This document shows, piece by piece, positions 1 through 64,000 of a DNA stretch of 64,000 nt. Origin of the DNA: Corallium rubrum (taxonomy: Eukaryota > Cnidaria > Anthozoa > Scleralcyonacea > Coralliidae); NCBI GenBank assembly GCA_964035015.1, contig OZ036001.1:16565111-16629110 (forward strand). The letters are read 5' to 3'. The notes under the pieces were generated by a model. That model did no database searches. It was not told the DNA's origin and saw nothing but the letters and a program-made list of their open reading frames with translations. Position numbers and translations under genes: made by a program. Positions within the stretch are counted from its first letter, which is position 1; each line of letters starts with the position of its first letter.

Positions 1-218
1 CTAAATCCATTGCTCGATGTGTCAAAGGTACCATCCCAGTTCGCATGGCTAACCGTTCCCCAACTCCTGTAATATTACACAAGGGCATGCATATTGGAAC
101 CTTCAGTCCATTGGTTCACATTCCACCTGATGGTATGATTCCACCTAACAGCTACTGTTTAGCCGAAGAACGTACAGCTCATGTGGCCCGGGTAGAACTG
201 AATGAATCTCGTCGATGA
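1..218 (+). pseudogene. Ty3/gypsy protease-RT linker (C-terminal part)
   Basis: In the frame starting at base 3 the reading is open to a stop at 216-218. It shows a motif typical of the segment between aspartic protease and RT in gypsy-like pol genes (VRMANRSPTPVILHKG, then GTFSPL). The stop separates it from the RT frame starting near 240, so either a frame change or a disabling mutation lies at 216-240. The protease active site itself is off the left edge. Confidence 0.7.
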
Positions 219-239
219 CGCACTCCTGGCGACACCCCT

Positions 240-1953
240 TTGAACTTTCAGTTTAACCAAGCCGCTGTTCAAGGAAAAGAACGAGAACGTCTTGCTCGAT
301 TGTTGCACAAATATGACGACACATTTGCCAAGTCGGATGATGATCTAGGCCAAACTGATGCCATTTATCACAGAATTGAAACTGGAACCACACCACCTAT
401 TCGACAATCAGCTCGTCGCACATCTGTCCCTCAGAAAGAAGAGATCTCAAAACAGCTGAAATCTATGCTGAATCGAGGTGTTGTACAACCAAATACCAGT
501 CCTTGGTCATCACCTGTTGTTCTGGTACAGAAGAAGGATGGGACAACGCGTTTCTGCATTGATTTCCGGAAACTTAACTCTGTCACCTACAAGGATGCTT
601 ACCCATTACCGCGTATCGATGAATCTCTAGATGCCCTCTCCGAAGCACGCTATTTCACCACCTTAGACCTGGCCTCTCGGTATTGACAGGTAGCAGTCCA
701 TCCACATGATCGACAGAAGACCGTTTTCACAACCCACCAGGGATTATTCGAATTTAGAGTGATGCCTTTTGGTCTATGCAATGTGCCGGCAACATTTCAA
801 CGCTTAATGGAGTTCGTTCTTGTGGGATTGCAGTGGACAACATGTCTTATCTACCTTGACGATATCATCATTTTCTCTGCCACGTTTGACCAACACTTGG
901 AGAGACTTGAAGAGATATTGCAGCGACTCAAGTTGGCTGGATTAAAACTCAAACCAAGCAAATGTCAGTTCGTGCGAAGTGAAGTTGTTTATCTTGGTCA
1001 CCATATTTCTGCACAAGGAGTTTCGCCCAACCCAGACAAAGTCTGAACAGTCCTCCAGTACCCTGTCCCTTGCAACCCACACGAAGTTTGCCAGTTTTTA
1101 GGACTTGCTTCGTATTATCGCCGGTTTATACCTTCGTTCGCTACAATTGCATCTCCATTACACCACCTGACTGACAAAGGGCGTTCTTTCACCTGGACAA
1201 TGGAGTGCCAGTCCGCCTTCGACACACTTAAGCGCTGTTTAGTGTCAGCACCTGTTTTAGCCTTTCCTCGGTTTAACACGGTATTTCGGTTGCAGACGGA
1301 TGCAAGTGCATATGGAATAGGCGCTGTTTTATCTCAGACTCAAGACGGACAGGAAAAACCTCTTGCCTACGACATGTCGACATATGACAAAAGCAGAGCG
1401 CAACTACTGTACGACCGAACGCAAAGCCTTGGCAATGGTTTGGAGTCTCAACCAGTTTCGTCCTTACCTGTATGGTCGTTCATTTATTTTTGTAACTGAT
1501 CACAATCCCCTCTGTTGGTTACGTTCAATCAAAGAACCATCTGGTCGTCTAGCTAGATGGATCATGCAACTCGAGCAATACGACTATAGCGTGGTGTATA
1601 GACCCGGGAAGAAACACTCCAATGCTGATTCTCTTTCACGAATTCCAGAAGAAGCGAAAGAACCCAGATCTGCTGTGTCCGCCGTTTCCATCTCTCCCGT
1701 CCTACCAAATGATGAACCAGCTACTCCTTCTCAAGCAGGTGACGATAGCGGTCTGAGCTGTCATGATATAAGCAACGCACAACGGCAAGACCCAGATTTT
1801 GCACAAGTTTTAGCTTGGAAACATGACAACCGACGCCCTTCACGAAACACGTTAAGAACAGCAACCTCATCCGCGAAGAAATGGTTACACCAGTGGAACA
1901 AACTAGTCGTGATTGATGGTGTGCTACATCGAACATGGAAACCAAGACGGTGA
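240..1953 (+). pseudogene. Ty3/gypsy reverse transcriptase and RNase H
   Basis: The RT has the expected blocks in order: SPWSSPVVLVQKKDG, RFCIDFRKLN, FTTLDLASRY, MPFGLCNVPATFQRLM and the catalytic YLDDIIIF box (about 851-874). RNase H follows with LQTDASAYGIGAVL (first Asp) and ends with TDHNPLCWL and the NADSLSR box. Breaks are visible. There is a TGA at 684-686 where a conserved Trp (SRYWQ) is expected and another TGA at about 1044 just after NPDKV. A frameshift lies around 1365-1375, between the frame entered at 1200 and the one entered at 1363. The catalytic residues survive, so the decay is moderate. The product would have been cleaved from a Gag-Pol precursor and would copy element RNA in virus-like particles. 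Confidence 0.93.
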
Positions 1954-3418
1954 GCGGAAAGTACCCATCAAGTGGTGGTACCAAAGGCGTTAGTTCCAGT
2001 CGTTCTCAAAGGATTACACGATGACCCTATGGCTGGACACCTAGGAGTGACTAGAACTGTGGCACGCGTTCGTCAGAGATTTTATTGGTTTGGTGTCCAA
2101 GAAACGGTGGAACAATGGTGTAGGGAATGCGTCAAATGCAGTACAAGGAAATCACCTGTCAAAACAGAACGAGCCCCAATAGTTAGTGTTCCTGTTGTTG
2201 CCCCTTTTGACATGGTCGCACTAGATTTTGTTGGCCCTCTACCGAGAACTGATCGTGGTAACACCATGCTGCTGGTTGTCGCCGACTACAAAGTGTGGGG
2301 AAGCGTTTGCTCTACCTAATCAAGAGGCAGAAACCGTTGCACGAGTACTCGTTGAATAATTCATCTGTGGACACGGTGTACCGAAAATTCTCCACTCAGA
2401 TCAAGGTTCCAACTTCGAATCTAAACTTCTCAGAGAAGTTTTTTCCCTGCTCGGAATTGAGAAGCGAAGGACAACTCCTTACCATCCTCAGGCTGATGGG
2501 CTAGTTGAACGCCTCAATGGTACCATTACAAAGATGCTTTCTACGTATGTCGCAGAGCATCAGCGCGATTGGGATATATGGCTTCCCCATGTAATGATGG
2601 CCTACCGCAGCAGTGTACAAGAATCCACTCAACAAACCCCATTCTTTCTCGTCCACGGTCGTGAGGCACGTTTGCCTATTGATGCCACGATTTCGACACC
2701 ACAGTCAGTTTCCTTGCAGACGACCACTCAGTATGCACAGCAACTGCAGAAAATAATTCGAGACGTCCAGGACAAGGTGACAGCACAGGTGCAGAAAGCA
2801 CAAAATCGCCAGAAAAAGCATTACGACAAGAAAGCGAATGGTGCTGGTTTCAACCCAGGCGATCGAGTTTGGTTACATTGGGCAAGACGGAAACGTGGTC
2901 GTAGTCCCAAGCTTCAATGTCCCTGGCATGGCCCTTTCATCGTCATCGCAAAGACGTCTGAAGTGAATTACAAAATTAAAAGGGAAGGAGGAAGGATTAC
3001 CCAGGTAGTTCACCGTAACCGACTAAAGAAATGCCACAGTGAAGTCCCGGTTGCCAAACGGTCAGATAACCCACGTCCAAAGCCTCAAAGCGAAGAACCG
3101 AATAACCGCAGAGAAATAGTAGCAACGAGACCAGCACAAGAGAATCCAACAGACATAGAGTTGTTACCAGAAGATCGTGTTGGCGTCAATCCTGATGACA
3201 GCGAAGAAGCAATGAATCCAGCACCACAACCTTTACAACCAGGGGTCGTCCCAGAAGAACCAAATCATCGACCTGTCAGGCAACGAAGACCTCCTCAACG
3301 TTTTGGCGACTTTCTTGGACCAGAGTGGGTCGATTTGGAAATGAATGCTTGTCATGATGGTAGCAGTCACGAATGGTTCGAGTGGCTAAAAACTGTTCGT
3401 AGAGAAACTACAAACTAA
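1954..3418 (+). pseudogene. Ty3/gypsy integrase with C-terminal tail
   Basis: An HHCC zinc finger is visible (HDDPMAGHLG ... CRECVKCSTRK, about 2010-2150). The catalytic core follows with VALDFVGPLP (first D), LHSDQGSNF (second D) in another frame, and GLVERLNGT (E). The C-terminal region has a GPFIV motif comparable to the GPY/F module, then a Pro/Glu-rich tail ending at 3418; I see no chromodomain. There is a frameshift near 2290 and a TAA near 2358 inside the core, so the frame must be changed at least once to read through. No intact integrase can be made from this copy. Confidence 0.92.
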
Positions 3419-3459
3419 GACGCGAGACGCGCGGACGTGTCTTTTTGTAGGGGGAGTAA

Positions 3460-3617
3460 TGTCACGCGTGTATCTCGAGGGTGTTTGACATTAAGAACAT
3501 GTGACGGCAGTGACGTCACTGGTAGGACTGACTTGTTGTTTTCCTTGACTGCCTCGTGTTTAGGAGGCTTGTTCGAGTTGTAAATAAACTTAATAGAAAC
3601 CTGCTTGTTCTTGTCAG

Positions 3618-3623
<6 letters not shown>
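3460..3623 (+). repeat. Start of the Ty3/gypsy 3' LTR
   Basis: The TG start lies directly after the purine tract and is followed by a non-coding stretch with AATAAA at about 3582 (a possible polyadenylation signal). The LTR cannot be followed past the TA microsatellite and its 5' partner is outside the window, so its length is unknown. Confidence 0.55.
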
Positions 3624-4045
<422 letters not shown>

Positions 4046-4150
4046 ATATAGAAAAAGTTCAGACTCAACAGTTGTGATTTGACGTTTTATTACTAGTTAG
4101 TTTCGTGACACACGCGTATGGTGTGGTACTCTTCAGATAAAATGGTCTAA
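4046..4150 (-). ncRNA. Penelope-type terminal piece with hammerhead-like motif (copy 1)
   Basis: Read on the minus strand, the segment shows CTGAAGA, a roughly 9-bp hairpin stem with one mismatch, then GAAAC. This is the conserved core of a hammerhead ribozyme (CUGANGA ... GAAA). Flanking arms (ATTTTAT before the core, ATAAAAC after it) pair as stem I. The segment is about 90% identical to 5845-5964. Hammerheads in the terminal repeats of Penelope-like elements are established; assigning this copy to them is inference. This copy has changes in the outer part of stem I. Confidence 0.55.
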
Positions 4151-4200
4151 TGATAATGCGGCTTTCAGATAAAATGGTCTAATGATAATGCGGCTTTCCC
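4134..4200. repeat. 33-bp tandem duplication
   Basis: The stretch running from CAGATAAAATGG to GCGGCTTTC occurs twice in a row, joining the end of the hammerhead piece to the following GC-rich module. It looks like a replication-slippage or insertion junction. Confidence 0.85.
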
Positions 4201-4425
4201 GAGGGGGCAACCCCCGGGCAACCCGCTGGCAACCCACGGGCATGGCACGGGATTTGTTTTAAAATCACGCCCCAGAGACAGGGGATTTAGCCCACTTTTG
4301 TATTTTGTCAAATTACCCCCGGGGACATACCCCCGGGATTTGCACATCTCCTGTTGTTACATGGGTCAGCGGCGATTCGTCGAGAAACGCTTCAAAGAAA
4401 CAATCTCGCGCAACACGAGGTAAGT
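4185..4425 (+). promoter_or_regulatory. GC-rich 5' module of the SAM-domain element (copy 1)
   Basis: A block rich in CCCCCGGG-type inverted motifs, then AAATCACGCCCC and a CACATCTCCTGTTGTTACATGG stretch. It is nearly identical to 6215-6450 and ends in a plausible exon with a GTAAGT donor at about 4420. Being the most GC-rich part of an AT-rich region and lying just upstream of the SAM exons in both copies, it is a candidate promoter and leader of that element. No transcription evidence is available. Confidence 0.5.
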
Positions 4426-4654
4426 GTTTGTAATCGAAGAATCCTTCATATTTGGATGAATAATTAAGTTATCCATCACCAGAATGTGCTCTTAATTTTA
4501 AAGAAGAAATTTTGGAAGCCTACGCAAAAAAGTTTGAGGAAAACAGGTATTCTTGCGCAGGTTTTGTTCCGGCAATGTCGATGTATTATAAACTACCAGT
4601 ATGCAATGCAACTGTTAATATATCTTGCATGTTTATGTTAAACATGAGTACCTG

Positions 4655-4880
4655 GGGCCGGGGTTGAAGAAATTGGAATTCTGAAAGAACTATTACACTT
4701 CCCGGAATTCCACATTGCATTTAAAAGCTCCCTGGAAATGTTAAAAATATGGTTATCTCATTGGGCCTCCCATGGAATTCCAAGTAATTTTATAACATGT
4801 TTAATCCCCATTGGAAATTCATTATATTAGAACTTGTATCCCCTCCAGGAATTTCCAAAGTGCTCAACCCCAGGTGCATG
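4655..4880. mobile_element. MITE-like element in the SAM intron, copy 1
   Basis: The ends are inverted (CCTGGGGCCGGGGTTGA at 4652 against CTCAACCCCAGG at 4863-4874), with GGAATTCC-type motifs repeated inside. The same element sits at 6715-6945 as part of the segmental duplication. Confidence 0.6.
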
Positions 4881-4900
4881 CTTCTAAGATGCAGTTGCAT

Positions 4901-4942
<42 letters not shown>
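4901..4942. repeat. (AAT)n microsatellite
   Basis: About 14 perfect AAT units. The duplicate copy at 6966-6982 has only about five units, a length difference expected of a slippage-prone repeat. Confidence 0.97.
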
Positions 4943-4943
<1 letters not shown>

Positions 4944-4944
4944 G

Positions 4945-5065
4945 TAAAGGTTAGTAACCGAAACCGAGGTCACTATACTGGTTATGAACCGGAGGGCCGC
5001 AGGCCCGAGGTTAATAACCACCATAGTGACCAAGGTTGAGGTCACTAACCGACTTCGTTTATTCA
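4945..5065. repeat. Inverted-repeat hairpin (copy 1)
   Basis: GAGGTCACTATACTGGTTAT ... GAGGGCC / GCA / GGCCC ... ATAACCACCATAGTGACC folds back on itself, and outer TTAGTAACCG / CACTAACCGA segments are similar but in partly direct order. It is present in the second copy at about 6985-7105. Confidence 0.7.
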
Positions 5066-5844
5066 TGACACAGATGATATTTGTCATTATTTAACAAAAA
5101 AAAGTATTCTAGACATGGTTCTAAAGTGATATAGGAGGTCATTTAATATGCTAGGTCAATAACCTATTTATTAACCGCGGCGGTACATCAAAGATAATTT
5201 ATGCATGAATAAACTAGTGATAATAATCACACAACTATTTGTAGGATACAGCAAGAACACTTACCTCAATTAACAAAGGAGTGGCTACAAGAAATGGGCA
5301 TTTCTGTGATTGGGGACATTATGACTATTTTGAGTAGTGCTAAGAAGCAGGTTAGTATACAGGAATAAATTAACCTATTCCTGCCCAGGTCAGCCTAGTC
5401 TTTCTTTTGCTGAATAAAATCATCTGACATTAGCTAGAATAGAATATTCTGTTGTTAATTAACCAGAATAAATGGATGAGAAATTCATAAAACTCTGTCT
5501 AGCTTTTTGTGTAGATGAGAGAATGAATAAAATGTTGTAAAACACTTATATTATACAAGCAATATTTCCAGACAAATGGAATATTATTGATATATGTGAG
5601 GACGTCAATGTTCATCAAGCCCAAAATGCTCAGAAAATGTTTCTAAGACTCAGACAGGGATTGAACCTGCAGGGACAGATTCCAGTCACAAACTTGAAGA
5701 ACATTGGCATTATTACAGATATCAATAGTAATATTAAATCGGTCACCTTTACTCATTTAAGTAATATTATTATCCAAGCTTGTACATATGCCACATGTAT
5801 ATCAGTTATCACTTACATCAACTGCTCGATTTATATATATAACG

Positions 5845-5964
5845 TATATAACATATATAGAAAAAGTTCAAAGACTCAACAGTTGTGATTAGACGTTTTA
5901 TTACTACTTTGTTTCGTGCCACACGCGTATGGTGTGGTACTCTTCAGATAAAATGGTCTAATGA
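5845..5964 (-). ncRNA. Hammerhead-like ribozyme, Penelope-type terminal piece (copy 2)
   Basis: On the minus strand the order is stem I 5' arm (ATTAGAC and ATTTTAT), core CTGAAGA, a stem II of about nine pairs with one A.C mismatch, GAAAC, a short stem III and a UA cleavage context, then the stem I 3' arm (ATAAAAC and GTCTAAT). Both halves of stem I pair almost perfectly over about 14 positions. This matches the type I hammerhead layout known from Penelope-like retroelements. The conserved nucleotides and three helices are seen directly; activity is inferred. Confidence 0.65.
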
Positions 5965-6204
5965 CTAAGATGTAATTACACAGAGAATTATATAAGAATC
6001 TAGATGAGGAAGCTTGTTGAAGTTCTTAACGTCCATTTGTTAGTTTGAATTTTCAAAATTTTCAAAATTTAACCGTTTTTATGCATGTAATGTTATACTA
6101 TAAACATGAATAATCCACTTGAACTAATAGATAAGTAGTTGTCAAAAAAATGAAGGAAAAAAAATGAACAAGAGGTCCCGGAAGGCTTATAATAAGTATT
6201 AAGT

Positions 6205-6450
6205 ATAATGCGGGGTATCAGCGGCTTTCCCGAGGGGGCGACCCCCAGGCAACCCGCTGGCAACCCACGGGCATGGCACGGGATTTGTTTTAAAATCACG
6301 CCCCAGAGACAGGGATTTAGCCCACTTTTGTATTTTGTCAAATTACCCCCGGGGACATACCCCCGGGATTTGCACATCTCCTGTTGTTACATGGGTCAGC
6401 GGTGATTCGTCGAGAAACGCTTCAAATAAACAATCTCGCGCTACACGAGG
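6205..6450 (+). promoter_or_regulatory. GC-rich 5' module of the SAM-domain element (copy 2)
   Basis: Near-identical to 4185-4425. It ends in GAAACGCTTCAAATAAACAAT and an exon-like stretch followed by GTAAGTGTTTG at about 6450. It lies 75 bp before the intact ATG of the SAM exon, so it is the better candidate for a functional leader and promoter. Confidence 0.5.
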
Positions 6451-6524
6451 TAAGTGTTTGTAATCGAAGAATCCTTCATATTTGGATGAATAATTAAGTC
6501 ATCCATCACCAGAATTAAAGGTTC

Positions 6525-7870
6525 ATGGATTGGAGAGAATTTTTTCGTGCTCTTAATTTTAAAGAAGAAATTTTGGAAGCCTACGCAAAAACGTTTGAGG
6601 AAAACAGGTATTCTTGCGCAGGTTTTGTTCCGGCAATGTCGATGTATTATAAACTACCAGTATGCAATGCAACTGTTAATATATGTTGCATGTTTATGTT
6701 AAATATGAGTACCTGGGACCGGGGTTGAAGAAATTGGAATTCTGAGAAAGAACTATTACACTTCTCGGATTTCCACATGGCATTTAAAAGCTCCCTGGAA
6801 ATGTTAAAAATATGGTTATCTCATTGGGGCTCCCATGGAATTCCAAGTAATTTTATAACATGTTTAATCCCCATTGGAAATTCATTATATTAAAACTTGT
6901 ATCCCCTCCAGGAATTTCCAAAGTGCTCAACCCCAGGTGCATGCTTCTAAGATGCAGTTGCATGTAATAATAATAATAATAAGTAAAGGTTAGTAACCGA
7001 ATCCGAGGTCACTACACTGGTTATTAACCTGAGGGCCGCAGGCCCGAGGTTAATAACCACCATAGTGACCAAGGTTGAGGTCACTAACCGACTTAGTTTA
7101 TTCGTGACACAGATGATATTTGTCATTATTTAACAAAAAAAAGTATTCTAGACATGGTTTTAAAGCGATATAGGAGGTCATTTAATATGCTAGGTCAAAA
7201 ACCTATTTATTAACCGCGGCGGTACATCAAAGATAATTTATGCATGAATAAACTAATGATAATAATCACACAACTATTTGTAGGATACAGCAAGAACACT
7301 TACCTCAATTAACAAAGGAGTGGCTACAAGAAATGGGCATTTCTGTGATTGGGGACATTATGACTATTTTGAGTAGTGCTAAGAAGCAGGTTAGTATACA
7401 GGAATAAATTAACCTATTCCTGCCCAGGCCAGCCTAGTCTTTCTTTTGCTGAATAAAATCATCTGATATTAGCTAGAATAGAGCATTCTGTTGTTAATTA
7501 ACCAGAATAAATGGATGAGAAATTCATAAAACTCTGTCTAGCTTTTTGTGTAGATGAAAGAATGAATAAAATGCTGTAAAACACTTATATTATACAAGCA
7601 ATATTTCCAGACAAATGGAATATTATTGATATATGTGAGGACGTCAATGTTCATCAAGCCCAAGATGCTCAGAAAATGTTTCTAAGACTCAGACAGGGAT
7701 TGAACCTGCAGGGACAGATTCCAGTCACAAACTTGAAGAACATTGACATTATTACAGATATCAATAGTAATATTATTAAATCGGTCACCTTTACTCATTT
7801 AAGTAATATTATTATCCAAGCTTGTACATATACCACATGTATATCAGTTATCACTTACATCAACTGCTCG

Positions 7871-7917
<47 letters not shown>

Positions 7918-8478
7918 ATGAAACAGTGAAAAGTGATAGACTGTCAATAATGTAATGTTTTATGCTGACGTTTCGAGCGAAGGCCCTTCATCAGAGCACA
8001 CTGAGGTTCGAAAATAAAAGTATCTGTTTTTATGTTCTAGTCTAGGGGCGTGTCAAACTTAAAGGCCAATCATTATTGACAGTCTATCACTTTTCACTGT
8101 TTCATCTCGTATTCTACACTGTCTATGCAGCACCAATACTTTTTTGAAATATATATATATATATAATCCAAATAGTGTAATAAAAGTAGTGTGCTGCGTA
8201 GGCAGTGTTGAAACGAAAATCAAAATATGGTATAGTAGGTTAATACTGCCGAAACAGAGAACGTGAATGGTCTAACGTTTCGAGCGAAGGCCCTTCGTCA
8301 GAGAGAAACGTAAAGAGTAAAACAAACAACGAGCTTATATACGCGAGATAATCACGTGATAAAAATTAGCCAATCAGATAAAGGTAACCAAGACAAACTA
8401 ATAATGAGATTCAAAAGAATAAGCCAATCAGAGCAAAGTAACAATAACAAATAAATAATGAGATGCGAAAGCCATTTG

Positions 8479-8575
<97 letters not shown>

Positions 8576-8748
8576 CACAAAAGTGCTGTCATGGACCAAA
8601 GAACAAAAATCTATTCTTGCATAATATTGAAGTAGGAATGAACTCATGCAATGAAGCATTCTATTAAAATTTTAATAATCTTACATGATCTGCACTTCTT
8701 CTCAGGTGCCACTTAAATCAGTTGATGTCCATCAATCAAATAAATCAG
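6525..8748 (+). CDS. SAM-domain protein exons 1-3 (SAM domain similar to that of C19orf47)
   Basis: Exon 1 (6525-6607) starts with ATG (MDWREFFRALNF) and ends at GTATTC. Exon 2 (7284-7389) is preceded by TAG and followed by GTTAGT. Joined, they read in frame as one SAM fold, with conserved KFEENR-like, LTKEWLQEMGI and VIGDIMTILSSAKK segments. This is the pattern of the C19orf47-type SAM domain, which mediates protein-protein self-association. Exon 3 (8706-8748) is short and ends at GTGAGA. The obvious continuation is the coding block from 10726, but the exon 3/exon 4 phase does not fit without an indel. I infer that the SAM domain is the N-terminus of a transposon-encoded protein rather than a host gene. 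Confidence 0.65.
6715..6950. mobile_element. MITE-like element in the SAM intron, copy 2
   Basis: Same element as 4655-4880, again between a CCGGGGTTGA left end and a CTCAACCCCAGG right end. Confidence 0.6.
7873..7913. repeat. (TA)n microsatellite
   Basis: About 20 TA units at the right boundary of the second SAM-module copy, directly before a Penelope-like fold-back piece. Confidence 0.97.
7915..8110. mobile_element. Penelope-type fold-back fragment with hammerhead-like core
   Basis: 36-bp terminal arms (GATGAAACAGTGAAAAGTGA at 7918 and its reverse complement ending near 8106) enclose about 120 bp. On the minus strand the inside reads CTGATGA, a GGGC/GCTC stem with a CTTC loop, GAAAC and GTC. 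AGCA after the GTC pairs with TGCT before CTGATGA. One extra A follows CTGATGA, as in the other Penelope-type copies here. The terminal-repeat origin is inferred from the hammerhead and from resemblance to 8165-8475. Confidence 0.6.
8165..8475. mobile_element. Penelope-like element terminal repeat fragment
   Basis: It contains CTGCCGAAACAGAGAAC (8247-8263), the reverse complement of a segment at about 47858-47876 beside the Penelope-like endonuclease gene, so both belong to one family. On the minus strand CTGACGA, a GGGC/GCTC hairpin and GAAAC form a second hammerhead-like core at about 8275-8305, with only three base pairs of stem I next to the core. No coding sequence is present. Confidence 0.6.
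8479..8580. repeat. (TA)n followed by (CA)n microsatellite
   Basis: About 21 TA units run directly into about 28 CA units. The open frames here are repeat artefacts. Confidence 0.97.
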
Positions 8749-9149
8749 GTGAGATATAAAAAACATTAAAATATGCTATGTGTTATAATTATAGCATATT
8801 TGATAATAATAATAATAATAATGACATATTGCCTTTTTGTTGGGAAAACTACTTTACATGTATACATTGAGTGCAATGCTGTACATTTGTTTACCTTTAT
8901 TTGCATTTTCGTTTTTTTTTTGTTTTGTTTTGACAACTTTATTGGGAATAGCTAGATTTAAATTACATACTAACAAAAAAACCCCAAAAAAACCAAACAA
9001 AAAACAAACAAACTAGCTATTAGACCCAAAAGGGCACGTGCGAACGGGAGCGATGCACCCATGCAAGGCACCGCCCCTAGGGTAAAAATAAAAAAATAAA
9101 AAAAATATTTATATCTAATTATGAGAAAACGAATTATTTACATGTATAA

Positions 9150-10165
9150 ATTGAAGTTAATTAATGGCCAGATGCTCGATGGCATGAGCAGGTTCTTACT
9201 AAGGACCGAGTACAAAGTCTATCAGGATCAAAAGTTGAATGTAAAAGATTAACCATTCTTTGGTGGACAAAGTGTTGAAAAGATTTAGAGCTAGAAAATA
9301 CACTTTCAGTTGCTAAGGTATGAATAAAGTTCCATAATTTAACGATACGATTAAAATAGGAGCCCTGAAACGAACTGGTCTTACATAGAGGAGTTCTCAG
9401 ATTCAAGGAGTTGCTTTGTTTTGTGCGGCCATGAGATATTAGGGTTACAAAGTTATACGCATTCAGGTCAGTGTTACCATGCAGGCAATTATAAAAAAAT
9501 ACTAGGTCTTTCTGCTCTCTGTCGTAGACTAGCGGCAGTAGATCCAGGGTGACAAGCCTTTCTTTATACGATATTTCACCACGGCGAGTTCTAAGAATCC
9601 ATCTCGTGGCCCTCCTCTGAACACGCTCAATTTTTTCCTTGAGGCAGGACTGGGTCGGAGACCAGACTTGTGTCCCAAAGCAAAGTTGCGATTTGACAAG
9701 CGATAAATACAGTGTCCACCTGACTGTCACATCCGTCAAAAGTGGACAGTTCCGCTTAAGTAGTCCAAGAAGCTTATTGGCTTTAGCTACAATGACGTGC
9801 ACATGTTTATCCCATGAAGGGTGCTAGTATTAATCACTCCAATATCTTTCTCTTCTGAGACACGCTCAAGCGGCACTTGATTAAGGCTGTAATTATATGT
9901 CAAAGGGTTTCTCTTCTGTGTCACTGTTAGCGCTTTACACTTAGACGCATTAAAGCGGATGTTGTTTCGCTTTGTCCACTCGTCCAAGCGTGATAGAGTA
10001 TTCTGTAAGGCTATGCAATCATATGCGGACGTTATACTACGATAGATTTTGGTATCGTCGGCATATAGCGCAACCATCGCTCCACCTTCCACTACGTTCG
10101 GTAGATCGTTTATGAAAATTGTGAACAATAGTGGGTCCAGGAGGCTCACTCTATTTTCTAGCCCA
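9150..10165 (-). pseudogene. LINE reverse transcriptase, 5'-truncated
   Basis: The minus-strand frame begins inside the RT palm at about 10149 with PLLFTIFINDLPN and the catalytic YADDTKIY box, followed by FNASKCKALTV. A frameshift near 9800-9830 moves to the second frame, which carries the thumb and C-terminal region (SLVKSQLCFGTQVWSP, RRATRWILRTRR, LDLLPLVYDRE) and ends at 9161. This is the usual 3' remnant of a CR1/L2/jockey-type non-LTR retrotransposon truncated during reverse transcription. The RT fingers, endonuclease and ORF1 are absent. Confidence 0.9.
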
Positions 10166-10169
10166 CTAA

Positions 10170-10725
10170 AGTGATTGAAGGGACTAAAACGAGTCCTGGA
10201 TTTAAACAGAAAACCCTAGTGTTCTCACAGGAAAGTAGAACTCTGGAAATTGGACCCACACTTTCGGTAAGTGCAGTGTATTTATTGCAAATTTACTTAT
10301 TGTACGTGTACTTTTTGTATTACTATTAGTAATTTGAAACAACCTGAAGCTGTACTGCTTTAACAGTAAGTCAAGTTATAAGTGTATTAAACAGTATAGC
10401 TTGAAGGTGTTTCAAGCATAAACAAGGCCGTAAAGTGTAAAATACACATGGTACTAATTTATTTTCAAAAAAGTGAAATGTCAATAATAGGCCAATACAG
10501 GGACGACCCCCAGCCGGTGAAGCAGTGTTAAACGTTAAAAGAGACTGAATCTTCTCCACAAAAATATCCAATATCTTGATAACCCTGCTGGATTTTTTTC
10601 AGCTATCTGACATATCTCGTATCTGGACGGATAGTAAAGATCACTCACTATTCGATGCACCCTAACAAACTCCCTTGCTGAATTTGTGCTATCATGGTAA
10701 AATATTTAATTTCCTGTGCTGTTAG
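10170..10725. other. Intron-like non-coding interval
   Basis: No supported gene. A fragment at about 10600-10670 (CTATCTGAC ... TATCTGGACGGATAGT ... TTCGATGCACC) resembles the CTGGATA-type repeats at 15150-15780. The interval ends at a TTAG acceptor at 10722-10725. Confidence 0.6.
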
Positions 10726-13150
10726 GATTCCCAGGAAAATGTTAATGCAACTACTGTCACTGTTGACAGAGAGGTCCTGGAACGAGAGAGTAGAATATAT
10801 CGCCGCTCAGCATCTCGGTCACTTTCAAAATATGAAGAAACCATTAACTCATATGCATTGATCTGCTGTGAACAAGATGCAACTCTTCTCAAAGACAGAA
10901 ATAGGCTGTTTAAATTGGCGAGAGAAAAAGCTGATTCTGAGGGTTACCAGTACAAGAAACGAAAGTCTCAATCAACAGTATTTGGTAATGAAGAAGAAAC
11001 CAAAGGTGCTACAAAGAGTTTGAAATTGGTGACCAAAGAGCGTCAAAAGAGAACATTACAGTTGACTGAGGATATTAAGAGTTCTACTGATACAATAAAG
11101 TTGCTGGAGCTACAAAGAGAGAAGTTTGTCAATGCAACAAAATACCTTCAAGCTGCTGAAGTGGTAACAGATTTCAGAATGCAGAAAAAAGCTAAGGAGA
11201 CTACAAGATGAGCTTACAAAGCTTCAGAAGGCTGATGTTCGTTCGAAGAAGTACCATAAGGGTAAAAGCTCCAGTAAAAGCAAAAGTCTGGATAGTTTTA
11301 CCATTCGTTCATCTAAAGTATCCCCTATGACCAGTGCAACTGACAGATGAAGTGGTTCTACCAGTACTGTGCTCGAGAGTGACGTTGACATACAAGATGG
11401 TTTACATGAAAGTGAAGAGTGCATTGAAGTAGAGAGTGCCTCCATTCCCGTTGCCAAGAGAGGTGAACAGCGTATAGATACGTTCGCCATTAGTTCATCC
11501 AAAGCATCTCCTGTGACAAGTGTGGTTGACGGATCAAGTGGTTCTATCAGTACTGTGCTCGAGTGTGACGTTGACATACAAGATGGTTTACATGAAAGTG
11601 AAGAGTGCACTGAAGTAGAGAGTGCCTCCATTCCCGTTGCCAAGAGAGGTGAACAGCGTATAGATACGTTCGCCATTAGTTCATCCAAAGCATCTCCTGT
11701 GACAAGTGTAGTTGACGGATCAAGTGGTTCTACCAGAATTGAGCTCCAAGAGAGAGTCACAGGACAAGAAGGTTTTCATGGAAGAAGTGAAGAGTGCATC
11801 GAAATAGAAAGTGCCTCCATACTTGTTGCCAAGAGAGGTGAACAGTTCATCGCCATTAGTTCATCAAAAGGATCTCCTATAGCCAGCGAAGCCTGCAGAT
11901 CAAGTTGTTCTACCAATATTGAACTACAAGGTGAAATTACAGTGCAAGAGGTTTCTCCTGTAAGAAGTGAAGAGCAGCATGGTTCTCTACAAACCAACCA
12001 AAGTCAAGATGACCAGAGTGCTGATACGCTTTTTGCCAGAGCCCCGCAGACAATGTAGAAATCTCTTTGGGGCACATGGAAACGGTCTCGCTGCGTTACA
12101 AAAAATATTTGTCATGTAACCTCTCTAACTTTTCTTCTACTAAGAACGGACTTTATTACAGCCAAATAACTGACTTGTCCTTGAAAGAGTTTGTAATTGC
12201 ACGAAGAGATCACTGTGAAAAGAATCATTCGGTTTCGTGTAAAGAATGCAACAGCCTTATTGCAGCGGCAGAGCAAATCAATGGAAATGGCAGAGAAGAG
12301 TTTGCTGAAAAGAAAAGTACCAAAACGTGCTTCGAAGTTACTTAAACAATTCCCCAGCCTCGGAAAAGATATTGTAGATTTCGTTCATGAAAATCGAATT
12401 GGTGCAGATGCCTGGAGGAGGACTGGCGTGGCCACGTTTGATGGTAACGTGAAGAGTGGACCTCGTGTGACATATCGCAAAATCAAGGAACATTTAGAAA
12501 GCAAATATCAGAGAAAGTTTAGTTATGGAGCAATTGACCAGCTGTCAGTTGTCCGAAATAAGAGGCGCCGATCCTCCAAACACTATTGGGGTGCAGCACA
12601 GATAACTTGCCGAAGGGCTCGAAAGGGATTTAACATAAAGCTGAATCCAGATGCACATTGGAGCGCTGCTTTTTACAAAGGATTGGACAAGATCCAATTT
12701 GAAGATGGTAGAGATAAGTGTATGATAAACCGTGATGATGCATCTGGATTTAGGCTCGATACGAAGCAGTCTCGAACGAGAGTCGTCAAGAAGTAACAAC
12801 GAGGACGGACTATGTTAACAAATATTCATTGGTATTACAAGTAACATCATACCTCATTCCAGCTACGAAAACAACTCTTCAACACTCCGCGGGTCTGGTG
12901 AAGGCGCATATTCTGTACCCCAAGGATCCTTCACAACATGCAGCAGATCTTGTTATACTGGGGAATGACCCAGACTTCAAGTTTTGTTTCAAGAACAAAC
13001 CAATAGATTGCATAAGAGTGGATGGCGCAGGTAACGAAGGTCCAATACACACGGAGGTGCAGTTTTTGTGGACAGAGAGACACCTGGAACAGGAAAACGT
13101 TTGCAAAAATACAGCTACAAAGTCTAGTCAAATGATACAAATAACCATCT
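10726..13150 (+). pseudogene. DDE-like transposase gene with coiled-coil N-terminal part, broken
   Basis: From the TTAG acceptor at 10725 a Lys/Glu-rich coiled-coil-like stretch is open to about 11200 (ERESRIYRRSASRS; KKRKSQSTVFGN). It is followed by a Ser/Thr-rich 186-bp tandem repeat, a Cys-rich piece (CEKNHSVSCKEC) and a helix-turn-helix-like region with FPSLGKDIVDFVHENRIG. Two Asp-containing blocks end it (INRDDASGFRLDT and PIDCIRVDGAGNEGPIH), which I read as parts of an RNase H-fold transposase core. Similar proteins are, from memory, common uncharacterised ORFs in cnidarians and molluscs. Disruptions: frameshift near 11190, TGA at 11348-11350, frame changes near 12055 and 12260, TAA at 12794 bypassed by a frame change, and truncation near 13110. 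Confidence 0.6.
11354..11930 (+). repeat. 186-bp in-frame coding tandem repeat (about 3.3 units)
   Basis: GGTTCTA-starting units begin at 11354, 11540, 11726 and 11906. The first two intervals are exactly 186 bp (62 codons) and the last is 180 bp. Each encodes a Ser-rich unit with SSKASPVTS, ESASIPVAKRGEQ and an acidic SEECxE motif. The first two units are nearly identical, later ones diverge. The length keeps the reading frame, so expansion occurred while the gene was still coding. Confidence 0.9.
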
Positions 13151-13500
13151 AACTGCTTGAGTTATTCACTCACATGTATGTACGTTTTTTTAACTTTCAA
13201 ATAAGTCTGTTAATATACTGTATTTATCTTTTTGACTTCTATGACCCGGGGATTTTGACGTGAGGATGTTTTGACTGGTAAGCATCCAAGGCATGCCCTC
13301 CCAGAAAAATTTTACCACTTAATTACCAGCAATGACTGTGGGCTGTAGCTATTAAAGTTTGAAATAAACAACTATTTTTTGCTATATTGTGGGTGGGCCC
13401 TTTTAGTACTACACTAAATATCTCTTGGAAAATTTATACATATATATCTATATCTATCTCATGTATTAATCTGTTATACTGTATTACAATGTACCTTTAG

Positions 13501-16500
13501 GAAAGGTCTCATATATTAGAAGAACATCCAAAGTAAAATCAAGTGGAAGACCAACACTCACCCTCCCACTTGTTATATTCAGTGATGAGACAAGTGGGAA
13601 CACAACAAAGAAATGGAACCGCCTTGAAACATATTCCTTTTTTCTTGCATCCCTTCCAAGACAAGAAATTCATCAGTTTAGTAACATAAAGTTCCTTTCT
13701 GTGTCAAATCTGGTTGATTCCATCAGTCTTGGAAAAGCTATTGCAACTGATCTGTCAGGTGAACAATCTAAAATAAAAATTGTTAGAACTTTTATCCTTT
13801 TACCTCAGTATACAGTGAGTGTTTATAAAACTTTCTTAAATGGAAAACCCCTATATAATTCTATTCCAATGAGAACCCTAGTAGATTATAGCTGACTTGT
13901 AAGTGAACAAAACCACTTTCTTATTGTGGCACAGTGTAATTGATCAAACCCTCGTAATTTTTAATATTACAGTCAAACTGGGTGTTCTCTTGCGACCTGT
14001 TGATTGATAAGTTCCGGTGAGCAATTTGCAAACGTTTCAGGAATATTTATTTCCAAAATTCAATATCTTGTTACTTAAACTACAGCCATTTGCATGGCTG
14101 AAAATACATTAAATACTACCTACCCACCCACAGTAATATTTTAAACATAAATTTGTATATTTACTCAAAAGAAAGACGAACCTTTAAAGGAATCTACTGA
14201 GGAATCTTCACGAGACATTTGCAAGTTGCTCAAGCCAAATTGACAATCAACATTGCAATGTTGTGATGCAATATTGCAAAATCGCATGCAAGAGAACATC
14301 CAGTTTGACTGTAAATACATTTTGCATTTATACTGTAGAGCTTGAGAATGGAATGCTAATGTATGATTCCTTGAATGAAGAAGAGGTGTTTGTCCAGTGT
14401 CCTGTGATATGTGTAATGGCTGACAACCCACGAGCATCAGAATTTTGCCATCACCTTGGAAGTTCAGCAAAGAAGTTTTGTCGTTACTGTGACGTACGTA
14501 AGGGTCATTAAAATTACTTTAAAATTTATGAAGGAAGACAAGGAATGGTCTGACAGAAGTCATGTAACACTGTAGATCTTGATTTTTTTGCATCAAAAAA
14601 TCACCTATAATCAGCCATACTGTATACACTACAGGTATGGTACCTCATATTTTTGGGTACAAGATTCATGATCAGTCTTCTTTTTTTTTCAAGTTGAACT
14701 TCAAGTTGAACTTGAAAACTAATTTTCAAATAATTAAATTTAAAAAACATTAAATAATTAACAAATCTAAATGATGTTTTTCCCAGGCAACCAAAGAAAC
14801 AGCAACAGAACTTGGCCAATTGAAAACTGATGATGGAATAAGAGAAACAGTTATTCAAATCAATAATTGCCGGTACAGTATGCATGGTGCTACATTAGAA
14901 TTACTGTATACAGGCAATTACAGCATACATCTAGGCAAGGCAAATGTTGCAAAGTAATTTCATGTGAAATATTAATTCATGTCCTGTCACTCATATATAT
15001 CTATCCACCTTTTTCTTTTAAGGTCTGTCACAGCCAAAAAAAAGCTTCGTAAAGAGACTGGTGTGACAGAGAAAGGAGGCCAATTTGATGACTTGAACAA
15101 TTTTAAAAGCCCAGGGTAAATGAGAATTTGGTTTAGATATGCACTGATTTTTTTAGTGGTGCACCAGATAGTGCTTTTTACTATCTGGCTGGATACCGGA
15201 TTTGCCAGATAGTTGGGGAAAAAATCTGTCTGGATACCGGATATTTTTGTGTACAGTTTTGGTACCTCTATCTAGTGGAATACTTTGAATTGATTAAAAA
15301 AATAGTGATGTTTAACATAGTTTCTGAGTTGTAACCTACTTTGCAACTGAATTATCAGTATTTCTGCCTCAAACTCTTCTGCAAAATAAATATTATTTCA
15401 GATAAACGTTGAAAATAATGTACAGAGAAAAAGTTTTTGCCACCATTTTGTACGTGGCCATCCTGAGAACAAGTTATTTAACTGCAACAATGGACTTGTC
15501 CACGGCTTGTCCATGATCTTGTGTGCACTTTTATGAGTTTAAATGCCCTGACAAAATTTCACTCTTTGAGAAATAAATGAAGCTGGATATTCTATACATA
15601 TTATACTATTATTACTTCAAGAATTGACTTGGATCCTGGAAAATTACCCAAAAGTAATGCCAAATTATCAAAAAATAAATTATCTGGGATCTGGCTGGAT
15701 AGTAGAAAATATCTGGCCAGATACCGGAGAGTGGGATTTTTTTATTATCTTGCCAGATAATCCAGCCGGATAGTCATTCTTGTTGAGCAAATGTTTTCTG
15801 ACAGTGTTTCTTTATTACAGGCAAACACCAATAGAAATATTACACACCATTTTATTGGGAGCCCAGAAATATTTTCTCGCATCAACATTTGAAAAAATGA
15901 ATGCAGCAGACAAAAAGAAGCTCAGTGCAAAAATATTCGCTTTTGACTTCTCATCATTCCCTCGAAAAATAAGAGGCAATATCACAAGGAATTACAGATC
16001 GTATGTTGGAAGGGATTACAAACTATGGGCACAAATTGCAGTCTTCCTTTTAGATGGAATTATTCCTGAAGACAACCTGAATATTTGGGAACAATTAAGT
16101 GAGGTTCATGTAGATAAATGTTTTCATTAAATTTTGAGTTAACCATTACGGCAACCCAAATATAATTATGCACTTACGTTTATTAGATTTTTGAAATGGC
16201 TTATGTATCAACTGTCAGCAAAGATGACATTGAGACATTGCAAGAACTAGTTTCAGAGTTCCTTGACAATGTAAAGACTTTTCAACCAAACATGCTGAAC
16301 AGATCAAAACTCCATATGCTGCTCCATTTGCCCAGTGACATTAGATTATTAGAACCACCTTCAGGATTTTGCACTGAAAGGTTTGAGAAAGATAAATCAT
16401 TATGTGTATTATAAATAATGTGCTTACAGTCAAACCGGATGTTCTTTACAGCGCAACCTTGCAATATTGACAACACTGGAATGTTGACTTGCTAACAGTA

Positions 16501-17301
16501 CATGGTGATTCCTTGGCAAGTTGCTAAAAATTCGCATTTTAAATATTGATCTTCACATAACATGAAGTTTACTTAGAGTTAGTTGTTCTGACTTTCAATA
16601 GAAGTTACTTCATATTATGCGAAATTTGATATTTAAAATGCGATTTTTTAGCAACTTGCTAAGTGCAATGTTGCTATCAATATATATTGCAATGTTGCTA
16701 TAAATATTGCAAGGTCGCATGGGAAAGAACATCCAGGTTGACTGTAAAAATAGAATAACATGCATGCAATATGCCAGTATAATTATATAATAGATTTTTA
16801 ATTTTAATTTTAAATTACTTTTTAATATGTTATACTAGGTGTGAGGCTTTTAATTCTGTCATAAGGCAACAAAACATTTTTTCAAACCGACATGCAGTCA
16901 GCAAAGACATCTCCAAAAAATTTATTTCAAATGAAAAAATAAAGTTTATCATTCAAGGAGGAATTTGGGGAGAGAGTGAGAAGTAGGTCTTGCTATTCTA
17001 TTGCAGTAAACCTGATTAATATTGTTACTGCATGCTTGTACAGTATGGAATAGGATATGATGAATATATAATATCGTCTGGCTACTATAAGCCTAGAGTG
17101 AATAATTTTCTTGTTTCCAGATTACATACAACAGCTAAACATACAACAGCTTTCTTCTACAACCAGATTCAGAAATTTTTTTATGAGGAAGACACTACTG
17201 CAGCCAGTGACAAACTCATCCATCAACCTGGTGCCTTGAGACTAGTAAATAAATGTTATATTATCATAGGAAGGGTAATTGGCAGCCATTTTGTTGGAAC
17301 A
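13501..17301 (+). CDS. Tnp2-type (CACTA/EnSpm) transposase, eight exons, 3' end lost to a LINE
   Basis: Exons by my reading: 13501-13758, 14339-14493, 14787-14872, 15023-15115, 15821-16103, 16187-16380, 16839-16982 and 17121 onward. Every junction has GT..AG and the phases agree throughout, with no stop. Landmarks match animal Tnp2-type transposases: LPLVIFSDETSGN with KKWNRLETY, then MADNPRASEFCHHLGSSAK with CRYCD, TPIEILHTILLG, the VGRDYKLWAQIA box, and TERCEAFNSVIR formed across the exon 6/7 junction. Such enzymes cut and paste CACTA-type elements. The first exons upstream of 13501 were not identified. The last exon runs into LINE ORF1 near 17300, so the native C-terminus is missing. Introns carry MITEs. 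Confidence 0.8.
13969..14314. mobile_element. MITE (ACAGTCAAAC family) in Tnp2 intron 1, copy 1
   Basis: The left end ACAGTCAAACTGGGTGTTC and right end GAACATCCAGTTTGACTGT are inverted. The interior is AT-rich with repeated TTGCAAxxTTGC motifs and no ORF. It is the same family as 16426-16745. Confidence 0.8.
15150..15782. mobile_element. Inverted-repeat element with CTGGATA/TATCTGGC motifs in Tnp2 intron 4
   Basis: The left side has CTATCTGGCTGGATACCGG followed by TCTGTCTGGATACCGGAT. The right side has TATCTGGCCAGATACCGG and CCAGATAATCCAGCCGGATAG, partly inverted. It is non-coding. Fragments of the same motif occur at about 10600-10660 and 24740-24780, so it is a dispersed family. Confidence 0.6.
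16426..16745. mobile_element. MITE (ACAGTCAAAC family) in Tnp2 intron 6, copy 2
   Basis: 320 bp with ends ACAGTCAAACCGGATGTTCT and AGAACATCCAGGTTGACTGT. A nested inner inverted repeat (GCAAGTTGCTAAAAATTCGC / GCGATTTTTTAGCAACTTGC) makes a long hairpin. It lies wholly between the exon 6 donor and exon 7 acceptor. Confidence 0.85.
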
Positions 17302-18915
17302 ATGTCTAACCTGGAAGAAGTTCTCGCTGATTTTAAGTGCGAAGCAAAAGCAGACGTCGTCCAGAAGCTAACTGGGCTTCGATCTGTAGACAAACTGATG
17401 ACTACGAAACTAGAACTCTACGAGAAGTGCCGAAATATCAAAGATTTTCCTAAAGGAGAATTTTATAGTCGACGAAGGACGAAGGGAGGTAGTGTATTTG
17501 GTTGTCTCGAAAGGCGTCTGGCAGAAGATATATACGAACTTCTGAATTGTTTGGATACTAAAACCATCTCGCCTGAAATACGAGCCATGTTCAAGCCGGT
17601 ATCTGTGATAAAGGTGGAAGACCATGGCAATGGTCGACATGAGAGTCCTGATATTGAGCCACTTGTCAGTGGAAGATTGTCGTTTTCTTCTCCTTCGACC
17701 CGTGAGAGTGGCTGGTCTGGCATCAAAACCCAAATTGCATCAATACAAAGCGGGTATTTGCTCTTTAAAGAGGAGACAGAAAGTAATATGGCAGAACTTA
17801 AAGATAAAGTCAATGATTTGATTTCTGTTGTGGAATTTCAGAAACACGAGATAAGCGTTCTAAACGAAGAAAATAAATGTCTTCGAGATATTTGCATAAA
17901 CTGTGATTCTTCTTCAACGCCTCGTCTTGAAGGATCTGGTAATGTATTCTTGAATAAATTAATTTGCGAGTCAACGAAAGCCAAGGCCTGTTCGAAGAAA
18001 AATATTGAAAAGGGACACAGTGTCGTCATACAGACAGTTTTAACCAAGGAAACAGCACGGGGTGGCGAGGAGAGTGTTTTAGAAGTGTTTCCTGAAGACC
18101 CAAAAGTTACGGAGACAAATCCTGTTTTTGTCCCTGACAATACACAATTGATCATCCACGACCAACAAATTTCCCAAGGTTTACATCCCGGTCCATGCAC
18201 CTCAGTAATGCCGGAAAAACTGTCGGAGTATTCACTTGAGTCCCAAATTCATAATTATAGAGAAAAACACAAAGCTGTGTATTCAACTAAATTACAAAAG
18301 AAAAATTCATCGCCTTCGAAACGAATGACTCAATTAGAGAAATCTATGTATCCAACCAGGTCACCCAAATGGAACGAGGAATTTAAACATAATCAAAGAA
18401 ATAAAATTACCTCCATGCCTCGTGTACTTATCTTGGGTGATTCTACTACAAAAAAACTGATCCCCAAGAAACTTTCTAAAGATGTAGCTGGAAAGGTTTT
18501 CTGCCAATCAAATTGGTTCAGTAAAACTAAAAACGGTTATGATCAGCTGAACAATTTGGTTAATTGTTATGAACCAACCGCGTTAATTGTTCAGACGAGA
18601 GTTGAAAAAGTGCCTTCAGGAACAGCCGACCAAATAGCTGAACAGACCGTAGATCTACTAATGCAGGCGCGACGGCAATTGCCAAAAGCAAGAATTGCAG
18701 TTTCAAGCGCAATCAACAATCGACCCGTCCGTCCGAAAATTTCTTTTGTAAACCAGCACCTACGGCACTTTTGTCGAACACATGGTTTCGACTTTATTGA
18801 CAACAGTAACATTCCTCGTACCAGCTGTGGTGATACATCTCTTCATCCCTCTCTTAGTGACGATAGATCAATATTGCTGGAAAACAATCTCCGCACTTAT
18901 TTACAAAGTCATTGA
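17302..18915 (+). CDS. LINE ORF1: coiled coil plus SGNH-hydrolase-like domain
   Basis: From the ATG at 17302 the frame is open for 537 codons, a normal length for CR1/L2-group ORF1. The N-terminal third is charged and unrecognised. A heptad-like coiled coil sits around residues 160-200 (ETESNMAELKDKVNDL; VLNEENKCL). The C-terminal third has VLILGDSTTKKL and a late LHPSLSDD block, which I read as the SGNH/GDSL-type esterase fold found in many CR1-clade ORF1 proteins. ORF1 proteins bind element RNA and help reverse transcription. The frame is also open upstream into the Tnp2 exon to an ATG at 17032, so a chimeric reading frame exists. The ORF1 start at 17302 is chosen because upstream residues fit the transposase. 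Confidence 0.75.
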   Translation: MSNLEEVLADFKCEAKADVVQKLTGLRSVDKLMTTKLELYEKCRNIKDFPKGEFYSRRRTKGGSVFGCLERRLAEDIYELLNCLDTKTISPEIRAMFKPVSVIKVEDHGNGRHESPDIEPLVSGRLSFSSPSTRESGWSGIKTQIASIQSGYLLFKEETESNMAELKDKVNDLISVVEFQKHEISVLNEENKCLRDICINCDSSSTPRLEGSGNVFLNKLICESTKAKACSKKNIEKGHSVVIQTVLTKETARGGEESVLEVFPEDPKVTETNPVFVPDNTQLIIHDQQISQGLHPGPCTSVMPEKLSEYSLESQIHNYREKHKAVYSTKLQKKNSSPSKRMTQLEKSMYPTRSPKWNEEFKHNQRNKITSMPRVLILGDSTTKKLIPKKLSKDVAGKVFCQSNWFSKTKNGYDQLNNLVNCYEPTALIVQTRVEKVPSGTADQIAEQTVDLLMQARRQLPKARIAVSSAINNRPVRPKISFVNQHLRHFCRTHGFDFIDNSNIPRTSCGDTSLHPSLSDDRSILLENNLRTYLQSH

Positions 18916-19017
18916 CTAAATATTTCCTATTTAACGCACGACGACACAGCTTTTCCCACTATCTTTGTCAGTTATCCTACTTTAGCTGCGGCCCATAGGG
19001 AAACCAACCATATACCC

Positions 19018-21923
19018 ATGTCTAATACCAGACAACTACAATCTTACAACTCAGTAAAATATGTATACAATTCTCCGATACCTGTTAGAATCACTAACCG
19101 ATATGTTGTCTCTAGTCTACGCAGCGCTGGTATAAACAGACAAAGACCTCATATAAGAGCGTCTTACAAATCTACGAATTGTATTAAAATATCTATTGAT
19201 GCAACTGTCAATCGAAACCAATTTGTTCCTCGCATAATGTTGTCGAACACTATGTCACTAGTCCCTAAACTAGACGAAGTTCAGGAATTTCTCTTAAAGA
19301 ATAATGTTGACATCGAATTTATAACTGAGACATGGTTAAAAGATCGTATATTTTACTCAGTTGTAAACATACAAGGCTATACGATTTATCGAAAAGACCG
19401 ATCTATTCAAGAACACGGAGGCGTTTGTATATACATTAAAGATCACATCAAACATGAAATTCCCAACAATTTACAATGTTGTGACGAACACGAAATTTTT
19501 TGGATAAAATTACACCCCACGCGACGACCTCGTAGGTTTTCGTGCATAATTGCCGCAGTTGTTTATCATCCGCCCGCATCGGACATACAATCGATCTCTA
19601 ATCACCTTTTTCAAAGCCTGTCAGCAGCAGAATCCATGTTTCCTAACTGTGGGATAATTGTTGCAGGGGATTTCAACCGCCTTAACACCAGCAGCCTGCA
19701 AAGACATTTCAAGTTAAAGCAGCTCGTGAAGTCTGCTACTAGAGGTCAAGCAATACTCGATTTGATTCTTACAAACATGAGTCAATATTTTTCGTCACCG
19801 GAAACCTCTCCCCCTTTCGGACTATCTGACCACAATACGGTTCTCTTAAAACAAGAAGCTAGAGTAACAGGACAGTCAACCAGGAAACTCATTACTGTCC
19901 GTGACATGAGGGATAGTCGTAAGATGTCACTGGGCCGCTATCTTGGTAACGTTGATTGGTCAATCATGAACTCCTGCAGTGACTGTGATGGGAAACTAGC
20001 AGTCTTTGAGGAATTGGTGAAGATTGGCTTCAATCATATTATCCCTGAAAAAACGATGAAAGTGTACCCTAAGGATGCTCCCTGGATAAGTACCAAAGTA
20101 AAAAAATTGATACGCTTACGTCAGCGTGCCTTTCATTTCAACAGGGAAGGGACTCTTTACAAGTTCTACAGAAACGCTGTAAATAAAGAGAGGAAACTCT
20201 GCAGGGTGAACTACTACGTCTCAAAAGTTCGTGACCTGAAAGAAGTCAATCCCCGTCAATGGTGGAAAGAAGTAAAAAAGTTAAGTGGATCTGGCAGGAA
20301 CAACGACAACGACTTGTTGAACATCCTTAACGTCCCAGAATACGAAAGTTTCTCACGACTGGAAGTAGCAAATGCTCTTAACACAGTCCTTCTGAAACCT
20401 TTACAAGCCTATGAACCACTCGACTCCGGTGCAGCCTATTTAACTGTAGAAGAAGATGCTGATGTTTTTGAGGTTGCCACTCATCGCGTGTATAACACCC
20501 TGTTGCACCTAAATAAGTATAAAGCCTCAGGCCCGGACGACATTCCCAACCGGCTCTATAAAGAAAATGCCGATCTTGTAGCAGAACCCGTTACCGACAT
20601 ACTGAACGCCTCTTTTAGGGATCAGAAGTTGCCCTCCAGTTGGAAACTTGCGAACATATCCCCACTTCCCAAAGTCAAACAGGTCACTGACCCAAAGAAG
20701 GAACTTCGTCCAATCTTCTCACTTACCTCATCCCTTTCCAAAGTTGCAGAAGACTTTGTGGTAGCAGACTATGTGAAACCAGCTGTAACAAAGTCGATCG
20801 ACCCTAATCAGTATGGGACAATTTCCGGTTCTTCCACTGTCTTGGCTCTATTAAGCATGTTTCATAAATGGTTAGGGGAAACTGACGGCACAGGTTCATC
20901 AGAACGGATTCTATTATTTGACTACCGTAAAGCTTTTGATCTGATAGATCATACTACACTCGTTATGAAATTGAAACAGATGGACCTTCCGTACAGCATC
21001 ATTAACTGGATCATAAGTTTTGTCACTAATAGATCACAGAGGGTTAAATTAGGAAAGGACTGTTTTTCGGAGTGGGGAGTTGTTCCATCGGGGGTGCCCC
21101 AAGGAACTAAGTTGGGGCCTTGGTTGTTCTTGGTTATGATCAACGATCTCAATATCGCAGATCCATTTAGCATGTGGAAATATGTCGATGACACCACTGT
21201 GTCTGAGACCATCGTTAAGGGAGAGCAGAGTAAAGCACAACAAGCAGCTGACCAGGTTCATGAGTGGTCAAGAAATAACTTGTTCCAACTTAACTGCGAC
21301 AAAACAAAGGATCTCGTCATCAGTTTCAACCGTTCTTTGCAAGATCAATCATTTCCAACTGTTTACATAGAAGGGAAACCCATTTGTACTGTGACTAGCG
21401 TCAAACTACTAGGAGTTACTATTAACTCTAGTCTAACATGGAATGACCACATCGAAGACCTTATTAAAGGAGCATATAGGAAGTTTTACTTCCTTGTACA
21501 GCTTAAGCGCACTCATGTTCCACATAAAGATCTTGTAATCTTCTATTGTACATGAATTAGATCAAGTATTGATTATGCTTCTCCGGTCTTTCATTATGCA
21601 CTTCCCAAATATCTACAAGCAGATCTAGAAAGAGTTCAAAAAAGAGCATTATCTTGCATTTTTCCAGGGACTCCCTATCAAGACGCGCTAGCTTTGGCAG
21701 GTATTGATTCCATTCATGATCATCACGAAATTCTAACCAAGAAACTGTTTAAGTCAGTTGTGAGAACTCAAATAATAAGCTGAACGACCTACTTCCAAAG
21801 AAAAACACAAATAACATATACGACTTAAGGAAAAAGAGAACCTTTGATGTTCCCCTTGTAAAAGCGAATCGATTTTTTAACTCTTTTATTATGCAAAGTT
21901 GCAATACACATAACAATGAGTGA
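19018..21923 (+). pseudogene. LINE ORF2: APE endonuclease and reverse transcriptase (nearly intact)
   Basis: 845 codons are open from the ATG at 19018, 102 bp after ORF1. The N-terminal endonuclease shows FITETWL, a VAGDFNRL box and LSDHNTV, as in apurinic-type nucleases that nick the target. The RT shows KASGPDDIPNRL, LFDYRKAFDLIDH, SGVPQGTKLGP and the catalytic KYVDDTT. A TGA at 21553-21555 interrupts a conserved position just before IRSSIDYA. A one-base frame change near 21768 precedes the final stop at about 21921. The domains for nicking and copying are whole; only the C-terminal region is broken. The clade is probably CR1/L2-like. Confidence 0.9.
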
Positions 21924-21997
21924 CCAGGTTTGTTAGCTTATTTAGTATATACCTATATAGATTTTATAAGTAATATTGGGCATTTCACTCGATTACA

Positions 21998-22118
21998 TAG
22001 CATGTTCTAAGGATTTTGGGTGAAGGAAAATTCGAGTGTAGAATATATACATTTAGTCTCCAAATGTATATATTCTACACTCGAATTTTCCTTCACCCAA
22101 AATCCTTAGAACATGCTA
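21998..22118. repeat. Perfect palindrome, 57-bp arms
   Basis: TAGCATGTTCTAAGG... and its exact reverse complement are separated by seven bases. I compared the arms base by base and found no mismatch. The arm sequence (GGTGAAGGAAAATTCGAGTG) recurs at 55570-55618 next to the SINE. Confidence 0.95.
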
Positions 22119-22389
22119 TATAGATTTTAGATGTATTAGATGTATAATATGATATAAAACCGTTGTAATATTCATATCACTAACATTGTAAAAGATACTC
22201 AATTCAGCATTTAATTGCTGCAATGTAACTTTGATTTTTTAAACTATTAAACTGTAAATTACAGTACAATACATGGTTTCTCAAAATAAAAATGTGTTTA
22301 TCGCAAACCTTTTGACTTTTTAGATTTGATGTACTGTATAATAAACGAGCAGGAGTGTTTTATCAGATATAACGCTAACACTCTTTACT

Positions 22390-23606
22390 CCCCGGTAGCA
22401 TCAATATTCAACGCTTCGATTCGTTAAGGTAAAGTCCCTCCTCTGTGGAAATCGGCCAATGTTTTACCGATTTTAAAGAAAAACACCGCTCAGGTTACAG
22501 ATGATGATCTTCGACCAATTTCATTAACTCCTACAATCAGTAAAATCCTCGAAGGCTTCGTCTTCAAGTGGTTATTTGAACAGATCGTACCTTATATTGA
22601 TCACTACCAATACGGAAACATGAAGAAGTGCTCTACCACACTTGCTCTTATTCATATGATCCATCATTGGTTAGCAGCTACCGATTCCACCGGTTCTGTA
22701 ATACGCGCTTGTATGATAGATTTCTCCAAAGCGTTTGACAGAATAGATCATAATATTCTAATTAAAAAGCTGCAAGCCCTTGGTGTCCATCCTTGTCTAA
22801 TAAATTGGTGCGCCGATTTCCTTCGCTGTCGGTACCTAAGAGTTAAAGTAGGAACAAACAAATCGTCTTGGAAACTAGTGCATGCAGGAGTTCCTCAGGG
22901 CACTAAGCTTGGTCCCCTTCTATTCTTAGTTATGATTAATGACCTAAAGACATATTTTCCTTTGTACAAATACGTGGATGATTGCACCCTCTACGAAGTC
23001 GTATTAAAACCGTATATCAGTGAAATACAAGAAGATTTCAACGAATTACAAACCTGGACAGCTAACAACAATATGCTTCCAAACGTCAAGAAAACAAAAG
23101 AGCTCCGAATTTCCTTTCTGAATGAAGAACCAACGTTTCTCCAACTAACTGCTAGTAACAATACAGTGGAAACGGTACCTTGGTTTAAACTTCTTGGCCT
23201 TATTATCTCATCAGATTTGACTTGGGACCAACATGTCAATTACATTTGTGCAAAGGCGAGTAAAAGACTGTACGCTATCAGAATATTAAAGCGGTCAGGC
23301 GTCTCAACCCCTGATCTAACACGTATTTATTGTTCATTCGTCCGTCCCATTCTAGAGTATGCATGTCAAGTTTGGCACTTCTCTCTCACCGAAAAATTGT
23401 CTTATCAGATTGAACAAATACGAAAAAGAGCAGTCAAAATTATCCTACCTCTGCAGACATCGTATGAAACAAGCCTGGCTAAGTTAAAACTATTAACATT
23501 GGCAGAACGCAGACAAGAACTCTGTTATAAATTATATCAATCGATTGTCCAAGACGAAAATAATAAATTAAACGAACTGTTACCAGAACCCAAAGAACAC
23601 TCCTAA
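22390..23606 (+). pseudogene. Second LINE, 5'-truncated reverse transcriptase
   Basis: RT sequence starts around 22430 (PPLWKSANVLPILKK, LRPISLTPTISKILE) and continues through CMIDFSKAFDRIDH, AGVPQGTKLGPLLFL, KYVDDCTLYEV and the thumb region, with its stop at 23604-23606. From about 22430 the frame is open; only the 5' part (endonuclease and ORF1) is lost. The same VPQGTKLGP and YVDD signatures as in the 19-kb LINE put it in the same group, but the two are clearly different families. An AT-rich 3' UTR-like stretch follows to about 23970. Confidence 0.9.
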
Positions 23607-26600
23607 CCATTAAGAAACCCACGATATTTCCCAATGATTAAAACAAAAACGGACAGATATAGGAAATCATTCATATGTGAAGCTATTAAATTATTTGACA
23701 ATTGTCGTTAGTGGCAGTGGCAATAGACGAGTTTGCCTAAACTTGAAATTTTTATATCTTAACCTCAATAAATCTTAAATTGTTGAACATATTAATCTTT
23801 TAAATTTTGTAAATATAATGTCGTAAACATACTCTTGTAAATATAATTTTTATATACAGTATACATATATAGTTAATTTTATACCAATCCATGTAAAATC
23901 AAGTTTTTTATGTTGTTACATCGTAAACAGCATACTAGTTGATTATGAATAAACACTTAATAATTAATATCTGATAAAGCACGAACTGCGAGTTTATTAT
24001 ACGGCTTCAAAAACGAACCACTTGGTAAGTTGATTGGCGGAGTTAGTTTGAAAAATAACCTTGTCTAAGCCGAGAAAATCAAAGCTAAAGTTTATGTAAA
24101 TCAGGAGAAATCTTTATCACATATAAAGATACGATACGGTAATGATTTTCTTTTGTGTTTTCCTCATGAATTATTAATGAGTTTTTGAAACTGTAACTAA
24201 AAAACCATTAATAATTCATGAGGACATTTTATTATTGAGAAAATTACAGCATTAATTAAGATATGTGTTTGGTTCTTAGTTGTTTATGGCAGTGCTGACT
24301 CTAACCCTACTGCCACAGTAACCATTGCAAAGTACACATACCTAAACCCAACCAAAGCCATGCATCTAATTAGTGTGAGGTAGTGAAATCCATTATGTGG
24401 ACGTAACATGAAGCAGCTATAAAGGAGGCTGCGATCCTTTGCACTGATCAAAAGGATTGTGGCTTCTGTCTGTAGGCGAGTTGCCAAAATCTCTATTCAA
24501 TAAATCTCACTGGAAGATTAATGGGAAAAAACGACCTAACTTATAAGTATATAATTTGGTACTGCTCATTCGTAAAGGTGAAGTGTAAAACGGTATTAAT
24601 AACAACAGATCAATACTTGGAAAAAGTCAAGATTTGAAAGTCGAAGAAATGTCATTTAATTGTATCGTGCATACACAAATAATTTATTCATCATTCAGAT
24701 CGAGAATTAAAACTCAATCCCAGGAAAACCAAATTTCAGTATCTGGCCAGATAATTATTAAAAACTATCCAGTGCACATCTAGTATTAATGTAATACACT
24801 GTATATTAATGTTGATTTTTCTGACTGATTCTCAAAAATGGATTTTTCCTTAGGAAAGATGTTTTATAATATAGTGACTCAGTGGTTGTTACATGTATGT
24901 GTGTGCCAATACTCCATAGAGCATTAATGGGATAAAAACAGGGGGAAACATTTGTAAGAAAATAGGGGGAAAATTGTCAATGATTTAATAAATTACAATG
25001 AATAATTTTTGTTCAATTGTTTATTGTTCAGTTCTATTATCTATTTCAATTACCTTCATGTTGTATCCCATTCTTGATTAGCACTTTTCACTGCAGCCCT
25101 TACGGTACGCTAATAATTGATTATTAAACGATTAGTTATTGTAAGGCATCATACCCTAGACTATTTAATTTTTTTAATATAATTTTTTCCTCTTCATATA
25201 GAGTTGAAAATGTAAATCATCAGTTTGATCCCCAAATCAGTTGGATTTTATACTCATTGGATCTTTGCTCTTACTGTCCCAAGCTACTGTACAGTACTTT
25301 AATAGGAAAAAAAGTGAAACTGGTAACAAAGTATGAATTCAATTTGACTTTCAAGTAGATACTGTGATGATACAGTTGATGAAACATATACATGTGTTGC
25401 AAGGCACTGCCAACAGCTGTACAATAGTAAACACACATTTCAAAAGGTGAAAATTACCTCAACTAATGAAATTTACTTTTTAGCAGCAAATTTCATTTCA
25501 AAAATATTTTCTAGCAGGCACTTTCTACCTCTCATGCTCTATAAGCATTATGCTATGTAACAGCAAGTATATGTTTCTTATGCCACTGTACTGCTACATG
25601 TTAATTGTATTTTTCTAATGATTCCATATATATATATATTATAAGGTAACATTTAGTAGCATATTTATTCAAACATTTATTACAGTATAGCTTAATCCTT
25701 TTAAAAAATTGAACAACAGATGTCTGCAATTTTAGTTACCAAACTTTTTTTATCGACTAATTATTATCTACTGTGTAAAAGTTTTACCATGTGAAGCAAA
25801 AGGTGTGTAGTTAAGTAAAACAGCCTTTTGAAAAATATTGTGGCAAACAAAATCTTAAACAAAATTTTAATGTAAAAAACGATTAGTATAATGTACAACT
25901 TTTGATCAACCAGTCCCTGTGCAACATTTACATTGCGAATGAGCGTAGTGTCACCCAGCAGATTGTTGCTGCTATGGAAATTAAATCAGTTTTCACCTTG
26001 AACATTTGCTTTTGACTAATTAATGCGAGATTGATTTAAGCATTGGAGGAAACACTATACTTCATGGGCTGAAAGCCGAGTGATATAATTAGCTATGATA
26101 AAATTATAAACACTTTGCTTGTGGGTTTCTAGAAAGTGTTGACTGGATTGCGATTTATGCAATCAGGACGATCATGCTCTCCAGATCTCTCACTGTGGCC
26201 TTGCACACTCCAACTTCTTGCACAGCTATATGTACATGTATTTAAGGTATATAAATGGAAAACATTACTCTATACTCTCAATATGTCAAGGGATATGCAG
26301 CTAGTATATACAATAGGAATACAGTAACTTTTTTGAGTACAGTAGTTCATTTTCTCCATGTACAGTACACCCTAATTGTTTTTGCAACTCATGTGAATGG
26401 CTGTTGTCTGCAATGTCAGTAGAGCCTCATTCTAGTTCAGAGCAACCATATGTGCTCAACAACAATTTCCTCTCTCGATGATTAAAACCACGAAGTCTTA
26501 AGCTATTTCTACTTGATCTCTAGACTGTACTTTTAGCTTAATGTCTTAAATGAGCTGCTACTGAGTACAAACTACCTTTTATTGTTACCTTCTGCTTATT

Positions 26601-26820
26601 TCTTATACTCACAATGATGTTTTGACTTGGTATTCAGTTACAGTATACTCTGTGAAAAATTGTTGTTGCAGGGATGTATGTTCGATAGATGAAAAAATTG
26701 TCCTTAATTTTACGATATTTTGTCTCCATACAAAGCATCCAGACTGAGAGAAAAGGTTAAATATTGATTTCTGAACAGCATTAATTGTTGTATTATTTTA
26801 TTTGCATATACAACATCTCA
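23607..26820. other. AT-rich interval with no supported gene
   Basis: Apart from a hairpin at 24160-24222 (CCTCATGAATTATTAATG and its inverse), a short CTGGATA-type fragment near 24740-24780 and a short TA run at 25626, I see no coding, RNA or repeat structure. Open frames are short and lack codon-like composition. Confidence 0.6.
24160..24222. repeat. Short inverted repeat
   Basis: CCTCATGAATTATTAATG and CATTAATAATTCATGAGG are perfect inverse copies about 25 bp apart. It may be a small MITE or remnant. Confidence 0.85.
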
Positions 26821-26822
26821 GT

Positions 26823-27035
26823 TTATCTTCTTGAACTTGTCGTATTAACCTTAACAATCAAAGGGACCTTGTCCCTGGCAATTTTGCTTGTCTCTCTTTC
26901 TTCCTCCCATGTCCTTTCCTGCCGTTGGACAATCTTGGTGTTTTGCTCCATGAGTAGCTTTTGGTTCTGTAAGATCTTCTTCATTATCTCTTTGTGGTTG
27001 ACGTTGTCATTTCTTTCCATGGCAAAGCCAGTCTT
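26823..27035 (-). CDS. Possible exon with coiled-coil composition (unrecognised)
   Basis: The minus-strand frame of about 65-70 codons has a charged helical pattern (MERNDNVNHKEIMKKIL, LLMEQNTKIVQRQE, EEERETSKIARD). It could be a terminal exon of an unknown gene or a transposon scrap. There is no second exon or splice evidence, so I give it low weight. Confidence 0.25.
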   Translation of the reverse strand, partial: KTGFAMERNDNVNHKEIMKKILQNQKLLMEQNTKIVQRQERTWEEERETSKIARDKVPLIVKVNTTSSRR

Positions 27036-27123
27036 AATATTCCTTTGTACTTTTTGAAAAAGCTTTTGAAAAAGCTTTTGAAAAAGAGACCTTCGAAGGC
27101 TTCGATTTTCCCTCGTCTCCTTA

Positions 27124-27136
27124 TTTTCGCGCCAAT
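27124..27136 (+). promoter_or_regulatory. E2F-like site upstream of Tnp2 gene 2
   Basis: TTTTCGCGCCAAT contains the E2F core TTTCGCGC merged with a CCAAT-like end, 128 bp before the ATG of the transposase at 27264. The 15-mer TTATTTTCGCGCCAA is shared exactly with 39584-39598, upstream of the other transposase. Confidence 0.45.
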
Positions 27137-29004
27137 AAGCTGTTTTCTTATTGGCCTGATTAGGTCATGTGATAAGGAAAATAACCCCTTATGTCCCCAA
27201 AATTCCCGATATTAAGGGGGTGATATTTGTTTCTATGGCAACTAAAGAGATTATGTTAGTAATATGGCTGATCGCAGCTATCTTACGTTGTGTCCTCACT
27301 GTGAAAGTTATTTGCCTGGTAGAACGTTTAGAAGACATAGAGAAAGTTTTTTCGATGCACGTAATAATAGATGGGAAAAGGATGAATGATTGTTGGAAAG
27401 CAGTAGTGGAGACGAGACCCCTTTTATGGAAATAAGTCAAGGTATTGATCATTCAGTGTTTCGTGATAGTGATAGCGATGTTGACGACCCCGGGCAACAA
27501 GCCACGGATGACAACTTGGGCGAGTTGCTTAACAACGAGGTATGGGATGATACATTAGTAAATGACATAGATGAGGATTTTAGTGAGAACCATGAAGTCC
27601 CATCTATTGAAGTAAATTCATCAAATCGTTCATCTAGTCGTACCTTAGTTAATTGCTTGATAATATTACTAGCGTACTTTTGGACTTATTTTCGCATATC
27701 TGACAGTGCCATGGAATTTCTTTTGTCTTTCTTAAAAAAGTTTTTTGAAGTAGCAGCGTTATCGAACAATTGGTTTGCTGCGCTGGCATTGGCTTTCCCG
27801 GGAACATTGTATTACTTTCGTAAAGAAATTGGTTTTGTCAAGGACAGTTTTACCAAGTACATTGTTTGCCCAAAATGCTCCGCTATATATAAGTTTGAAG
27901 ACAGTTGTACTGTTGGCAGTAGAAAGGTTTCGAAGACATGCTCGTATGTTAAATTTCCCAATCACAGACAGCGTCGAATGCGCAATCCTTGCGGTACAAC
28001 TTTGTTAAAAGAAGTTACACTAAAAGATGGTACTAAACGTCTTTACCCGCACAAAGTGTACTGTTATAAAAGCATTATTGCCACCTTGAAAGAGTTTGTT
28101 AAAAGAGGGGGTTTTACTGAGAGTTGTGGCGCAACCGTGAAATTCGTTCTGTTCATCAAATTATGTGCGATGTTTTTGAAGGGCGAGTTTGGAGAGACTC
28201 TCAAACATATAGTGGTTCTCCGTTTTTATCTGCTCCACGTAATTACGCTTTCGTGCTTAACGTAGATTGGATGCAGCCATTTGATCACACCCAGTACTCT
28301 ATTGGGGTACTTTATTTAGCTTTAATGAATCTGCCACGAAGTGAACGCTTCAAAAGACAAAATATTTTTCTCGTCGGAGTTATCCCAGGTCCAAATGAGC
28401 CTGAACTAAACATTAATTCATATCTATCCCCACTGGTTGATGAGCTATTGATACTTTGGGAAGACGGAGTATAGCTTAGACATTCGGGATCACCCCTCTT
28501 TCTGGAAGGCTTCAAGGTGGCTTTACTGTGCGTAGCATGTGATATGCCTGCAAGTAGAAAGGTGTGTGAGTTTACTGGGCACAATTCAAGATGTGGGTGC
28601 AATAAATGTACAAAGGAATTTCAATGCTCAGGAATTGGCGAGGCAACTGACTATTCCGGTTTTGAGCCACAGGGGCAGATCCAGAGTGTAGCGAAGGATG
28701 CTTAAGCATCAGTCAAAATTTGTAAACAAATACAGAAATTTGATGTATTGCGCATTCTTCTGTACTAATACAGGTCGATAATATGACATCCGTTGTTGTA
28801 GAATACTCAGGCAAAATCAATGTCAAGTTATTAAACTTCGAAGAACTCCGTCTTCTATGATGTTTATTATTCGCGCGTAAATTAATCGAATATTAATAGG
28901 AACTCATCCGATCGGTTTATAGAATTCACGCCCCCACAAGACAAGTTGCCAATGCGTGTGGCTATTTATGTCTGCCCAATCACATCTATTTTTTACAATG
29001 TAGC

Positions 29005-29110
29005 GCATATTTGGCGGGAGCTACACTGCTTAGACTTAGCCAATCAGGTACATTGTTGAGTATAGCTCAAATTTGGCGGGAGCTATACTGATTAAGAGTA
29101 TCCAATCAAG
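29005..29110 (+). promoter_or_regulatory. Duplicated E2F-like / CCAAT promoter module
   Basis: Two direct copies about 62 bp apart of TTTGGCGGGAGCTAxACTG (29010 and 29072), each followed by CCAATCA (about 29039 and 29100). TTTGGCGGGA is a good E2F consensus. A TATA-like stretch lies at about 29185 and a small ATG frame starts at 29282, so this looks like a compact promoter. Confidence 0.5.
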
Positions 29111-29281
29111 TTTTTTGATGGGCGATGCTTGCATGTTTAGGCAATTTGAGTAAACACGAAGTCATAATCGCGCCTGGTGCGCTTTTATATATTATATATT
29201 ATTTGTCTCGAGAAGACACTACCAAAACAGTGAGAACCGCGGTGAGACAAATATCAGTGGAATATTCGCTCAAATTGTGTG

Positions 29282-29540
29282 ATGTCTGAGCTCTTACTAG
29301 AGTTAGAAAGGCTAGTACCTACGGACGCTGAAGACGGACTGCAACGTGTCGTCAAGAAAATGTAGTGCGTTTAAAGCAGTTTTGTCTTGACAAGCTCGCA
29401 AACGTTGTAAATGAATATGAGCAACATGACCATGGACCGGGGTGCCCTGAAGGAAATACATCGTTGCGCGTTAGTCAATTTAGTGACCTCCAGTTTCCTA
29501 ATGGTCAAAGGATATGGTCAGGCGAACTACGACCAGTAAG
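29282..29540 (+). CDS. Possible first exon, function unknown
   Basis: ATG at 29282 opens MSELLLELERLVPTDAEDG and stops at about 29366. Shifting by one base just before the stop gives an open continuation with LKQFCLDKLANVV and FPNGQRIWSGELRPV up to a GTAAAT donor at about 29541. The combination of promoter-like sequence, ATG, helical N-terminus and donor suggests a decayed first exon of a transposon gene. I do not recognise the family. Confidence 0.35.
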
Positions 29541-30028
29541 GTAAATAAACGTTCATATATCTGTATGATGATCAAACAATTTTAAATAACTATAGATTTT
29601 TACAGAAGACCTTCGCGCAACAATTCATTATTTTGTTTTATCTTAAAGAGCATTTTGCCTTTATATGCTAATTTTAATAAACCAGTGAGTAGTTGTGATA
29701 ACATTTGTGCTTGATTTTATATGCGCACGGTGACGCGGTACATGTTTGGAAACATTGCGTATAATTTGCCACACGGTTTTAAGGCTATGTGCACACGGTA
29801 ACGTTTCCAACCGTTTTCGTATTGTTTCAAGTAATGAACTGATTGTTCTCGATTCCCTTGAGAACAGCAAACAATGCAAAAACGCTCGGAAACGTTACCG
29901 TGTGGACATCGCGCATCTCTCGCAGGCTACCGCATTTCACAGCTGTTGAAATGCGTTTGCCATTGGGATGGAGTATATACACTATTGTAGACTACAGCAG
30001 CGGTGTAATGTTTGAAATAGGTTCGTAG

Positions 30029-30090
<62 letters not shown>
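30029..30090. repeat. (TA)n microsatellite left of hammerhead array
   Basis: Pure TA run with one G interruption, directly abutting repeat unit 1 of the hammerhead array. Confidence 0.95.
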
Positions 30091-30091
<1 letters not shown>

Positions 30092-30147
30092 TTCAATCCA
30101 CAGACACGTGTTTCGCTGTACTACAGCTCATCAGTATAGCTTGGAAC
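30091..30147 (-). ncRNA. Hammerhead ribozyme, unit 1
   Basis: Minus strand: CTGATGA, stem II GCTGT/ACAGC with AGT loop, GAAA, stem III ACAC/GTGT, then GTC as cleavage triplet. Stem I pairs next to the core include two G.U wobbles (CUAUA with UGUGG), and the outer stem is weakened by one mismatch. Confidence 0.8.
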
Positions 30148-30366
30148 AATCTGAATGAATTTCACCAATTACTTATACACATGCGATCGTCGGTGACAAC
30201 CGCATGTGGGAGAGCATCGGTGAAGTACATTCAGATAATGTGAAGTGTGCATGGGCCCAGAGTGCTCAAACTTCCACAAGGGTAGTGAGCGTTGCATTAT
30301 CGCCAATAGGTACCCATGGCAACTTCACAGAGTGCTCAACAACACCGAAGTGAAGGAGCGTACATA

Positions 30367-30423
30367 GTTCAATCTACAGACACGTGTTTCGCTGTACTAC
30401 AGCTCATCAGTGTAGCTTGGAAC
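30367..30423 (-). ncRNA. Hammerhead ribozyme, unit 2 (best copy)
   Basis: Minus strand reads GUUC-CAAG-CUACA-CUGAUGA-GCUGU-AGU-ACAGC-GAA-ACAC-GUGU-C | UGUAG-AUU-GAAC. All three helices are perfect: stem I inner CUACA/UGUAG and outer GUUC/GAAC around an internal loop, stem II GCUGU/ACAGC, and minimal stem III ACAC/GUGU. All conserved core bases are present and the predicted cut falls between + positions 30378 and 30379. The tiny stem III resembles the schistosome satellite hammerhead. Confidence 0.92.
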
Positions 30424-30642
30424 AATCTGAAGGAATTTCACCAATTACTTATACACATGCGATCGTCGGTGACAACCGCATGTGGGACAGCATCGGTGAA
30501 GTACATTCAGATAGTGTGAAGTGCGCATGGGCCCAGAGTGCCCAAACTTCCACAAGGGTAGTGAGCGTTGCATTATCGCTAATAGGTACCCATGGCAACT
30601 TCACAGAGTGCTCAACAACACCGAAGTGAAGGAGCGTACATA

Positions 30643-30698
30643 GTTCAATCTACAGACACGTGTTTCGCTGTACTACACTCATCAGTGTAGCTTGGAAC
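30643..30698 (-). ncRNA. Hammerhead ribozyme, unit 3 (damaged)
   Basis: Same as unit 2 except for one missing base in stem II (ACACTC instead of ACAGCTC on the plus strand), which weakens that helix. Stem I, stem III and the core are unchanged. Confidence 0.75.
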
Positions 30699-30797
30699 AA
30701 TCTGAATGAATTTCACCAATTACTTATACACATGCGATCGTCGGTGACAACCGCATGTGGGACAGCATCGGTGAAGTACATTCAGATAGTGTGAAGT

Positions 30798-30800
<3 letters not shown>

Positions 30801-30847
<47 letters not shown>
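30801..30847. repeat. (TA)n microsatellite right of hammerhead array
   Basis: Pure TA run truncating unit 3. Confidence 0.95.
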
Positions 30848-30849
<2 letters not shown>

Positions 30850-31296
30850 AACTTCTAGCAATTGCCTTCCAATATATATTTCCGTCAAAATGAACCTGAC
30901 TGTAATTTATTTTATTTGGTAATATCAGTTTTAAATTAATCATTCGTGATGTTTAAGTATTGATGTGATTGCTTGTATTGCTTTTTATTTCTATCGCTTT
31001 TAACTTGAATATTTACAATTTGTTATATTTTCTACAAAGATCGATAGTTTAAGCTCTTGTTAAAATGACGTAACGGAGGTGTCAAATTTCCCTAACAATA
31101 AGATTTACAGTAAAGATGATGTTCTATGTTGTTGGTGTCATGAGATCACTCATGATTTGCTGTATTTTTACAAATTCCTGGCCTTTTCTGACATAACATT
31201 CCATACAAACTATGACATCATATACAGGTTATGACGTCATATACAGACTATGACGTCGTAAAGCTGCACTCAATTTTTTTGCTGGATCCGCCCCTC
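30848..31296. other. Non-coding right part of the hAT-like insert
   Basis: AT-rich, with a short repeat of TATGACGTCATATACAG-type units at about 31210-31260 (three TATGACxTCxTA motifs). No gene is seen. Confidence 0.5.
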
Positions 31297-32905
31297 AGCC
31301 ATGCCCTCAAGAAATACGGTTCAGCACAGAAGACAAGTAAGAGAAATACAAGAAGAACGTACCCAAGACGCGCGTAATGCAAAAGAATCCTTATACGGAG
31401 TACGGTACTCTGAGCTGCTTAGGTTACCATACTTTGACTGCGTAAGATTTACAATAGTTGATCCTATGCACAATCTGTTCTTGGGAACTGCTAAACGCAT
31501 GATGGAAATTTGGCTTCAATGAAATATTTTGACGCGAGCTGATTTGGAAGCTGCCCAGAATAAGGTAGACGCAACGCATGTTCCATCGAATTTAGGTCGG
31601 ATTCCATTTAGGATTGCAACGTCATTTGCTGGATCTACCGCAGAACAATGGAAGGCCTGGGTCACTGTTTTTTCTTCGTTTGCTTTGTTTGGTCATCTTC
31701 CTGACAACGATTACATTTGTTGGGTGAAATTTGTCATGGCTTGTAAACTACTGTCGCGACCATTGATAAAGATAGCAGATGTAGGCGTGGCACACGCTCT
31801 TCTCCATGACTTTTGCAGTGCCGTGGAACAACTATATGGTAACTCTCGCATTACCCCAAATATGCATACGCATACTCATTTAGCGGATTGCATTTTAGAT
31901 TACGGTCCCATATACAGTTTTTGATTGTTCAGTTTTGAACGGTATAATGGTATACTAGGCGATTACTACACAAACAACAAATCAATCGAATTGCAAGTGA
32001 TGCGAAAATTTTTAAGAGATCAGAACTTAAGGAACTTAGAATTTCCAGAAGAGTTCAAGGGGCACTTTGAACAAATGATTGATAAATTGGAACAGAGTAA
32101 CATCGACGTCTCTGGAGTTGATGTAAAGGCCTTGATTAATGTTCTTCAGTTAAGTCAAGATCGCATTGATTTAACAGATGACTTACGGTTCTCAGTTGCT
32201 GATATTCTTTTGGGTCACCACACGTTGTAGAAAATTTCGATGATGACGAGCTTCAGTACACCGCGGAGGTGTATAAGCTTTTTCTTCCAACAATATCATC
32301 TCAGGATATCCCGCAACTGTACGACAAATAAGCGTCTGTCGAGTGTGCTGGAGAAAGATACGGATCTGAGTTTTCTCGTCTGAATCGCTCTTCATTTGTT
32401 CTCGCTAGATGGGTTGGTAGATTTGACGGTAGCGTCGATGCTGAAACTGCAGATGAAAGGCCGTGTGTCATCCGGTATTTTGCAAAGCAGTCCATTTGTT
32501 TCGGTCTTCGTAGATGTACCTTTTGTTTTGCACGCGTTAGCTGGTTTCAGCGCCACCTTCATCAGTTCCTGTGTGGCAGATCCGAAGGAACCCCTAAAGT
32601 TTGGTGCGCTAACGTATTCGAGAGTTTTGGTCCTGCGTCGTTCATACCAGTCCAACGAATTTCCAGAAAATACATAGCTGGGTATGACAAGGTGGGTGGG
32701 GAAAACGTTCTATTTGTGTTGCCATTGGAGAAGAAGTCCCTTTTATAAAAGACTGGAATTGATGTTTGTATCCCGCAGTGCAATGTTTCATATATTTTAT
32801 AGCGGTTGATCCAAGCAATATTTTCAACTATTTGTGTTTTGGCGCAAACATTTCTTAGGTCACTATAGTGTACCTTTGATGTTCAAATTGTGCGCACAGA
32901 CTAAG

Positions 32906-34832
32906 TGGCGTAACTCTAGGTGCTCTACCCGGTAAGAGCCGGGTACACCCTGGCTCTGGGGATGAGGTGTCCTGCTAGCCCTGAAGCCTGGTCTTCTAAA
33001 TGACGTTTTTGTTCTTTAATTTCTTTAAAACGAACTTCGCCGTAATAAGCTCCCTTGGAATCGACCATCTTGATTTCTGCACAATAAAGCACACCATGGC
33101 CATCAATTTATGCTTCTGGGCACAAGTGCTTTACTGTTTTTTAAGAAACTTCTAGACTTGCTCCAAGTCCGCCTCTCTTTTTCTGACGGGAGAGAGGCAG
33201 GCGGGTGAAATCGGAAAGGTGGTAGACGAGAGGCGGACGAGAGATAACTAAACGCTGATAAGCGTCGGAAATTATTTAACGGCTAAAGAAAAACCTAGGC
33301 GTGTAGTATTTATTAGAAAGAGTTGTCGGAGTTTGCCGTTTGTATACTGAAAGATACCTGCTTGTCAAATACGTCATTCTTGTGCTGACAAAACTACATT
33401 ACCTAAAAGTGAAGATTGACGCTGTATTAACTATTTTCTGTCTGAATCAGTCTTTAGTGTTTTATTCTGGCTAACGCCAGATGATTTTATTCACCTCTGG
33501 GGAAGCCCTGGGACAGAAATGAGTTAAAACATATGTAAGATAGTTTTGAAAATCGAATATATGATATATGTAGTCAGTTCACGCGATCCGGTACGTCAGG
33601 CCATATGATCAGAAAAACGGCAGTGAAAGTTGTTATGTTCACACAAACCCGTTCGAATTTCTTGACAGTTCAATAAGATACGAAACTTTAATGCTATCCC
33701 GAGGAATCAAGACGCTTAAAGTGCAAATGACACGAAAATTTAGATTGTTTTGTTTGAAAGAACACGTAAAACATTAGAGTAACTTCTTTTGTAGTTTTGG
33801 TTTTCTTGCTTCCTCCTTGAGATATTTCAACTTGTTTGATATGTAAATGTAAAATGTTGGGACGTAAGATGCATAATGACTTAGTGGAGAAGCCCATACA
33901 TCTTTGAAATACTTAAACGAAACTACTTGAAATCCTGCGTGTTTGGTGTTGTGGGTGAAACCTACGCATACACTTCCTTTAAATTAAGTTTGGTTTGGTA
34001 ATAGCAAAGATATATAGCTTTTTCTGATAGGTCATCATGCGCGTGTACGTCACAACATTAGACATAAGACATTTACATATCAAACAAACTGAACTATTTC
34101 AAGAATGAAGCAAGGAAATCAAAAACTGCAAAAGATGTTAGTCTATCATTTTAAGTGTTCTTTCAAATAAGACAAATTTAATTTTCGTGTCATGTGTACT
34201 GTGTCGTATGACGGCTGCTGAAAGCGCCTTTGATATGCCTCGACACGGCCACGTTGATCTGCGTCCTCCGCAATTCAGCCGCTGGCTGCAAGTAAGGATG
34301 ATTAGCCCCCAGTCCCTTTACCTTATCCTCCGTGGGATTCTCTTTTCGGAGTTTGCTTTTTATTGAACTCTATGAAGTGCGGATACATATTTCCCTGTAA
34401 ACTTGCTTTAATATTTTCAGATCTCGCTGAGAATAGCGAGTAAAAGTCTTCACAGAGGCGTCAGCGACTGGTAGCCCAATCTTCGAAGACCAAATTCTAT
34501 TTCTTCGCCGAATAAGTTCATTTGATCGTTTAGAAAAGAACAATAATGTACCGTTCAATGCCAAGAGCAGTGTTGTGAAGGTGTCGTCAATCACTTCCCG
34601 ATTTACATTTACATGTAGCTTGTTTGGCTGTTACCACAACCAGAGACGTCACAGGCAAACGGTGGAAAAATCCACCGGTAAATTTTGGCGCGCTGTAAGT
34701 GAAACAAGTCCGTCTCTCAGCTCGCACCGCCCGCCCGTTTTTCCGCCCGCCGGCCTTTTGGCCTGCCCCATGCCCACCGGAAGAAAATTTCGAGTACCAG
34801 AGGCACCCTGACCCAAAGTTACGCCACTGTCA
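32906..34832. mobile_element. TIR element, about 1.9 kb, non-autonomous (hAT-like ends)
   Basis: The left end AGTGGCGTAACTCTAGGTGC and right end GACCCAAAGTTACGCCACTG are inverted over the first 12-13 bases (CAGTGGCGTAACT-type end). The interior has no transposase: it holds a GAGAGGCGG-rich patch, a nested fold-back (33720-34205) and a GC-rich segment near 34680-34770. No clean 8-bp target duplication is visible. Confidence 0.6.
33720..34205. mobile_element. Fold-back element nested in the 1.9-kb TIR element
   Basis: A left arm of about 140 bp (from CTTAAAGTGCAAATGACACGA to TTTGATATGTAAATGT) matches, inverted and with scattered mismatches, the segment from ACATTTACATATCAAAC to TTTTCGTGTCATGTG. 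The arms are about 200 bp apart. Confidence 0.8.
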
Positions 34833-34944
34833 AACTCTGGTCGTCTTAGACCAGGTGTGTATAGTCTGACCTTAGTGTTTCAAACGTTAACAGATTTTTG
34901 CACACTTCGATTTTGATCATGCTACCTGTTTTTGATCATGATAT

Positions 34945-35010
34945 TCTCTGTGAGGGCCTTATGTCGATTATAGGGCACTATAATCGACATAAGGCCTTCA
35001 CAGAGGCCAT
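34945..35010. repeat. Near-perfect short palindrome
   Basis: CTCTGTGAGGGCCTTATGTC...TATAG and CTATA...GACATAAGGCCTTCACAGAG pair with one mismatch around a short GGGCA loop region. Confidence 0.9.
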
Positions 35011-35173
35011 GCCAGACCTGTAGGCGAGTTTCAAGGGTGTTGCGCGCGCATCATCTTCAAAAAGAACTTACAGGTTCCACTCAAATTAAACATACTGTTT
35101 CAAACAAAGAAAGTATGAACACACTTTCTGGATGTTTAACACTGTTATTCTGCTGTTTTTGACTCGCTTATAC

Positions 35174-35489
35174 CATAGTTAATAGAAAATATACATGGTT
35201 TGGAAGCTCACAAAAGTCATTGTTTTATATTTTTGTGCAGGTTTATGGAAATTTTTGCACTTTCATGGTTACTGAACATATTGTGTTTTCTGTATAATGA
35301 AGCAATCATCCAATAGCAACGTTTGGCTTCAATCACTCAACCGTACTGTTTAAATATTAATAAACCTAAAACAAAGGATTTGGCACCTTCGTGTACCTTT
35401 CAAGATGAATCGTAGCTTGATTGTTAACCGCTTTGAAGTTTGCCGGGTTTCCAAACCATGTATATTTTGTATTAACTATGCTTATACAA
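35174..35489. mobile_element. MITE, copy A (TAATAGAAAATATACATGG ends)
   Basis: The ends CATAGTTAATAGAAAATATA and TATTTTGTATTAACTATG are inverted over about 32 bp (through GGTTTGGAA). The 315-bp interior is non-coding. A second copy in the opposite orientation lies at 51022-51345, about 85-90% identical by eye. Confidence 0.88.
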
Positions 35490-36297
35490 TTAAGACATTT
35501 TTGGACTTTGAGCACCAAGAGCCCGACAATTTACTGAAAAGTGATGCGCACGCAACACCCTGAATGTCGCGTATATGATATGCACATAAATTAATTTTCG
35601 ATTATCATTTATACTTTTTGTGCGAAATGAAAAAAACGTTTTTACGCACCAATGCGTTCAGCATGAACGTGCGTCCAGCCAGGCCATCGCTCATAGACTA
35701 CAATCTGCATTCTGATTGGTTGAGAAGAGTAGAATAATTTTTATCAATTATATTGCAGTACAATAAATCATTTGTCATTTATATGATAACGAAGTAATCA
35801 TATGACACTGCTCATACAATTAAGGATTTACACCAATCGTGATATTTTAAAATTGTGCCAAATTGCATATCGCCTAACGTCTCGTACAATTTTGACACAA
35901 TTTGAAATTATCACTCATGTTGTAAATCGTTAATTGAACTCTCTATCATTGATTACCTATGCAAACTAACCAGTCAGGCAAACTTCGGAAGAATACGAGT
36001 TTTCTGTCCTTGTTTTTTGTTTGAAAACCGACTCCTTTCATCAATGGAAAGTAGCTCAGCCAATCACAATGCACAATTTGCTGGTAATAGAAGGCATTGT
36101 ATGATATGGAGAACACATTGTAAGAAAAGGGTTTCTCTTGTAGTATGTAATGATCCGTTGTAAGTTGTTTGTTATTATTCAAAATTCATTGAATCACTCG
36201 GGTGATTTTTAACGTTTTGTTCAAATATCAGTTGTAATTATATTTGAGATTAATTACGTAGTCTTTTGAAGCTTTCACGTTTTATGGTTAAAATTAA
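35490..36297. other. Non-coding interval
   Basis: AT-rich with CAATCA motifs. An imperfect inverted pair (TAAGGATTTACACCAATCGTGA... / ...TCACTCATGTTGTAAATCGTTAATTG, about 35820-35935) suggests another decayed hairpin element. No gene is seen. Confidence 0.5.
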
Positions 36298-36416
36298 AGT
36301 GCCTACGTCATGGTTGTGAATTTGACATGTTTGTAATATTTTGAACAGAACTAAGAGGGTTCGAAATATCACAAATAAGCGAAATCCACAACCATGACAT
36401 ACGTGTAGCCACTTTT
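36298..36416. repeat. Imperfect hairpin
   Basis: GTGCCTACGTCATGGTTGTG and CACAACCATGACATACGTGT form inverted arms around GTTTGTAATATTT / AAATATCACAAAT. MITE-like size. Confidence 0.8.
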
Positions 36417-36582
36417 ATCAGAAAAATTTGTAGTTATTAAAGCTAGCGTTGTGCTGTGTTGTTGTTAAATATGAAGCTTGCAAGTTTGAAAAACATTTTT
36501 ATCAAAACGATTTGACAGTTATTAAAATTTAAATTTTATACTGACCCATTTCTTCCGCATTGGTGTTTGTACTGTATTAACC

Positions 36583-36978
36583 CCATATAAGCGTACGCGT
36601 TTTATTAGCGAAAATTTAATATTTTTCGATTATTTTTTTAGTCAAATGTTCGTTTACAATGTACATGAGCATGCTCCTATAAAAATTCGAAAAAAGGCGC
36701 ACCTCCAAACACAGGCCAATAAAGACAATAATGTGACTCATAAAAGAATATCTTGGAAGGAGAAACCACATGCAATGAATATTGCATCTCATTACCGTTA
36801 TACGAACGTTTTTCAGACAATGTTTAGTGGTTTACTGTAAAAAGTATGGCAGTGCATGTAAAATGTAATTACTAAAAATGCGGTATTTTTTTCTTGTCTG
36901 TCAAAGGCGCATGCGCATGTATCCGGATATAAGCGCATGCGCCTTTATCTGAGGTGCGCTTATATTTGGGAGAGGTAA
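36583..36978. mobile_element. Possible small TIR element
   Basis: CCCCATATAAGCGTACGCG at the left and CGCATGCGCC ... GTGCGCTTATATTTGGG at the right are roughly inverted (CCCAxATATAAGCG). The ORF inside is not convincing. Confidence 0.4.
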
Positions 36979-37369
36979 TGATTTTTGGGTTTGGCAATCT
37001 GAGTGTTGGGATTTAGCGAATAATTATGTTTGCTGCTTTATAAATAGCAACTGCCACTGCTATTATATTTGAATACAACATATCGAATATATTTGAATAA
37101 TAATGATAATTATTGCAAAGGAAAAATAAATATGGAACTGTTCCCCATCATTGGACTCATCCAAAGATTTAAATACTCTTAATTCAGATTTCAGATGTGA
37201 CCCACATTGTTCCTGTCCGATTTACTCATCCTTCCGATAGTGCGCCTCGCACGTTTGGTATTATAGTAGGGTGAAACCGTAATCTGTGCAATCTAACACC
37301 AATCCCTTGTACCGATATGCCAGTCTCCAATGTGCAAACTGCATCTGTTCGTTCATTCATTCATTCAAG

Positions 37370-37605
37370 GGTTTCTTTGCCCTTTGTTCCTTTCAAACAC
37401 AAGATCTCTCGTTAATAAAATAGAGGATTTAGAGGTCGTTATTAATGAGAACGATGCAGATATCGTTTGCATTACAGAAACTTGGCTGACTGATAATATC
37501 TCAAATACGGTAGTCAAAATTAAAGATTACTTGTTAGTTCGGAAAGACCGAGGGGTTAATGACAAACGTGATATGACAAAAAATAAGATGGGAACATGGA
37601 GTTAA
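37370..37605 (+). pseudogene. LINE endonuclease N-terminal fragment
   Basis: The frame shows SNTRSLVNKIEDLEVVI, then DIVCITETWLTD and a YLLVRKDRG block, which is the start of an APE-type LINE endonuclease, and stops at 37603-37605. Only the 5' part of ORF2 is present, the reverse of the usual 5'-truncation. It therefore likely got here by rearrangement or an internal deletion. Confidence 0.8.
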
Positions 37606-37705
37606 GTTTTATTCATTGTCGCTGTTAAGTAAAGAACTCGACGTTGTTCGCCGTTTCGTCAATTCTATTTTTTATTAAAGGTAAAATACTAAAATTGCAT
37701 GGTTG

Positions 37706-37872
37706 AAGTGTTATTAATAGGAAATAACACTTGTTCTCGAAGAGTTAATGAAAAATCGCGCCTGTGTTTGGCGAAATATTCATAACACCACTCGTGTTTC
37801 GCACTCGTGGTATTATGAAGATTTCGCTAAACACGCATGCGATTTTTCATTAATTCTTCTCGAACCATGTTA
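37706..37872. mobile_element. Palindromic MITE
   Basis: AATAGGAAATAACACTTGTTCTCG... at the left and ...CGAACCATGTTATTTCCTAT at the right enclose a fold-back with GCGAAAT / ATTTCGC and GTGTTTCGCAC centre. Arms are about 80 bp with mismatches. Confidence 0.85.
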
Positions 37873-38189
37873 TTTCCTATACAAATTTTAATTAAAATGA
37901 TAGCGTATTGGATGGCGTAATCTATCGATGTTTTCCATAGTATAGAAAAACCGCTTTTAACCAATCACCGCTTGTGTTTTCAAAGTGTTATTTTATAAGT
38001 ACATATTCCAACATAAATTTTGACACTAAATGCACTCAAAACGATCGTAATCTAAAGCATGTCTAAAGAAAGACTGATATTTATATTGTTAAAATTATGA
38101 CAAATCTCTTCATAAAATCTTTAAAACGTAAGACGTTCTAAATTATTTTATTTGATTTGCACCAAAATTTTCATATCAAATTTATCTGC

Positions 38190-38535
38190 AGATTTAAATC
38201 TGCAAAGTTAATAAAAAAAAGACTGGCGAAAGTTTGTGCAATTTTGGTGTATTACCTTTGCAGTAAATTAATTTTGCTCTATATTGCAAATTTAATGCAA
38301 ATTTAACTACAGATTTGCAATCGAATTTTTCATATGCAAATGTGCAAAGATGATAAGACACATATGCAAATTTGATTTGTGTAACGTTATATTTGCAGTA
38401 AATTTGCACTATATTGTAAATTTAATGCAAGTTTAACTACAGATTTGCAATTGAATTTTTATATGCAAATGTGTGTTCAAATTTGTTGCAAATCCAGACT
38501 ATGCAAAAAGACACATGTTCAAATTTGATTTGTGT
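38190..38535. repeat. TTTGCA-rich degenerate repeat block 1
   Basis: TGCAAATTTAACTACAGATTTGCAAT-type units recur roughly every 110-120 bp, interspersed with ATATGCAAATGTGC. Strongly biased, non-coding. It is related to block 2. Confidence 0.8.
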
Positions 38536-39109
38536 AACAAATAAGAAGTTTTTAGTTAGTTATTTGCGCTGCATTCTTTGAAAATGAAGAATGTGGCATT
38601 GTTAAGAAAAATATAGATTCTTAGAATTAGTGAAAGATTGTGGTCTTCATCACTTGTCAAACTCAGCTGTCCTTAAAGAACTTTGTGCTTGTGCTCTCTT
38701 GAAAGTCATACATTCATGTACGAGGCACTTGATTCCTACAATGAGCTGCAGTATTCTGTCCCAGCATTGGTGCACATTCAACTCATAGTACACTTGCATA
38801 TCGCGTCTGGTTTAGGCATTACGCCTGGTCCCTTGTGGGATGTCAGATGGCTCTAGTACACAGATACATTTAGGTCATCGCCAGCCGGCAACCGGTTGCA
38901 TGTTGTACGTTAGGGCGTTTGAATGTTAGCATGTGATGAAAGAGCCAGCTAAAGCATATGTTGTACAAATTCTTTAAGTACTTTTTCCGACATAAATTTT
39001 GACACCAAATACACTCAAAACAATCGTAATCTAAAGGAAGACTAATATTTATTTGTATTTGTTAAAAATCTCTATGGAAACTCTTTTTATAAAACCGTCA
39101 AAACGTAAG

Positions 39110-39463
39110 ACGTTGTTTGTAAGTTTGTGCAATTTTGGCGTATTACCTTTGCAGTAACTTTGCACTATAGTGAAAATTTAATGCAAATTTAACTACGGAT
39201 TTGCAATTGAATTTTTCGTATGCAAAAGTTTGTGCAAATTTGTTGCAAACTTTTAATCCGCAAAGTTGAAAATACACATGCGCAAAGTTGTGCAAATTTA
39301 GGTGTCATTCTATTGCAAATTTTGTATTAAATTTGCATGGGGGCAAAGTTATGGGTAAAGATGATGCAAATTGTATTAAGTGCAAAGTTGAAAATACACA
39401 TGTGCAAAGTTGTGCAAATTTAGTTTATTAAATTTGCAATAAATTTGCAGGCATGCAAATTTA
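39110..39463. repeat. TTTGCA-rich degenerate repeat block 2
   Basis: Same family as 38190-38535, with many GTGCAAATTT and GCAAAGTTG words. It is the insertion site of the 8.35-kb TIR element; the same sequence type resumes at 47812. Confidence 0.8.
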
Positions 39464-39568
39464 TAGTCTCCTACACAGCCTGTTCGCGGGTGCGAGGTAT
39501 TCTCCCCACTCACAGACTGCTTACAGCAGCAACACATTCCATTCCGGTGTTTCAGCTCGACCAATCAC
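39464..39568 (+). repeat. Left terminal inverted repeat of the Academ-like element
   Basis: Matches 47704-47811 inverted. Visible differences are CACAGCC/CGCAGCC and CAGACTG/CAGGCTG; similarity fades after GTGTTTCAG. Confidence 0.93.
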
Positions 39569-39585
39569 AAAACAGCGTGACGTTA

Positions 39586-39598
39586 TTTTCGCGCCAAA
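39586..39598 (+). promoter_or_regulatory. E2F-like site before the transposase gene
   Basis: TTTTCGCGCCAAA lies 111 bp before the candidate ATG at 39709, with CCAATCA 26 bp upstream. It is the same arrangement as at 27124. Confidence 0.45.
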
Positions 39599-39708
39599 TT
39601 AATTAACGACTATTAATAACTATGAATAACTTGCTCAGTGTTTATACTATAAATTGTTACATTGTTTAATACACGCACGCTGAAATAGTCAAATATTTAA
39701 ATCATGGC

Positions 39709-42700
39709 ATGAACGAAACTCCAAAGAAAGTGATTGGCGGTGGAGAAAAGTGTTCCTTTGTTCCGAGTCCGCTTTAAGTAGCAATAGAGTTTTTATTTTC
39801 GGGAAAAGTGCTCTTGATATAGCATACCTTATCAAGGAATCAACAACTTTTGATGTGAACAACTATTCCGACAGTGACGATTTATTCGTTTGCAAAAACA
39901 TGTGTTATAAACGGCTGTTGAGGCTGAAAAGTGCGCTGGATAAATGCAAAGGAATTAAATCGGAAATAAAAGAAAAGTTTGTTCCAGTGGCAGTGAGGAC
40001 CAAGCGAATGCGGCGCCCAGAAAATAAACAACACGAAGTCGAAGACGCGACTCAATCTAGGCATGTACAACAACGACCTCGGTGCAAAGCCTCTAAATCG
40101 ATCGAGTTTTCAGATGCAAGTAACACTATAAGTCCAGTAGTTGTTGCTACTTCTCCAAACGAATCGAACCAAGGTATGGAACAGTCGTTACTTCCAAGTC
40201 GTAATCCGTGCCAGTGGAATAATTTCCATCGACCCAACTTTTATCGACGATTACAGACTGACATTTTCAATACAAGCGCGTGTGATCCTTTTGCTGAGTA
40301 TCCACTTATATCTCCCGTTCCTACATCAGTGTTCACTAGAGGAGGCAGCAGGTTAATAGACGATTCGGGTTTCGCAACGGAATTTACCTATACCTATCAC
40401 TTCTCCCGTTGCTGCCTCTACAAAATCAACTCGAGACGTTCATACAGCTAGCAGTTCAGGATGTGTTAATATAACCATCAAATATCCCTCAAAAACCGTG
40501 AGTAAAACTGTAGATGATACCTGTAAAACGCTGGGAAAAGCGTTACTATATGGACCATCGTCGAGAATCGCCACAGCAGTTATGAATGCCGCCCCTGTCC
40601 GTAAACTGGTCATTGAAAAAGTACTTAATATCGTTTCAAAAGAAGTTGGCGAATTGTGTTCAAGAAAAAACCCGTCAATGCTAAGACAAACGAAAAAGGA
40701 TGATCTTGTAAAATTTAGTGTCGATCAGCTATGTGAGGAATGGAAGAGAAGAGCCCCTCTCTTTTATTCCTTTCTCGTTACATCTTCTGCAACAAAGAGT
40801 ACGCGAAATACTTCTTGGCTTGCAAGTGTCGCTGTTTCTGGGTCTGTACTTCTGAAGCAAAGAAATGGCGAGATGAGCGCGACCGCCTATGTGTTAGGTA
40901 TCCTTCTGAAATCTCGTTCAACAGAGGTTAGTCGATCAATTTATCCTAAATAGAGTGCAATGTCTCAAACTATTTTTTAATTCTGTTTATTTAATTCCGC
41001 GTTAAAATGCACTATATATATGAAATTGACAACTTGTCAATTTCAAATGTGTTATTGTTATTTGAAACTCGAACAAAAACATTCAATTGTTCTCCAGTTA
41101 ATCTATAGACTATACTTTTGTTCTGCTATATTTCATATGCTATTTGTTAAATTTCTTAAAAACTAAAAAAATAAATGCAATAAAGTGAAGACTATTATGA
41201 CATGAAAAAGTCGCAAATTAGTTAAACCGGTCTTTATAGCTTGTGCAAACTGACTTTTGTCAGATCTGGTCTATTGTATATACAAATATGAGTGAGATTG
41301 ACCGGTGAACAGCTCGGGTTTTGCATACATTCGTTAAATCGTTAACTTATTTTCTCTTGCGTATAAACTGCGCTATTGTGATGAATAGTAAGCTGTAACG
41401 ATCTGACAATTTTGATAACCAGTCTCAATACTCAACTTTAGTATTTACCCAACTTTAGGCAAATCCAGCAAGACTCACAAAGTTGAAGCTAACATGCTCA
41501 AATAGAGCAATACTGGGCAAACTTGATCAACTTGGTGAGGACCATGACATTAAATTGAAGATGGTGAAGGGAACAATAACAGATGGAAACAACATCCTGC
41601 AAGCAAAGGTTCAAACGTTGGAAGTTCTGAAATCCAGTCAAACCTCAAAATCAGTGTGTGATACAAGTTCTGAAAGTATCCTGAAATTAAACAATGAAAT
41701 CAGCAGCCTGAAGAAATCATTCCACCCTGGGTTTGTCGTAGCATTTGATAACATTGACATTGAGTTGAAAAGAAAGAACATGACATTGTCTGCACAAAAC
41801 AGGAACTTTCACTGGGTTAACCACAAGATGGCGACTAACCGTATCTCTGGTAATGAACTTGCCGCAGATAGGCCAAAGGCAGATCTACTAAAAGTTCCAA
41901 ATTTGAGGTTCATTCCAACCTTAGTGGACCACCAGCAGCAGAGGGAAAACTATATTGTACTTGTATCTCGCATGTTGGTCGACTACTTTGATGCATTGGA
42001 ACCACTGAATGAGATATGTATTAAACATATTCCCCACAAGTACCAGAAGGAAATGTCACAAAAATCAGTTGAGGTACATTACAGTAATTGTGATAATTTA
42101 ATTGTTTATATACTACACCAGTCCCTAATGCATACTTATTAAGACCATCCATTTAATATGCAGGAGGGGACATTTGCTTGTCTACTACTAAAATTTCATT
42201 GGACAGGCTAAAACAATAAAAGCAATTATGATGTGTTTGAGCACGGATGGGGAAGCTAAATTTGCATGGCCCAAAAATTGTATATAAGTATAATAACGAT
42301 TAATGTGGTCTACTACCACATTAATAGTTATTATACTTATATACATTTTTGGGCCATGCAAATTTAGCTTCCTGATCCATGCTCAAACACATCATAATTG
42401 CTTTTATTGTTTTAGCCTGACCAATGAAATTTTTGTATGTTCTACCATCTGTATATACATGTAAATATTTATATTTCAAGTGTTTTCTTGCTAACATATT
42501 TCTTTCTCATACATATAGGTTCCCCTTGGAGTAATCTTCAAGAATGAAAACGTGAATGAGGATATGTTACATATACTCAAGCAGTTTCATTCCTACCTTC
42601 CGAGAACAAGTGGTGACGGCTATGACAGTCAACTATTCGCAGGAGACCAGCTAACTGTTGAAAGGGCTATTAATGTCCAGGCATCAGTAGCTAATGGCTA

Positions 42701-44422
42701 CACACCAGAAGATAGGTTAGATGGCATTAACCTACAACTAGGGGATTGGCACGCTGCTGTTAAATTATTAACTGTAAGTGTAATTTTTACTTTTTGCTTT
42801 AATGTTATAGAGTTACATATTGTCTGAGCAAATCACCAGGCAATTATGACGATTTACTGCCTACTTTCCAAATATTATTGAAGTACACCCAAATAGGCAT
42901 GACAAACTGTTGTGCGTAAACATGCGTTTAGGATGGCTACATAGCACAGTATGTTCTATGTCAAAGGGGAATGACCCCATACCCCCTATGTCAGTAGTCA
43001 GTACCACCTTTGGGGGCTACAATCTCAACACCCAAAGTCCCAAACATATTCAGCTCAATGGGATATATGTTATGTCATGTGTTAACTTAGCTGATACTTA
43101 TTTCCACCATTGAAGATAGTGTAATTGTTATAATAATTTTATATTTTTAGTTAATTTACAACAAATACTTCAACACTAAGTCAGATGGAGAATGTTGCAC
43201 CCTTTATTCTGATCGTACACTTATAAATCGACGCAATGTCACTGGTGACCCCAAAGCTGCTTATCGACCCAACAGGGACTTCCTTCATATGATTATGAAA
43301 TCCAGAGTAATTGTAGCTGCCACGAAAGTTCTGGGTTTTGAAAGCAAGACAGGGATGCCAACAAAGTTTCCTCTACCTCCAAACTTGGATACAGCAACAA
43401 AAATTCAAAAGCTTAATTATCTTATGGAAGCTTCAGCAAAGATTGTAGATGCATTTATTTTTGAAGATAACAGTGTTAATCAGATTGTGGATGGTATACT
43501 AACTGAACAAGGAAGAGAAGATCTGGTGAATAAACAACAACTGACACAGGATGGAAGATTTCCCTGCAGATTTCAAGGATGCCCTAAATCATTCAAGTAT
43601 GATGGCAAGAGCAGAAGGGGTCATGAGATGACTCACAACCCTCCTATAGATATTCCAGCTCAGCTACCTGTATCAACTTGTTCTAAATCAAGACCATCCG
43701 CAATGAGGGCAGAAGTTAAAGATGATGTATTTAATTACAACTGTGGGTTATTAACCGATGGTTTTCTCTTCCTTAACTTTCTTGATGCCATAGGTGAGGG
43801 AGATGGGATGAGAATCATGAGGCAGTATAAATATATAATGCTGTACTGCAAAGCAGATCAAACTCACAGCACAAAGTATGCTTTGGAGTGTTTGTACCAG
43901 TTTTTCCTTGTCTATGCATTATTATCACCCAGAGACAGTGAACGCTTCATGTGGAACAGATCGATTAACAATACTTGCCAAAAAGGTTCAAATATACGTT
44001 TGGATCTTGATGTAGAGCATAGTAACAATTTTATCAAACAAGGTATTAAAAATCTTGTTCCAAATGTAACAGAAAAGGCCATTTCACGTTTCAGTCGTGC
44101 TGAGACTGCAACAACAACCATTCTGGATAATTTGGACAAATCTGTTCAAAGAGTTCGTAGATCATGCAGACATACCCGAAGCTCTGAAAGCAAAGATTTA
44201 CAACAGCTTGTTAAGAAAGGATTGGAAGCAAACATATTCACACAACATGCACAGCGATCATACAAACATTTTTCTGACTTCAAAAGGGACAGGCTTGAGA
44301 ATTTTGATACATCCAATTTGTTCAACTGGATCAACATACACAAGAAGAATGTTGTTTGTGGTATAAAAGCTAGATTATTGGTATTACAAACGTTATTGCA
44401 TGTTGATTATTACTCAATGTGA
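39709..44422 (+). pseudogene. DUF6589/Academ-like DDE transposase, four exons
   Basis: Exon 1 (39709-40926) has KCSF, FVCKNMCYKRLL and RTKRMRRPENK and is broken by frame changes near 39770 and 40386. Exons 2-4 (41459-42073, 42519-42773, 43151-44422) are open, phase-compatible and have GT..AG borders. Core motifs: GFVVAFDNIDIE (first Asp), FAGDQLTVER (second Asp), LQLGDWHAAVKLL, a C2H2-like zinc finger (CRFQGCPKSF...HEMTH) and LDVEHSNNFIKQ (candidate Glu). This order matches DUF6589 proteins of transposon origin. Intron 2 holds a MITE. The convergent helicase gene and shared TIRs show it belongs to one element. Confidence 0.8.
42191..42432. mobile_element. Palindromic MITE in transposase intron 2
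   Basis: Two arms of about 119 bp (from AAATTTCATTGGACAGGC to AATGTGGT) are inverted copies about 95% identical, with a TCT-type spacer of only a few bases. It lies between the exon 2 donor and exon 3 acceptor. Confidence 0.95.
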
Positions 44423-44529
44423 TTAGTCGTTAGGGGCACAGAAAATAATGAGTCTCAGGCTGGTCTTGCAGTGCACACAAGCTGCTATTTTATGGTGCAT
44501 TCACGGAAAATGGTGGTGTCTAAAAAATT

Positions 44530-45259
44530 CTTTAATAACTGTATTTTTGTGGACCATGCGTATGCATAGATAGTAACTCAAAACGACTCCAAAAACTGCA
44601 AAATAGAGCTGCTACAATTATCATGAATATGAGCAATGATGTAAATCATTCTATTGCTTTGCGTGCATTGGGCTGGGAACCACTCAAAACTGAAAGGAAA
44701 AATGATGTATAAAGTATTAAATAAAACGGGTCCCAAATCACTCACAAATCTATTTTCATATAAAAGTGAGAAAACAAACTATCACCTTCGAGACATTTCA
44801 AGTGGTCTTTGTTTACCAAAACCTCGTACTAATAATATGAAAAATAGTTTCATGTATGACGGAGCAAAACTTTGGAATTCTATTCCAAAAGAAATTAGAG
44901 AAAGCAAATCGCTTTCTTCCTTTCGGAATAAAATCGCAGCTTACATCTATGAGTAATAAGTACTGTAAATAATGTAGCTGTAAATAGTCTACCAACTTTC
45001 TCATTAATATGTTACTATTTTAATACTCTATATCTTTTAAGACATATATTTTGTAAATAGCTCTAAATATCACTTTCTTGTACATGTAACATGCCCCTCG
45101 TGGAAATCAGCTTCGGTTGACGGGGTCAGTGTGTATAAATGAAATTTCTATCTACCTACCTACCTACCTACCTACCTACCTACCTACCTACCTACCTACC
45201 TACCTACCTACCTACCTACCTACCTACCTACCTACCTACCTACCTATCTATCTACCTAC

Positions 45260-45306
<47 letters not shown>
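44530..45306 (+). mobile_element. 5'-truncated LINE with TCTA-type 3' tail
   Basis: The C-terminal RT region (KRLQKLQNRAATII, LGWEPLKTER, then in a second frame MMYKVLNKTGP, SFMYDGAKLWNSIPKEIRE) ends at 44954-44956. A short 3' UTR follows, then (CTAC)n and (CTAT)n at 45151-45305. This is a typical CR1/jockey-like end with a microsatellite tail. A frame change near 44700 indicates decay. It sits between the two genes of the Academ-like element. Confidence 0.88.
45151..45305. repeat. (CTAC)n / (CTAT)n microsatellite
   Basis: About 22 CTAC units followed by about 15 CTAT units, forming the 3' tail of the LINE fragment. Confidence 0.97.
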
Positions 45307-45565
45307 ACTCCACAGTTCGAAAATCCAAAGTGAGTGACTTTACATGAAAACACTGCATGTTCGTGGTATTATATAAATACATTCATGAATATATAACTGT
45401 AAATATTTGATATTGATTGTTATTGAAAGAAAACAATATATTGCAAAATAGTCTAAAATAAGACTGCATGAATATCTGTATATGAATATTGTATATGTCA
45501 GAACTGATTTGAGACTTATATTACAGTAACACAGGGAAATGAAACAAATTTTATTTGTATATTAC

Positions 45566-47641
45566 CTAAATCCATTGAATAGTTTCAAGTACATCAGCAG
45601 TTAAACTTGTATTCAAAGAGGAACTTGATAAATTTGCATTTTGTTCTGTGAAAGATTCCTCCAATTGTGACACTGATATATTTTCAACTGTCATAGCAAA
45701 AAGTTCATCGTCATCCAGTAACGTTTCCCAATCATCAGTCAACATGGTGTCATCCATGTCGTCATCCATTCCAGTCAAGCTATCACCTTTTGTGTTAGGA
45801 TGGTCTTCTATGTCTTTAAAAATATCCTTTATTATGGAGAGTATTTTATTGGCATGCTTCATGTCCCAGATCTCAACGAACTTGCAAATATCTGATGACG
45901 AAAACAATTTATGCAAGTTATCCAATACCTGTTGTATTTGTAGCTCTGAGAAACCAAGAAGTAACGCGATGTCAGTTAGAGTTTTTATCTCAGTTTTGGC
46001 AGCAGTGCTCATCAGGTTGGAAATCAACAACTTGTGATATATGGTCAACTCTTCATGCACAGCTGCCCTCTGTTCATTTGTTATGTCTCTTGACCTCGCA
46101 ATACTATCTGGTTCTTTCTCCATTACCTTTGATGGATATGCAGTAAGTGTGCCACAGTCAGGTGATCCACACTCACATTTCGCAGCACAATAGTCACAAC
46201 AAAGGTGAAGTCAAGTTGGGTGGTTGCATTTTCTTCAAAATGCTTGAGGATTGTTTTTCGGCGGGACATATCAATCTTAATATAAGACTTTATGTCCAAT
46301 TCCACATGATTTAAAAGAAGCCCATTGTATAACAAGTACGCTATAGCCTGTGATCCATTTCTTCCTGCACGTCCTGTTTCTTGAGCATAACTCTCAATAT
46401 TCTTTGAAGGTCCAAAGTGGATAACCCTACTGACAGCTTGACAGTTCACACCCATACCAAAAGCTATAGTTGCAACCAAGACTCGGATAACTCCACGTTC
46501 TTCCCGAGAAGATTTGATAATATCTTCCTTATTAGCTGATGGAGTACATGAATGTAGCATTTCAATAAGACAATAATTAGAACCTTCATCTCCAACACGC
46601 ATATCATTTCCAAGCATTGCTTTAAATGTTGCATACAATAACCCACCCTGTTTAATGGTCTGGCAATAGATGATGGTTCGATCACAAAGCTCTTTCTTCT
46701 CCCTCAATTCGTCAACAAGCCAGCAAAATAATGTTCTAGATCTGCATCCCTAGCCATGTACTCAACCACATATGCTATATTATCTTTGTTTGGGCTCTCA
46801 AATATCACATATGGGTTGTCCATCAACAGAACATCAAAGATTGTCTCTCTTGTAGATTTAGTAGCTGTTGCAGTGAGGGCAATCATACGCACTCCAGGTG
46901 CCAAAGATCTAAATTCATGTAGGCGAGAGTAACAGTCCCTAAATACTACCAGGTTGTTGTTAGTTGAGGTACCCCTACATAAAATTCAAATAAACAGGTC
47001 TATACTGTAATTATATAAATGAAAGAGCAAAATTGTTATATATCAGTAGCGCATATGACTCAGGGTCTTAGACTAGATAACAGATTAAAAAATCTCAGCA
47101 CAGAAATCTTGAATGAGATTTCGTATGAAATAGCATTTGACTTACCACTGTTTGATCACATGTGCTTCGTCAATTGCCAACGCACATAGTTTGGATGAAT
47201 AAGTTGAATTGGTAAGCATGTCGCACCAGCGCTGATTCTTAAGCCATGCCTCTGGTGTTCCATAAACCACTGAAAAACATCCACGTTCAACTTTTCGTAT
47301 ATCCTCCTCACTTTCAACATCGCGTAGGTTTACTGCCTTGATTCCTAAGCCCATGAGGCTCTTGACCTGCTCTGCGATAAGGTTAAGCAATGGAGAAACA
47401 ACAGCGACAATATGCCCTTGCCCATCCTGGCATATTTGTTCGTCGTAGAACAGGCAATCCAATATGAGGGGTAAAGCTTGAAATATGGATTTACCGAAGC
47501 CTGTAGGCAGATTCACAAAGATATCTCTTCTCTCTTTAATAAATGAATAAATGTAAGAATCGCATTCATCTGATGCTCATTAAAACACGAAATTTTAAAT
47601 TTTTGAGCAACTTCGCAAAAGGCTTTGTCATACGACGCCAT
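45566..47641 (-). pseudogene. RecQ-like superfamily II DNA helicase of the Academ-like element, two exons
   Basis: ATG at 47641; exon 1 runs 47641-47146 and exon 2 46974-45566, with a GTAAGT donor, TAG acceptor and matching phase. Motifs: NLPTGFGKS (Walker A), AIDEAHVIKQW (DEAH, motif II), LTATATK (III) and QETGRAGRNG (VI). A Cys-rich zinc-binding segment (CDYC..KCECGSPDC) follows, as in RecQ enzymes. An acidic unrecognised tail (DDDMDDTMLTDDWE) ends it. Frame changes near 47535, 46735 and 46200 disable this copy. A helicase would presumably unwind element ends or repair intermediates during transposition. Confidence 0.88.
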
Positions 47642-47703
47642 CTTTGTTTTGAAAGTCGACTACTGTCTGAGATTATGGCGCCAACGAGTTCCTGATTCTG
47701 GTA

Positions 47704-47811
47704 CTCGGGCTGTGATTGACTGAAACACCGGAATGGAATGTGTTGCTGCTGTAAGCAGCCTGTGAGTGGGGAGAATACCTCGCACCCGCGAACAGGCTGC
47801 GTAGGAGACTA
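47704..47811 (-). repeat. Right terminal inverted repeat of the Academ-like element
   Basis: Inverse of 39464-39568, followed by GCAAATTTA. Confidence 0.93.
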
Positions 47812-47949
47812 GCAAATTTATTGCAAATCTAACTTTTCGTCCCGTGTTAGACTCCTACGTTCTCTGTTTCGGCAGTATATCTAACCTTATTATATTTCGA
47901 TTATTTAAGCTTTTATATTTCGATTATATATATATATACATACCGAGAA

Positions 47950-48860
47950 TTGACTGTAACAGAGTGGTTACAGAACTTGTCAATGGTTTTAGAGCGCTCA
48001 ATACCATTACCGGTAGAGCGGATAATATTTATTTATTCGGTAGACTTGCTGTGCTACTCGGAGTTTCACGCAGTAAAGCAATCGTCAAAGAAGACAAAGA
48101 CAAAGCAACTCTAACCTACGAACAACCCACAAGTGACGAAAACAACAGTGACAGCAACCGAACACAAAGACGGAACAGACAACGCAACACTATATGGTAC
48201 AACCCCCCTTACAGCAAGAACGTAAAATCAAACATCGGACAACGGTTCCTCCAACTGATTGACAAACACTTTCCACCTTCTAACAAACTACACAAAATCT
48301 TCAACTGACACAACGTACGAATTAGCCACAGCTGCCTTGACAACATGAACTCATTCATAAACAGACACAACAGGAAAATACTAAACAAACACACGAGACA
48401 CACGAACACAAACAACACAGACGACACGCGGCAGTGCAACTGCAGACAACCCGACAAATGCCCGACCGAAGGTAAATGCCTTACAAAAAGTGTAGTATAC
48501 CAAGCCGAAGTTTCGACAGACAACAACGAACCAGCAAAGTACGTTGGAGTTACCGCCGACGACTTCAAAACGAGATATAGAAACCACGCCAAATCATTCG
48601 CTAACAAAAAATACTCAACGGAAACGGAACTGTCTAGACACGTATGGAAATTGAAAGCAGCAAAGAAACCATGTTCCATCATATGGTCGCTTCTTAAGAG
48701 TGTTCCTGCCTACAAAGCTGGTTCCAGAAGGTGCAACCTTTGCCTCGAGGAAAAACTGACAATTGTGAAAAACAAGAACAATTCACTATTGAACAAACGA
48801 TCCGAACTATTCACCAAGTGCAGACATGAAACACGATACCTAATATCACACTGTAAATAG
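47950..48860 (+). pseudogene. Penelope-like GIY-YIG endonuclease region
   Basis: The frame contains [29 protein letters not shown], then a TGA at 48306-48308 where an Arg (CGA) is expected. It continues with CNCRQPDKCPTEGKCLTKS, VVYQAEV and KYVGVTADDFKTRYRNHAKSF. The end is CNLCLEEKLTIV, NKRSELFTKCRH and a stop at 48858-48860. These are the landmarks of the Penelope C-terminus: GIY-YIG-type nuclease with its Arg (FKTRY) and Glu (LCLEEK), and the CCHH-like Cys motif. The telomerase-like RT is missing, so the copy is dead, but the nuclease domain has only one stop, just upstream of it. Confidence 0.9.
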
Positions 48861-48879
48861 AGAGTAGCTTCACCAGATC

Positions 48880-48935
48880 TGTCAGTTGCCTGACGATCGC
48901 TTTACTGCGTGAAACTCCGAGTAGCACAGCAAGTC
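48880..48935 (+). ncRNA. Hammerhead-like motif in the Penelope-like right arm
   Basis: Plus strand: CTGACGA, T, CGC..GCG stem, T, GAA, ACTC-C-GAGT (stem III), then a GTA cleavage context and GCA, which pairs with TGC just before CTGACGA (stem I). The inverted arm at about 48036-48075 has TTGACGA instead, so it has lost the first core base. Confidence 0.55.
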
Positions 48936-48949
48936 TACCGAATAAATAA

Positions 48950-48991
<42 letters not shown>

Positions 48992-49020
48992 GAATACAGT
49001 AAGGTTAGATATACTGCTGA

Positions 49021-49079
<59 letters not shown>

Positions 49080-49182
49080 TGTATATATATATTAGTTGGA
49101 ATTGTAGCTTGGTGTAATGTGAGTAAAATTTGTTCTCAAGCTTTTCTACTCAGAAAAATATCTGAGTATCCCTGATGGGATT

Positions 49183-50742
49183 CGATAGATAGATAGATAG
49201 AGTAAATATTTATTCAGGATGAAACACTTCAGAAATTACATCTTTCTGTTGTCAATGTGTGTCCTGACTAGTTATACAATATACTATCAATAAATTATTA
49301 TAACAAATATTTTAACAGAAATGGCTCTTTACTAATTTGACAAAATAATTAAAGTTCACAGTTTTTCTAATTTCAATTGGGAGGTCATTATAAATCTTAG
49401 GACCCATAAAATAAAATGACTTTCTGGCATACTCAGTGCGTATCTTAGGCAATGGAATCAAGCAAGAAGCATTTCTCGTACCCATGCTGTGGTCGTTTAT
49501 TTTAAAATAGTTTTCAAAATTTTCACAGGCAGCTCCATCTAAGCATTTTCGGACAAAAACGCAAGCTCTTTGTTTATTCAGATTTTCAATTGAGGGAATA
49601 TTGGAATTTTGATTTCTGCCAATATTGATTATTTTCGTAGCACGTTCGTGGAAAAGAGCTAGCCTGGTACTATTAGTTTGAGTAAGGTTGAGGTTAATCA
49701 ATCCGCAGTACGTAAACAATGGTACAATCATGGTTTGATAGATAGTTTTAGCAGAATAATTATTAAGGTATCGTCTGATCTTAAGTAATAGTCGAAGACG
49801 ACCCGACGCTTTTTTGTATGTACGATCAAAATTAAAATTTAGGTTGAGAGATGGATCAATTTCAATCCCCAAATACTTGTACTTCGATTTTAGCGTTATC
49901 TTCTCTAGACAACATGAAATATTTAGGGGTGATTGTTGTAAAGAGAGATTCTTCTGTGTGCCGAAGAGCATAGCCTCCGTTTTGCCTTCATTAAAATTTA
50001 AGATAAGCTCATTTTCGAGGCACCATTTGCTAATATTATCCAAATCACAGGTCAATTTATTTTCAATATCAGTGATATTTTTATCACTGACAAAAATTAC
50101 TGTGTCGTCGGCATATTTAATAACCTTCGAGTGTTGAACACATTGGGATAGGTCATTAAAGTAGACCACAAAAAGTAATGGTCCTAAAATAGATCCTTGT
50201 GGAACACCAGATAGCACCTGTTTTCTATCAGAAAGTGTGTTCTTATACTGAACGTATTGGGATCTATTAAATAAATAATCTGTGAACCATTCCCGTTCAA
50301 CGTCCATAATTCCATATTTAGATAATTTTAATATTAATTTGCCATGCCCTATAGTGTCGAAGGCCTTACTTAAATCTAAAAACACAGCACCTACTAGTTT
50401 CTTTTCATCAACAGCTCTTCTTACACTGTCAGTAAACAATATAGTAGCATGTTCAGTAGATCGATAGCGTCTAAATCCAAACTGGTTATCATGTAGCAGT
50501 CTGTTTGACTCAAGATAATTTGATAACTGTCGATGAACTACTTTTTCAATTATCTTTGATATGGCGACTGCCGACGATATATCTCTGCCGACTGAGCTAC
50601 TGGGACTCACGGTAGAGAGAAGGATAAATCGCGATCTGGTTCGTTTTAATGACATGCGAACTTCATACTCGAAGTTACAAACACGTCGGTAGTGTTGTAG
50701 TAAAAACAAAAGGTACGCTATGCGTACATGTATCTGCGCCAC
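49183..50742 (-). pseudogene. LINE reverse transcriptase, 5'-truncated, minus strand
   Basis: RT frame from about 50575 down to 49312 with ISKIIEKVVHRQL, LDLSKAFDTIGHGKL, SGVPQGSILGPLLFV, KYADDTVIFV and thumb motifs, ending VKLVKSHFC. The frame itself is uninterrupted. Upstream of ISSAVAISK (50575-50742) the frame is open, but I see no RT or endonuclease similarity, so it probably is flanking sequence. The 3' end has a TATC-type tail (GATAGATAGATAGATAG at 49185-49200 on the plus strand). A jockey/CR1-like clade is likely; YADD differs from the YVDD LINEs at 19-23 kb. Confidence 0.9.
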
Positions 50743-50747
50743 AAGTA

Positions 50748-50938
50748 GCCTAAGGAACTGTTTACAAGTATATCAAAATTAGCCTAAGGAAGGTTTACCC
50801 TAGCACCTGGGTTACCCTTGCACCCCAGTTACCCTAGCTCTCGTACATTTCTTGTTTTTTTGTTTGTTGTGTTTATTAGGATGCTAGGATAACCTGGGTG
50901 CTAGGGTAACCCTACCTCCTTGTAAACAGGTCCTAAAA
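50748..50938. mobile_element. Palindromic MITE
   Basis: AGGAACTGTTTACAAG at the left and CTTGTAAACAGGTCCT at the right. Inside, TACCCTAGCACCTGGGTTACC and GGTAACC/CTGGGTGCTAGGGTAACC repeat in inverted order. Confidence 0.85.
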
Positions 50939-51021
50939 GACACACCTGGATTTGCTTTCACTATTTAATATGATTCACCATTGTTTGCACCCATTGAAGC
51001 AAATTCCGTGTCAGTTAATCC

Positions 51022-51346
51022 AGGCAGAGTTAATAGAAAATATACATGGTTTGGAAACCTGGCAAACTTCAAAGTGGTTAACTAACAAGCTAGGACTCAT
51101 GTTGAAAGGTACATGAAGGTACAGTACATAAATCCTTTGTGTTTGGTTTATTAATATTTAAACAGTACAGTTGAGTGATTGAACCTAAATGTTGCTATTG
51201 GATGATCGCTTCATTATACAGAAAACACAATATGTGCAGTAACCGTGAAAGTGCAAAAATTTCCATAAACCTGAACAAAAACATAAAAAAATGGCTTTTG
51301 TTGAGCTTCCAAACCATGTATATTTTCTATTAACTATGATCCAGCT
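51022..51346. mobile_element. MITE, copy B (inverse of 35174-35489)
   Basis: GAGTTAATAGAAAATATACA to ATTTTCTATTAACTATG. It matches the reverse complement of copy A along its length, including GCAAACTTCAAAG and TCCATAAACCTG blocks. Confidence 0.88.
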
Positions 51347-52090
51347 CAGTTACTGTATTAAATGAGCGAATGAGATGAAAGGTCAATCCCTTGATATTAA
51401 AAAGGTATCGTGGGGCAGATCATGGCTATTTAGATACTTCATACAGCAAGCAGTCAATGAGAACACACATACTATACTGCTAATAAACTTGATTGCATTA
51501 AAAATAAAAAATGATGCTACCGGTTGTGAAGTATATACTTGTAAGTTTCCTCCAAAGAGAATTGTTTGTTATCCAAAGAGTAATGTTTGTCACTTGAAGA
51601 CGGTCCTATTCATAAAGTTACAGTTTACATGTGTTGGCATGAGTCGCCTGCATGACTCGATAAATCGCCCAAACTATTCAATCTAAACTCTTCAATCATT
51701 CTGTATGACGCACAAAAACTGTGGTAGCTCACACTCGCAAGTTTACTATAAGTCATGTTAAAAATACTTGCCATTTGTATCAGCAATATTGTCTTTCTTC
51801 GAAAATACTGTTGCTCTTTGACCAGCTTCGAATTTGTATAAACACGGTGCGATCGGGTTAAAGAATACTTGTTCCCATCGTTCAAACGGACAACTCGTAC
51901 GTCGACGCCTAAAAACACTCTCAGCTCCGATTGTCCCCCGATGTAATTGTCGCATTGGTTAGAGTTACACCACAGCACACACTACAGGTCAGTGGTTACC
52001 CAAAAAAGTTAACACACAAACACACATACAAACACACACACACAACACGATAGCAATATATCTGCTGCGCAGATACAAAAACAAATTTTA
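51347..52090. other. No supported gene
   Basis: Two modest open frames at 51375-51686 (+) and 51625-51978 (-) show no recognisable motif or splice support. An ACACA-rich stretch lies at 52010-52050. Confidence 0.5.
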
Positions 52091-52233
<143 letters not shown>

Positions 52234-52462
52234 AAACTTAGAGATGTTTCGGCAAAACTTATGCCATCTTCAGTACAGATAAACGGTTAACTAATTTACA
52301 AATGGATACGAGTGTCTTTATATATACAGTGAATAAAGGATTATAAAATTCAAATTCAAACTTAGATTCAAAATTACAACGGGCAAAATTACTGAAATAC
52401 CTAAAAAAATTTGTCGTATATTTGAAGTTTATCATAGCTTTGGTGCTTGTAAGAACATATGG

Positions 52463-52757
<295 letters not shown>

Positions 52758-55151
52758 CAACCTCGTACCCAGGGTCTTATCTCCGCTGCTCCGCCCACCG
52801 CTGCGAAAAGACCCTGGTCTGGGCTGGTCACGTGTCACGCAGACTTACTGTGGGTGGGCTAGTAGGATTTGTACTTTGTAGGAACTAAGACGACGGCGAA
52901 ATAACGACACAGAGACAATGTTTGAAATGTTAATTTCTTTCATTAGTAAATCAATATATAGCACCTTCCAATTTATTATTTGAAGTTTGCTTCAACAAAC
53001 CGTCTTGCTTTTAAAACCGTTTTCAGAGAACAATATTTGTTGCGCCACACTTGAATTGATCGTTTGCGTTCTGCTGTAGCAGAATTAACTACCAGACAAA
53101 ATTACACCTAAATAACGATGAGAGTGTTGGTAAATTACGAACACATTAGGTATTATAAGATAGAAGAATGTGTCAAGTGACTAGAGCAAAGTTCAGTTCA
53201 ATCGAAATTAATGTACTGAAACCTTGGGCTTTGATGTATTTATGAAGTAAACATATGACCCAAATGCTTCGATACTTACAGTAAAATCTCAATAGTTATG
53301 CGATGAATTGCTACATTATTCAACATTTAATGATTTGTGATAACATTATTATTCTGACTGCTTTATGTACTCACGGCGCAATTATATCTATTCTTATTTC
53401 TTAAAATAACAAGTGTATAAAAAAACAACGCAATAAAAACAACGTTCAACAATTGGTTCATTAGTGAGTCACTTCGATTCATATTAAAAACCTTGTTGTT
53501 CATGTTAAAAGGGGAATTGATATAGACTAGTGATAAGGTCGGTGTTTTCTTGATCAGGATGACATCACTTCCCAAACAGGAATCGATTCTCAGCTCTGAT
53601 CATGGTTGCATGCGGTATTATTATAAAGATGAATATTAAATTTGCATTGGCATTGCTGCCGCTCCATTCACATAACCGTTGCGTTACAAATTTAAACCAC
53701 TTTTAAAACAATAATAAAATATGTCACTAACCTTAGCTTTTGTCGAAAGCTATAGATGTCGAGTTTTAACGATCCTGGCGATGTTAAATCACAAGGACTT
53801 TCAGATTTCCACATATTTATTCACAATAATGATGACATGCACAGACATAACAGCTTGGCGTCAGAGAGAGGCTTGGCGTCGTAACTGATGAAGTAAAAAT
53901 TCATTTCGATGAAGAGAAATGAGAATCCCCTCAAATTCGCTGTTCGTCGGAAGTTCAGAAAGATACAGGGAAAATATTCACAATCACTGACAACTTTTCC
54001 GTGAAGTGTTGCGAAGCGCCTTGCCGTTTCCTGGCCCTACCGAACAGCAAAGTGTCTGAGGGTCTTTAAACAAATGTTTTGCCAATGTTTTTTCGTCCGT
54101 ATATTATATTATCGTCGGCATATCGGTGTTTATATTTAAGGTTCTCTTGCGACTTGCGTTTATGCTCATCTCCACCAGTCGTATAATGATGACAAATCCT
54201 AAGTTCTCTACCCCCTCCCTAAGGACAATCCATTCTCGTCCCCAGAGCCTCTCCCGTGCTGGCACGCTGGAAAGGCTCTGGGGGAATCCATATATCATCG
54301 CGATCTGATTGGCTGTTCAAATTCAAAGGCCTATATATAATGGAGCTTTTATAAATATTAAATAAACAGTATTTGAAACTCGAAAACTGACAACGAAGCA
54401 CAATTCTAATCATAATTCTAATCATAATTCTAATCCGAACAATTTAATCGAACGGTTATCAAAGCAATCAACCCGTTTCCCCGTATATAATTAAATCAAA
54501 CACAGACGACAGACAGATCGAAACCGATAGACGATCGACCACACACTGCAGGCTGTTCGTGCATGGTATATATTAAGAATCTCATTGACAAAAGCAAGTC
54601 AAATATAAACGAACAGTGCAACAAATTAAAGAGAACTACCTTCACTAAAAGAGGCCGTAAATACGAAGAAATTCCGACGCGGCTCTATTGCCAAGCTATG
54701 AAGTGAACTCGTATTAAAATTTTGATGTCTTCTGTCCCGCTGAGCATTAAAACAGATGAGCCACAATTGACAAATACCTTCTTCGAATGGAATGTACCAC
54801 AATCACAACTGTTCTAAAGTCAAACGAGTTAATACGAGGCAGCCAAATCGCCAGAATCGAAAACGAAAGGAAAATTTATATCCAAACAACTGTCGATGAT
54901 CTCGTGTCGAAGTCCCAAACCGCGAACTTAAACGCATGCGCTTTTGAAAGAACACCAAAGAATCTTGGTGTTCCGGTTTGGATTCCCCCAGAGCCTTTCC
55001 AGCGCGCCAGCACGGGAGAGGCTCTGGGGACGAGATTGAGGACAATGTTGAAAAATATCCCAGAATATGGGATACACGTGACGAGCCCAGACCAGGGTCT
55101 TTTCGCAGCGGCGGGCGGAGCAGCGGAGATAAGACCCTGGGTACGAGGTTG
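52758..55151. mobile_element. Non-autonomous TIR DNA transposon, 2.4 kb
   Basis: The left end CAACCTCGTACCCAGGGTCT and right end AGACCCTGGGTACGAGGTTG are inverted over about 75 bp, through CGCTGCTCCGCCC and CTGGTCACGTG. The flanks are AGATATATA on both sides, a possible 8-9 bp target duplication, but they lie in simple repeats. No ORF: 52850-54229 is non-coding. Confidence 0.88.
54230..55038. mobile_element. Nested non-autonomous TIR transposon, 0.8 kb, with 8-bp target duplication
   Basis: The left end CCATTCTCGTCCCCAGAGCC and right end GGCTCTGGGGACGAGATTG are inverted over about 58 bp. Each TIR is also internally fold-back (CCCAGAGCCTxTCC...GGxxAGGCTCTGGG). AGGACAAT flanks both ends (54222-54229 and 55039-55046), a clean 8-bp target-site duplication as made by hAT and P elements. 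It is inserted inside the 2.4-kb TIR element. Confidence 0.9.
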
Positions 55152-55154
55152 AGA

Positions 55155-55425
55155 TATATATTAGATATATATTAGATATATATTATGTATATATTATGTA
55201 TATATTATGTATATATTATGTATATATTATGTATATATTATGTATATATTATGTATATATTATGTATATATTATGTATATATTATGTATATATTATGTAT
55301 ATATTATGTATATATTATGTATATATTATGTATATATTATGTATATATTATGTATATATTATGTATATATTATGTATATATTATGTATATATTATGTATA
55401 TATTATGTATATATTATGTATATAT

Positions 55426-55435
<10 letters not shown>
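55155..55435. repeat. 11-bp minisatellite (ATTATGTATAT)
   Basis: After three TTAGATATATA units come about 23 perfect ATTATGTATAT units. All three frames are open, an artefact of a repeat length not divisible by three. Confidence 0.98.
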
Positions 55436-55470
<35 letters not shown>

Positions 55471-55485
55471 ATATACATTATATAT

Positions 55486-55559
<74 letters not shown>

Positions 55560-55566
55560 ATATATA
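55430..55566. repeat. (TA)n microsatellite
   Basis: TA runs with a TATAATATATAATATACATT interruption. Confidence 0.97.
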
Positions 55567-55570
55567 TGTT

Positions 55571-55830
55571 CTAGGGATTTTTGGTGAAGGAAAATTCGAG
55601 TGTAGAATATATACATTTTAAGCCCAAACCGGGTCCAGTTGCGAAAAATGCAACTACACAGGCCATCGCGAGATCTCGGCAATGGCCTCCGTGGCTCAGT
55701 GGTCAGAGCATTGCACTAGAATCGCAAGGTCGTGGGTTCAATACCTGCCGGAAGGCCTGTGTAGTTGCATTTTTCCCAGTTGGTCCCGGTGTCACGGTCT
55801 CAGCATTCCCCCAGTCTGAGTTATCCCTTT
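55571..55830 (+). mobile_element. tRNA-derived SINE with inverted flanking arms
   Basis: Starts with TTCTAGGGATTTTTGGTGAAGG, sequence shared with the 22-kb palindrome. A tRNA-like head (about 55684-55757) has an A box TGGCTCAGTGG and a B box GGGTTCAATACC, and folds roughly into a cloverleaf with an AGA-like anticodon loop. The head is flanked by inverted arms (AATGCAACTACACAGGCC / GGCCTGTGTAGTTGCATT). A 3' part with AGCATTCCCCCAGTCTGAG follows. The internal pol III promoter suggests a SINE rather than a working tRNA, because the acceptor stem is mismatched. Confidence 0.75.
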
Positions 55831-56083
55831 TGATTAACTGCGCATGCGTGAAAACAGCGGACCGCTGAGCACGTAGCTAGCTGGCCTGAACGCTCCCCCA
55901 GTCTGAGTTATCCCCGTTTGGGTCCCGTTTATATTTTTGCTTTTTATCTTCGCTTGTTTATAAAAAAAGGCTTTTAAAGTATTCTCATGAAGACACATTA
56001 TTGTTAGATATGGTAAGGCGATTTAATATCGTATTATTTCTTTATATATGCCCTATGGCTATGTCACTTTTTTATATTTTAAA
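55831..56083. other. Spacer between SINE and satellite
   Basis: Contains a second GCTCCCCCAGTCTGAGTTATCCCC stretch at about 55890-55913, the same word family as the satellite. Otherwise AT-rich non-coding. Confidence 0.6.
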
Positions 56084-57421
56084 AAGATAACTCAGACTGG
56101 GGAGTGCCGAGACTGGTCTGAATGCTCCCCAGTCTGGGGTATCCCCTCTTAATTTTTTAAGAGATAACTCAGACTGGGGAGTGCCAAGACTGGTCTGAAT
56201 GCTCCCCAGTCTGGGGTATCCACTCTTAATTTTTTAAAAGACATAACTCAGACTGGGGAGCATTCAGACCAGTCTCGGCACTCCCAGTCTGAGTTATCTC
56301 TTAACAAATTAAGAGGGGATACCCCAGACTGGAGAGCATTCAGACCAGTCTCGGCACTCCCCAGTCTGGGGTATCCCCTCTTAATTTTTTAAGAGATAAC
56401 TCAGACTGGGGAGTGCCGAGACTGGTCTGAATGCTCCCCAGTCTGGGGTATCCCCTCTTAATTTTTTAAGAGATAACTCAGACTGGGGAGTGCCAAGACT
56501 GGTCTGAATGCTCCCCAGTCTGGGGTATCCCCTCTTAATTTTTTAAGAGATAACTCAGACTGGGGAGTGCCGAGACTGGTCTGAATGCTCCCCAGTCTGG
56601 GGTATCCCCTCTTAATTTTTTAAGAGATAACTCAGACTGGGGAGTGCCGAGACTGGTCTGAATGCTCCCCAGTCTGGGGTATCCCCTCTTAATTTTTTAA
56701 GAGATAACTCAGACTGGGGAGTGCCGAGACTGTCTGAATGCTCCCCAGTCTGGGGTATCCCCTCTTAATTTTTTAAGAGATAACTCAGACTGGGGAGTGC
56801 CGAGACTGGTCTGAATGCTCCCCAGTCTGGGGTATCCCCTCTTAATTTTTTAAGAGATAACTCAGACTGGGGAGTGCCGAGACTGCTCTGAATGCTCCCC
56901 AGTCTGGGGTATCCCCTCTTAATTTTTTAAGAGATAACTCAGACTGGGGAGTGCCGAGACTGGTCTGAATGCTCCCCAGTCTGGGGTATCCCCTCTTAAT
57001 TTTTTAAGAGATAACTCAGACTGGGGAGTGCCGAGACTGGTCTGAATGCTCCCCAGTCTGGGGTATCCCTTCTTAATTTTTTAAGAGATAACTCAGACTG
57101 GGGAGTGCCAAGACTGGTCTGAATGCTCCCCAGTCTGGGGTATCCCTTCTTAATTTTTTAAAAGAGATAATTCAGACTGGGGAGTGCCAAGACTGGTCTG
57201 AATGCTCCCCAGTCTGGGGTATCCCTTCTTAATTTTTTAAAAGACATAACTCAGACTGGGGAGTGCCAAGACTGGTCTGAATGCTCCCCAGTCTGGGGTA
57301 TCCACTCTTAATTTTTTAAAAGACATAACTCAGACTGGGGAGTGCCAAGACTGGTCTGAATGCTCCCCAGTCTGGGGTATCCCCCCTTAATATTTTAAGA
57401 GATAACTCAGACTGGGGGAGA
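56084..57421. repeat. 77-bp satellite array, about 17 units, with an inverted block
   Basis: The unit begins ATAACTCAGACTGGGGAGTG, has CCGAGACTGGTCTGAATGCT in the middle, and ends in a TAATTTTTTAAGAG linker. Each unit is itself partly palindromic (CTCAGACTGGGGAG / CTCCCCAGTCTGGGG). Units at about 56238-56375 are in inverted order. Most units differ by 0-3 bases, with linker variants at the right end. No spacers, so it is not CRISPR-like. Confidence 0.97.
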
Positions 57422-58140
57422 CATATAATAATTATTCACTCCAATTGAAGACATATAATACACACTTTCGATAATTATGTCATAAATACGTTTTTGACCT
57501 GGCAGCCTTGCTCTCTTAAGGCAATTGGTTAATGATATATATGAGAGCAAGACTTGCATGCCAAAAAAGTATTTATGACTAAATTATCAAAAGGGTGTAT
57601 GGTAAAGATGCAAAAATGCCTTTGGCAAGCCCCAGAGGTGGATGGTAGGGCATATGTATTATTCTCGAGCAGTGCTGTTGTTGGGTGCCAGTGTTGGTAG
57701 CGATTGGAAATATAGGTATGTGATGAAAGTTATCCAACATCGCTCGAAACGTCGAAGAGAGTATCTGATTTATCTTTCATATGTATTGTTGACCATCAAC
57801 TATGCCATTTTCATTATTGTAACTATGTGTTACTTAGTGGTCAACATGAAACAAATTCAATTTAAAGTTTGCTTGATATAAATTTCAGGAAAATCTCACA
57901 CAGCAAAATCTCATTGGTGCAATTTTGTTTTCTGTGCATTTACTTTACCATCATTTTATAATTTATTTATACTCTTATTTACAATTATACTAATTAAAAA
58001 CTATTTACAGTTCATACAATGAAATAAAGTTTTATCCGTAACAGCTCTTGGAACCCTGTCACAAGAACCCTGTCCCTCGCAGTGTGCACCACAGCTACAC
58101 AAATAATACTGTCCAGTGTCCAAAGCAATTACGTTGAACC
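57422..58140. other. No supported gene
   Basis: AT-rich. The open frame 57642-57881 shows hydrophobic runs but no family motif or splice support. A GCTCGAAACGTCG word at 57744 resembles the Penelope hammerhead end, but the rest of that motif is missing. Confidence 0.5.
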
Positions 58141-58155
58141 ATTATTATCATTAAA

Positions 58156-61100
58156 CTATTTACAATTGGCACAATAGAATATAGTTTTGTCATTAACTTT
58201 CCTTGGCGCATTTTCACAAGATCGGTGAAACCATTCGGCACAATTTGTACATTGAATCATGAATGAACCACTGTATGGCGTTCTACAGTGACAAAACAGT
58301 TCGACAACTTCCTTCCTTTCATGTTGCATGGGTAAAACTGATGCATTGACAGGGAATTGAGCTAACTCTCCAATCTGGAAGCACATGGCAAGGTGCACTC
58401 TCATCATCTTCTGGTCATAAGCTTGTGCACTAGGATCTTCTCCGATGAGAAGACTGAAAGCAACCGCAACAGCAAAAAGGCCACAATCAGCACAGCCTTT
58501 CTGTTTCTGCATTGATGGCCACACAATTGTCATGTTCGGGTAACTAGTGTTCAGCAATGCTGCTAAACACAGGTAAAAGTTCTTTCTGTGCTTTTCTGGT
58601 AGCTCCATATACTTAGAGTCATATACTTTGACGACATTATCTTCACATCCAATATTTGTGACAGTTACCCAATGTTTTCCTCCAACATTAATGATTTGAA
58701 CAAACTCCTTTTGTCCTTTCTGAATTTTCAGGGTTTTCCCTTCAAAAGCCAGCACAGAATGCAAGTCTTTACACCCTGCAAAGTGCTGCTGCAGCAACCA
58801 TTGAGCGTGATCAATATGATCATCTGAAAGCCAAAAGTCTTTTTTGAGGATTGTAGATGATAGCTTTTCAGGATTTGGGTTTGCTTCACTTCCTAGCACT
58901 TCGCACCGATTCTTTCTCTTGTCATTCCTAGGTTTTCCATTATACAGGCTGTTATCATCTGTTTGGCCACCTTTAAGGTTAAGTTTAGTTTTAAGGTTTT
59001 CGCAAGTTGCTGACCTGAGTACTGAAGTACTGAACTAAAGTACCGAAGTACTGAATATAAACTCGGAATTTGCAGTGTTTTGCAGAAATAGCCAGGAATT
59101 TGACAACTTGTTTATTGAAGCTTTTAAGAAATACGTTTAATTCGTTGACTGCATTATGTAAACACTGCAAATTCAGAGTTTATATTCAGTACTTCGGTAC
59201 TTTAGTTCAGTACTTCGGTACTTAGGTCAGCAACTTGCGAAGTTGGCTTCCCAAGTTCTGGTCCAACATTCCAAATTTGGCAACGTAATTGGGAATATTC
59301 ACAACGAACTTGGGAATCGTGCTGTGAAAAGTAGCAAAACCCTCAAAGCACAGGAGAGAACCTCTATACTTACATGAGTTTTTCAAGTACTCAAGTACTC
59401 CATTAACCCCAGTGCTGTTACTCTCATTTTTGTTGACTTTATCTTCATTTTTGTTGTTATCATCTTCATTCCCATCGTTGTCATCTTCTTCCTTGTCATC
59501 TAGAGTATAGGTTGTCAACTCATTATCTAAGAGTTATTGAAATTACTTTAACCCTATTAACGTCCAAGACTTTTCCCTTGACGAGTAAAATCATCTGGTG
59601 TTAGACAGAGTAAATACTAAAGTAGGGTGCATTACTCGTCAAGGGAAGAGTCATGCGTGTTAATGGGTCAAATTGTGACTTGTTTTTAGATTGAATAGGC
59701 ATAGTAATATGATAGTATGAAGTTCAACAATTTGCAATAAATGAAAAATAAACATTACTTTTATGTAGTTTGCTACTGTCATTGATGCTGTCATCTAGGA
59801 GGCTGCCATCATCCTCAGTGGAAAGTCTGTCATTTTCTTGTGTGCACCCATTCTCAGCACTGCCTGCTCTTCTACTGCAGCTATCTTCCTTGTGAAGTTC
59901 ACTCACCACATAAGGTCTTAGCTGGTCATAGGGGACTTTTTTTTTCAGAGGAATGGCATTATCCTTCAATGGAATAAGGGTTGCTCTTTGCGATGAATCA
60001 ATTTCTGTGACCCTGTAAATAATAATTATTATTGACTATTATTCTTCAATTGAACATCAACACGATTCCCATGATTCCTATCAGTATCAAGGCTTGAACG
60101 GTTTTACAATTATTTAATATCCATTTAACAAGAAACACAGAGGCGGGACACTAGGGGGCCGAAGAAGGGGTCTTCCGCCCAGTAATTTTGAAAGATCTCT
60201 GAAGTCTCTTACCATGTATTTCAAGTATTGCTGTGGAGTAAGCAGAATCTAAATGCTAAACTACAGAAAGCAATTTACCAAGCCATTTATAATCAGCACA
60301 ACCACTGATCTGAAAGATTTTGCATGTCTTAGATCTGATCATTAAACCGACGCCGAAACCCCATTATCAAGTTAATCTGAGTGGGCAAAATCAGACGTTT
60401 TTTTATCAAGGAAAAAACATTTGTGATACCTGTATGGCCCAGTCCATCCTGGCTCCATTTTCCCTCCTTTTCTGGAAATGTTTTTCATTTGGCGTTTGTA
60501 CACAATATCACCCACTTTGATATCAAATGTCTTTACTCCCTTAGCTTTTCTTTTTTGATACTGTTTCTTCTGTTTATCTTGAGCAACCTTGACATTCTCC
60601 AGAACCTAAAGATATTTGAATATTATCCATATCAGCCATTTCATTGTGACTCGTGTGACCAAGTCACAAAATTTTAGGGTTAAAAGGGTTATTTTTTACT
60701 ACTTCTAATTTAGCAAGAATCAAGCTTACTTTAAACAATGAAGCCCCTGGGAATATAGTCAAGTCAATATATTTAATTCCTAATAATTTTATTTAATGCC
60801 ATTGATTTAATAACTTATTGTCATGTGACTCTCGTGACCGCCAGAAATGTGAAAATTCCAATTACTGGGATTCTGATTAATTTTCCTGGCAACTTATTTA
60901 TTTTATTTAATCCTAACCTTTATAAAACATATAGTGGAATATAAGGCTATGACACCCCAGTGAAATTTTAGAAAAATCTTTTTTGGTTTAACAGATAATA
61001 TTACAAGGAAAACGTGACTCACGTGACATAAGACTGTGACTCGCGTGATGAGTGGTGAATAACATAACAAAAAGCTGGTTTAAATGACAAAAAGTCAATG

Positions 61101-62124
61101 GTTTTGTTTTCTCATTATTTGTTGGAGCAATTAACTCCAGGAAGATGAAAATACTTTATGTGAAAATATTGTGACTCGCGTGACACTAAAATGAGGGTGT
61201 TTGCACTGTGGGCTAACACAAAGCCGATACCTCATTTTGAAATTTAGAATTTGAAATAAGTTATTAAATAGCAATGGCAAGTTGAATACATAAAATAATG
61301 AAGAAATTTAGTATTTAATCAATGTATAATTATCTATGTTCTTATTTCTTTTCCCACAATGCCCGTGGGTAATTGTGCTAAAATGTTTTTCACATTCCAG
61401 AAGGGCAAGGTATTGTAGCATCCAAAAATGGTATTGTAGGTGTTATTATGTTAGTTTAATTTTTTTTCAATAATGTGTCAGCAATTAACACTGTGTTTTT
61501 AACACAACATACTTGCTCTTGTGTCACTTCATATAAAGCATTTCTTTCTGATACTTGCTCATTTAAACTTTCTTCAGGTTGGTCAGGGGCAGAGGAACAG
61601 TCATCTACAACCTCCATCTAAACAATATAAACAGTGAAATTAATTAAAGAAATATGACTGCATCGTTTTAGGCACCGCACAATTATCTTACATACTAAAA
61701 TATTCCATATCATTACCATTTGAGGTGAATTTGGATGTCGACCAAACATCAGATAGAATGGTGTGTATTTGGTTGTGGCTTGTTTTTGTGTACGTATGGA
61801 ATACGCAACCTCTTCTAAGAAGTCACACCAATTGTTTTGATGTTCATTGATCAGTTTAGACAAACGCTGCTTCAATGTCTGGTTTGTTCTTTCATCCAGG
61901 CCATTTGTCTGTGGGTGATAAGCACTAGTGACAGATCGTTTGATGCCAAATTCCTTGCAAATCTCATCATTGATCTTGTTCACAAATTCTCCGCCTTGAT
62001 CAGATAGCAGCCGTGAAGGGGCACCCCATCTAAAATCATTACAAAAACTATAATGTGAAGGGCAATTTATTTCTGGTTTTTAACCATTTAAACTCACAAT
62101 GCACCCCATGCGCCCTACTTTAGC

Positions 62125-62157
<33 letters not shown>

Positions 62158-63898
62158 TGTCAAGGGGAGAGTTGTTAAGGCAGAACGATAATATATGATA
62201 TATCTTTTTTTCCAGTTACCTCCTGACGATGAGCGTGTTGTCCGAAAGCTTGGGATTTTTATAAGTTTTAGATTTTTACAAGTTTTTTTTAAAGTTTTAT
62301 AATATTGCTAGAGAAACATTGATAACGAAATATAATACGAGAATACCTAGCAACCTAACAGTTTTAAAATCGAATACTTGTCATTACAATGTCATTACCT
62401 GCATGTAAATGTTTTAATACATTTTGCAACACAATCTGCTGATTTATTCTTGATCGGGTAAAAATCGACAAATTTGGTGTAGTAGTCGGTAAATGTGCAA
62501 ACATACTTCCATCCTTCTGCAGTAGTTGGCAATGGCCCTAGGAAATAAAAAGGTCAAAATATGTTAACATATGATTTTTTTGACTACTCATTCAGAGCTT
62601 CAGCTTCTTAACTTTATTCAAATAATAAAATTAACTTTATATATGACTTACCAATCAAATCAATTCCAACTAACTCCAAGGGCTGGTTAACTTTTATTGG
62701 AATTAGTTCAGGTGCCTGGGTTTTTATTTTGCTGTAAACTTGGCAGCGATGACAGGACATTACCTAATAATTGTGTTTGTCAATGATTAGTTTTTTTGTA
62801 TCAACGGCTAATTATTTTCTATAAACATTTCTACAATTTATTACTATGTAAACTTACATATTCTTGTACATCTTCTTTCATACCATCCCAGCAATAAAAG
62901 TTTGAAATCTTACAAAGTGTGGCATTCACCCCACTGTGCCCTCCCATTGGATCACTGTGGTGATGATGCAGTATTTCTCGTACTTCTGCAACATCCAGGA
63001 TAACCTTTTTTCTAATCCCTTCTTTTCCTCCTGTGTAGTACAACTCGTTATCTAAGAATCATTGAAATTAAAATTTTAAAATAATTCACATCATAAATAT
63101 TGTAATTTGAGAGGAGGGATTTGATACAGTTAATATTTCGAACGAAATAACTATGTGTAATACTCGACAATGCATAACACATGCAACACATGCTTACATG
63201 AACAACGCATCAAGAGCCTTATGATTCCAGATATAAATAATGGATATCTGGCATATAGAGTTCACTGAGAGAAAGTTGGAAGCTAAATTGTGACTTGTGT
63301 ATCCTTACACCCCCTGTCGAGGATAGCTGGAACTCTTCAGGGGTACAGTATAATTGACCTGGAATTCTTCAGGGATAAATAGTTTTTATTCAGAACACCC
63401 CTGGAACTACCTGGAATTTAATACCCCTGGAATTCCTCAGGGGTAAGGGATCATGGAACGTGGATTTCCTCAGTGGCAAGTGTCTTGAAATTGGAATACC
63501 TCAGGTCTCAGGGTTTTACTGTTTTGAACTTTTGAGCATAGCCATATAATTCCTCAGGGGCATTATAAACTATGTCTATGACAAAACATGTATCTTCGAC
63601 AGAGTTTAAATCGAATAGCCCTTTAGATTGAATAAGCATAGTATGAAGTTCAATTGTTTGCAAAAAGTAAAAAAATAAACTCACTTTCATCTAGGGTATG
63701 GGTCTTCGCTTGACCTCGAACAACACGTTGTTGATTCTTGTTCAAACCATCCATGTGTTTTCCATGGCAAAGATAATACAAAATGCGTTCGCCTTTCTCA
63801 CGTTGCTGATCAAAGCGTTTTTCTCGTGTTTTCACATCGTCCACATCAGTCTCGCTTTTTAAGTTTGCCCCAGCAATGTCCTCTTGTTCTGTCACCAT
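58156..63898 (-). CDS. Ginger-type transposase (integrase core) with Ulp1-like protease and PHD finger, ten exons
   Basis: Exons, high to low: 63898-63685, 63051-62858, 62763-62652, 62537-62399, 62029-61717, 61617-61513, 60605-60430, 60012-59759, 59526-59374, 58970-58156. All borders are GT..AG, phases agree and the total is 2475 nt (824 codons plus stop) with no stop inside. Order: N-terminal charged region; HHCC finger (HHHSDPMGGHSG..., CHRCQ); DDE core (LVGIDLIGPLP, LLSDQGGEF, GLDERTNQT); GPY module (GWTGPYR); acidic linker (DDKEEDDNDG); Ulp1-like protease with His (GKHWVT), Asp (VYDSKY), Gln and Cys (KGCADCGLF); C-terminal PHD finger (FCHC..., WFHRSC, FYCANC). Ginger transposons of this make-up are known. 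The ATG at 63898 is the first in frame; an earlier exon is possible. Confidence 0.9.
58985..59245. mobile_element. MITE in Ginger intron 9, with 3-bp duplication
   Basis: Arms of about 80 bp (TTCGCAAGTTGCTGACC... with AGTACTGAAGTACTGAACTA) are inverted. GTT flanks both ends on the plus strand, a possible 3-bp target duplication. It lies between a GTAAGT donor (59373) and the AAAG acceptor (58971), so splicing should remove it. Confidence 0.88.
59553..59676. mobile_element. Small hairpin element (TTGACGAGTAA family)
   Basis: ATTAACGTCCAAGACTTTTC and CAAGGGAAGAGTCATGCGTG with TTGACGAGTAA / TTACTCGTCAA form inverted arms. Half-elements with the GTTAGACAGAGTAAAAT words occur at 62095-62178 and about 33450-33540. 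Confidence 0.8.
60640..61190. repeat. Dispersed GTGACTCxCGTGAC motif in Ginger intron 6
   Basis: The near-palindromic word occurs five times: about 60645, 60824, 61014, 61036 and 61171. Spacing is irregular (22 to 190 bp), so it is not a tandem satellite. It resembles a repeated protein-binding site. Confidence 0.7.
62095..62178. mobile_element. Half of a TTGACGAGTAA-type hairpin element
   Basis: CCCTACTTTAGCATTTTACTCTGTCTAACGCC... matches the middle and right half of 59553-59676. It lies in Ginger intron 4. Confidence 0.65.
63290..63560. repeat. Degenerate CCTGGAATTCCTCAGGGG repeats in Ginger intron 1
   Basis: At least seven variants of a 15-20 bp word (GGAACTCTTCAGGGGTA, GGAATTCTTCAGGG, GGAATTCCTCAGGGGTA, GGAATACCTCAGG) at spacings of 30-50 bp. 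Non-coding. Confidence 0.75.
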
Positions 63899-64000
63899 TT
63901 TAGTGCGATAAATGTTTAGGATGAAGCGAGTAAATCTCTGTTGATGTGCATATGCCAACGATCGAAGTAAGAGAGGATGACTCAGACCGCATGAAAATTA

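Follow-up and report, generated by a model that had tools for sequence, protein, structure and literature searches.

A tandem array with a 276-bp period, lying within the window (the whole 64-kb stretch of DNA that was analysed), is very probably the genomic copy of a non-autonomous retroelement, namely a metazoan non-LTR retrozyme. The locus is assigned to this known class because its anatomy agrees with that of metazoan non-LTR retrozymes as described in PMC7229834. The retrozyme-like interpretation proposed in an earlier note is borne out by unit size, ribozyme type, tandem form and self-pairing, all of the kind described in that source. So read, the locus is an ordinary and well-formed, if partly decayed, representative of a class that is known but easily overlooked; it contributes a short copy with clear bounds in which two ribozyme cores are intact. 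Routine annotation can miss such elements: with its curated cut-offs Rfam reports no hammerhead here despite a complete core.

Layout of the tandem array

Tandem Repeats Finder (TRF) reports a 276-bp period with 2.6 head-to-tail copies and 97% matches at 30088-30803, and it also delimits an (AT)n microsatellite on each side. The exact tandem period and the TA repeats capping both sides of the array had been described before, and both are confirmed, the period by TRF and by predicted cut sites that lie 276 apart. The array and its flanks comprise the following features:

30032-30091, no strand: (AT)n microsatellite, low side (TRF, 30 copies, 96% matches)
30088-30363, minus strand: unit 1 of the probable retrozyme, 276 bp (TRF period 276), last in the minus-strand (sense) direction
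30364-30639, minus strand: unit 2, 276 bp
30640-30803, minus strand: unit 3, partial, 164 bp, first in the sense direction
30802-30847, no strand: (AT)n microsatellite, high side (TRF, 23 copies, 100% matches)

By blastn, units 1 and 2 are 96.7% identical across 276 bases, and units 3 and 2 are 98.8% identical across 165 alignment columns, with one base absent from unit 3. Private changes in the 165 shared columns number six in unit 1 (one of them at the (AT)n junction), one in unit 2 and one in unit 3. This distribution is not the best prediction for identical copies made from one circle, and the numbers are small; as proof against a single insertion the uneven divergence was set aside, there being too few changes, one of them at the junction. 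Beyond unit 1 the (AT)n begins 11 nt past the cut site and continues as ATATAT, the (AT) array extending to 30091. Because (AT)n borders the array on both flanks, a target-site duplication would be invisible.

The array forms a discrete block, since unit 2 has no blastn match elsewhere in the 64-kb window (E up to 0.05). Two weak inverted matches of unit 2, both within the array (about 70% across stretches of 95 and 92 bases), reflect hairpin-like self-complementarity of the unit. Apart from the 276-bp units themselves, no LTR-type direct repeat occurs in 29700-31200, and there is no open reading frame (ORF) of at least 110 aa within 30088-30803, hence neither a reverse transcriptase nor an endonuclease ORF of such size. 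The two 276-nt monomers have G+C contents of 0.47 and 0.46. The exact 32-base core has no match in IMG/VR, and 708 bases of the array have none in 50,697 phage records; these null results say little, because the collections hold viruses and phages and possibly leave out the genome to which the window belongs.

Anatomy of the hammerhead ribozymes

Each unit carries a hammerhead ribozyme (HHR) motif on the minus strand:

30091-30147, minus strand: type I HHR of unit 1, predicted cut 30103/30102; descriptor match at 30134; Rfam HH9 14.6 bits, below cut-off
30367-30423, minus strand: type I HHR of unit 2, predicted cut 30379/30378; descriptor match at 30410; Rfam HH9 21.3 bits, below cut-off
30643-30698, minus strand: HHR of unit 3 with damaged stem II, nominal cut 30655/30654; no descriptor match; Rfam Hammerhead_1 22.4 bits, below cut-off

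The type I layout is complete in units 1 and 2. By reading of unit 2, stem I is in two parts (GUUC/GAAC and CUACA/UGUAG) separated by an internal loop CAAG/AUU, and the remaining elements are CUGAUGA, a stem II of 5 bp closed by the loop AGU, GAAA, and GUC as the cut site. Stem III comprises just 2 bp (A-U and C-G) and is capped by the palindromic tetraloop ACGU. The internal loop in stem I and the loop of stem II are candidate parts for loop-loop contacts between helices I and II. In unit 1 the outermost pair of stem I is lost at the junction with (AT)n, and stem I includes two G-U pairs; the two stem I positions at which units 1 and 2 differ both remain paired as G-U, two cases that prove nothing alone. 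Unit 3, also by reading, has lost one base at the position corresponding to 30126 in unit 1, leaving a 4-bp stem II and a bulged base. The predicted cut sites are spaced exactly 276 apart, so the two intact ribozymes of units 1 and 2 would define one 276-nt RNA, and a second would need a working unit 3.

On anatomy, the identification of the ribozymes is solid. The complete minus-strand hammerhead that the earlier note placed in unit 2, with a GUC cut at 30379/30378 and an internal-loop stem I, is upheld both by reading and by the descriptor, with a stem III of 2 bp. Its broader statement that every unit holds a type I hammerhead stands in part: the motif is present in all three units and intact in two, and the third, with its damaged stem II, fails the descriptor.

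A strict descriptor (core present, a minimum of 4 bp in stems I and II and of 2 bp in stem III, both strands) finds only two matches in the 64-kb window, at 30410 and 30134 in plus coordinates, both on the minus strand and corresponding to units 2 and 1; unit 3 is missed on account of its lost stem II base. The same descriptor has no match on either strand in 150 dinucleotide shuffles of the window. At gathering scores, the Rfam search of the whole window yields tRNA only and no hammerhead. A tRNA-like sequence at 55685-55756 (39.9 bits against a cut-off of 29) may be a gene, a pseudogene or the head of a SINE.

At a relaxed Rfam threshold, with E values that refer to a search of 4227 families, unit 3 matches Hammerhead_1 (22.4 bits, cut-off 34, E 0.0082) and unit 2 matches Hammerhead_HH9 (21.3 bits, cut-off 52, E 0.012), each across the whole model; unit 1 scores 14.6 with HH9 (cut-off 52) and 15.4 with Hammerhead_3 (cut-off 48.5). 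Covariance scores below threshold in all three units had been named in the earlier note as grounds for rejecting its reading, and all three units do score below gathering, but the relaxed matches span complete models. These scores are not taken as a refutation, because the two best matches cover full models with the core aligned, because the descriptor is controlled by shuffling, and because the family itself was described through RNAmotif and inspection (PMC7229834).

Folding of the unit RNA

Folded as circles, the two 276-nt RNAs between cut sites each have an energy of -93.5 kcal/mol, with z scores of -5.57 and -5.79 (100 shuffles each), and the circle form has 70% of its bases paired against 62% in shuffles. 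For the linear monomer delimited by the unit 2 and unit 1 cuts, z is -5.06 and none of 200 shuffles folds equally well. In the isolated motif the ribozyme form reaches -8.5 kcal/mol in unit 2, where the minimum-energy form reaches -11.2, and -4.4 against -12.5 kcal/mol in unit 1, nested energies that in both units omit loop-loop contacts. The minimum-energy circle likewise pairs the ribozyme core away and is 6.1 kcal/mol better than the ribozyme form. Masking of the core in the circle was considered as a regulatory switch, and no such switch is claimed, since 134 of 200 shuffled contexts give the same or a larger gap.

Nesting within other mobile elements

The array lies inside a larger insertion that in turn interrupts a transposase gene:

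27912-31846, strand not given: Tnp_2-type transposase gene, broken and split (homology to P0146)
28670-31296, no strand: hAT-like insertion around the array, 2,627 bp, with inverted ends CAGGGGCAGATCCAG and GAGGGGCGGATCCAG

Homology to transposase breaks off at 28666 and picks up again at 31304, and the insertion falls between residues 264 and 267 of the transposase relative P0146, which bears PF02992 (Tnp_2) by precomputed annotation. The gene shifts frame near 28121 and is interrupted by in-frame stop codons at 28472-28474 and 31520-31522, and the window's own ORF at 27390-28265 matched no Pfam family. The inverted ends and the interrupted transposase homology place the retrozyme inside a hAT-like insertion inside a Tnp_2-type transposon. 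The hAT label of the insertion is tentative and comes from the end sequence. Just upstream of the low-side (AT)n, at 29784-29912, lies an imperfect palindrome of about 129 bp, 71% alike to its own reverse complement and perhaps a small inverted-repeat element.

A probable Penelope-like element in the window

Some 18 kb from the array lies what is probably a fragment of a Penelope-like element (PLE), a candidate source of a related helper enzyme:

48105-48860, plus strand: 3' coding fragment of a probable PLE (304 homologues; P0003 matches 48105-48848 at 84%)
48879-48929, plus strand: HHR-like motif of the PLE, predicted cut after 48923; relaxed descriptor match at 48890

A search with 48309-48860 gave 304 relatives (E up to 0.001), 120 of them listed. 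The PLE assignment is probable and goes by its motifs, a weak GIY-YIG match and the layout with an inverted copy. Conserved cysteines can be seen, as can a YIG-like motif, and GIY-YIG (PF01541) is matched by two of 27 aligned members (best E 0.0002), with unrelated families likewise matched by one to three members. The window's own PLE ORFs matched no Pfam family, and among eight listed relatives run against Pfam, the seven shown gave weak or no matches to unrelated families and none to GIY-YIG. The protein had no match by sequence among solved structures, and its five pattern matches in IMG/VR, a virus collection, were none of them confirmed. A 62-bp inverted copy of the PLE 3' end stands on the 5' side (48026-48087 against 48891-48952, 98% by blastn); inverted pLTRs have been described for PLEs (PMC3846280).

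The HHR-like motif lies about 30 bases past the PLE stop codon and was found with a relaxed descriptor that accepts a stem I of at least 3 bp and lets the first stem II pair fail; this descriptor has three matches in the window (48890 and units 1 and 2) and eight in 300 shuffled windows. No Rfam hammerhead is listed at the motif. The PLE ends 17 nt after the predicted cut, in AATAAATA...TATA, A/T simple repeats, and by reading the sequence that follows these 17 nt is AATAAATAAATAAATATATA.

Several further features were observed in the window. At 56077-57417 a 77-bp unit that contains an inverted pair around CAGACTGGGGAG and CTCCCCAGTCTG is repeated in tandem about 17 times (93% matches), and a 186-bp tandem repeat of about three copies (11301-11974) lies in a 235-aa open frame at 11351-12058. 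A 100-bp segment occurs at 39457-39555 and 47720-47819 in opposite orientation (96% alike) as a dispersed repeat. On the minus strand, the ORF at 58156-59034 has a PHD finger (E 8.7e-07), several of its listed relatives being labelled PF02902 or PHD. The relatives listed for window proteins include P0077, an uncharacterised fish protein. An animal origin of the DNA is suggested by its transposon content and by the match to metazoan retrozymes.

Proposed life cycle and alternative explanations

As a whole, the locus is best explained as a metazoan non-LTR retrozyme copy with the life cycle proposed here, an explanation in which we have high confidence. The minus strand would be transcribed, cleavage at both intact sites would release a single 276-nt RNA, and a host tRNA ligase would close this RNA into a circle; a reverse transcriptase acting in trans, perhaps from a PLE, would then copy the circle in more than one round into A/T-rich DNA at a nick, and the product left would be 2.6 head-to-tail units between (AT)n. 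We infer mobility, transcription, cleavage, circularisation and a helper at this locus, and the release and circularisation of unit-length RNA suggested in the earlier note would form part of the same cycle. Cleavage, ligase closure and the presence of circles in tissue are supposed by analogy with relatives: most invertebrate retrozyme HHRs are reported to cleave efficiently in vitro, and for the two monomers tested, of axolotl and mussel, closure by RtcB ligase was far better than closure by the ribozyme (PMC7229834). That an RNA circle templated the insertion is likely, and the chances that a PLE served as helper are about even. Priming of the (AT)n end by pairing with the circle was tried and rejected, as the result was not significant (equally good positions: 22 of 276 for 6 bases, 24 for 8 and 55 for 10).

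In favour of a retrozyme count the 276 period within published sizes, the full HHRs in two of three units, the folding z scores, the nesting in another insertion and the probable PLE nearby. Counted against it are Rfam scores below cut-off, the damaged HHR of unit 3, a ribozyme form that is not the minimum-energy one in motif or circle, a G+C of 0.46-0.47 that exceeds the figure-legend limit of <45% though not the <50% of the text, and the lack of a visible target-site duplication. The last point and the one damaged ribozyme in three, together with head-to-tail units of uneven divergence, would also suit a satellite-type DNA repeat with an old hammerhead, spread by unequal crossing-over or DNA circles and with no RNA stage today. 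This reading seems improbable: with just 2.6 units, the array is a block of sharp bounds that lies inside another insertion, the ribozyme core is intact in two of the three units, the stem I changes between units 1 and 2 stay paired as G-U (two cases only), and published repeats of this kind yield circular RNAs (PMC7229834).

It is very improbable that the array is instead the tandem part of a PLE's own pseudo-LTR region and not a separate element. PLEs do bear HHRs and are found arranged in tandem (PMC11167929), and some 18 kb off there is a probable PLE that has an HHR-like motif, but the array has no reverse transcriptase or endonuclease ORF of at least 110 aa, no blastn match links unit 2 to the window's PLE region, and the HHRs of PLEs are described as minimal variants (PMC7761336), against the two-part stem I found here. 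A chance hammerhead-like sequence within an unrelated tandem repeat would account for the sub-threshold Rfam scores of all three units, yet it is rendered extremely improbable by the absence of strict descriptor matches in 150 shuffled windows and by the location of the match in a tandem repeat of the retrozyme size class.

Within the retrozyme reading, the PLE link at the locus is suggestive: PLEs have been named a strong candidate for retrozyme mobilisation (PMC7229834), an idea that the locus fits without proving it. Which enzyme copies retrozyme circles becomes a testable question here, because the array ends beside a ribozyme and a nearby probable PLE with an HHR-like motif ends alike. 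A tentative and rather unlikely hypothesis is that an HHR close to the 3' end of the RNA being copied serves retrozyme and PLE alike as a landmark indicating where reverse transcription starts, the locus displaying the proposed link. On the same joint reading, itself doubtful to a like degree, a PLE-type protein would recognise the hammerhead-marked site in both templates, the PLE RNA in linear form and the retrozyme RNA as a circle, and place retrozymes in (AT)n. The basis is that the elements end 17 nt (PLE) and 11 nt (retrozyme) past the cut and that A/T simple repeats follow both; a single copy of each element counts against it. In the lizard PLE, mutants of the ribozyme remain able to insert in vitro; the main start is located 111-118 bp into the ORF and the HHR cut 26 bp into it (PMC11167929). 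The landmark hypothesis is thereby weakened, since the mutants insert and the start is farther from the ribozyme than both ends are here. The lizard protein also prefers to cut A/T-rich DNA, and reverse transcription begins internally on the template, at a position that lacks homology to the cleaved DNA (PMC11167929), behaviour that, if shared, would suit the (AT)n surroundings and the negative microhomology test.

Comparison with known systems

Metazoan non-LTR retrozymes, as described by Cervera and de la Pena in 2020 (PMC7229834), are the closest counterpart, the likeness being one of anatomy. Their repeats measure 150-450 bp and their RNAs 170-400 nt; they are reported to lack an LTR, a primer-binding site and a polypurine tract, to form loop-loop contacts between helices I and II, and to have target-site duplications of >4 bp when these are present. 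Shared with the locus are a short tandem repeat with a type I HHR per unit, a highly self-paired unit RNA, no LTR-type layout seen, short arrays (dimers, trimers upward) and a probable PLE in the same genome. The locus differs in its (AT)n flanks, its one damaged ribozyme and its G+C of 46-47%, which fits the <50% given in the text of that source but exceeds the <45% of its Figure 1 legend. No report of retrozymes in (AT)n microsatellites was met in the article passages covered, and no claim is made that this location is unreported.

PLEs resemble the locus in their HHRs, tandem arrangement and insertion into A/T-rich DNA, but they are autonomous and encode a reverse transcriptase and GIY-YIG endonuclease ORF, of which there is none in the array (PMC11167929, PMC3846280). 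The LTR retrozymes of plants likewise have an HHR-bounded unit and a presumed circular RNA route, but their HHRs are of type III, their length is about 600-1000 bp and they carry LTRs and a primer-binding site, whereas the locus has type I HHRs and a 276-bp unit (PMC7229834, PMC7761336). Retrozymes of the amphibian satellite-2 type, in newt and axolotl, share with it tandem units and a very short stem III with a tetraloop, with dimer pairing possible, and differ in units of 330-350 bp (PMC7229834). Stem III has one pair in HHR_Amex1 and two pairs here, as in HHR_Amex2, and a 2-bp stem III with a tetraloop is the form termed similar to invertebrate HHRs (PMC7229834).
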